DNA from: Microbacteriaceae bacterium X2B
GTDB taxonomy: Bacteria > Actinomycetota > Actinomycetes > Actinomycetales > Microbacteriaceae
Direction of reading: 5' to 3'
Assembly (NCBI GenBank): GCA_005502445.1
Contig: SCPB01000024.1
Location: forward strand, 1 to 34,857
DNA: 34,857 nt
Each line of letters begins with the position of its first letter. Positions within the stretch are counted from its first letter, which is position 1. Under the pieces are notes generated by a model, which saw only the letters and a list, made by a program, of their open reading frames with translations, searched no databases and was not told the origin of the DNA. Below, piece by piece: positions 1 to 34,857 of the stretch. The position numbers and the translations under genes were made by a program.

Positions 1-1
1 C

Positions 2-1993
2 CCCACAGGCCCCGCCGCCCCCATCCACGACGCCCGACGGTTCCCGCCGCCCGCCGACTTCGCGGCGCAGGCAAACGTCACGGCCGAGACGCTGCGCGGC
101 TACCCGGACGACCCGCTCGCCTTCTGGGAGCAGCAGGCCCGCCGCCTGCCCTGGTCGCGTCCGTGGCGCTCGGTGCACACGTGGGTCGGCCCCGACGACG
201 CCGACCCGGCGAGCCCGCGCGCGACCTGGTTCGAGGGCGGCCGGCTCAACGCGAGCGTCGTGTGCGTCGACCAGCATGTGGCGGCCGGCCGCGGCGAGAC
301 CGTCGCCCTGCACTTCGAGGGCGAGCGCGGCGACCGCGAGACCGTCACCTACGCCGAGCTGCAGCGCCGCGTCGCGCAGGCCGCGCACGCACTCACCGCG
401 CTCGGGGTCGAGGCCGGCGACCGCGTCGTCATCTACCTGCCCGTGCTCGTCGAGACCGTCGTCGCGGCCCTCGCGGTCGCGCGCATCGGCGCCGTGCACT
501 CGCTCGTCTTCGGCGGGTTCTCGGCCGAGGCGCTGCGGTTCCGGGTGGCGGACGCGCGCGCGAAGCTCGTGATCGCGAGCGACGGGCAGTTCCGGCGCGG
601 GACGGCCGTCGGCGTGAAGGGCATCGTCGACGAGGCGGTCGAGGGGCTGAGCCACGTCGAGCATGTCCTCGTCGTCCGGCGCACCGGCGACGAGACCCCG
701 GGAACGCCCTGGACCCCGGGGCGCGACGTGTGGTGGCACGAGGCCGTCGACTCGCAGCCCGAGCAGCACGAGGCTCCCGAGCTCGAGGCGGAGCATCCCC
801 TCTTCATCACCTACACGAGCGGCACGACCGGCAGGCCGAAGGGCGTCGTGCACTCCACCGGCGGCTACCTCGTGCAGGCCAGCTGGTCGCACTGGGCGGC
901 CTTCGACGCGAAACCCTCCGACGTGTACTGGTGCACCGCCGACCTCGCCTGGGTAACGGCCCACACGTACGTGCTCTACGGGCCGCTGTCGAACGGCGCC
1001 TCGATCGTCATCGCCGAGGGATCGCCCGACCACCCGGCGCCGACGCGGCACGCCGAGATCATCGAGCGGCTCGGGGTGACCGTCTACTACACGGCGCCGA
1101 CGCTCATCCGCACGTTCATGGCGCGGTTCCCGGAAGGCTTCCCGTCGTCGTTCGACCTCTCGTCGGTACGCCTGCTCGGCACCGTCGGCGAGGCGATCAA
1201 TCCCGAGGCGTGGGTGTGGTTCCATTCCCGCATCGGCGGCGGGCGGGCGCCGATCGTCGACACCTGGTGGCAGTCGGAGTCGGGCGCGGCGATCGTCTCG
1301 ACCCTGCCCGGCGTCCACGAGGGCGTTCCGGGCGCGGCGGGCGTCGCGCTGCCGGGCCTCTCCGTGCGCGTCGTCGACGAGAGCGGTGAGGATGTCCGCC
1401 CCGGCGAGAGCGGGTACATCACGATCGAGGGCCGCTGGCCCGCCATGGCTCGCACCGTCTGGGGAGACCACGACCGCTACCGCGCCGCTTACTGGAGCCG
1501 CTTCCCCGGCCTGTTCTTCGCCGGCGACGGCGCGACGATCGACGATCGCGGCTACGTGCGCCTGCAGGGCCGCGTCGACGACGTCATCAACGTCTCGGGC
1601 CACCGGCTGTCGACGATCGAGATCGAGTCGGCGCTCGTCGCCCATCCGCTCGTCGCCGAGGCGGGCGTCGTCGGGGTCGCGGATGCGGTGACGGGCCAAG
1701 CGGTCGCGGCGTTCGTCGTGCCAGTGGTGCGGCCCTCCGACGACGCTCCCGTGGCCGCGTGGCGGCAGGCGGCGACGGATGCCCGCGCAGAGCTGATCGC
1801 GCATGTCGCCCAGGTCATCGGCCCGGTCGCCAAGCCCCGGCACCTCGTCGTCGTGCCCGATCTGCCGAAGACCCGCTCGGGCAAGATCATGCGGAGGTTG
1901 CTCGGCGACGTGCTCGACGGGCGACCGCTGGGCGACACGACCTCGCTGCAGGACGAGACCGTCGTGCCGGCGATCACCCGCATCGTCGGCTGA
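2..1993 (+). CDS. acs: Acetyl-CoA synthetase-like acyl-CoA ligase (5' end outside window)
   Basis: This is an AMP-forming ligase that activates acetate (or a similar short acid) to acyl-CoA. The reading frame is open to the left edge, so the true start lies outside; 663 residues are visible and the family is about 650, so only a few residues are missing. An internal GTG at 173 is not the start, because conserved N-terminal sequence (RRFPPPADFAAQANV) precedes it. The AMP-binding signature YTSGTTGRPKG is at 812-844. The acetate-pocket region DTWWQSESG keeps the tryptophan pair typical of acetate enzymes. GRVDDVINVSGHRL and PKTRSGKIMRR follow; the Lys codon at 1883-1885 matches the catalytic, regulated lysine of Acs. 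The substrate could also be propionate. It is convergent with the DedA gene. Confidence 0.9.
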   Translation, partial: PTGPAAPIHDARRFPPPADFAAQANVTAETLRGYPDDPLAFWEQQARRLPWSRPWRSVHTWVGPDDADPASPRATWFEGGRLNASVVCVDQHVAAGRGETVALHFEGERGDRETVTYAELQRRVAQAAHALTALGVEAGDRVVIYLPVLVETVVAALAVARIGAVHSLVFGGFSAEALRFRVADARAKLVIASDGQFRRGTAVGVKGIVDEAVEGLSHVEHVLVVRRTGDETPGTPWTPGRDVWWHEAVDSQPEQHEAPELEAEHPLFITYTSGTTGRPKGVVHSTGGYLVQASWSHWAAFDAKPSDVYWCTADLAWVTAHTYVLYGPLSNGASIVIAEGSPDHPAPTRHAEIIERLGVTVYYTAPTLIRTFMARFPEGFPSSFDLSSVRLLGTVGEAINPEAWVWFHSRIGGGRAPIVDTWWQSESGAAIVSTLPGVHEGVPGAAGVALPGLSVRVVDESGEDVRPGESGYITIEGRWPAMARTVWGDHDRYRAAYWSRFPGLFFAGDGATIDDRGYVRLQGRVDDVINVSGHRLSTIEIESALVAHPLVAEAGVVGVADAVTGQAVAAFVVPVVRPSDDAPVAAWRQAATDARAELIAHVAQVIGPVAKPRHLVVVPDLPKTRSGKIMRRLLGDVLDGRPLGDTTSLQDETVVPAITRIVG

Positions 1994-2076
1994 GAAGGCG
2001 GCGCCTGGTCGCGCGCCTCCAGGCCGCGCGCGGCATGTCTCTGCGGGCCTGTTGCGCGAATTCCCCTCGCGCGTCG

Positions 2077-2133
2077 CCTTCCATAAGTACGGAGAGGCTG
2101 AACAGCTCTCACCCACTCCGTACTTGTGGAAGG
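2077..2133. terminator. Large hairpin, 18-bp imperfect inverted repeat
   Basis: CCTTCCATAAGTACGGAG (2077-2094) pairs with CTCCGTACTTGTGGAAGG (2116-2133). There is one mismatch (a possible G-U pair in one of the two RNAs) and a 21-nt loop. It lies about 85 nt after the acs-like stop. No T-tract follows, so it is either a factor-independent terminator of unusual form or a mobile or repeated palindromic element. The AT-containing stem stands out from its GC-rich surroundings. Confidence 0.5.
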
Positions 2134-2164
2134 GAATCGGCGACCAGGCCTTCGCCGGGGCGCG

Positions 2165-2232
2165 AGACCGGAGCCGGAACCGGGACGCGAACGGGAACCG
2201 GCAGCGAGATCGGGACCGGCTCCCGTTCCCGG
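2165..2232. repeat. Degenerate short tandem repeats (ACCGG/GGGAAC) with an internal hairpin
   Basis: The tract is built from near-repeated units such as GACCGG, AGCCGG, AACCGG and GGGACCGG. Within it AACGGGAACCGG (2190-2201) pairs with CCGGCTCCCGTT (2216-2227) at 11 of 12 positions. It sits between convergent genes. It may be part of a terminator region or a low-complexity expansion. Confidence 0.4.
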
Positions 2233-2304
2233 GGGGATGAAGGAGTTCTCGCGCCCGGCGACCGGTTCGCGCGGCAATCCGACCCTCTCAGCGCCGCCAC
2301 TCCG

Positions 2305-3006
2305 TCATTCGCCACTGACGCCGTCGCCGCTCTGGCCGACGGAGGCGGGGGACGGAGCAGGCACGGGCGGCGCGGCCTCGGCGGCGCGCCGCGCGCGACG
2401 CCGCATCCACCACTCCCGCGCCAGCTCGATCGGGAACGGCAGCGACGACGCGACGATCGCGATGAGGATCGCGAGTTCGAGGTTCTGCTGCACGGCGGGC
2501 AGCCCGCCGAGGAAGAACCCCGCCCCCATGAAGAGGACGACCCAGGCCACGGCGCCCACGACATTGACGAGCAGGTACCGCCGCCGCGGCATGCGCGTGA
2601 AGCCGGCGATGAGTGGCACGAGCGCGCGCACGATCGGCACGAACCGCGCGACGATCACGGCTCGCACGCCGAGGCGCTCGAACAGCGCGACCGTGCGATC
2701 GTAGACCTCGTCGGTGAACGGCCAGCGGCGCGGGCGGCGCATGATCGTCGGCCCCGCGGCCCGCCCGACCTCGTACGATACCTGCGCCCCGAGCGCCGCG
2801 GCGACTCCGATGAGCGCGAACGCCGCCCCCGTCGGCACGGGCGAGGCGGCCGTCGCGACCGTCAGGCCCGTGATGAACAGCAGCGAGTCGCCGGGCAGGA
2901 ACGAGGCGGGCAGGAAGGCCGTCTCGAGGAAGATGATGACCGTGACGACGAGCACGACCCACGCTCCGGCGGCGTCGATGATCGACTGCGCATCGAGCAG
3001 GTTCAG
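2305..3006 (-). CDS. DedA family membrane protein, probable CTG start
   Basis: This is a DedA/VTT-family integral membrane protein of about 233 aa; such proteins support membrane homeostasis, probably through lipid carrier flipping or proton-coupled transport. Family landmarks are FLPASFLPGDSLLF near the N-terminus, ARFVPIVRALVPLIAG in the middle and a hydrophobic stretch ending in GFFLGG. The C-terminal tail is Arg- and Ala-rich. No ATG, GTG or TTG lies in frame between the upstream stretch and GTG at 2955, which would cut off the conserved-looking N-terminus. CTG at 3006-3004 forms a CTGA overlap with the stop of the upstream glycosyltransferase and gives the N-terminus MNLLDAQSIIDAAG. I therefore prefer CTG. 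The gene is translationally coupled to the glycosyltransferase. Confidence 0.85.
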   Translation of the reverse strand: MNLLDAQSIIDAAGAWVVLVVTVIIFLETAFLPASFLPGDSLLFITGLTVATAASPVPTGAAFALIGVAAALGAQVSYEVGRAAGPTIMRRPRRWPFTDEVYDRTVALFERLGVRAVIVARFVPIVRALVPLIAGFTRMPRRRYLLVNVVGAVAWVVLFMGAGFFLGGLPAVQQNLELAILIAIVASSLPFPIELAREWWMRRRARRAAEAAPPVPAPSPASVGQSGDGVSGE

Positions 3007-4136
3007 GATGCGCCCGCCCGGCTGAGCGCGCCCGTCTCGATCACGGCGCGGTAGTGGTCGAGGAGCTCGCGATTGTTGGCCTCCCACGAGCGGCCGAGGA
3101 TCGCGCGGCGGCCGGCCTCGCCCAGTCGGGCTCGCAGCGCCGCATCGTGCAGGAGACCCGTGACGGTGCGACGGAAGCCGCGGTGCCGGTGCGGGTCGAC
3201 GAGCATGCCCGTGCGGCCGTGGTCGATGAGGTGCAGCGGCCCGCCGACCGCGGGGGCGACGACGGGCAGCCCCGTCGCCTGCGCCTCCTGGATCGTCTGA
3301 CCGAAGGTCTCCTCCGTGCCGAAGTGCACGAAGACGTCGAGCGCGGCGAAGGCGTCGGCGAGCGCCTCGCCCTGCAGCTGGCCCGTGAAGGTCACGGGGT
3401 GCCCGGCGAAGTCGGCCTCGAGGCGGGCGCGCTCGGGGCCGTCGCCGACGACGACGAATCGCACCCCGTGCAGGCCGAACAGCTCGCGCAGCCGCGCGAC
3501 CTGCTTCTCGGCCGCGAGACGCCCGACGTAGCCGACGACGAACTCGCCGTGCGGCGCCGTGCGCGACCGCAGCACGCGCACGGCCGCACTGTCGCGTCGA
3601 GCCGGGTGGAAGAGCCGGCTGTCCACCCCGCGCCCCCACACGTGCACCTCGTCCAGGCCGAGCCGGCGCAGCTGCTCGGCGGCCGCGGGCGTGGGCGCGA
3701 GCGTGCGGCTCGCGGGGGCGTGCACCGAGGCGACGAAACGGTCGAGCACGGGGCGCGCGAAGCCGACACCGTAACGCTGGAGGTAGCCGGCGACATCCGT
3801 CTGGTAGATCGCGACGCTCGGGATGCCCGCCCGCGCGCACACGGCGATCGCCTTGCCTCCCAGGAGGAACGGCGCGGCGACGTGCACGACGTCGGGCGCG
3901 AAGCCCTCGAGCGTCGACTGCAGCGCCCGGTGCGGCACCCCCACCGGGAAGCGCATGAGCGGAATGGACGCGCTGCGGTGCAGCGCATAGCCGAGGTGCT
4001 CGTCGCCAGGCGTCGTCGGCGAGATGACGATCGCCTCGTGCCCCTCGTCGCGCAGCGTCTCGAGCACCCGCACCACGGAGTTCGTGACCCCGTTGAGCTG
4101 CGGGAGGAACGATTCGGTGACGACCGCGACCTTCAC
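3003..4136 (-). CDS. GT4-family glycosyltransferase (MgtA-like mannosyltransferase)
   Basis: This is a 377-aa retaining glycosyltransferase with a GT-B fold, probably adding mannose or a similar sugar to a lipid or cell-wall acceptor at the cytoplasmic face of the membrane. The N-terminus MKVAVVTESFLPQLNGV is the typical GT4 opening, with a nucleotide-sugar/acceptor loop at LNGVTNSV. The C-terminal Rossmann domain has GYVGRLAAEKQV, VVGDGPERARLE and the E-x7-E-type stretch EETFGQTIQEAQATGLP. It resembles actinobacterial GDP-mannose-dependent alpha-mannosyltransferases (MgtA/PimB type), but donor specificity cannot be read from the sequence. It overlaps the DedA start by 4 nt, so the two form an operon, and it is divergent from the MarR gene with about 107 nt between. 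Confidence 0.88.
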   Translation of the reverse strand: MKVAVVTESFLPQLNGVTNSVVRVLETLRDEGHEAIVISPTTPGDEHLGYALHRSASIPLMRFPVGVPHRALQSTLEGFAPDVVHVAAPFLLGGKAIAVCARAGIPSVAIYQTDVAGYLQRYGVGFARPVLDRFVASVHAPASRTLAPTPAAAEQLRRLGLDEVHVWGRGVDSRLFHPARRDSAAVRVLRSRTAPHGEFVVGYVGRLAAEKQVARLRELFGLHGVRFVVVGDGPERARLEADFAGHPVTFTGQLQGEALADAFAALDVFVHFGTEETFGQTIQEAQATGLPVVAPAVGGPLHLIDHGRTGMLVDPHRHRGFRRTVTGLLHDAALRARLGEAGRRAILGRSWEANNRELLDHYRAVIETGALSRAGAS

Positions 4137-4230
4137 ACCCGAACGGTACGTCGACGGGGCCCCGATCCGAGGGCGACGACGCGACGTGCAGGTGAACGGC
4201 GGGGTAAGACTCCGTGCGACCGTCGGCGAT

Positions 4231-4246
4231 TACGCTCGGAACCGTG
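4231..4246 (+). promoter_or_regulatory. Leaderless promoter -10 box for the MarR gene
   Basis: TACGCT at 4231-4236 matches the actinobacterial -10 consensus TANNNT and lies exactly 7 nt before GTG 4244. The transcript would then start at the start codon. No clear -35 hexamer is visible. This arrangement decides the start in favour of GTG 4244 over the in-frame GTG at 4214. Confidence 0.5.
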
Positions 4247-4774
4247 ACCGAGCCCCTGCCCATCGACCCCATCGCGGAGGCGCGTCGGCAGTGGATCGCC
4301 CACGGCTGGAGCGACGCGGCCGACGGCATGACGCTCGTCACCTCGATCATGCGCGCGCACCAGCTGCTGCTCGCGCGCGTCGAGGCGGCGCTCAAACGCT
4401 TCGACCTCTCGTTCGCCCGCTTCGAGCTGCTGCAGCTGCTGAGCTTCACGAAGGACGGCGTGATCCCCATGGCGAGCGCGACCGCGCGCCTGCAGGTGCA
4501 CCCGACGAGCGTCACGAACACCGTGCAGCGCCTCGAGCGCGACGGCCTCATCGTGCGCGAGCCGCATCCGCGCGACGGGCGCGCCTCGATGATCCTGCTG
4601 ACGGATGCGGGCCGGGCCCTGGCCGCCGAGGCCGCGGCGGCGCTCAACTCCGAGGTGTTCGCGCGGCCCGGCATTCCCGCCGACGAGCTCGCCGGTCTCG
4701 TGCGCACGCTCGCGCGATTCCGGCAGGAGTCGGGCGACTTCACCACTCGCCCGCCCGCGCCCGACCCGCTCTGA
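4244..4774 (+). CDS. MarR family transcriptional regulator
   Basis: This is a winged-helix DNA-binding repressor of about 176 aa. The core runs LVTSIMRAHQLLLARVEAALKRFDLSFARFELLQLL, then the recognition-helix region (VHPTSVTNTVQRLERDGLI) and the wing (REPHPRDGRASMILLTDAGR). The D-x-R-wing and the LT..G pattern are classic for MarR. GTG 4244 is preferred because a -10 box is 7 nt upstream; an in-frame GTG at 4214 would add ten residues of atypical sequence. It sits between the glycosyltransferase operon (divergent) and the valine-catabolism operon (convergent at its 3' end). It could respond to an acyl-CoA or aromatic ligand, but that is inference from position only. Confidence 0.88.
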   Translation: MTEPLPIDPIAEARRQWIAHGWSDAADGMTLVTSIMRAHQLLLARVEAALKRFDLSFARFELLQLLSFTKDGVIPMASATARLQVHPTSVTNTVQRLERDGLIVREPHPRDGRASMILLTDAGRALAAEAAAALNSEVFARPGIPADELAGLVRTLARFRQESGDFTTRPPAPDPL

Positions 4775-4780
4775 GCATCG

Positions 4781-5569
4781 CTAGCGGTGCCGGAACTCCG
4801 GCTTCCGCTTCTCGAGGAACGCGGCCATACCCTCGGCCTGGTCGTCGAGCGAGAAGCCGGCGGCGAAGAGGCGCCGCTCGAATCGCGCTCCTTCGGTGAG
4901 GGTTGCCTCGAAAGCGACCGAGACGGCCTCCTTCGCCGCCTGCGCCACCGGCAGCGACATCCCGGCGATGGTCGTCGCCATGGCGAGCGCCTCCTCCAGG
5001 AGGGTGTCGGCGGGGACCACCCGCGCCACGAGACCGGCGCTCTCGGCCTCGGCGGCATCCATTCGCCGCCCGGTGAGGATGAGCTCCATCGCCTTGGCCT
5101 TGCCGACGGCGCGGACGAGCCGCTGCGTTCCGCCGATGCCGGGGATCACGCCGAGGGTGATCTCGGGCTGGCCGAACACGGCGGTGTCGGCGGCGACGAT
5201 GATGTCGCACATCATGGCGATCTCGCAGCCGCCACCGAGGGCGAAGCCGTTGACCGCGGCGATCGTCGGGGTGCGCACGGCCGCGAAGCGGTCCCACTCG
5301 GCGAAGAGGCCGCCCTGAACGACGTCGTGGTAGCTCGCCATCGCCATCTCGGCGATGTCGGCCCCGGCGGCGAAGGCGCGCCCCGCGCCGGTCAGCACGA
5401 TCGCGCCGATGCCGGGGTCGGCATCCCACGCCGTCGCGACCTCGACGACCTCGGTCGTCAGCCTCCGGTTGAGCGCGTTGAGCGCCTCGGGGCGGTCGAG
5501 GGTGATGACGCCGACGCGCCCGTGCTGCTCGGTGCGGATGGTCGTGGTGCCGGTGCGCTCAGTGGTCAT
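4781..5569 (-). CDS. Enoyl-CoA hydratase (crotonase family)
   Basis: This 262-aa hydratase adds water to trans-2-enoyl-CoA; in this operon the likely substrate is methacrylyl-CoA, giving 3-hydroxyisobutyryl-CoA. The oxyanion-hole segment AGADIAEM and the [11 protein letters not shown] / [13 protein letters not shown] segments are present. Both catalytic glutamates of true hydratases are there, E116 and E136 in this numbering. Length is normal. The ATG overlaps the stop of the upstream dehydrogenase gene (ATGA), so it is translationally coupled and is the last gene of the seven-gene operon. It ends 6 nt from the MarR stop. A general short-chain fatty-acid hydratase remains possible. Confidence 0.93.
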
Positions 5570-6498
5570 GCGGCTGCTCCTCCGTCGCTGCGCTCGCGGA
5601 TCTCGGTGATGATGCCCGAGAAATCCATCATCGCGCCCTCGCCCGCCGCGAAGCGTCGGTAGATCTCTGCCGCGAGTATGCCCGCCTCGGCATGCACGCC
5701 GGTCGCGGCGATCGCCTGCGCGGCGAGGTCGAGATCCTTCGCCATGAGCGCGCCCGCGAAGCCCGGCCGGTACTCGTTGTTCGCCGGGCTGCCGGGAACC
5801 GGGCCCGGCACGGGGCAGTTGGTGGTGAGCGCCCAGCACTGGCCGCTCGCGTTCGCGGCGACCTCGAAGAGCGCCTCGTGCGAGAGGCCGAGCTTCTCGC
5901 CGAGCACGAAGGCCTCGCTCACGGCGATCATCGAGACCCCGAGGATCATGTTGTTGCACACCTTCGCGGCCTGCCCGAGGCCCGGCCCGCCGCAGTGCAC
6001 GACGCGTCGGCCCATGAGATCGAGCAGGGGGCGCGCCTCGGCGACGTCGGCGTCGTCGCCGCCGACCATGAAGGCGAGCGTCGCCGCCTCGGCCCCCATG
6101 ACCCCGCCCGACACCGGAGCGTCGACGTTGCGGTGCCCGGCGGCGAGCGCGAGCTCGTGGGCGCGGCGCGCGTCGTCGACGGCGATCGTCGAGCACTCGA
6201 TGAAGAGCGTGCCGGGGCGGGCCGCGGCGAGCAGTCCGACGCCGGTCTCGCCGCCCGTGTAGGCGGCCAGAACGTGCCGGCCGACCGGCAGCATCGTGAT
6301 GGCGACGTCGGCCTCGGCGACCGCGGCCGCCCCCGACTCGGCGATCGGCACGCCGAGCGCTCGCGCGTGCTCGACGGCCTCGGCCGACAGGTCGACGCCG
6401 CGCACGTCGACCCCGGCGCGCACGAGGTTCGCGGCCATCGGCGCGCCCATGTGGCCGAGGCCGATGAACGCCACGACGGTGGCTCGGGTCTCGCTCAT
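5566..6498 (-). CDS. mmsB: 3-hydroxyisobutyrate dehydrogenase
   Basis: This NAD-dependent enzyme oxidises 3-hydroxyisobutyrate to methylmalonate semialdehyde in valine degradation; 310 aa. The N-terminal Rossmann fold has [15 protein letters not shown]. The substrate loop is [16 protein letters not shown]. The catalytic lysine is K179 in GQAAKVCNN, and the KDLDLA helix follows. The ATG has a good ribosome site (GGGAGG about 7 nt upstream) and overlaps the stop of the CoA-hydrolase gene (ATGA). Its substrate is the product of that hydrolase, so gene order matches pathway order. It could act on related beta-hydroxyacids, but the context makes hydroxyisobutyrate much the best candidate. Confidence 0.93.
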
Positions 6499-7604
6499 GA
6501 TGCCTCCCATTCGGTGGTGCTGAATCGCTCGAACTCGTCGTGGCCGAGCGGCGCGAAGTACCGGGCGACGCGGTCGGCGTCGACCTCGTCGAGCGTCGCG
6601 GGGCTCCAGCGCGGCGAGCGATCCTTGTCGATCACCTGCGCGCGCACGCCCTCGGCGAAGTCGGGCGCCGCGAGCGACCGCAGCGCGGCGCGGAACTCGA
6701 GCGCAAGCGCCTCCTCGAGCGAGGCGAGACCCGCGGAGCGGCGCAGCGCGGCGAGGGTCACCGCGACGGCGGTGGGCGATTTCGCGGCGATCGCGTCGGC
6801 GGCCGAGAGGGCGGCAGGCATGCCGGATGCGCGCATCCGATCGATCGCGGTGGCCGCGTCGCCGCCGGCGTAGGCCGCATCGATCCACGCGCGCTCGGCG
6901 AGCAGCGGCGCTTCGGGAGCCGACTCGGCGAACCGGTCGATCGCGGCATCGACATCGGTCGCCCCGTCGGCGCGCTCGAGCGCGGCGAGCAGGGCGGGCA
7001 GGCGCTCGCTCGGCACGAACCGGTCGGCGAGCCCGACGGCGATCGCGTCGCCCGCGCCTGCCATGGAGCCGGTCAGCGCGAGGTGCGTGCCGAGCTCCCC
7101 GGGCGCGCGCGACAGCAACCAGGTGCCGCCGACGTCTGGCAGGAACCCGATGCCGGTCTCGGGCATGCCGACCTTCGAGCGCTCGGTGACGATGCGGTGG
7201 GAGCCGTGCGCCGAGATGCCGACGCCGCCGCCGAGCACGATGCCGTGCATGAGCGCGATGTAGGGCTTCGGGTACCGGGCGATGGTTGCGTTGAGGCGGT
7301 ACTCGTCGCTCCAGAAGGCGGCAGAGGCGGCGCCCCCGTGCGTCGTCGCGTCGCGGTAGAGGGCGACGATGTCGCCGCCCGAGCACAGCCCGCGCTCGCC
7401 CGCGCCGACGACGGCTACCGCGGCGATGTCGTCGCGCGCGGCCCACTCGTCGAGAGCGGCTTGCATCATGACGACCATGCCGTGGGTGAGGGCGTTGAGG
7501 GCGGCGGGCCGGTTGAGCGTGAGCACGCCGAGCCGACCGCGCACCTCGACGAGCAGTTCGGGCTCGGCGGGGGTTGAAGCCGGGGTCGCGGTCGATCCGC
7601 TCAC
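6495..7604 (-). CDS. 3-hydroxyisobutyryl-CoA hydrolase (crotonase superfamily)
   Basis: This 369-aa enzyme releases CoA from 3-hydroxyisobutyryl-CoA. It is longer than plain hydratases (about 260 aa) and has the features of the hydrolase branch: [29 protein letters not shown], and [14 protein letters not shown] with the active-site glutamate E149 and aspartate D157. The C-terminal half carries the DRSPRWSP motif typical of this branch. GTG 7604 is chosen because it overlaps the stop of the acyl-CoA dehydrogenase (GTGA) and because the next downstream residues are already poorly conserved. It is often annotated as enoyl-CoA hydratase/isomerase; length and operon argue for the hydrolase. Confidence 0.9.
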
Positions 7605-8779
7605 GACACCTTCTCGAGCACGGCACGGCCGATGATGAGCTTCATGATCTCGTTGGTCCCCTCGAGGATCTGGTGCACGCGCAGATCGCGGACGACCTTC
7701 TCGATACCGTACTCGGCGAGGTAGCCGTAGCCGCCGTGCAGCTGCAGGGCGGCGTTGGCGGCCGTGAAAGCGACGTCGGTCGCGAAGCGCTTGGCCATCG
7801 CGCAGTGCGTCGCGACATCGGGATGCCCGGTGTCGATCGAGTGCGCGGCGCTGCGGACCAGCAGCCGGGCGGCCTGCAGCTCCGTCTCCATGTCGGCGAT
7901 CGTGAAGACGAGCGACTGCTGCGTCGAGAGGGCCGCGCCGAAGGCATGCCGCTCGGTGATGTGGTGCACGGCCCTGTCGAGCGCCCACTGGGCGCCTCCG
8001 AGCGAGCAGGCGGCGATGTTGAGACGACCTCCGTTGAGGCCCTTCATGGCGATCGAGAAGCCCTGGCCCTCAGCGCCGAGGCGGTCGGCGGCGGGCACGC
8101 GGACGCCGTCGAGCAGCACCTGGCCGGTGGGCTGCGCGTTCCAGCCCATCTTCTTCTCGTTCGGACCGAAAGAGAGGCCCGGGCTCTCCGCGCTGACGAT
8201 GAAGGCCGTGATGCCGTTCGGACCGGTCTCCCCCGTGCGCGCCATGACGACGTAGACGTCGGAGACGCCGGCGCCCGAGATGAACTGCTTGACGCCCGTG
8301 AGCACGTAGTCGTCGCCGTCGCGCACGGCCGCCGTCGACAGCGCCGCCGCGTCCGAGCCGGCACCGGGCTCGGTGAGGCAGTAGCTGCCCAGGTGCTCCA
8401 TCGCCGCGAGCCTCGGCACCCAGCGCGCACGCTGATCGTCGTCGCCGAAGGTGTCGATCATCCAGGCGACCATGTTGTGGATCGAGATGTAGGCCGCGAT
8501 CGCCGTGTCGCCCTGGGCGAGCTCTTCGAAGATGAGCGCGGCGTCGGCACGGGTGAGCCCCGCCCCGCCGACGTCCTCGCTCACGTAGATGCCGCCGAAG
8601 CCGAGCTCGCCCGCCTGCCGCAGCACGTCGACCGGGAAGTGCTTCTCCTGATCCCAGTCGATCGCGTTCGGCTGCAGCGCCGACTGCGCGAAGTCGCGAA
8701 CCATGTCGACGAGCGACTGCTGGTCGTCGGTCAGGCCGTACATCGGCGAGCTGGTCTCGCGAACGGCGGTCGTGGTCAT
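7601..8779 (-). CDS. Acyl-CoA dehydrogenase, probably isobutyryl-CoA dehydrogenase
   Basis: This 392-aa FAD enzyme probably oxidises isobutyryl-CoA to methacrylyl-CoA and passes electrons to ETF. Visible are the first signature (CLTEPGAGSDAAAL), the flavin/substrate region VKQFISGAG, the arginine-containing ERHAFGAALSTQQ, the second signature (QLHGGYGYLAEYGIEKVVRD), and the catalytic base E373 in ILEGTNEI. Start ATG 8779 follows AAAGG and overlaps the stop of the cytochrome gene (ATGA). Neighbouring hydratase, hydrolase and hydroxyisobutyrate dehydrogenase point to valine degradation. A 2-methylacyl-CoA (isoleucine) or general short-chain substrate cannot be excluded. Confidence 0.92.
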   Translation of the reverse strand: MTTTAVRETSSPMYGLTDDQQSLVDMVRDFAQSALQPNAIDWDQEKHFPVDVLRQAGELGFGGIYVSEDVGGAGLTRADAALIFEELAQGDTAIAAYISIHNMVAWMIDTFGDDDQRARWVPRLAAMEHLGSYCLTEPGAGSDAAALSTAAVRDGDDYVLTGVKQFISGAGVSDVYVVMARTGETGPNGITAFIVSAESPGLSFGPNEKKMGWNAQPTGQVLLDGVRVPAADRLGAEGQGFSIAMKGLNGGRLNIAACSLGGAQWALDRAVHHITERHAFGAALSTQQSLVFTIADMETELQAARLLVRSAAHSIDTGHPDVATHCAMAKRFATDVAFTAANAALQLHGGYGYLAEYGIEKVVRDLRVHQILEGTNEIMKLIIGRAVLEKVS

Positions 8780-9708
8780 CGTGAGACCTTTCCCATGAGC
8801 GATGCGATCGGGCGGAGGAAGATCGGGCGGGCGAGGAACCACGCGCCGGCCATCACGACGACCGAGGCGGCGAAGAACCAGAACCCGACCCACGAGTCGT
8901 CATCGCGCGCGGCGTACATGCGGTTGAGGTTCCGCAGGGCGCCCGTGGCGAGCACGAGGGCGACGTGCACGATGACGAAGGCGACGAAGAAGAGCATGAC
9001 CGGAAGGTGCACGGCGCGCGCCCATTCGACCGGGTACGCCCGGTTCAGTCGCGGGGCGTCCTGGGGCCACGCGCCCGACATGCGCAGGCCCGTGATGATG
9101 GCGAGCGGTGTGGCGACGAACACGATCGTGAAGTAGGCCAGCAGCTGCAGGCTGTTGTAGTTGACCCAGCCGTTCTCGACGGGCCAGCTCAGCGAGAGGT
9201 ACTGCAGCGCGGCCGAGGCGGCGTTGGGCACGACCTCCCAGCTGGTCGGCACGATGCGCACCCAGTGCCCGGTCGCGATGATCAGCACGATGAAGATCAG
9301 CCCGTTGAGAACGAACAGCACGTCGAGGGTCAGGTGCAGCCAGAGGTCGAGGCTGATCTTCTTCGGCGGGTTCTTCGTGCGCAGCGGCCCGGTGTTGCGG
9401 CGCGTCCAGTAGGCGGCGGGGCGCTGGGTGGTGCGCACCTGCCAGCCGGTGCGGATGATGAGAAGCAGGAAGAAGGCGTTCAGGAAGTGCTGCCACCCGA
9501 GCCAGGCGGGAAGCCCCACGGGCGAGCCCTCGGGCAGCTCGGTCTCGCCGGGGTAGCGCGCCAGCCACTCCTGCACGGAGGGCTGCTCGCGCAGCCAGCG
9601 CGCCGCGAGCACGAGCAGGGCGAGGCCGACGAGGGCGATGAGGATGCTCACCGCGCGTCTCGTCCAGCGGCTGCGCACCGTGCGTGCCGGAGTCTTCGAA
9701 GTCGTCAC
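8776..9708 (-). CDS. Membrane-bound cytochrome b (b561/formate-dehydrogenase-gamma-like)
   Basis: This 310-aa polytopic membrane protein has about six hydrophobic segments: one near residues 12-30, then around WQHFLNAFFLLLII, WLHLTLDVLFVLNGLIFIVLII, LLAYFTIVFVATPLAII, HLPVMLFFVAFVIVHVALVL and a last one near the C-terminus. Histidines in WQHF, WLHL, RAVHLP and VIVHVA are candidates for ligands of two b hemes. It looks like the cytochrome b subunit of dehydrogenases that reduce or oxidise quinone. It starts at GTG 9708, only 7 nt after the etfA stop, and overlaps the acyl-CoA dehydrogenase start by 4 nt. Its place between ETF and an ETF-dependent dehydrogenase suggests that it handles ETF-derived electrons. 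That role is inference; no ETF:quinone oxidoreductase is in the window. Confidence 0.8.
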   Translation of the reverse strand: MTTSKTPARTVRSRWTRRAVSILIALVGLALLVLAARWLREQPSVQEWLARYPGETELPEGSPVGLPAWLGWQHFLNAFFLLLIIRTGWQVRTTQRPAAYWTRRNTGPLRTKNPPKKISLDLWLHLTLDVLFVLNGLIFIVLIIATGHWVRIVPTSWEVVPNAASAALQYLSLSWPVENGWVNYNSLQLLAYFTIVFVATPLAIITGLRMSGAWPQDAPRLNRAYPVEWARAVHLPVMLFFVAFVIVHVALVLATGALRNLNRMYAARDDDSWVGFWFFAASVVVMAGAWFLARPIFLRPIASLMGKVSR

Positions 9709-9715
9709 CGCGCGC

Positions 9716-10687
9716 CTACTTCGACCGCTGCTCGATCGCCGCGATGAGCTGCGGCACGACCTGGAACACATCGCCGACGATGCCGTAGTCGGCGACCTCG
9801 AAGATCGGCGCCGAGGCATCCTTGTTGATCGCGACGATCGTCTTGGCCGTCTGCATGCCGGCCCGATGCTGGATCGCCCCCGAGATGCCGAGTGCGATGT
9901 AGAGCTGCGGGGCGACGGTCGTGCCGGTCTGGCCGACCTGTGCGGACTGCTCGATGTAGCCGGCGTCGACGGCGGCGCGAGAGGCTGCGACCGCACCGCC
10001 GAGTGCGTCGGCGAGCTGCTCGACGAGCGCGAACTGCTCCTTCGAGCCGAGCCCGCGACCGCCCGCGACGACGACCTTGGCGGTGCGCAGCTCGGGGCGG
10101 CCTGATGGGCGCACGGGCATCGACGACTCGATCGTCGCGACGGGCCCGCTCACCTCGATGCCCAGCGACTCGATCGCAGGAGCGTCGACGGCGGCGGCGC
10201 GATGGTCGATCGCGCCCTGCCGGACGCTGACGATCGGCAGACCGCCCTCGACGGTCGAGGTCGTGGTGTAGGCGCCGCCGAAGACGGAGTGGGTCGCGAC
10301 GACGCGGCCCTCCTCGGCGCGCACCTCGACGGCGTCCCAGGCGAGTCCGCCGCCGACGCGCACGGCCAGCCGGCCGGCCACGTCACGGCTCTCGATCGAG
10401 TGGGCGACGATCACCGCGATCGGCTGCTCGCGCTCGACGGCGGCGGCGAGCGCCGCCACCTGCGCCGCGGCGATCACGGAGCCGACCTCGGCGTACTCGG
10501 CGACGAGAACGCGCGTCGCGCCGAGCGCGCCGAGCGCGGCGGCGAGGGCGGCCGTGTCGGCGCCGGGCGCGACGTCGACGACAGCGACGGGGTCGCCGAG
10601 TGCGGATGCGGCGCCGAGGAGGCCCGCCGCGGAGCCCGCGGGGGCGCCGTCGACGGTGAGCTCGATGAGGACGAGAGCGGTGGTCAT
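9716..10687 (-). CDS. etfA: Electron transfer flavoprotein, alpha subunit
   Basis: This 323-aa FAD-binding subunit of ETF collects electrons from acyl-CoA dehydrogenases. The variable N-terminal domain is followed by the conserved FAD domain: [50 protein letters not shown], and [23 protein letters not shown]. All are in the expected order, and length is normal. The ATG has a strong ribosome site (AGGAGG) overlapping the etfB stop TAG. It follows etfB and precedes the cytochrome b gene, which fits the electron-acceptor module of the operon. Confidence 0.97.
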
Positions 10688-10696
10688 GACGGCCTC

Positions 10697-11476
10697 CTAG
10701 ACGAGTCGCTGCTGAACGAGGAAGTCGGCGAGTCGCGTGCCGGCGGTGCCGTCGTCGACGATCGGCTCGGCTCCGGTGCGGCCGGGGCGTTTCTCGCAGG
10801 TCAGCACGATGGAGGAGCCGCGTGAGCGCGACCCGGCCGGCGCGGCGTCGAGGTCGGCGAACGAGTGGGAGGCGACAGGCTTCTTCTTGGCGCCCATGAT
10901 GCCCTTGAACGACGGGAAGCGCGCCTCGGGCATCCGCTCGGTGATCGAGACGATCGCGGGCAGGGGCGCGCTCACGACGCTCGCCGCGGTCTCGGTCGCT
11001 CGCTCGCCGCGCACGCGGTCGCCGTCGATCGCGAGCTCGCTGATGAACGTGAGCGCGGGCAGTCCGAGGTGCTCGGCGATCATCGCGGGGATCATGCCGC
11101 CGCGGCCGTCGGTCGACTCGTTGCCGGCGATGATGAGGTCGGCGCCCGCGTCGCGCAGCGCGGCGGCGAGGGTCGAGGCGGTCGTCATCGCGTCGGCCCC
11201 GGCGAGCGCGTCATCGACGAGGTGGATGCCCGAATCGGCTCCCATGGAGAGCGCCTTCTTGATCGCGCCCGTCGATTCGCTCGGACCCATCGTGAGCGCG
11301 ACGACCTCGATCGACTTGTCGCGGTCCTTGAGTGCGAGTGCGGCCTCAAGGGCCCGCTCGGTGATCTCGTCCACGACCCGGTCGCTCGCGGAGCGGTCGA
11401 GCCGCCCCGTGTCGGGGTCGAGCACGCGCTCCTCCCAGGTGTCGGGCACGTGCTTGATCAGGACGATGATCCTCAT
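10697..11476 (-). CDS. etfB: Electron transfer flavoprotein, beta subunit
   Basis: This 259-aa AMP-binding subunit of ETF is the first gene of the seven-gene operon. It begins MRIIVLIKHVPDT, has ALTMGPSESTGAIKKALSMGAD and ESTDGRGGMIPAMIAEHLG (AMP/docking region), and the late ETF-beta signature around LPAIVSITERMPEARFPSFKGIMGAKKK. ATG 11476 follows GGGAG. An apparent longer frame up to 11758 is an artefact: it runs through the tRNA-Arg fragment of attL. The left end of the integrative element lies only 152 nt upstream, so the native upstream region of this operon has been partly replaced by element DNA. Confidence 0.96.
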   Translation of the reverse strand: MRIIVLIKHVPDTWEERVLDPDTGRLDRSASDRVVDEITERALEAALALKDRDKSIEVVALTMGPSESTGAIKKALSMGADSGIHLVDDALAGADAMTTASTLAAALRDAGADLIIAGNESTDGRGGMIPAMIAEHLGLPALTFISELAIDGDRVRGERATETAASVVSAPLPAIVSITERMPEARFPSFKGIMGAKKKPVASHSFADLDAAPAGSRSRGSSIVLTCEKRPGRTGAEPIVDDGTAGTRLADFLVQQRLV

Positions 11477-11593
11477 GGGAACTCCCTCGTTCTGCGCTCT
11501 CGCGAGCGCGGCGCCTTGTGGGCGACGGCCACGATACTCGGGCGGCAGAGGAAATGCTAGGGGTTCCTTGTATCTGCGTTCGAGGGCGGAAAC

Positions 11594-11620
11594 GAGAAAA
11601 GCCCCCGCCGAAGCGAGGGC
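11594..11620 (-). terminator. Original tRNA-Arg terminator, now separated from its gene
   Basis: GCCCCCGC (11601-11608) pairs with GCGAGGGC (11613-11620) around a CGAA loop. On the minus strand the stem is followed by TTTTCTC. It lies just past the 3' end of the tRNA-Arg fragment, as expected for the terminator of the tRNA before the element inserted. Confidence 0.7.
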
Positions 11621-11628
11621 CTTCCGAT

Positions 11629-11678
11629 CTGCGCGCCCGAAGGGACTCGAACCCCTAACCTTCTGATCCGTAGTCAGA
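11629..11678. repeat. attL: 50-bp direct repeat holding the 3' part of tRNA-Arg
   Basis: This segment is identical over 50 bp to 18769-18818. It covers the 3' part of tRNA-Arg(ACG), from the 5' arm of the anticodon stem to the acceptor end (tRNA remnant 11632-11678), plus 3 nt beyond. It lacks the D-arm half and so is not a gene. Together with the identical copy at the right it defines the ends of the integrative element. Confidence 0.92.
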
Positions 11679-11836
11679 AGAACGCCGATCGCGAGTCCCT
11701 CGAATTTGCACTGCGTCCCCGTCGATCCGCCAGATTCTCGGCCCAGAGGGCCAGGCATGAGACGGCTTCGAGTGCATGAATGAGGATGCTAGATTGCACG
11801 CAGATTGCAGCGTGCAATCCGAAGGAGACGACTGCC
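11679..11836. other. Left inner end of the element: spacer and integrase upstream region
   Basis: Together with attL and the etfB upstream region this makes about 360 bases without a gene (11477-11836). It contains the arm-type repeats and a possible integrase promoter: TTCGAG at 11767-11772, 17 nt, then TAGATT at 11790-11795. The -10 overlaps the first arm repeat, so integrase binding could repress its own transcription. The etfB-side part (11477-11593) shows no clear promoter hexamers. Confidence 0.45.
11792..11819. promoter_or_regulatory. Integrase arm-type sites, left end
   Basis: GATTGCACG (11792-11800) is followed after 2 nt by GATTGCA (11803-11809), giving an 11-bp period. TGCAATC (11813-11819) then forms a perfect inverted repeat with the second copy. 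The same motif recurs in direct orientation with the same 11-bp period near the right end (18691-18710). This is the usual layout of integrase arm-binding sites. Confidence 0.6.
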
Positions 11837-13078
11837 ATGACAAGCAGCGGTAAGCGCAAGTACAAAGCGAGGCCGGAATCATGGGGGGCTCTGCGGAAGC
11901 TCCCAAGCGGTCGTTACCAAGCGAGCTACCTCCACGAGGGTGAGCGTTACAACGCACCCCACACGTTCGACGCCATGGGTGACGCTCGCGCATGGCTGGC
12001 CTCCGTGCGCTCGGATATCCAGCGGGGACGCTGGCGTGACCCTCGTAGTGCTCAGGCCGAGACCTTTGAGAATTACGCAGCCGTGTGGCTCTCTCAACGT
12101 GTGTCAGTGAAAGGCGAACCGCTTCGCCCTCGAACACGCACGGAATACACGCGGCAACTCAGCCGCGGCCTGTCTGAGTTCGGCTCCGACGATATCCAGA
12201 AGATCACTCCGGCCCGGGTGCGCGCCTGGCATTCCGGGCGCCTGACGGAGGCTGGGGCCACTGCCGCCGGCCGGGAAGCCGCGCTCCTTCGGGCCATCCT
12301 TGGGACTGCCGTCACGGATGGAATCATCGACCGAAATCCAGTCGACTCGAAGTTGACGCGCTCTAGCAGTGGGCGCTCGCATCGCCCGCCGACGCTGGAA
12401 GAACTCAGCGTCATCGTGGACCACTTCGCCGAGAACGAGCCGCGACTACGACTAGCTGTACTTCTCGCTGCGTATGGAGGACTTCGCATGTCGGAGTGGC
12501 GCGCGCTGCGCCGTCGAGATCTCACGATCGACGGCGATCGCGTGATCGTTGCAGTCACCCGTCAAGCACAGAGAGTGACTGGGGTGGGATGGATCACGGG
12601 ACCACCAAAGTCCGCCGAAGGTCTGCGCGTAGTGCCGCTGCCCGCCGCGCTCGGGGGCGATGTACGAGAGCACCTGGCCTCCCACGTTGGACGGTTCCCC
12701 GACGACCTCCTGTTCGCCCCGCTAAGACGCTCGGAGTTTCTGGACGACTCACAATTCAATGCGGCTTGGAACGCAGCTCGAGAGGCCGCTGGCGTCCGCG
12801 TGCGGCATGGCGACGGCTGGGTGAGCGTCGTCCGCGAGCATGACTTGCGACACTTCGCACTTTCCTTCTACGCCGCGACCGGCGCCACGCTCGCGGAACT
12901 CAAGGCGCGCGCTGGTCACTCCACAAACCAGGCCGCGATGATCTACCAACATGCCGTCGTGGACCGCGCGGCTGAACTGGCTGACGCCATGCCCCTCCTG
13001 CCAGTGGCGCCGAAGCGAGTGGTGCAGCTCAACTCGACCACCGCGCCTGACGGCACAGCCGCGGCCGGCCCCATTTAA
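11837..13078 (+). CDS. int: Tyrosine recombinase / site-specific integrase
   Basis: This 413-aa phage-type integrase carries out recombination between attP on the element and attB in tRNA-Arg. The N-terminus (about 1-70) is a basic arm-binding region, followed by a SAM-like core-binding domain (about 75-175). The catalytic domain has R217 in GGLRMSEWRALR, a probable lysine K258, H335 and R338 in HDLRHF, H361 in AGHSTNQAAM and the nucleophile Y370 in IYQHA. All catalytic positions are intact. ATG 11837 is preferred over the upstream start at 11780 because AAGGAG lies about 10 nt before it and the upstream part is arm-site DNA. It is the gene nearest attL, as usual for tRNA islands. Confidence 0.95.
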   Translation: MTSSGKRKYKARPESWGALRKLPSGRYQASYLHEGERYNAPHTFDAMGDARAWLASVRSDIQRGRWRDPRSAQAETFENYAAVWLSQRVSVKGEPLRPRTRTEYTRQLSRGLSEFGSDDIQKITPARVRAWHSGRLTEAGATAAGREAALLRAILGTAVTDGIIDRNPVDSKLTRSSSGRSHRPPTLEELSVIVDHFAENEPRLRLAVLLAAYGGLRMSEWRALRRRDLTIDGDRVIVAVTRQAQRVTGVGWITGPPKSAEGLRVVPLPAALGGDVREHLASHVGRFPDDLLFAPLRRSEFLDDSQFNAAWNAAREAAGVRVRHGDGWVSVVREHDLRHFALSFYAATGATLAELKARAGHSTNQAAMIYQHAVVDRAAELADAMPLLPVAPKRVVQLNSTTAPDGTAAAGPI

Positions 13079-13113
13079 CGGGCTAGCTCGGCGAACTCGC
13101 TTTGACCAGCCAC

Positions 13114-13137
13114 TGTCGCGCCGGCGGCAGCGCGACA
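13114..13137. terminator. Hairpin after the integrase gene
   Basis: TGTCGCGC (13114-13121) and GCGCGACA (13130-13137) form a perfect 8-bp stem with an 8-nt loop, 36 nt after the integrase stop. There is no T-run, so termination is only a guess. Confidence 0.4.
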
Positions 13138-13170
13138 CATGGACTATTTGGGGTGCTCCGCATGCATTGG

Positions 13171-13248
13171 TTGACATTTCTGGGTGTTTCCTGAGAACCG
13201 GGCTACTCTCGTCCCGAGAAGGAGAAAGGCCGGGCGGGAACCCGGCCT
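13171..13248 (+). promoter_or_regulatory. Excisionase upstream region: -35-like box and 5' leader hairpin
   Basis: TTGACA at 13171-13176 is a perfect -35 hexamer, but no matching -10 lies at 17 nt. TACTCT at 13204-13209 has -10 character but wrong spacing. Further on AGGCCGGG (13227-13234) pairs with CCCGGCCT (13241-13248) around CGGGAA. If transcribed, this strong hairpin would sit in the leader of the excisionase mRNA. Confidence 0.35.
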
Positions 13249-13303
13249 AACTCGAAACCGGAGCCGTTTCAGCGGCACCAGACCAGACCAGAAAGAGGTC
13301 CTC

Positions 13304-13507
13304 GTGTTGAGAGAGCAAAGTAACACCATCGCCGTACGTCAGTACACCGACAGCGTAAAAACGATGGCCGAACGCCATGGCGTCGACCCGTCCACCGTAC
13401 GACGGTGGGCCGCCACCGGCGTGGTTAGTGCGATACGGATCGGCAAGTCGACTCTGCGAATCGACCCCGACTCCTTGAAAGCCGAGCCGATCGGGTTCGC
13501 GGCATGA
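13304..13507 (+). CDS. Excisionase-like helix-turn-helix DNA-binding protein
   Basis: This is a small 67-aa protein of the MerR-like/excisionase HTH type. VKTMAERHGVDPSTVRRWAATGVVSAIRIG forms the helix-turn-helix and wing, and RIDPDSL is the usual end of this fold. In an integrative element it is likely the recombination directionality factor (Xis) that bends attL/attR DNA for excision, or a regulator of the element. GTG 13304 is chosen because AGAGG lies 5-6 nt upstream; TTG 13307 is an alternative. The frame is open further upstream, but that part is the leader hairpin. The stop overlaps the next ATG (ATGA). Confidence 0.75.
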   Translation: MLREQSNTIAVRQYTDSVKTMAERHGVDPSTVRRWAATGVVSAIRIGKSTLRIDPDSLKAEPIGFAA

Positions 13508-14316
13508 GCTGTCAGAGTCAACCGCAGGAGAGGCACGGAGGCAGTGGGCGGGGCTCGCAGCGCGGGCTGTGCCTCAATCACGCCAGTCAGCTCGCTGAGA
13601 CACTTCCTCCGGAACCAACCGCGCCGACCTTGCCCCATCGGAGCGAGTGGTTCGAGAGCGGGCGGAGCCTCCACACGGAAGAGTGGGACGATGCGGCACT
13701 GAAGGCTGAGTACGACCGGCTTTGGACCGACTACAGGGCCGACTCCGCCGCCTGGGCCACGGAGTACACCGGCTGGAGCGAGACCATCATCGGAGCAATC
13801 TTGGATGCACCGAGAGGTTACTGCTGTCCCACGCTGACAGTGGGCGGGGAGTTGAAGCACGGCCCAGTCGCCAACTGGACACGGCTCGGGCCGGGGTGTC
13901 GAGAGGACGCGGCCGATGCCGCCAGCATCGCGTTCCCCAGCCTGATTCCGACTCTCTCGGCCTCCGTAAAGACGCCAGCTCGAACGTCGTCTGCGATGGA
14001 GGTGGCGCACCACGGGAACGCTCTTCTGCACGCCGCGTGGAACTCGATTGTGAACACGTGGCCGGTGTGCTCTAGCTGCCCGACGCCTGCTCCGCCGAAG
14101 CAGAAGGATGACGAGAAGGTTCGCGCATCCGTGCTGGACGCTCTCGCCGCGCACGGCGGCGGACCCCTCAGCTCGAGCGAGCTGTGTGCGCTCGGCATAA
14201 AGGGACTCGAGAAGGAGTCCGTCAAAGGAATCATGGACGCGATGGTGTCGGAAAACAGTGTCACCTTGACGAGGAGAGGTCCGGCCAAGTTGTACGCCCT
14301 CCCGCCAGTCGCGTAG
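13504..14316 (+). CDS. Unknown 270-aa protein of the integrative element
   Basis: I do not recognise a family. The ATG overlaps the excisionase stop (ATGA), so it is translationally coupled and likely real. The N-terminal 35 residues are polar and look disordered. The middle has aromatic-rich helices (EYDRLWTDYRADSAAWATEYTGWSE in the genome frame, about residues 69-93) and cysteines (YCC, GCRE, CSSCP) that could bind metal or be structural. The last 65 residues (RASVLDALAAHGGGPLSSSE and what follows) resemble a winged-helix DNA-binding domain in pattern. It could be a regulator or a DNA-associated accessory protein, but no function is assigned. Confidence 0.6.
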   Translation: MSCQSQPQERHGGSGRGSQRGLCLNHASQLAETLPPEPTAPTLPHRSEWFESGRSLHTEEWDDAALKAEYDRLWTDYRADSAAWATEYTGWSETIIGAILDAPRGYCCPTLTVGGELKHGPVANWTRLGPGCREDAADAASIAFPSLIPTLSASVKTPARTSSAMEVAHHGNALLHAAWNSIVNTWPVCSSCPTPAPPKQKDDEKVRASVLDALAAHGGGPLSSSELCALGIKGLEKESVKGIMDAMVSENSVTLTRRGPAKLYALPPVA

Positions 14317-14319
14317 GGC

Positions 14320-14353
14320 GAGCGGCCCCGTGTTCCCGGGCGCGGGGTCGCTC
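14320..14353 (+). terminator. Terminator-like hairpin after the 270-aa gene
   Basis: GAGCGGCCCCG (14320-14330) pairs with CGGGGTCGCTC (14343-14353) with one G-U pair, 3 nt after the stop codon. A pyrimidine-rich stretch (TCTCTTCTGTTTCTTCTTC) follows a few bases later. It probably ends the excisionase operon transcript. Confidence 0.55.
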
Positions 14354-14361
14354 GTAGATCT

Positions 14362-14408
14362 CTTCTGTTTCTTCTTCACCCTGTAAGGGTGAGAAGAAGA
14401 AGCAGAAG
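14362..14408. repeat. Long 47-nt hairpin with polypurine/polypyrimidine arms
   Basis: The left arm begins CTTCTGTTTCTTCTTC and ends ACCCT; the right arm begins AGGGTGAG and ends AAGCAGAAG. The arms pair over about 21 bp with one G-U and a 2-nt bulge around a GTA loop. It sits directly after another hairpin. It could be a second terminator serving both strands or a protein-binding site. Confidence 0.5.
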
Positions 14409-14515
14409 GAGGGTCAGACGAAGTCGCGGCCGGCAGAAGGGGCACCCGCGACGGTCGCACGGGGCCTCCTTGCCCCGGGTGGGCGACTACTTGGGAGATC
14501 CGGGGCTCAGCGCGG

Positions 14516-15921
14516 AGTGGCGTCCGGCAGAGTGTACGGCTCCCGGTGAGCGTGTCGCTGCGAACGTAGCGACGGTCACCGCGTGATCCTTCGAGAGAAC
14601 CGCTAAATCCATCTCGAAAGGACCCCCGACGATGACCGTCCCTCCCAGTATCGACCCTGCCCGCTTCCTCGAGGAGCACCTCGCGCAGGCCTCCCCGGAT
14701 CTGTTGCGGCAGATGCTCACCACCTTCATCAACACCCTGCTCTCCGCCGACGCGGACAGCGTCTGCGGCGCCGCTTACGGCACCGTCTCGGACGACCGCA
14801 CCAATCGCCGGAACGGGTATCGGCACCGCGACTTCGACACCCGGACCGGAACGATCGACGTCGCGATCCCGAAGCTGCGGCAGGGCTCCTACTTCCCGGA
14901 TTGGCTGCTGGAGCGGCGTCGCCGCGCCGAACGCGCCCTGACCTCGGTGGTGGCGACCTGCTACCTGCTCGGCGTCTCCACCCGCCGCATGGACGGCCTC
15001 GTCCAGTCGCTGGGGATCACCGGGTTGTCGAAGTCGCAGGTGTCGGAGATGGCCAAAGACCTCGACGAGCACGTCGCCGAGTTCCGCTCCCGGCCGCTGG
15101 ATGCCGGCCCTTACACGTTCGTCACCGCCGACGCGTTGACGATGAAGGTCCGCGAGGGCGGCCGGGTGGTGAACGTGCACGTCCTGGTGGCGACCGGGGT
15201 CAACGCGGACGGGCACCGGGAGATCCTCGGCGTCCAGGTCGCCAGTGCTGAGGACGGCGCCGGCTGGCTGGGCTTCTTCCGCGACCTGGTCGCCCGGGGC
15301 CTTTCCGGGGTCAAGCTGGTCACCTCCGACGCCCACGCCGGCCTGGTCGCCGCGATCGGCGCGACCCTGCCCGGCGCTGCCTGGCAACGCTGCCGCACCC
15401 ACTACGCCGCGAACCTGATGGCGGTGACGCCGAAGAGCTCCTGGCCGTGGGTGAGAACGCTGCTGCACTCCGTCTACGACCAACCCGACAAAGAAGCCGT
15501 GCACGCCCAGTTCGACCGGGTCCTCGATGCCCTGGAGCACAAACTGCCGCGCAGTTTCCAGCACCTCGAGGCCGCCCGAGAGGAGATCCTCGCCTTCACC
15601 GTCTTCCCGAAGGAGATCTGGCGGCAGATCTGGTCCAACAACCCCAACGAGCGCCTCAACCGCGAGATCCGGCGCCGCACCGACGTCGTCGGCATCTTCC
15701 CCGACCGCACCTCGATCATCCGCCTCGTCGGCGCGGTCCTTGCCGAGCAGCACGACGAATGGGCCGAAGCCCGCCGCTATCTCGGCCTCGACGTCCTCGC
15801 CAAGAGCCAGACCGTCGGCAGCCAACCCGAGGAGGTGAGCACCCCCGAACTTCACGCCCTCAGCGCATAACCCCACAACGAAGGATCACCGAACCGATAC
15901 ACCACCACCGCGGACTTGACC
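14516..15921 (+). mobile_element. IS256-family insertion sequence (1406 bp)
   Basis: The ends are set by an 8-bp direct repeat CAGCGCGG at 14508-14515 and 15922-15929. Removing the IS plus one copy restores a reading frame in the small minus-strand gene. The ends carry imperfect inverted repeats: the left has GTCCG at 14522, TGTA and CGGTGA up to 14549, and the right complement has GTCCG from 15915, TGTA and CGGTGA down to 15886. A single intact transposase gene fills it. Its GC content and codon use are higher than in the rest of the island, so it arrived separately. Confidence 0.8.
14632..15870 (+). CDS. IS256-family transposase (mutator type)
   Basis: This 412-aa DDE transposase is of the family's normal length. 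The N-terminal DNA-binding part includes RRNGYRHRDFDTRTGTIDVAIPKLRQGSYFP, a hallmark of the family. Catalytic acidic residues fit D167 (VTADAL), D233 (TSDAHAGL) and E340 (NNPNERLNREIRRR). WQRCRTHYAANLM is the family's conserved block after the second aspartate. The ATG has AAAGGA about 9 nt upstream. No frameshift or stop is seen, so the enzyme looks active. A very long antisense frame (13339-15876) is a shadow. Confidence 0.95.
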   Translation: MTVPPSIDPARFLEEHLAQASPDLLRQMLTTFINTLLSADADSVCGAAYGTVSDDRTNRRNGYRHRDFDTRTGTIDVAIPKLRQGSYFPDWLLERRRRAERALTSVVATCYLLGVSTRRMDGLVQSLGITGLSKSQVSEMAKDLDEHVAEFRSRPLDAGPYTFVTADALTMKVREGGRVVNVHVLVATGVNADGHREILGVQVASAEDGAGWLGFFRDLVARGLSGVKLVTSDAHAGLVAAIGATLPGAAWQRCRTHYAANLMAVTPKSSWPWVRTLLHSVYDQPDKEAVHAQFDRVLDALEHKLPRSFQHLEAAREEILAFTVFPKEIWRQIWSNNPNERLNREIRRRTDVVGIFPDRTSIIRLVGAVLAEQHDEWAEARRYLGLDVLAKSQTVGSQPEEVSTPELHALSA

Positions 15922-16116
15922 CAGCGCGGCGAGAAACTTTAGGAACTTCCAGACCGCAAACACGCCGCCTTCCACAGCCCACTTGAAAGAAGACCGGTCG
16001 GGAGCGGGGGTGTTCTGCCAGAGCACTACCCCGATCTTCAACCTCTCAGCGGTCGCATAGATCAGGGCGATCTGCGCGTCCGTGAGCCGTCCCGTTGTGT
16101 AGAACCTTCTCGGCAT
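15886..16116 (-). CDS. Small unknown gene with its 3' end replaced by the IS
   Basis: The ATG at 16116 has a strong ribosome site (AGGAGGG about 10 nt upstream), so it is probably a true gene. The protein now reads MPRRFYTTGRLTDAQIALIY at its start, through a hydrophobic stretch (AVWKFLKFLAAL), and ends GQVRGGGVSVR, with the last residues coming from IS DNA (76 aa). Without the IS it would end AALSPGSPK, a 71-aa protein whose last codons lie at 14487-14515. Only about six residues are changed, so function may survive. I recognise no family. It is divergent from the endonuclease gene with about 98 nt between. Confidence 0.6.
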   Translation of the reverse strand: MPRRFYTTGRLTDAQIALIYATAERLKIGVVLWQNTPAPDRSSFKWAVEGGVFAVWKFLKFLAALGQVRGGGVSVR

Positions 16117-16202
16117 ATCTGCGCACCCTCCTGTGCTCGCGCATCACGGTACTCGTTCTTATCCTCACGAGGGGCTCAAGTCTCGGCGTCGGAGGTTCGC
16201 AG

Positions 16203-16217
16203 TAGTGTGACCGTGTG
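16203..16217 (+). promoter_or_regulatory. Leaderless promoter -10 box for the restriction cassette
   Basis: TAGTGT (16203-16208) matches TANNNT and lies 6 nt before GTG 16215, with no ribosome site between. The cassette transcript probably begins at the start codon. Confidence 0.5.
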
Positions 16218-17018
16218 TCCACCTCCCGCGATGATGACTACCGAGAGCTGCTACTCGCGCCTCTGCTGACGTCCGCCCTGTACCTGCCGAAAATGGGTGG
16301 CGCTGACGCGGTCGACTTCCACGGTTTCCAAGAGCTCTACGGAGTCGACCCGTTCTATCACTGGATGGGCCTCGACACTGAGCTGATGTATGCGGCGCAC
16401 AAGGCCGCAGGTGGGATGACCTCCGTCTACCGACAACTTGGAATCGGCGCGGAGAGGCTCTTCCGCGCACTGCTCAAAGACCAACTCGGGCTATCCGCTT
16501 CGCAGGTCGTGTGGAGCTACACAGTGGTCGAGGAATCGACGACGGGCGGCTCTGCCCGCTCTCACACGCTCACGCTCGACGGTCGCGCAGAGATGTCCGA
16601 GATAGTGGACGCGGCGGCACGGGCGCGCGTCGGTGAATGGGTGGCTGCGCAAGCCGCCCGCCTCGACATCACGATTCCACTGCACGGCGCCGTGTTCGAA
16701 GTCCGACAGGGTTACAAGTCCGCCGACTCGAAGCGGCAGAACGCGGACATCGCAAATGCGACTCAGGCATTGGGACACGGGTATCTTCCCGTGCTCGCTG
16801 TCATGAGCACTCAGATCAACGCAGTAGTTCACGAGCGATACAACGCGAACAACTGGGCAGTACTTCTCGGGCACACTTCGGACGACCCAATCTCGAGCAC
16901 CTTCGCGTTCTCGAAGCAGGTGCTCGGTTACGACCTCGTCGCATTCTTCGAGCGCAACACCGAACTACTTCGAGCCCAACTCGTCGATGTACTTGCCGCG
17001 CTATTGGAGGCAAAATGA
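16215..17018 (+). CDS. Putative type II restriction endonuclease
   Basis: This 267-aa protein has its stop overlapping the methyltransferase start (ATGA). Position and size suggest the nuclease of a type II restriction-modification system. A possible PD-(D/E)XK-like active site is E162...K168 in AVFEVRQGYKSADSKRQNAD, with further basic residues K173 and R174. This follows a beta-strand-like segment and precedes the helix ANATQALGHG. It might belong to the ApaLI-like endonuclease family, which I cannot confirm from memory. The recognition site is unknown. Start GTG 16215 is set by the -10 box 6 nt before. If it is not the nuclease, it would be another methyltransferase partner. Confidence 0.6.
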   Translation: MSTSRDDDYRELLLAPLLTSALYLPKMGGADAVDFHGFQELYGVDPFYHWMGLDTELMYAAHKAAGGMTSVYRQLGIGAERLFRALLKDQLGLSASQVVWSYTVVEESTTGGSARSHTLTLDGRAEMSEIVDAAARARVGEWVAAQAARLDITIPLHGAVFEVRQGYKSADSKRQNADIANATQALGHGYLPVLAVMSTQINAVVHERYNANNWAVLLGHTSDDPISSTFAFSKQVLGYDLVAFFERNTELLRAQLVDVLAALLEAK

Positions 17019-18244
17019 CCCTGGCTCCCTCACGCCAGAACAAGCACCTGACCTTCCGAGCCAACATGGGTGTGGGCCGCCATGGATGGCTGAGGCTTAC
17101 GCCTGCCTACTCCGTTGGTCTTGTGCGTGACAGAGTCCAGGCTCTACCTCCGGGGTCCACAATCCTCGACCCGTTCTCGGGTACCGGCACGACGCCTCTG
17201 GCCGCTGCTGAACTCGGCCAGACGGGGATCGCGGTCGACGTGAACCCATTCCTGCAATGGCTCGGCACCGCCAAGTTTGCAAACTACTCTGACGCGAATC
17301 TCCTGGCCGCTCGCGCTGCGGTGCAGCGGATCGTCGTGGACGCCAAGCGGCTTGGCAACAATCACGATCTTTGGACTCCGAATCTCTTCAAGATCGAGAA
17401 GTGGTGGAGTGAGTCCAACCTGGCCGTGCTCCGAAACGTGCGGGCCGGAATCGACGCGGAGCCGCTGGGACCCACGCGGGACTTACTGGAGGTCGCTCTG
17501 TGTCGTGTGCTGATTGCCCTTAGTAACGCTGCTTTCAATCACCAATCGATGAGCTTCAAGGAGGGCGACGCCTCCGCGTTCGACGACCTCCAGTTCGCCC
17601 GCGGGCTGCAGACCTACGAGGATGCTGCGCACTCGATCATCGAGTCGGCCGCCCTAGACCTCGAAGGCTCCGCGCGCGTGCTTCTCGGCGACTCTCGAGC
17701 CCTGCCGGAGGACATTGGTCTAGTAGACGCCGTTGTCACCTCGCCGCCCTACGTGAACCGGATGAGCTACATCCGCGAGCTCCGCCCCTACATGTACTGG
17801 ACGCGCCACCTGGACGTTGCCACCGACGCCAGCGAGCTGGATTGGCGCGCTATCGGGGGCACCTGGGGTACGGCAACGAGCAAACTCAACTCCTGGCGGC
17901 CTTCGGAAACCGGCACACCAGTCGACGCCGAGATGGACGACGTTCGGCGGCTGATCGCAGCAAATGGGTCTAAGAGCGGCCCGCTTCTGGCGAACTACGT
18001 CGGAAAGTACTTTCACGACATGTGGGATCACTTTCGCAGCGTCTCAGGCCACGTCCGCTCTGGCGGCACGGTCTCCTACATCATCGGAAACTCCACGTTC
18101 TCAGGCCACATCGTCCCGGCTGAGGTCTGGTACGGCTCGATGCTTGAGGCAGCCGGATTCGAGCAGGTCAAGATCGAGCAGATCCGCAAGCGCAACTCGA
18201 ACAAGGCGCTCTACGAGTACGACGTTACGGCCATCAAGCCGTGA
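17015..18244 (+). CDS. DNA methyltransferase (amino-methyltransferase, TSPPY type)
   Basis: This 409-aa S-adenosylmethionine-dependent enzyme methylates an exocyclic amino group of C (N4) or A (N6). Motif I is LDPFSGTGTT (51-60), followed by the acidic SAM-ribose strand GIAVDVNP. The catalytic motif IV is TSPPY (242-246); a serine there is common in N4-cytosine enzymes. The order I then IV is opposite to the usual beta-class order for SPPY enzymes. The region between them (about 100-230) or after TSPPY may hold target recognition. The ATG follows GGAGG and overlaps the endonuclease stop. It protects self DNA against the neighbouring nuclease, by inference. Confidence 0.88.
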   Translation: MTLAPSRQNKHLTFRANMGVGRHGWLRLTPAYSVGLVRDRVQALPPGSTILDPFSGTGTTPLAAAELGQTGIAVDVNPFLQWLGTAKFANYSDANLLAARAAVQRIVVDAKRLGNNHDLWTPNLFKIEKWWSESNLAVLRNVRAGIDAEPLGPTRDLLEVALCRVLIALSNAAFNHQSMSFKEGDASAFDDLQFARGLQTYEDAAHSIIESAALDLEGSARVLLGDSRALPEDIGLVDAVVTSPPYVNRMSYIRELRPYMYWTRHLDVATDASELDWRAIGGTWGTATSKLNSWRPSETGTPVDAEMDDVRRLIAANGSKSGPLLANYVGKYFHDMWDHFRSVSGHVRSGGTVSYIIGNSTFSGHIVPAEVWYGSMLEAAGFEQVKIEQIRKRNSNKALYEYDVTAIKP

Positions 18245-18516
18245 CCTTGGTCCGTGCAGCCCACGGCGTGGAGTTGCACGCTGATGGGGTCTCGTACTGG
18301 GTGACACGCGACGGCGAGGAAATTGTCCGCACCCGCGTGGAGACTCTGGCAAACATCACATTCGACGAGGCCGCTAGCGACGCCGACCCTCGACGGGACG
18401 CCTTGGCGAAAGAGCGTGCGTTCTACGACATGCAACGCTCGCGCTCGGAATCGTTTTCCCGACGCGCAAGCAAGGCGCGCAAGTCCGGCGGCAAGGGCGG
18501 GCGCGGCGGGGTTTAG
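18241..18516 (+). CDS. Unknown 91-aa protein, third gene of the restriction cassette
   Basis: GTG 18241 overlaps the methyltransferase stop (GTGA), so it is coupled to that gene. The first half (VRAAHGVELHADGVSYWVTR, then DGEEIVRTRVETLANITF) looks like a compact beta-rich fold. Residues 50-70 are charged and helical (DALAKERAFYDMQRSRSES). The tail RRASKARKSGGKGGRGG is strongly basic and Gly-rich and may bind nucleic acid. No family is recognised. It may modulate the nuclease or methyltransferase or act as a controller, but it has no helix-turn-helix and controllers usually precede the nuclease. Function unassigned. Confidence 0.65.
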   Translation: MTLVRAAHGVELHADGVSYWVTRDGEEIVRTRVETLANITFDEAASDADPRRDALAKERAFYDMQRSRSESFSRRASKARKSGGKGGRGGV

Positions 18517-18547
18517 GCCACTCGATCTGCGTCGCGCCCCGCTTGCC
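18490..18547 (+). terminator. Possible hairpin at the end of the restriction cassette
   Basis: GGCAAGGGCGGGCGCG (18490-18505) can pair with CGCGCCCCGCTTGCC (18533-18547) with small gaps and a 27-nt loop that includes the stop codon. No T-run follows. The remaining bases to 18690 show no gene. Confidence 0.3.
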
Positions 18548-18690
18548 CCGCTATGGGCGGCTTTGGTGGAAGCTCCTCCACAGATCTGCCCCGACCTGTT
18601 TCGAATCCCCGCCCGGTCGCCCGCGAGGTCTTTCGGCGGGGTGAGGGTCACACCTCTATTCGCGCGCGAGAGAGGGAGATTCTTGCGCCG

Positions 18691-18710
18691 AATTGCACGA
18701 AGATTGCACG
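18691..18710. promoter_or_regulatory. Integrase arm-type sites, right end
   Basis: AATTGCACG (18691-18699) and GATTGCACG (18702-18710) repeat with an 11-bp period, the same motif and period as at 11792-11809. They lie 58 bp inside attR. Confidence 0.6.
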
Positions 18711-18727
18711 AGTTGAGCTGGACAAAC

Positions 18728-18766
18728 GGAAGGCCTGATCAAAATGTAACTCTGATCAGGCCTTCC
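18728..18766 (-). terminator. Element-borne terminator for tRNA-Arg
   Basis: GGAAGGCCTGATCA (18728-18741) and TGATCAGGCCTTCC (18753-18766) form a perfect 14-bp stem with an 11-nt loop, directly beyond the tRNA 3' end. On the minus strand it is followed by GTTTG. It would replace the original terminator left behind at attL. Confidence 0.6.
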
Positions 18767-18768
18767 CG

Positions 18769-18818
18769 CTGCGCGCCCGAAGGGACTCGAACCCCTAACC
18801 TTCTGATCCGTAGTCAGA
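18769..18818. repeat. attR: 50-bp direct repeat within tRNA-Arg
   Basis: This segment is identical to 11629-11678. Here the repeat joins the chromosomal 5' half of the tRNA, so the gene is complete. The repeat starts at the anticodon stem, which puts the strand exchange at or after the anticodon loop, as usual for this class of tRNA integrases. Confidence 0.92.
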
Positions 18819-18844
18819 TGCTCTATCCATTGAGCTACGGGCGC
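18772..18844 (-). tRNA. tRNA-Arg (anticodon ACG)
   Basis: This is a complete 73-nt cloverleaf: acceptor GCGCCCG/CGGGCGC, D-stem GCTC/GAGC, anticodon stem TCTGA/TCAGA with loop CTACGGA (ACG, read as ICG for CGN codons), and T-loop TTCGAGT. CCA is not encoded. It is the insertion site of the 7.1-kb element, which supplies its 3' half. A -10-like TATGCT lies at 18873-18868 on the minus strand. Confidence 0.95.
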
Positions 18845-18867
18845 ACTGTCACTTTCGCGACTGAGCG

Positions 18868-18873
18868 AGCATA
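18868..18873 (-). promoter_or_regulatory. -10 box of the tRNA-Arg promoter
   Basis: TATGCT on the minus strand, 24 nt upstream of the mature tRNA 5' end, fits the actinobacterial -10 consensus. No good -35 hexamer is seen. Confidence 0.45.
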
Positions 18874-19000
18874 TCAGCGACGCGAGAGGGTCGCGAATCG
18901 TGCCGAGCACCGCCGGCGAGGGCTGCGCGAGCGTTTCGATGCCTTGCCGATCGGCGGTGCGCGCGAGCAGACTGGGCCGCGCCGAGGCGAGGAGCAGACC

Positions 19001-19597
19001 ATGGACGAGAACGACGCGCGGTCGACGCGCGTGATCAGGCCCCTCACCCTCGAGACCTTCCCCGCGTGGCTCGCCCTCGCCGAGAAGCACAACGGCGTGT
19101 GGGGCGGCTGCTACTGCTCGTACTTCCACGGCGACACCGAGCAGACGGTCAAGAGCGAGTACGACCGCCCGACCTTCAAGCGCCGCCTCGTCGAGGAGGG
19201 CGTCGCGCAGGCCGCGCTCGTCTTCGACGGCGACGCCGCGATCGCCTGGTGCGAGTACGGAAGCCCGATCGAGCTTCCCGGCATCTACCACCGCAAGCAG
19301 TACGATGCGGGCGAGACGAGCCCGGCGCCCTGGCGCATCACGTGCTTCTTCGTCGACCGCGACCATCGGCGGTCCGGCGTCGCCCGAGAGGCACTGGATG
19401 GCGCGCTCGCCCTCATCGCGGAGGCAGGAGGCGGCGAGGTGGTCTCGTTCCCGAACCAGCTGGAGCCCGGCACCCGCACGTCGTCGTCGTTCCTGCACAA
19501 CGGGACTCGCGCGATGTTCGAGAAGGCGGGCTTCACCTTCGAGCGCCGCATCGGCAAGAGCAAGACAGTCATGCGGACGACGGTCGCGCCGGCATGA
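19001..19597 (+). CDS. GNAT-family N-acetyltransferase
   Basis: This 198-aa protein has the GNAT pattern: a beta-strand CFFVDRDHRRSGVAREALDGALALIAEAGG, where RRSGVA is the acetyl-CoA pyrophosphate loop (R/Q-x-x-G-x-A), and a C-terminal segment with MFEKAGFTFERRIG. The N-terminal WGGCYCSYFHGD, with paired cysteines, is a distinct trait of its subfamily. The substrate is unknown. ATG 19001 follows AGGAG about 8 nt upstream. The gene stands alone, 156 nt past the tRNA-Arg. Confidence 0.85.
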   Translation: MDENDARSTRVIRPLTLETFPAWLALAEKHNGVWGGCYCSYFHGDTEQTVKSEYDRPTFKRRLVEEGVAQAALVFDGDAAIAWCEYGSPIELPGIYHRKQYDAGETSPAPWRITCFFVDRDHRRSGVAREALDGALALIAEAGGGEVVSFPNQLEPGTRTSSSFLHNGTRAMFEKAGFTFERRIGKSKTVMRTTVAPA

Positions 19598-19701
19598 TCG
19601 CGCGGGACGGGAGAGGTCCGGCGACAGCGGCCCGAGCGTCGGGCGCTCCTCGCAGCCGTCGGCCCCCTACGCTGGGCGACACACCGCACGAAGGAGAACG
19701 G

Positions 19702-21375
19702 GTGACCGCGACCACCGATGCCCCCACGCTCGACGACCGGCCGCTCGTCAGCCCGCGCCACACGGCGCGACTGCTGCAGGGCACGTTCGCCCTCCTGTTC
19801 CTGCTCGCGACGCTCGTCGTCGTGGCCCTCGAGCCGGCGACCGTCACGAACCCCTTCTACGCAGGCGGCGCGGCGCTGGTGCTCGTCGCTACGGCCTTCC
19901 CGCTCCTCCCCGCCTTCCGCAACGTCCGCTACCGCCCGTGGATGATCGCGATGCCCCTCCTCGACTTCGCCGCGATCCTGCTCATCCGGCTCGAGGGCAC
20001 GGGCGGGATCACCAACCCCATGGTGATGATCCTCACGATGCCCGCCGTGTGGGTGGGGCTCGTGAAGTCGCGGCGCGCGCTCGCCATGCTCATGCCCGCC
20101 GTCCTCGCCGTCGTCGTCCCCGATGCCTTGCTCGTCGCACGGGGCGCCCTCAGCGAATCGACTGCGGATCGTGCGGTCATGCTCATCGCGACCTTCCCGA
20201 TCGTGATGATGTTCGCGGCCGGAGCCGCCTACGCGATGTCATCGATCCTGGCCGGGCGGCAGATGGAGCTCGCCGACGAGCAGCGCCGCCGGGCGGAGGC
20301 GGCAGCCGATGCCGAGCGGGCTCGGAATCTGCTCGACGCCGTCCTCGACACCATCCCTGTCGGAGTCGTGGTCATGTCGCCGACGGGGGAGCGGATCCTG
20401 ATGAATCGCCGCCTGCGCGAGAGCCCCGAGCTCATGGCTGACGGCGCGGACCCGTGGGACGCGATCCAGGAGGTCCGGGCGCTCATGGTCGATCGCGTCA
20501 CCCGCATCGAGGAGGAGCAGTCCGCCTTCCAGCATGCGGCGCGCGGCGAGACGGTCACCGACCGGCTCGTCTGGGTGGGGCTCCCCGGTCAGCAGCAGCA
20601 CGCACTGTCGGTGTCGACCGGCCCCGTGCACACCGACGCTGGCGAGCACCTCGCGAACGTGCTCGTCGTCAGCGACGTGACGGAGTTCATGTACGCGCTC
20701 GAGGCGAAGGACGCCTTCATCGGCACGGTCTCGCACGAGCTGCGAACGCCCCTGACCACGGTGTCGGGCTTCGTCGAGATGCTCGTCGAGCGCGAGCACG
20801 AGTTCCCCGACGACGTTCGCTCGTGGCTGCGGGTGATCGAGCGCAACATCCGTCGGCAGCACATGCTCGTGCGGGATCTGCTCGCGGCCGCCGCGACCCG
20901 CACGGCGCCGATCATCGTCGACCGGCAGCCGAGCGACATCGCAGCCATCGCCAACGAGGCCGCGCTCGCCGTGCAGGGAGAAGCCGAGCAGAAGGGCGTC
21001 GCCATCACCGTCACGGGCGAGGCGTCCGGCCGCGTCGACCCGCTCCGCATGGCGCAGGTGATCGAGAACCTGCTCACGAACGCCGTGCGGTACACGCCGG
21101 CGGGCGGGAGCGTGAGCGTCTCCGTCGGCGGTGACGCCGACCACCTTCACCTCGTCGTGAGCGACACGGGCGTCGGCATCGCGCCGGAGGATCAGGAGCG
21201 GCTGTTCGAGCAGTTCTTCCGCGCGGCCGACGCCCGGGCATCCGCCATTCGGGGCATCGGTCTGGGGCTCGCGATCGTCAAGGCGATCGTCGACGCGCAC
21301 GGCGGCGACGTCGCTCTCGAGAGCGAGCCGGGCCGCGGCACGACGGTGACGGTACGAATCCCGCGGGACGGCTGA
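19702..21375 (+). CDS. Membrane sensor histidine kinase (orphan)
   Basis: This is a 557-aa protein. Residues about 20-190 form five or six membrane segments with hardly any extracytoplasmic loop, so it may sense a membrane or intramembrane signal. A coiled-coil linker (ELADEQRRRAEAAADAERAR) leads to a PAS-like domain (about 215-330). Then come the H-box FIGTVSHELRTPL with phospho-acceptor H345, the N-box QVIENLLTNAVRYTPAGG, the G1 box SDTGVGIAPEDQERLFEQFF and the G2 box GIGLGLAIVKAIVDAHGG. All kinase residues are intact. GTG 19702 follows AAGGAG by 5 nt. No response regulator is next to it, so its partner is elsewhere. Confidence 0.92.
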   Translation: MTATTDAPTLDDRPLVSPRHTARLLQGTFALLFLLATLVVVALEPATVTNPFYAGGAALVLVATAFPLLPAFRNVRYRPWMIAMPLLDFAAILLIRLEGTGGITNPMVMILTMPAVWVGLVKSRRALAMLMPAVLAVVVPDALLVARGALSESTADRAVMLIATFPIVMMFAAGAAYAMSSILAGRQMELADEQRRRAEAAADAERARNLLDAVLDTIPVGVVVMSPTGERILMNRRLRESPELMADGADPWDAIQEVRALMVDRVTRIEEEQSAFQHAARGETVTDRLVWVGLPGQQQHALSVSTGPVHTDAGEHLANVLVVSDVTEFMYALEAKDAFIGTVSHELRTPLTTVSGFVEMLVEREHEFPDDVRSWLRVIERNIRRQHMLVRDLLAAAATRTAPIIVDRQPSDIAAIANEAALAVQGEAEQKGVAITVTGEASGRVDPLRMAQVIENLLTNAVRYTPAGGSVSVSVGGDADHLHLVVSDTGVGIAPEDQERLFEQFFRAADARASAIRGIGLGLAIVKAIVDAHGGDVALESEPGRGTTVTVRIPRDG

Positions 21376-21398
21376 CCCGCAGACACGGAACGATCCGC

Positions 21399-21719
21399 TC
21401 AGGTGACCCGGACGGAGTCGGCGGTGCGCGCGGAGACGTCCTCCGGGAACGAGAGGACGAGGTGACGCCCGAGTGCCATGGCGAGCCGGGCGAGGGTGTC
21501 GATCCTGTTCCGCGCTCCGCCGCCCTCCTCGAGTCGGGAGATCACTGACTGGGTCGTCTTCATGCGCGCGGCAAGCTCTCGCTGACTGAGCCCGGCCGAG
21601 GTGCGCAGGTCGTAGATCAGCTGCCCGAGCGCGAGATCCTGTTCGACTTCGCCGCGTACTTCGTCGCCCACCGCATCCCGCCGCTGCTTCACATCTTCCC
21701 AACGGGAATAGTTCGCCAT
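21399..21719 (-). CDS. XRE-family antitoxin (HigA-like)
   Basis: This 106-aa protein carries a Cro/C1-type helix-turn-helix: LIYDLRTSAGLSQRELAARMKTTQSVISRLEEGG. It lies 11 nt downstream of a HigB/RelE-type toxin, the order typical of HigBA modules. It would neutralise the toxin and repress the pair. ATG 21719 is chosen over ATG 21722 and a more distant start because AAGGAGG then lies 5 nt away; that ribosome site overlaps the toxin stop. The C-terminus after residue 80 is short and polar. Confidence 0.85.
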   Translation of the reverse strand: MANYSRWEDVKQRRDAVGDEVRGEVEQDLALGQLIYDLRTSAGLSQRELAARMKTTQSVISRLEEGGGARNRIDTLARLAMALGRHLVLSFPEDVSARTADSVRVT

Positions 21720-21730
21720 CATGCCCTCCT

Positions 21731-22060
21731 TCACGGGTACTCGATTGCGCATTGCGCGGCAACGCGCTTCGCGCGAGCGATCTCATGCCGCTCGTTCCCA
21801 CGCTGCTTGCGGAAAGTCGTCAGCAGGATGATCCGCCCATCTCTCGTGAACCGGTAGGTGATGCGTCTCGCGGTCTGCCGGAGCGTGAACCGGAGTTCGA
21901 ACAGACCATCGCCGAGCGAGCGAGACAACGGCATGCGAGCTGCCGCACCCGATGTCGCCAGCCTGTCGATGATCACTGCGACCCGGTCCCAGTCGCGCTG
22001 ACCCAGACGGCTGAGCCACGCTTCGATCTCGACATGCAACTCGACTTCAGTCGCTTTCAT
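21731..22060 (-). CDS. HigB/RelE-superfamily toxin (Gp49-like)
   Basis: This 109-aa protein has the pattern of the phage-derived Gp49/HigB family: an N-terminal helical part (EIEAWLSRLGQRDWDRVAVIIDRL), RMPLSRSLGDGLFELRF, RITYRFTRDGRIILLTTFRKQ with the basic catalytic stretch, and a C-terminal EIARAKR. Such toxins cut mRNA at the ribosome. ATG 22060 is chosen; an upstream TTG at 22087 would add nine residues. No clear ribosome site is seen. The pair is flanked by unrelated genes and has no nearby mobile signature. Confidence 0.82.
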   Translation of the reverse strand: MKATEVELHVEIEAWLSRLGQRDWDRVAVIIDRLATSGAAARMPLSRSLGDGLFELRFTLRQTARRITYRFTRDGRIILLTTFRKQRGNERHEIARAKRVAAQCAIEYP

Positions 22061-22135
22061 GATCGCACTGGCGAGATGATCGCACAACTGCGATATGAGG
22101 AGACGTGCACGCGCGAAGCCCGCAGATTCGCCCGG

Positions 22136-22657
22136 TCATCCGATGAGGTAGACCATCCCGCGACCCTCAGCCGCGAGCGACTCGACGAAGTCCCGTGCTC
22201 GCTCGAGATAGTGGAGGACGTAGCGGCGTTCCTCCTCGTCGGTCGCACCGTGAGGGCTGCGCCACGTTCGAGCCCAATCGTCGATCCGCTTCTCGTCCAC
22301 CTCGCGCAGCTGGTCGCGGATGCCGGGCACCTCCTCCGGCAGGATCACCCGCACCCACGGTTCCCAGCCCAGCCCCTGCATGGTCACCTTGCCCTCGAAC
22401 ATCCGGTAAGCGGTTACGGATGCTGGGACCTCAGGGCCTGGTCTCGTGAGTGCTTGGAGGGCCGACCACGCCTTGTCGAGGTAGAGCATGTCGCACGGCG
22501 GCGGGACCTGCTCGAACACGGCGACGCTCGATCTCGCGTGCGGCTCCAACCCCCAGGCGTCGGCGAGCGGATCGCTGGAAAGGATGCTGTGCGGATCGTT
22601 GATCGCCTGCTGTGCGAGCTCGGCATCGAAGGCGTAGGCGTAGTAGCGGATTCCCAT
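22136..22657 (-). CDS. DUF1877-like protein
   Basis: This 173-aa cytoplasmic protein has the hallmark DMLYLDKAWSALQALT (the LDKAWHAL-type motif of DUF1877) and a C-terminal helical region (YVLHYLERARDFVESLAAEGRG). The function of the family is unknown. The N-terminus MGIRYYAYAFDAEL and the middle MFEGKVTMQGLGWEPWV look conserved. It reads in the same direction as the toxin-antitoxin pair with 75 nt between, but nothing shows that they act together. Confidence 0.7.
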   Translation of the reverse strand: MGIRYYAYAFDAELAQQAINDPHSILSSDPLADAWGLEPHARSSVAVFEQVPPPCDMLYLDKAWSALQALTRPGPEVPASVTAYRMFEGKVTMQGLGWEPWVRVILPEEVPGIRDQLREVDEKRIDDWARTWRSPHGATDEEERRYVLHYLERARDFVESLAAEGRGMVYLIG

Positions 22658-22832
22658 GACGCGATCGTGGCGTCGTCATCGCGTCTCGAAAGCCGTGACC
22701 GGCGAACAGTGGGCGCCCTGGATGACCCGCGCTCCTGTGGAGGAGCCGGCCGCAAGAGCGTCGACGAAAAGGTCAACCTCGAGGGGAGGCGTTCCGCCGC
22801 AGAAGCGGCGGCGAGACCAGATGACACGGAAG

Positions 22833-22922
22833 CGGAGACGGAGGGATTTGAACCCTCGGTCCCCTAAACGGGGACTCCACCTTAGCAGGGTGGTGCACTC
22901 GGCCGGACTATGCGACGTCTCC
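22833..22922 (-). tRNA. tRNA-Ser (anticodon GCT)
   Basis: This is a 90-nt class II tRNA with a long variable arm (AGTCCCCGTTTAGGGGACC). The acceptor is GGAGACG/CGTCTCC, the anticodon stem CCACC/GGTGG with loop CTGCTAA, and the T-loop TTCAAAT. It reads AGC/AGU serine codons. A -10-like TATAGT is 18 nt upstream (22945-22940). CCA is not encoded. Confidence 0.95.
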
Positions 22923-22939
22923 TGGCGTGAGCCTCCACC

Positions 22940-22945
22940 ACTATA
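22940..22945 (-). promoter_or_regulatory. -10 box of the tRNA-Ser(GCT) promoter
   Basis: TATAGT on the minus strand matches TANNNT, 18 nt before the tRNA 5' end. It lies between the LCP stop and the tRNA. Confidence 0.45.
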
Positions 22946-22970
22946 GCCCGTGCGGGGCGGATGCTCGTGC

Positions 22971-24248
22971 TCAGTCGTTCGCGGCCGAGCAGCGCCGATC
23001 GGCGGCGGTCTGGCCGGGCACGTTCTCGAGCACCTCGGGGGTCGGCGCCGCGCTCGGCGAGCCCGACGGCGCCGCTGACGGGTCGATCGACGCGGACTCC
23101 GACGGGGCGGGCTCGGCCGTCGCCTCGCCCGATGCGCTCGGCGCCGGGGCGGGCGCGTTCGGGTCGGCGACGGTGCCCTGCTCGGGCTCGTCGGGCAGGA
23201 ATCGCTCGTCGTTCTCGATGAGGCGCATGAGCTCGTCGGCCTCGTCCTCGAGCGGCAGCACGCGGCCGGCGAGGGGGCCCTCGAGGGGCACCTCCCCGGG
23301 GTACTGGACGAAGACGATGTTCTCGATCGGCATGTCGGCGAGCACCCGCGCCATGGCGACCATGGTGTCGAGCGGGCGGAGGCTCGTGGAGAGCTCCATC
23401 GACTCCGTTGTGACCTTCGCCAGGCCGTACAGAGCGGTGAGATCGGTCAGCACGCCGTCGCTCTGCACCTTCCGGATCATCGACGACAGGTACACCTGCT
23501 GGTTGGAGATGCGGCCGAGGTCGCCGCCGTCGCCCACGCCGTACCGCGTCCGCAGGAACGCGAGCGCCTCGTCCCCCTCCACGACGTGCGTTCCGGCCGT
23601 CTCGAGCTCGAGTCCCGTGTACGGGTCGGAGATCGGCGCGTCGATGCAGACCTCGACCCCGCCGATGGCCGACGACATGCGCGCCACTCCGTCGAACGAG
23701 ATCGTGCCGGCGTAGGGGATCTCCAGCCCCGTGAGATCTTCGACGGTGTCGACGACGCACGCGAGGCCGCCCTCGCCGTACGCCTCGTTGATCTGGACGA
23801 ACTCCAGCGGCTCCGACGTCGTGCCATCCTCCGCCTCGCACGCGGGGATGTCCACGAGCAGGTCGCGCGGAATCGAGACCGCGACGGCGGACTGCTGGTC
23901 CTCCGCGACGTGCACGAGCATGTTGACGTCGTTGAGCGTCGTGTCGCGGTCGTCGGCGTCGGCCTGGCCCTCGGCGTTGTCGATGCCGACGATGAGGACG
24001 TTGAAGCCGCCCTCCCAGTCGCCGACGGCGGGCACCTCGCCGCCGAGGTCGACCGAATCGATGCCGCTGTCCAGCTGGTAGGCCGCGATCGCGGCGACGG
24101 ATGCTCCGCTCACGAGCACGACGGCGAGCACCCCGGCCAGGGCTTTCAGGGCCGTGCGCCACCCCGATGCGCGCTTGAGGCGACCGTGGCGCACCTCGGC
24201 CGCCTCGGCGCGGAGGCCGGAGCGGTCGCGACGTCTCGACTCGGTCAT
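22971..24248 (-). CDS. LytR-CpsA-Psr (LCP) family cell-wall ligase, copy 2
   Basis: This 425-aa protein is likely to transfer glycopolymers from a lipid carrier to peptidoglycan. It has a basic cytoplasmic N-terminus, one membrane segment (about 33-57: ALAGVLAVVLVSGASVAAIA), then the extracellular LCP domain. Key parts are FNVLIVGIDNAEG, RDTTLNDVNMLVHV, AVSIPRDLLVDIP, FVQINEAYGEGG and LRTRYGVGDGGDLGRISNQQ. These include the aspartate and arginines that bind the polyprenyl phosphate. A Pro/Ala/Ser-rich linker leads to the tail EVLENVPGQTAADRRCSAAND. It starts 14 nt after its paralogue and is cotranscribed with it. Confidence 0.92.
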   Translation of the reverse strand: MTESRRRDRSGLRAEAAEVRHGRLKRASGWRTALKALAGVLAVVLVSGASVAAIAAYQLDSGIDSVDLGGEVPAVGDWEGGFNVLIVGIDNAEGQADADDRDTTLNDVNMLVHVAEDQQSAVAVSIPRDLLVDIPACEAEDGTTSEPLEFVQINEAYGEGGLACVVDTVEDLTGLEIPYAGTISFDGVARMSSAIGGVEVCIDAPISDPYTGLELETAGTHVVEGDEALAFLRTRYGVGDGGDLGRISNQQVYLSSMIRKVQSDGVLTDLTALYGLAKVTTESMELSTSLRPLDTMVAMARVLADMPIENIVFVQYPGEVPLEGPLAGRVLPLEDEADELMRLIENDERFLPDEPEQGTVADPNAPAPAPSASGEATAEPAPSESASIDPSAAPSGSPSAAPTPEVLENVPGQTAADRRCSAAND

Positions 24249-24262
24249 CGTCGCGGCCCGTC

Positions 24263-25549
24263 TCAGTTCGCGACCGAGCAGGTCTGCTGAGCGGCGGTCT
24301 GGCCGAGCACGCCCTCGAGCACCTCGGCCTCGGCGGGCTCCTCGCCCGGGAGCGGCGGAACGGTCGGGGACGCGCTCGGGGCCGGCTCGGCCGTCGCGGT
24401 CTCGCTCGGGGCCGGCTCGGGCGCAGTGGGAGCGCTTGGGTCGAGCGCGGCGCCGTTGCCCGTGGCGTCCTCGGCGAGCAGGAACGGCTCGTCGGCGCGG
24501 ATCTTCTCGAACAGCTGCTCGGCGAGGTACTCGACGGGAGCCGCCTTGCCCGTGTAGACGCCGCCGACCCCGGTCGTCGCGGGGTACTGCACGAAGGTGA
24601 TGCTCTCGGTGGGGATGTCCTTGAGCACGAGCGCCATCGACACCATCGTGTCGATGCTCGCGAGGCTCGACGACAGCGACATCGCCCTCGTCGCGACCTG
24701 CGCGAGGCCGTAGAGCTTCGTCGGGTCGGTCAGGGTGCCGCCGCTCTGCAGGGTGCGCATGAGCGACGACATGTAGACCTGCTGGCTCGAGATGCGGCTG
24801 AGATCGGAGCCGTCGCCGACGCCGTAGCGCGTGCGGAGGAAGGCGAGCGCCGTGTAGCCCTCGACGGTGTGCGTGCCCGCCGTCGGGAGGTCGAGGCCCG
24901 TGAAGGGGTCGGAGACGGGCGCGTCGACGCAGACCTCCACTCCCCCGACGGCGGTCGACATCATGGCGACGCCGTCGAACGAGATCGTGCCGGCGTACGG
25001 GATCTCGAGCCCCGTGAGCGCCTCGGCCGTGAGCACGACGCAGTTGAGGCCGCCGACCCCGAACGCCGAGTTGAACGGCTGCGCGCTCATCTCGTACGAG
25101 GTGCGGCCGTCGGGCAGCGGACACTCCGGGATGGGGACGACGAGGTCGCGCGGGATGGACACCGCGATCGCCGACTGCTGATCCTCCGCGACGTGGACGA
25201 GGATGTTGACGTCGTTGAGCGTCGCGCCGTCGCGCTGGTTCTCGTCCTGCTGGCCCTCGGCGTTGTCGACGCCGACGATGAGGACGTTGAAGCCGCCCTC
25301 CCACTCGCCGACCGTCGGCACGGAGCGCGCCTCGCCGTTCGCGCCCGTGAGAATGACCTCGTCGATGTTGGCGTCGAGCTGGTTGAGCGTGATCGCGGCG
25401 ACGGATGCGCCGCTGACGAGGACGACCGCGAGCGCGGAGGAGATGACCGAGAGCACCGTGCGCCAGCCGGATGACCGGCGCTGGCGCCCGTGGCGGACGT
25501 GCGCGGTCGGCAGCGAGCGGATCGACCGATCGCGCACCTGCTCCGTCAT
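24263..25549 (-). CDS. LytR-CpsA-Psr (LCP) family cell-wall ligase, copy 1
   Basis: This 428-aa protein is the close paralogue and upstream partner of the gene at 22971-24248. Architecture is the same: basic N-terminus, one membrane helix (about 35-57), LCP domain with FNVLIVGVDNAEG, ATLNDVNILVHV, AVSIPRDLVVPIP and LRTRYGVGDGSDLSRISSQQ, then a Pro/Ala/Ser linker and the tail EVLEGVLGQTAAQQTCSVAN. The ATG has AAGGAG about 6 nt upstream. The near-identical motif order shows a tandem duplication. The two may differ in the polymer transferred (for example teichoic or teichuronic-type versus arabinogalactan-like chains), which the sequence does not tell. Confidence 0.92.
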   Translation of the reverse strand: MTEQVRDRSIRSLPTAHVRHGRQRRSSGWRTVLSVISSALAVVLVSGASVAAITLNQLDANIDEVILTGANGEARSVPTVGEWEGGFNVLIVGVDNAEGQQDENQRDGATLNDVNILVHVAEDQQSAIAVSIPRDLVVPIPECPLPDGRTSYEMSAQPFNSAFGVGGLNCVVLTAEALTGLEIPYAGTISFDGVAMMSTAVGGVEVCVDAPVSDPFTGLDLPTAGTHTVEGYTALAFLRTRYGVGDGSDLSRISSQQVYMSSLMRTLQSGGTLTDPTKLYGLAQVATRAMSLSSSLASIDTMVSMALVLKDIPTESITFVQYPATTGVGGVYTGKAAPVEYLAEQLFEKIRADEPFLLAEDATGNGAALDPSAPTAPEPAPSETATAEPAPSASPTVPPLPGEEPAEAEVLEGVLGQTAAQQTCSVAN

Positions 25550-25586
25550 TCGCACTCCTTCTGGCACGGCGAGGACGCCGTCGCGG

Positions 25587-25671
25587 CGGAGGGCGTGGGA
25601 TTCGAACCCACGAGACATTCCTGCCCACTGGTTTTCAAGACCAGCTCCATCGGCCGCTCGGACAGCCCTCC
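25587..25671 (-). tRNA. tRNA-Ser (anticodon TGA)
   Basis: This is an 85-nt class II tRNA: acceptor GGAGGGC/GCCCTCC, anticodon stem CTGGT/ACCAG with loop CTTGAAA, variable arm TGGGCAGGAATGTCTC, and T-loop TTCGAAT. It reads UCA-type serine codons. It lies between the LCP pair and a serS-containing operon. CCA is not encoded. Confidence 0.95.
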
Positions 25672-25688
25672 TTGGACACCAAACCACG

Positions 25689-25694
25689 ATTCTA
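25689..25694 (-). promoter_or_regulatory. -10 box of the tRNA-Ser(TGA) promoter
   Basis: TAGAAT on the minus strand lies 17 nt before the tRNA 5' end and just after the HAD hydrolase stop. No clear -35 is seen. Confidence 0.45.
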
Positions 25695-25706
25695 GACCGA
25701 GGAGGG

Positions 25707-26597
25707 CTAAGAATCGGCTGGTTCGCCTGCTCCCGAACGAGGGGCCCCCGCGGCGCGCAGCCCGGCGAGCGCGAGCGCGAGCCCGTCGGCGGTGTCGCGC
25801 TCGGTCACCTCGGATGCCGCCTCGACGACCTCGGGCGGCGCCTGCCCCATGGCGACGCCGCGGCCGCCGAGACTCGTCGCCCACGCGAGCATCTCGATGT
25901 CGTTGCGGCCGTCGCCCACGGTCATGACGCGCTCGCCGGGAATGCCGAGGGCATCCCGGACCCGCTCGAGGGCCGTCGACTTGTTGACGCCGTCGGGCGC
26001 GATGTCGAGCCACGCCGTCCAGCCCACGTTGTAGCTGACCTGGTGCAGGCCCATGAGCTCGACGACGGCGAGGAACTCCGACATCGCGTGGCCGGGCGAG
26101 ATGACGACGACGCGCGTCGCGGGCTCGGCGCACAGCTCCTCGAAGGGCACCTCGTGGCTGATCGCCCCGAGCGCGCCGTCCGGGAACCAGCCGGTGTACC
26201 GGTAGACGCCCGTCTCGTCCTCGACGGCGTAGTTCGCCTGGGTCAGATGCGGGCGGATGCGCGTGAGGACATCCGTCGCATCGAACGTCTCGACGTGGTG
26301 GCGCCGGTAGCCCGTCGGGGCCTCCGGGTCGCGCCGCAGCGTGATCGCCCCGTTCGAGCACACGATGTAGTGCGGGGCGATGTCGAGGCGCTCGAGCACG
26401 GGGAGCGTCATCGCGACCGAGCGGCCCGTCGCGAGCATGACCTCGTGACCGGCGTCGCGGACGCGGTGCACCTCGCGCAGCACGGCGTCCGACAGCGTGC
26501 CGTCCTCGTGCAGGACGGTGCCGTCGATGTCGAGTGCGACGAGCCAGCGGTCGCCGACGGGGATGCTCGGCATCGAGTCGCTCGTCGCCGCGCTCAC
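25707..26597 (-). CDS. HAD-superfamily phosphatase (Cof type)
   Basis: This 296-aa member of the Cof/YidA branch dephosphorylates small phosphorylated metabolites. Motif I is [15 protein letters not shown] (nucleophile D and acid D), motif II ATGRS, motif III lysine in [12 protein letters not shown], and motif [15 protein letters not shown]2-type cap domain lies between (about 95-200). GTG 26597 is chosen because it overlaps the serS stop (GTGA); an internal ATG ([10 protein letters not shown]) is an alternative that starts nine residues later. The substrate is unknown; coupling to serS gives no clear clue. Confidence 0.9.
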
Positions 26598-27859
26598 GCG
26601 GTCGGCTCCAGCACGGCGAGGCCGCCGAGGTACGGCTGCAGGGCCTCGGGCACCGCGACCGAGCCGTCGGCGCGCTGGTGGGTCTCGAGGATGGCGACGA
26701 TCCAGCGCGTCGTCGCGAGCGTGCCGTTGAGCGTCGCGACGGGGGTCGTCTTGCCGTCCTCGCCGCGGAAGCGCGTGTCGAGTCGGCGGGCCTGGAAGGT
26801 CGTGCAGTTGCTCGTGCTCGTGAGCTCGCGGTACGCGCCCTGAGTCGGCACCCACGCCTCGACGTCGAACTTGCGCGCGGCGCTCGTGCCGAGATCGCCG
26901 GCCGCGGTGTCGATGACGCGATAGGAGAGGCCCAGCGCCTGGAGCATCCCCTCTTGGAGCGCCAGCAGGCGCTCGTGCTCGGCCTCCGCCTCGGCGGGGT
27001 CGATGTAGGTGAACATCTCAAGCTTCTGGAACTGGTGCACGCGGATGATGCCGCGGGTGTCGCGGCCGTAGCTGCCGGCCTCGCGGCGGTAGCAGGTCGA
27101 CCAGCCGGCGTAGCGCAGCGGGCCGTTCGCGACGTCGATGATCTCGCCCGCGTGGTAGCCGGCGAGGGCGACCTCGCTCGTGCCCGTGAGGTAGAGGTCG
27201 TCGTCGGGCAGGTGGTAGATCTCGTCGGCGTGCGCGCCGAGGAATCCCGTGCCGCTCATGATCTCGGGCTTGACGAGGGTCGGCGTGATGAGCGGGGTGA
27301 ACCCGGCCTCGAGCGCGCGGTCGAGGGCCATGTTCATGAGCGCGAGCTCGAGGCGCGCGCCGACGCCCTTGAGGAAGTAGAAGCGCGAGCCCGAGACCTT
27401 CACGCCGCGGGGCATGTCGATCGCGTCGAGCAGCTCGCCGAGCGCGAGGTGGTCGCGGGGCTCGAAGTCGAAGGCGGGCCTCTCGCCGACCTCGCGCAGG
27501 GTGACGAAGTCGTCCTCGCCGCCCTCGGGCACGCCGTCGAGCACGACATTGGGGATCGAGCCGGCGATGCGCGTGAAGGCCTCGTCGGCCTCGGTCGCCG
27601 CGAGCTGGGCGGCCTTGACGCGCGCCGAGAGCTCCTGAGCGGCGGCGACGAGCGCGGCCTTCTCCTCCTTCGGAGCCTGCGCGACGCGCTTGCCGTGCGC
27701 GTTCTGCTCGGCCCGCAGCGCCTCGAACGCGGTGATCGCCTCGCGCCGCGCGCGGTCGGCGGCGACGGCCTCGTCGACGAGCTCGACCGACGATCGCCTC
27801 GCCCGCTGGGAGGCCGAGACGACGTCGGGGTTCTCACGCAGCAGCTGGGGGTCGATCAC
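26594..27859 (-). CDS. serS: Seryl-tRNA synthetase
   Basis: This 421-aa class II synthetase charges tRNA-Ser; two of its substrates are encoded nearby. It has the N-terminal coiled-coil arm (about 30-105: [20 protein letters not shown] onward), motif 2 [19 protein letters not shown] with [10 protein letters not shown], and motif 3 [30 protein letters not shown] and [16 protein letters not shown] are serine-pocket regions. Length is normal. The start is GTG 27859 with AGGGGA immediately before; a leaderless start is possible. It is divergent from the lipid kinase gene with 73 nt between. Confidence 0.97.
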
Positions 27860-27919
27860 TCCCCTAGTCTGTCACGCGCTCGCGGGGCGACCCCCTCCGC
27901 TCACCGCCCCTCGATGCTC

Positions 27920-27935
27920 TAGCCTGACGACCATG
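27920..27935 (+). promoter_or_regulatory. Leaderless promoter -10 box for the lipid kinase
   Basis: TAGCCT (27920-27925) matches TANNNT and is exactly 7 nt before ATG 27933. No ribosome site is present, in keeping with a leaderless mRNA. Confidence 0.5.
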
Positions 27936-29069
27936 AGCACCCCTCGCGCCGATGGCGCACGCCCCCGCGCGGCGATCGTCTACAACCCGATCAAGATCGA
28001 TGAGGATGCTCTGCGCACGGCGGTCGCGGCCGCCGAGTCCGAGCACGACTGGGCCGAGTCGCTGTGGATCGAGACGACCGTCGAGGACCCGGGTGCGGGG
28101 CAGGCGCGCACCGCGGTCGACGAGGGCGTCGACGTCGTGCTCGCCGCCGGAGGCGACGGCACCGTCCGCGCCGTGGCCGAGGGGCTGCGCGGCACGGGCA
28201 CCCCGGTCGCCCTCCTGCCCGCCGGCACCGGGAACCTGCTCGCCCGCAACCTCGACCTCACGCTCAACGACGTCCCCCGATCGGTGCAGACCGCATTCGC
28301 GGGCTCCGACCGCGCGATCGACGTCGGCGTCGCCGACATCGTCGACGGGGACGGCGAGGCCTCGACCCACGTCTTCGTCGTCATGGTCGGCGTCGGCCTC
28401 GACGCGAAGATGATCGCGGCGACGAACCCCGAGCTCAAGAAGAAGGTCGGCTGGCTCGCCTACGTCGAGGCCGTCGCGCGCATCTTCAAGGACGTCAACG
28501 CGCTGCGCGTCACCTACTCGCTCGACGGAGCCTCGAGCCGGTCGACGACCGTGAGCACGCTCCTCATCGGCAACTGCGGCATCCTCCCGGGCAACGTGCC
28601 CATCCTCCCCGACGCGAAGGTCGACGACGGACTCATCGACATGGTCGCGATGCGCCCGAAGAACCTCTTCGGGTGGATCCGCATCGGCACGACCGTGATC
28701 TGGGAGAACGGCGTGCTGCGCAAGACGCGCTTCGGCCGCCGCCTCATCGCCGCGGACAAGCGCGTGCGCCCGCTCCGCTACTACCAGGGCCGCCGCAGCG
28801 ATCTGCGCTTCCGCGGGCCGGAGGAGTTCGAGATCGACGGCGAGGAGATGGGGAGCATCGTCCAGCTCGCCGTCCACGTCGACCCCGCCTCGCTCATCGT
28901 GCGCGTGCCGCGCGACGCCTACGTGCACTCGGTCAAGCCGGATGAGGCGGCCGAGGCCGAGGCGAAGGAGATCGAGGTCGAGCGCCAGGGCCGCGTCGCG
29001 GCCGCCGACATCGGTCAGCCGCAGCGCTCGGATTCCGACGTGCCGGCGACGCTCGGCGAGGACGACTAG
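27933..29069 (+). CDS. Diacylglycerol kinase-like lipid kinase
   Basis: This 378-aa soluble or peripheral kinase belongs to the DgkB/YegS/BmrU family and phosphorylates diacylglycerol or a related lipid (in actinobacteria possibly a phosphatidylinositol precursor). The catalytic signature is VVLAAGGDGTVRAVAEGL, followed by LLPAGTGNLLARNLDL. Later come VMVGVGLDAKMI, GNCGILPGNVPILPDAKVDDGLIDM and FEIDGEEMG, all typical. The C-terminal 45 residues are acidic and unstructured-looking. The stop TAG overlaps the pheA stop on the other strand by sharing CTAG (29066-29069). Confidence 0.92.
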   Translation: MSTPRADGARPRAAIVYNPIKIDEDALRTAVAAAESEHDWAESLWIETTVEDPGAGQARTAVDEGVDVVLAAGGDGTVRAVAEGLRGTGTPVALLPAGTGNLLARNLDLTLNDVPRSVQTAFAGSDRAIDVGVADIVDGDGEASTHVFVVMVGVGLDAKMIAATNPELKKKVGWLAYVEAVARIFKDVNALRVTYSLDGASSRSTTVSTLLIGNCGILPGNVPILPDAKVDDGLIDMVAMRPKNLFGWIRIGTTVIWENGVLRKTRFGRRLIAADKRVRPLRYYQGRRSDLRFRGPEEFEIDGEEMGSIVQLAVHVDPASLIVRVPRDAYVHSVKPDEAAEAEAKEIEVERQGRVAAADIGQPQRSDSDVPATLGEDD

Positions 29070-30016
29070 GCCGGCGGCTCGCCGTTCACGATTCCGCGCA
29101 GCCAGTCGCGGGCATCCGTGAAGACGTCGTCGCCGTACTGCGAGACGACCTCGATCTGCTGCTGGTCCGCGCGCGGGTACGAGCCGAGGAACATGACGTT
29201 CGGGCTGAACCGCTTGAGGCCGAGCAGGGCGTCGGCGACGCGCTCGTCGCGCACGTGCCCGTCGAGGTCGATGACGAAGCGGTAGCGGCCGAGGGCGTCG
29301 CCGATCGGCCGCGACTCGATGAGGCTCATGTTGACGCCGCGCGTCGCGAACTGCTCGAGCATCTCGAGCAGCCGGCCAGGCGCGTTATCGGGCAGCTCGA
29401 CGATGACGCTCGTCTTGTCGGCCCCCGTGCGCTCCGGCAGGCCGAGTGTGCGGCTCACGAGCACGAAGCGGGTCACCGCGTTCGGATTGTCGCCGATGCT
29501 CTCGGCGAGCACCTCGAGGTCGTGGTGGTCGGTGATGCCGGGCGGCGCGACGGCGGCCTCGGCGAGCGCCGACTCCAGCAGACCCGCGGCCGCCGCGACG
29601 TTCGACGCCGCCGGGATGTGCCCGTGGCTCGGCATGGCCGATTCGAGGAAGCGGCGGCACTGCGCGTAGGCGACCGGGTGCGCGGAGACGACCCGGACAT
29701 CCTCGATGCGGGTGCCCGGCCGGGCGACCAGCACGAAGTTCACGGGGACGAGGAACTCGCCGATGATGCGCAGGCCCGGGATGGTCGCGAGGGCGTCCTG
29801 GGTGGCGCTCACCCCGCCCTCGACCGAGTTCTCGATCGCGATCATGGCCGCGACGCTGCGCCCGGTCATGACGTCGTCGAACGCCTCGCCGACGTTCGCG
29901 ACGCTGCGCCACACGGCGCCCTCGGCCTCGGGCACCTGCCGCAGGGCCTCCCACGTGAACGTGCCGACGGGGCCCAGGTAGCTGTAGGCGGGCGGGCTGT
30001 CGGGGGCGGCGCTCAT
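29066..30016 (-). CDS. pheA: Prephenate dehydratase
   Basis: This 316-aa monofunctional enzyme makes phenylpyruvate from prephenate in phenylalanine synthesis. The N-terminus YSYLGPVGTFTWEAL, IAIENSVEGGV, the substrate/catalytic stretch NPNAVTRFVLV (TRF motif), and the ACT domain GRLLEMLEQFATRGVNMSLIESRP are present. The ESRP sequence is the phenylalanine-binding site, so feedback inhibition is expected. ATG 30016 is preceded at 7 nt by TAGACT, suggesting leaderless expression. It is convergent with the lipid kinase and divergent from the phosphoglucomutase. Confidence 0.95.
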   Translation of the reverse strand: MSAAPDSPPAYSYLGPVGTFTWEALRQVPEAEGAVWRSVANVGEAFDDVMTGRSVAAMIAIENSVEGGVSATQDALATIPGLRIIGEFLVPVNFVLVARPGTRIEDVRVVSAHPVAYAQCRRFLESAMPSHGHIPAASNVAAAAGLLESALAEAAVAPPGITDHHDLEVLAESIGDNPNAVTRFVLVSRTLGLPERTGADKTSVIVELPDNAPGRLLEMLEQFATRGVNMSLIESRPIGDALGRYRFVIDLDGHVRDERVADALLGLKRFSPNVMFLGSYPRADQQQIEVVSQYGDDVFTDARDWLRGIVNGEPPA

Positions 30017-30029
30017 GCTCCGCAGTCTA
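30014..30029 (-). promoter_or_regulatory. Leaderless promoter -10 box for pheA
   Basis: TAGACT on the minus strand (30029-30024) is exactly 7 nt before ATG 30016-30014. It matches TANNNT and leaves no room for a leader. Confidence 0.5.
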
Positions 30030-30125
30030 CGGCGGGCTCGCCGGCGGCCGAGCGCCCGGGCTCGCGACTGCGAGGAGCCCGCGAGACCCTGGGCCCCGCG
30101 CGCCCCCCGATGGTTGGATGGGCGC

Positions 30126-31736
30126 ATGACCCGCGCCGGAACCCCCGCCCAGTCCTCCGACCTCGTCGACGTCGATGCGCTGATCGCCGCGTACCACGAC
30201 CGCGTCCCGGATATCGATGATCCGGCGCAGCGCGTGGTCTTCGGCACGAGCGGCCACCGCGGCTCGAGCCTCGACGGCGCCTTCACCGATACCCACATCG
30301 CCGCGATCACCCAGGCGATCGTCGAGTACCGCGCGACGCAGGGCACGACGGGCCCCGTCTTCGTCGGCGCCGACACCCACGCACTATCCTCCCCCGCGCA
30401 GCGCACGGCGCTCGAGGTGCTCACCGCGAACGGCGTCGCGGCGTTCGTCGACGCGCACGACGGGTACGTGCCGACCCCCGCGCTCAGCCACGCGATCATC
30501 ACCCACAACCGCAGCGGCCTCGCCGACGCCGACGGCATCGTGATCACGCCGAGCCACAACCCGCCGCGCGACGGCGGCTTCAAGTACAACCCGCCGCACG
30601 GCGGCCCCGCCGACTCCGACGCGACGAACTGGATCGCGGATCGCGCGAACGACATCATCGCGAACGGCTCGCGCGACGTGAAGCGCGGTGCCGCGATCGA
30701 GACGCACGCCTACGACTACCGGTTGCACTACGTCGCCGACCTCGCGTACATCCTCGACATCGATCGCATTCGCGAGGCCGGCCTGCACATCGGCGCCGAC
30801 CCGCTCGGCGGGGCGAGCGTCGAGTACTGGCAGTTCATCGCCGAGCACTACGGGCTCGACCTGACGGTCGTGAACCCCTTCGTCGACCCGGCCTGGAGCT
30901 TCATGACGCTCGACTGGGACGAGAAGATCCGGATGGATCCGTCGAGCCCGAGCGCGATGGCGAGCGTGCTCGCCCATCAGCACGACTACGCGGTGCTCAC
31001 GGGCAACGACGCCGACGCCGACCGCCACGGCATCGTCACGCCCGACGGCGGCCTCATGAACCCCAACCACTACCTCGCCGTCGCGATCGAGTACCTCTAC
31101 ACGCACCGGCCCGAGTGGCGCGCCGACGCCGCGATCGGCAAGACGCTCGTGTCGAGCTCGATGATCGACCGCGTCGCCGAGGGCCTCGGTCGTCGCCTGC
31201 ACGAGGTGCCGGTCGGCTTCAAGTGGTTCGTGCCGGGCCTCATCGACGGCTCGGTCGCGTTCGGCGGCGAGGAGAGCGCGGGTGCGAGCTTCGTGCGCCG
31301 CGACGGCAGCGTCTGGACGACCGACAAGGACGGCATCCTGCTCGCGCTGCTCGCGAGCGAGATCACGGCCGTCACTGGGTCGACCCCCTCCCAGCTGTAC
31401 ACGGGGCTCACCTCGACGTACGGCGCGCCCGCCTACCAGCGAGTGGATGCCGCGGCCACGAAGGAGCAGAAGGCGAAGCTCTCGAAGCTGTCGGGCGATG
31501 CGATCGCGGCCGACGAGCTGGCCGGCGAGCCCATCACGGCCCGCCTGTCGGAGGCGCCGGGCAACGGCGCCGCGATCGGCGGCGTGAAGGTCGTGACCGA
31601 GAACGCGTGGTTCGCGGCCCGCCCGAGCGGCACGGAGGACGTGTACAAGATCTACGCCGAGTCGTTCCGCGGTGAGGACCACTTGCGCCAGGTGCAGAGC
31701 GAGGCGAAGGCGATCGTGGATGCCGCCCTCCGCTGA
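30126..31736 (+). CDS. pgm: Alpha-phosphoglucomutase
   Basis: This 536-aa enzyme interconverts glucose-1-phosphate and glucose-6-phosphate, linking glycolysis with glycogen and cell-wall sugar supply. Motifs in order are FGTSGHRGSS near the N-terminus, the phosphoserine loop TPSHNPP with S143, the metal loop GNDADADRHG, the sugar loop FGGEESAGASF and the phosphate-binding loop ARPSGTEDVYKIY. All catalytic parts are intact, and length fits the bacterial family. ATG 30126 gives the right N-terminus; no strong ribosome site is visible. The last 17 nt overlap the start of the aminotransferase-fold gene. Confidence 0.96.
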   Translation: MTRAGTPAQSSDLVDVDALIAAYHDRVPDIDDPAQRVVFGTSGHRGSSLDGAFTDTHIAAITQAIVEYRATQGTTGPVFVGADTHALSSPAQRTALEVLTANGVAAFVDAHDGYVPTPALSHAIITHNRSGLADADGIVITPSHNPPRDGGFKYNPPHGGPADSDATNWIADRANDIIANGSRDVKRGAAIETHAYDYRLHYVADLAYILDIDRIREAGLHIGADPLGGASVEYWQFIAEHYGLDLTVVNPFVDPAWSFMTLDWDEKIRMDPSSPSAMASVLAHQHDYAVLTGNDADADRHGIVTPDGGLMNPNHYLAVAIEYLYTHRPEWRADAAIGKTLVSSSMIDRVAEGLGRRLHEVPVGFKWFVPGLIDGSVAFGGEESAGASFVRRDGSVWTTDKDGILLALLASEITAVTGSTPSQLYTGLTSTYGAPAYQRVDAAATKEQKAKLSKLSGDAIAADELAGEPITARLSEAPGNGAAIGGVKVVTENAWFAARPSGTEDVYKIYAESFRGEDHLRQVQSEAKAIVDAALR

Positions 31737-32973
31737 GCCGGCCGGCGCCGGCCTCGACCGGGCGTCGGCCCCTGAGCCGCCACCGCTCGACCCCGGGCTC
31801 GCGGCCGAGCGCGCGCAGCTCTTCGCGCAGTGGGACGCCCTGACCCCCGACGAGCTCGCCGCGCGCGGCGGACTCAAGTGGACGATGCACCCCGGCACGG
31901 TCGGCGCGTGGGTCGCCGAGTCGGATCTCGGAACGGCCCCGGCCGTGGCATCCGCCCTGCACGCCGCGATCGACGCGGGTCAGCTCGGATACCTGCCGCC
32001 CGCGATCGGCCGCGAGATGTCGCGAGAGACGGCGAAGCTGCTGCGCGAGCGCTTCGACTGGGCCGTGCCGTCGAGCCGGGTGCACCCGATCGCCGACGTG
32101 ATCCGCGGCCTCGAGCTCACGATCGAGCACTACTCGCGCGCGGGCTCGGCCGTCGTCGTGCCGACGCCGGCGTACATGCCCTTCCTGACGGTGCCGGTCG
32201 CGATGGGCCGCGCGGTGATCGAGGTGCCGCTCGCCTCGCACGCCGGCCGGCAGACGCTCGACCTCGTCGCGATCGAGCAGGCGCTCGTGGACGGCGCGGG
32301 CGTCGTCGTGCTCTGCAACCCGCTCAACCCGGGCGGGCGCGTGTTCGAGCGCACCGAGCTCGAGGCGCTCAGCGAGGTCGTCGAGCGGCACGGGGCGACG
32401 GTGTTCGCCGACGAGGTCCATGCACCGATCGTCTTCGACGGCGCGCGCCACGTGCCCTACGCGAGCATCTCGGAGGTCGCCGCCGGGCACGCCATCACCG
32501 CCGTCTCGGCGTCGAAGGCGTGGAACCTGCCGGGCCTCAAGACCGCGCAGCTGATCACCTCGAGCGACGCCGCCGAGAAGACGTGGGAGGCCCTGGGCCC
32601 GCTCGCGAGCCACGGCGCGAGCACCCTCGGCGTCATCGCCAATACGGTCGCCTACCGCGACGGCCGCGACTGGCTCGACCACACCGTCGCCTACTACGAC
32701 CGCAATCGACGCGTGCTCGGCGAGCGCCTCGCCGAGCTGCTGCCGGACGTCGACTACCGGATGCCCGAGGGCACCTACATCGCGTGGCTCGACGTGCGCG
32801 CGCTCGGGCTCGGCGACGACCCGGCGACGCGGTTGCGCGACCGCGCGGGCATCGCGCTCACCGACGGGCGCGCGTGCGGCGAGGTCGGCGCGGGCCATGT
32901 GCGCATGATCCTCGCGACGCCGACCCCGATCGTCGAGCTCATCGTCGAGCGCATCGCCGCCGGGGTGCGCTGA
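31720..32973 (+). CDS. MalY/PatB-type cystathionine beta-lyase (PLP enzyme)
   Basis: This 417-aa fold-type I PLP enzyme probably cleaves the C-S bond of cystathionine or cysteine to give pyruvate and ammonia. MalY/PatB traits are WVAESDLGTAPAV (usually W.A.MDF), GQLGYLP, PTPAYMPFL, NPLNPGGRVF, FADEVHAPIVFDG, the PLP lysine in SASKAWNLPGLK, and EGTYIAWLD. The proline-rich N-terminus (about 1-25) is extra. ATG 31720 has GAAGG 8-9 nt upstream and overlaps pgm by 17 nt; the protein's real core starts near residue 25. A general aminotransferase role is less likely. Confidence 0.9.
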   Translation: MPPSAEPAGAGLDRASAPEPPPLDPGLAAERAQLFAQWDALTPDELAARGGLKWTMHPGTVGAWVAESDLGTAPAVASALHAAIDAGQLGYLPPAIGREMSRETAKLLRERFDWAVPSSRVHPIADVIRGLELTIEHYSRAGSAVVVPTPAYMPFLTVPVAMGRAVIEVPLASHAGRQTLDLVAIEQALVDGAGVVVLCNPLNPGGRVFERTELEALSEVVERHGATVFADEVHAPIVFDGARHVPYASISEVAAGHAITAVSASKAWNLPGLKTAQLITSSDAAEKTWEALGPLASHGASTLGVIANTVAYRDGRDWLDHTVAYYDRNRRVLGERLAELLPDVDYRMPEGTYIAWLDVRALGLGDDPATRLRDRAGIALTDGRACGEVGAGHVRMILATPTPIVELIVERIAAGVR

Positions 32974-32992
32974 GGAGATCACAAAGTATGTG

Positions 32993-33018
32993 GACGTATA
33001 ACTAGAGTCATATACGTC
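32993..33018. promoter_or_regulatory. Perfect palindromic operator upstream of the ATPase gene
   Basis: GACGTATA (32993-33000) and TATACGTC (33011-33018) form a perfect 8-bp inverted repeat with a 10-nt spacer, centred about 22 nt before the -10 box. The arm spacing (18 nt centre to centre) is close to two helical turns, as for a dimeric regulator. It covers the expected -35 region, so binding would repress. Confidence 0.6.
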
Positions 33019-33024
33019 ATTAGC

Positions 33025-33040
33025 TAAGGTTACCGACATG
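33025..33040 (+). promoter_or_regulatory. Leaderless promoter -10 box for the ATPase gene
   Basis: TAAGGT (33025-33030) is exactly 7 nt before ATG 33038. It matches TANNNT, and there is no ribosome site. Confidence 0.5.
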
Positions 33041-34231
33041 AGTGAACCTAATCCCTTCCGGCCCGGCGCCGGTCGGGTGCCGCCCGTTCTCGCTGGACGA
33101 GACGCCATCATGTCGGTGGTCGATTCGGTGATGCGCGACATCGTCGGCAGCGGCGAGGGCGATCGGCCGATAGTCGTTTCAGGGCTCCGCGGAGTCGGGA
33201 AGACAGTTCTCCTCAACGAGTTCGTGCGCCGCGCTCGCGAATCTCGGCGATGGGTGGCGATCAAGCTCGAGGCCGTGAACGGCAGGTCACTGGCATCGCA
33301 ATTGGCGCAAGCGCTGCACACAGAGATGCGTAAACAGATGTCTCTCGGCGACGTCGCCGTCGCGAAGCTGCGACGTGCGGCTTCCGCCTTGCGGTCGTTC
33401 CAGCTCAAGGTCGATCCGACCGGTACATACAGCTTCGGCTTTGATGTGCAGCCACTGGCTGGGGTCGCCGACAGCGGACAATTGGAGGTCGACCTCCGGG
33501 AGCTTCTCGAAGAACTGGCGGCGGCGCTTCGCGAACTCGACACAGCGCTGCTCCTCGCAATCGATGAATTGCAGGAGGCGCCCGCCGCCGACTTGAACGC
33601 TCTCAATGTCGCTCTGCACGACATCGGGCAAGACGCCCATCCTGCGCCAATTCTTTTCATCGGAACAGGGCTGCCGTCGCTACCCGCCGTCCTTGCCGAC
33701 GCCACCAGTTACGCCGAGCGTCTGTATGACTATCGAGCGCTCGACCTGCTCACGGACAGCGAAACGCGGGTCGCGCTTTCTGCACCCACCGGTGACCGCG
33801 GAGTCAGCTGGGACGTTGCCGCACTCGACGAGGCAGTCGCCTCGGTGAGCGGCTATCCGTACTTCGCCCAGGCCTGCGGAAAGCATGTCTGGGCTTCCCG
33901 CGCGGTCGCCGACCGCATCTCGGCGGAAGACGCGCGAATCGGCATAGAACTGGCGCGCGACGAGGTGGATCGCGGACTCTATCAATCCCGCTGGGAACGA
34001 GCCACTCCTGCTCAGCGCGAGGTGATGAAGGCGATGGCGCTAGACGCGGGTCGCCCATCGTCGATCCAAGACCTGGTCGCACGCACGGGGAAGAAGCGCA
34101 CGAGCGATCTGTCGGTCTCGCGGCGCGAACTCATTCGGAACGGGCATGTCTATGCGCCCGACCGCGGCTATCTCTCATTCACAGTCCCGGGCATGGACGA
34201 TTACATCGAACGCCGAGGATTCGACATCTAG
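33038..34231 (+). CDS. AAA-type ATPase with C-terminal winged helix (Orc1/Cdc6- or STAND-like)
   Basis: This 397-aa protein has Walker A GLRGVGKTVLLNEF (about 49-62) and Walker B LLLAIDELQE (about 172-181). A segment IGTGLPSLPAVLADA follows, like a sensor 1 strand. The C-terminus (ATPAQREVMKAMALDAGRPS, then RTGKKRTSDLSVSRRELIRNG) looks like a winged helix that may bind DNA. Such single-protein ATPases are common in accessory DNA and resemble archaeal ATPases or Orc1/Cdc6. Codon use is less GC-extreme than in its neighbours and the upstream region is AT-rich, which suggests transfer. No partner gene is adjacent, and no function can be assigned beyond ATP use. Confidence 0.82.
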   Translation: MSEPNPFRPGAGRVPPVLAGRDAIMSVVDSVMRDIVGSGEGDRPIVVSGLRGVGKTVLLNEFVRRARESRRWVAIKLEAVNGRSLASQLAQALHTEMRKQMSLGDVAVAKLRRAASALRSFQLKVDPTGTYSFGFDVQPLAGVADSGQLEVDLRELLEELAAALRELDTALLLAIDELQEAPAADLNALNVALHDIGQDAHPAPILFIGTGLPSLPAVLADATSYAERLYDYRALDLLTDSETRVALSAPTGDRGVSWDVAALDEAVASVSGYPYFAQACGKHVWASRAVADRISAEDARIGIELARDEVDRGLYQSRWERATPAQREVMKAMALDAGRPSSIQDLVARTGKKRTSDLSVSRRELIRNGHVYAPDRGYLSFTVPGMDDYIERRGFDI

Positions 34232-34234
34232 AGC

Positions 34235-34857
34235 TCAGCCCGCGTAGTCGAGGGCGGCGGGCAGGCCGAAGAACTCCTCGAGCGTGCGGATGCCCGCCTC
34301 GCGCAGCTCGGCCGCGAGCTCGAGGCCGACGTAGCGGTAGTGCCACGGCTCGAACTCGTACCCGGTGACGGGGGTCGCCCCCTCGGGGTAGCGCAGGTGG
34401 AACCCGAAGCGCCACGCATTCTCGGCGAGCCAGCGACCCTGGGGCGTCTCGGCGAAGCACTGATCGAGCGTGCAGCTCGCGGGCACGGCGCTGAAGTCGA
34501 TCGAGAGCCCGGTCTGGTGCTCGCTGTGGCCGGGGCGCGCGCTCGTGAGGTCGGCGGCCTGCTGCCCGAGCTGCGCGACCCACCCGGCGTAGACGCGCTG
34601 CTGGCTCGCGTAGCTGCGGTACGAGCTCTGCGCCGTGAGCGCGATGCCCTCGGCGGTCGCCGCGGCGACGAGCCGCTCGGCGGCGGTCGCGGCCTCGTCG
34701 CGCAGCACGGGCTCGTACACGTACGGGATCGCCGCCGTGCGCAGGTCGCCGGGCGCGAAGTCGAGGGGCCGAAGCGGGCGCAGCTTGTTCGCCACGACCC
34801 AGAGCGAGGCCGGGTCGTCGATCGAGCGGCCGGCGCGATCGAAGGTCGGAGTCGGCG
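34235..34857 (-). CDS. VanY-type D-alanyl-D-alanine carboxypeptidase (5' end outside window)
   Basis: This is a zinc peptidase that trims the terminal D-Ala from peptidoglycan stem peptides. The frame is open to the right edge, so the N-terminus and probably its signal peptide are missing; 206 residues are visible. GTG 34795 is not the start, because DDPASLWVV precedes it in frame. Catalytic parts are SSYRSYASQQRVY, the zinc motif GHSEHQTGLSIDF (His and Asp) and FEPWHYRYVG (third zinc ligand His). The cysteines in ASCTLDQCF probably form a disulfide outside the cell. The stop is 3 nt from that of the convergent ATPase gene. Confidence 0.92.
   Translation of the reverse strand, partial: PTPTFDRAGRSIDDPASLWVVANKLRPLRPLDFAPGDLRTAAIPYVYEPVLRDEAATAAERLVAAATAEGIALTAQSSYRSYASQQRVYAGWVAQLGQQAADLTSARPGHSEHQTGLSIDFSAVPASCTLDQCFAETPQGRWLAENAWRFGFHLRYPEGATPVTGYEFEPWHYRYVGLELAAELREAGIRTLEEFFGLPAALDYAG

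Follow-up and report, generated by a model that had tools for sequence, protein, structure and literature searches.

An element at tRNA-Arg(ACG) and its genes

The DNA analysed here (34,857 nucleotides of Microbacteriaceae bacterium X2B, contig SCPB01000024.1 of assembly GCA_005502445.1; "the window") contains an element of 7,140 bp that is integrated in the 3′ portion of a tRNA-Arg(ACG) gene and lies between perfect 50-bp direct repeats (Table 1). The two copies were 100% identical, identity ended exactly, with not one further base matching on either side, and the start-to-start distance was 7,140 bp; the probability of a 50-bp match by chance was of the order of 1e-25, i.e. negligible. One copy restored the target tRNA and the other was a fragment. 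The core was computed to span tRNA nucleotides 27–74 plus 2 bp; in standard tRNA numbering the anticodon stem starts at nucleotide 27, which is where the core begins. An earlier note on this DNA had set the ends at the same repeats, with an intact tRNA at one end, a fragment at the other and an intact integrase, and had let the core start at the anticodon stem; all of this was borne out. The DNA between the cores had a G+C content of 64.1%, compared with 71.3% beyond them.

Table 1. Features of the element and its borders (positions in the window)
Feature	Position	Strand	Remarks
Native tRNA-Arg terminator hairpin (predicted)	11588–11628	-	moved to far end by insertion; -23.5 kcal/mol, z -4.19
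attL copy of 50-bp core (tRNA-Arg fragment)	11629–11678		100% identical to 18769–18818
Arm-type repeat TGCAATCNNNGTGCAAT, integrase end	11793–11809	-	exact copy
Tyrosine integrase, 413 aa	11837–13078	+	PF00589, phrog_1
Excisionase-like small HTH protein	13304–13507	+	TIGR01764 24.1 bits, below cut-off
u270, 270-aa protein without assigned family	13504–14316	+	start overlaps excisionase-like gene
Target duplication CAGCGCGG, 8 bp	14508–14515; 15922–15929		left copy; right copy
IS256-family insertion sequence, 1,406 bp	14516–15921	+	transposase ORF 14632–15870
Small ORF	15886–16116	-	last ~12 codons inside IS
Type II restriction endonuclease, 267 aa	16215–17018	+	PADLOC PDLC03512
Type II DNA methyltransferase, 409 aa	17015–18244	+	ATGA overlap with endonuclease gene
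u91, 91-aa third gene	18241–18516	+	overlaps methyltransferase stop; tail GGKGGRGGV
Arm-type repeat TGCAATCNNNGTGCAAT, tRNA end	18692–18708	-	exact copy
Element-borne terminator hairpin (predicted)	18722–18770	-	directly after tRNA; -30.5 kcal/mol, z -9.22
attR copy of 50-bp core, within intact tRNA	18769–18818		identical to 11629–11678
tRNA-Arg(ACG), integration target, intact	18771–18844	-	

The integrase was intact (PF00589, 52.8 bits, cut-off 27.1; phrog_1, 170.7 bits). The excisionase-like gene named in the earlier note proved real though weak in its matches (TIGR01764 cut-off, 28.8 bits; HTH_17, 22 bits, cut-off 27), and relatives of it were present in related elements of three genomes (G016, G001 and G021, see below). 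As shown in Table 1, a direct repeat, TGCAATCNNNGTGCAAT, was located once near each element end (two exact sites in the window, none expected). Seven exact copies were detected in 26 genomes of the genus, distributed over four genomes and all seven at element ends, and a control with the pattern reversed gave no site in the 26 genomes. The integrase probably binds these paired repeats at both ends, and the small HTH protein is a probable excision factor.

No curated family matched u270 above its cut-off. Among the loci tested, a relative was present only in the G016 element, beside its excisionase-like gene (30% identity over 251 aa). A single-sequence search of 299 genomes of the family retrieved only its own; a two-row alignment retrieved 4 of 398 genomes at E 0.001, i.e. 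its own and three with short partial matches (~60 positions). No relatives were found in plasmids and none were confirmed in viral_contigs. The structure model was poor (mean pLDDT 51.1), and a C-terminal block (pLDDT 70–85) was predicted as helices followed by two strands, resembling a winged helix.

Between u270 and the restriction-modification (R-M) operon lay an insertion sequence of the IS256 family. Its transposase was complete and above the curated cut-off (NF033543, 332.9 bits, cut-off 150; Transposase_mut, 479.7 bits), and CAGCGCGG was duplicated on both sides; target duplications of this family are 8–9 bp. Homologous copies began and ended within a few bases of the limits in Table 1. 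The insertion would postdate the island, which without it would be ~5.7 kb. The small minus-strand ORF was probably cut by it; this ORF gave no family match and, in the loci tested, no tblastn match.

The R-M operon consisted of adjacent type II endonuclease and methyltransferase genes, recognised by PADLOC (MTase_II models for the methyltransferase, best 95.1 bits; PF01555, 31.6 bits, cut-off 26.7), and followed by u91. Relatives of the endonuclease were found in 208 stretches of genome_contigs, 80 of which were kept as loci, and the order endonuclease-methyltransferase was seen in 78 of the 80. At E 1e-5 neither plasmids nor phages contained a relative, and sequence comparison retrieved none among solved structures. 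The endonuclease was modelled at pLDDT 88.2; when the model was compared for a PD-(D/E)XK or other nuclease fold, its top four Foldseek matches were to three restriction enzymes (AgeI, MspJI and PspGI), all weak (best E 0.052, none at E ≤ 0.001). u91 was present in 3 of 92 loci searched, lying also 3′ of the methyltransferase in Mycobacterium celatum (locus L011) and Micromonospora (L013). It was found in 1 of 394 genomes of the class, its own; none were found in plasmids or phages and none confirmed in viral_contigs.

The earlier note had read the contents as an integrase, an excisionase-like gene, an R-M system and three unknown proteins. The first three stood; the endonuclease belongs to a recognised family (PDLC03512, 360.7 bits). 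The products without a family match were the 270-aa and 91-aa proteins and the small ORF running into the insertion sequence. The insertion sequence itself, the arm-type repeats at the ends and the terminator hairpin had not been named in the note.

Empty sites, related elements and hairpins

An empty tRNA-Arg site, joined over one copy of the core, was found in three genomes of the same genus (G024, G002 and G007). Identity across the join was 97.2% in G024 (over 1,986 bp in one comparison and 1,636 bp in another), 88.5% over 1,631 bp in G002 (etfB through the join) and 94.2% over 171 bp in G007. The earlier note had predicted such an allele, here with 11678 joined to 18819 across a single core, and had named the lack of one, with the repeat as a mere tRNA duplication, as what would speak against an element; the empty alleles in three same-genus genomes refute mere duplication. 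The same whole element was not found in a second genome in the searches made.

Related elements occupied the same tRNA in three genomes, with integrases 67% (G016), 54% (G021) and 55% (G001) identical to that of the window. At E 1e-60, integrase relatives were found in 8 of 396 genomes of the order, own included. None were found in viral_contigs. Seven integrase-relative loci in other genera contained no tRNA-Arg(ACG) gene and a piece of at most 13 bp, and therefore a shared integration site was not shown for them; among them, L168 had an arm-like site differing at 1 position, and one different tRNA-Arg was present. The cargo of the G016 element comprised an MmeI-like type IIG enzyme (1081.7 bits) and Avs3a (1090.7 bits), and a HEPN-domain protein was cargo of another relative at this tRNA; the cargo of G001 and parts of that of G021 were not clearly defensive. 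Judged from their sequences, these related islands have the same site and end design and different cargo.

A native hairpin lay directly 3′ of the tRNA in the empty site of G024 and, with small differences, in those of G007 and G002. The element carried a strong hairpin of its own in this place, and 0 of 200 shuffled sequences were as stable. Such a hairpin after the tRNA, replacing the displaced native one, was found in three of the four elements carrying TGCAATCNNNGTGCAAT (-30.5, -27.8 and -26.5 kcal/mol in the window's element, G016 and G001); none was found in G021 (-13.2 kcal/mol, z -1.0). One arm repeat of G016 had 2 mismatches, so that neither feature was universal. The element hairpin would take over termination from the native one, which is now 7 kb off.

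Nature of the element and comparison with known systems

An intact tyrosine-family integrase, direct repeats of which one restores the target tRNA, and an element-free allele over one core (G024, G002 and G007) mark a tRNA-targeted integrative genomic island, and all three were found here. The element is very probably such an island, driven by its integrase and carrying defence cargo. A tyrosine integrase would have inserted a circle into the part of tRNA-Arg(ACG) from the anticodon stem to the 3′ end; the circle would have supplied an identical copy of the displaced part, and therefore the tRNA gene would stay whole. The paired TGCAATCNNNGTGCAAT repeats would be arm sites of the integrase, the small HTH protein would direct excision, and the element's own hairpin would substitute the native terminator. 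By analogy with its class, the R-M operon is likely to act against phage or plasmid DNA entering the cell, and it may stabilise the island in its host through the death of cells from which the island is lost. The IS256-family insertion would be a later event.

A plain partial duplication of the tRNA that involved no mobile element would account for the repeat alone; empty alleles exist (G024, G002 and G007), G+C is lower in the element, and the integrase and arm repeats are present. This reading was rejected and has next to no probability. A reduced PICI-like phage satellite, driven by a helper phage and devoid of genes for packaging and replication, whether these were lost or never present, was suggested by L011. 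There the same three-gene R-M operon is accompanied by an integrase (40% identity) and an excisionase-like gene (38%), and also by genes for a terminase small subunit (74.4 bits) and for a protein resembling DNA polymerase/primase (332.3 bits), between ends formed by a 21-bp repeat of a tRNA-Val 3′ end. Since this locus carries TerS and a primase, a relative of the island may have originated as a satellite. In the window's element, however, family profile searches recognised no terminase, capsid, primase, packaging, relaxase, mobilisation, conjugation or replication gene, and viral_contigs yielded no integrase relative and no confirmed relatives of u270 and u91. Neither a packaging or capsid-remodelling gene (e.g. 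terS) nor an own primase or replication gene, as in PICI-like satellites, was thus recognised, nor a relaxase, mobilisation or conjugation gene, as in an IME, ICE or AICE. With no packaging, conjugation or replication gene recognised, satellite status was not supported; it was rejected for this element and we regard it as quite improbable. The earlier note had likewise seen no replication, conjugation or phage structural genes; of its two suggestions, "mobilised satellite" is not supported, and an element with an integrase, an excisionase-like gene, R-M and exact ends may fairly be called a "minimal defence island".

The element might also be an immobile remnant, integrated once and now a chromosomal R-M locus fixed by the IS insertion. 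The insertion inside the element, the lack of recognised transfer genes and of a second host of the whole element in the searches made are consistent with this, but the insertion lies outside the integrase gene, the R-M genes, the two cores and the two arm repeats, all of which are intact. We consider such a remnant rather unlikely, and prefer an integrative island.

u91 may be an accessory component in a type II R-M family that has a wide distribution. Tentatively, it might be a working third R-M part in some actinobacteria, acting through the invariant GGKGGRGGV tail (e.g. damping restriction during island establishment), and the islands at tRNA-Arg(ACG) might form a clade with a fixed end design (paired arm repeats and tRNA-terminator replacement) into which defence cargo is swapped.

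We found no paper on this island. It offers one exact, small and testable island for which the empty site is known, and alongside it several related islands that share a tRNA and agree in their ends but not in their cargo. With these one can ask how tRNA-entering elements preserve both the tRNA sequence and the point where its transcription stops, and by what route defence genes replace one another at a single site.

The insertion sequence resembled the IS256 family in its transposase and 8-bp target duplication and differed in nothing notable, although its terminal inverted repeats matched poorly. The R-M operon had the sequence family and gene order of type II systems (PDLC03512 and MTase_II), except for the 91-aa extra gene. 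PICI-like satellites, and L011, were alike in the integrase, the excisionase-like gene, the tRNA att site and, in L011, the R-M operon with u91, but unlike them the window's element had no recognised terminase small subunit or primase. IMEs with type II R-M also have an integrase at a tRNA, and the available text of PMC5704250 considers type II R-M as possibly an addiction system in IMEs; no relaxase or mobilisation gene was recognised here. Genomic islands targeted to tRNA genes by a tyrosine integrase were alike in the 3′-part tRNA core, the replaced tRNA part, the integrase near one end, the directional-factor-like gene and the variable cargo; the elements here differed in the replacement terminator hairpin (three of four) and the lack of recognised transfer genes. 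In the available text of PMC10111431, attP at tRNA genes carries replacement sequence, and a paired direct-repeat attP motif is described in another element group. The island belongs to a known kind, the integrase-driven tRNA island with defence cargo.

Limits of the island and its empty allele

The 7,140-bp element in the tRNA-Arg(ACG) gene is a real island of a known kind, and it looks recently mobile. Its two 50-bp core copies were identical and ended exactly where the earlier note had placed them; the right copy, which spans tRNA nucleotides 27-74 and a further 2 bp, lay within an intact tRNA gene. The G+C content was 64.1% between the cores and 71.3% outside.

An empty allele joining base 11678 to 18819, which the earlier note had anticipated, was clear in at least three of 26 genomes of the same genus (G024, G002 and G007). 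In G024 the joined query aligned over 1,986 bp at 97.2% identity, with 102 bp left of the join; there a 1.07-kb stretch missing from the window lay between the tRNA and etfB and carried a 344-aa ORF (L109:8961-9995), also absent from G002. The G002 match (1,631 bp, 88.5%, about 1.5 kb of it left of the join) ran from etfB through the join, so the tRNA and etfB adjoin directly there, as they would in the window without the element. G007 matched over 171 bp at 94.2%. G013 and G005 also crossed the join, but extended just 15 bp past the core on the left, and were left out of the count because the window's own right end gave a similar trivial match (10 bp past the core).

Genes of the element

All genes of the element except a small ORF ran on the plus strand. 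As the earlier note had stated for replication, conjugation and phage structural genes, no gene for replication, conjugation, a relaxase, a terminase or a capsid was recognised in it. Integration and excision are predicted activities. The excisionase-like gene of that note was present but scored under curated cut-offs (TIGR01764, 24.1 versus 28.8 bits). Close to the contig end, a gene of lower G+C encoded an apparent ATPase.

Features of the element and the window
Feature	Position	Strand
Native terminator hairpin	11588-11628	
Left core copy	11629-11678	
TGCAATCNNNGTGCAAT	11793-11809	minus
Integrase	11837-13078	plus
Excisionase-like gene	13304-13507	plus
u270 (270-aa protein gene)	13504-14316	plus
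IS256-family element	14516-15921	plus
Small ORF	15886-16116	minus
Endonuclease	16215-17018	plus
Methyltransferase	17015-18244	plus
u91 (91-aa protein gene)	18241-18516	plus
TGCAATCNNNGTGCAAT	18692-18708	minus
Right core copy	18769-18818	
tRNA-Arg(ACG)	18771-18844	minus
Apparent ATPase gene	33038-34231	

Other copies of the IS256-family element, from the genus and from plasmids, aligned from window position ~14512-14517 to 15921, and CAGCGCGG was present on both flanks; the terminal inverted repeats aligned poorly. The window's own genome carried one more full-length copy (82% identity), located on contig C34; contig C7 gave a 41-base match. Core-to-core length minus the IS and one duplication was 5,726 bp. 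The small ORF was probably cut by the IS, because its last 12 or so codons fell inside it.

Relatives of the endonuclease were encoded in 208 stretches (genome_contigs), and the best 80 of these 208 came from many phyla. A methyltransferase relative lay downstream on the same strand, between a 13-bp overlap and a 58-bp gap, in 78 of the 80 loci, the exceptions being L038 (no methyltransferase found) and L081 (whose only match lay at the far locus end). In an alignment of 46 rows, the window and 45 loci out of the 80, FEVRQGYK and DSKRQN were invariant except at one position; a stop codon in the stretch excluded L052 and L061, and the others were simply not picked. The structural model was good (pLDDT 88.2); its best Foldseek match was AgeI, a weak one (E 0.052), and none of 281 matches reached E <= 0.001. 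The pair would be expected to act in restriction and addiction. The endonuclease family spans many phyla, yet searches of 72,556 plasmid and 50,697 phage records found no relative.

After the methyltransferase, u91 was found in three of 92 loci searched, namely the window, Mycobacterium celatum L011 (11045-11341, 46%) and Micromonospora L013 (11045-11323, 52%), and its C-terminal tail GGKGGRGGV was identical in these three actinobacteria. Within that search it was not found in L012, L014 and L015, which also have endonucleases 58-62% identical, and is therefore optional. A search of 394 genomes of the class returned only the window's own copy.

Other islands at the same tRNA gene

The site was clearly occupied in five of the 26 genomes, the window's own counted, with one uncertain case (G017, tRNA split over contigs). 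Displaced partial core copies were seen in G016 (about 32 kb), G021 (6.6 kb) and G023 (49 kb), and also in G001, where the ends lay on two contigs. Integrases at this tRNA were 67% (G016), 54% (G021) and 55% (G001) identical to that of the window; no relative was matched in the examined parts of the G023 island. This 49-kb island (L147, L148; G023:C6:152859-201824) is of another kind, and its far end held only a 36-nt tRNA fragment.

Between its excisionase-like gene and integrase, the G016 island (L142, L143; G016:C1:1273421-1305957) carried genes for a type IIG enzyme like MmeI (1081.7 bits) and a protein like Avs3a (1090.7 bits), along with, by eye, apparent sugar uptake and metabolism genes. 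A u270 relative adjoined the excisionase-like gene in G016; in G001 and G021 its place was taken by another protein, alike by eye between both genomes. The G021 element encoded a RiboL-PSP-HEPN protein, and the G001 element a gene pair that we take to resemble a SocA-type antitoxin and its partner.

The two TGCAATCNNNGTGCAAT sites of the window compared with none expected from 100 shuffles, even allowing one mismatch. One exact site lay close to each end of the G021 element and on each of the two contigs bearing the G001 element ends; of the two sites in the G016 element, one was exact and the other had two mismatches. Across the 26 genomes there were seven exact sites, all at these element ends, in four genomes, and none of the reversed pattern. 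These repeats are putative arm-binding sites of the integrase; a paired direct-repeat attP motif is described for other elements (PMC10111431).

An element-borne hairpin followed the tRNA in the window (-30.5 kcal/mol, z -9.22), and hairpins of similar stem did so in G016 (-27.8) and G001 (-26.5); they may serve in termination. No notable hairpin followed the tRNA in G021 (-13.2, z -1.0). The native terminator hairpin (-23.5), which adjoins the tRNA in G024, now lies directly left of the left core copy in the window. In the G023 island, too, the tRNA was followed by a hairpin of the island's own (-23.5), with the native one at the far core copy.

A satellite-like relative in Mycobacterium celatum

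The M. celatum locus L011 combined the restriction-modification-u91 operon with genes for an integrase, an excisionase-like protein, a primase-like protein (332.3 bits) and TerS (74.4 bits), bounded by 21-bp repeats of a tRNA-Val 3′ end. A paired repeat, CGTGCACAATACGTGCACAA, lay close to both ends of this element (L011:8434-18120). The M. celatum element looks like a satellite, which does not make the window's element one, and the presence of the operon in it suggests that the operon moves with different integrative vehicles.
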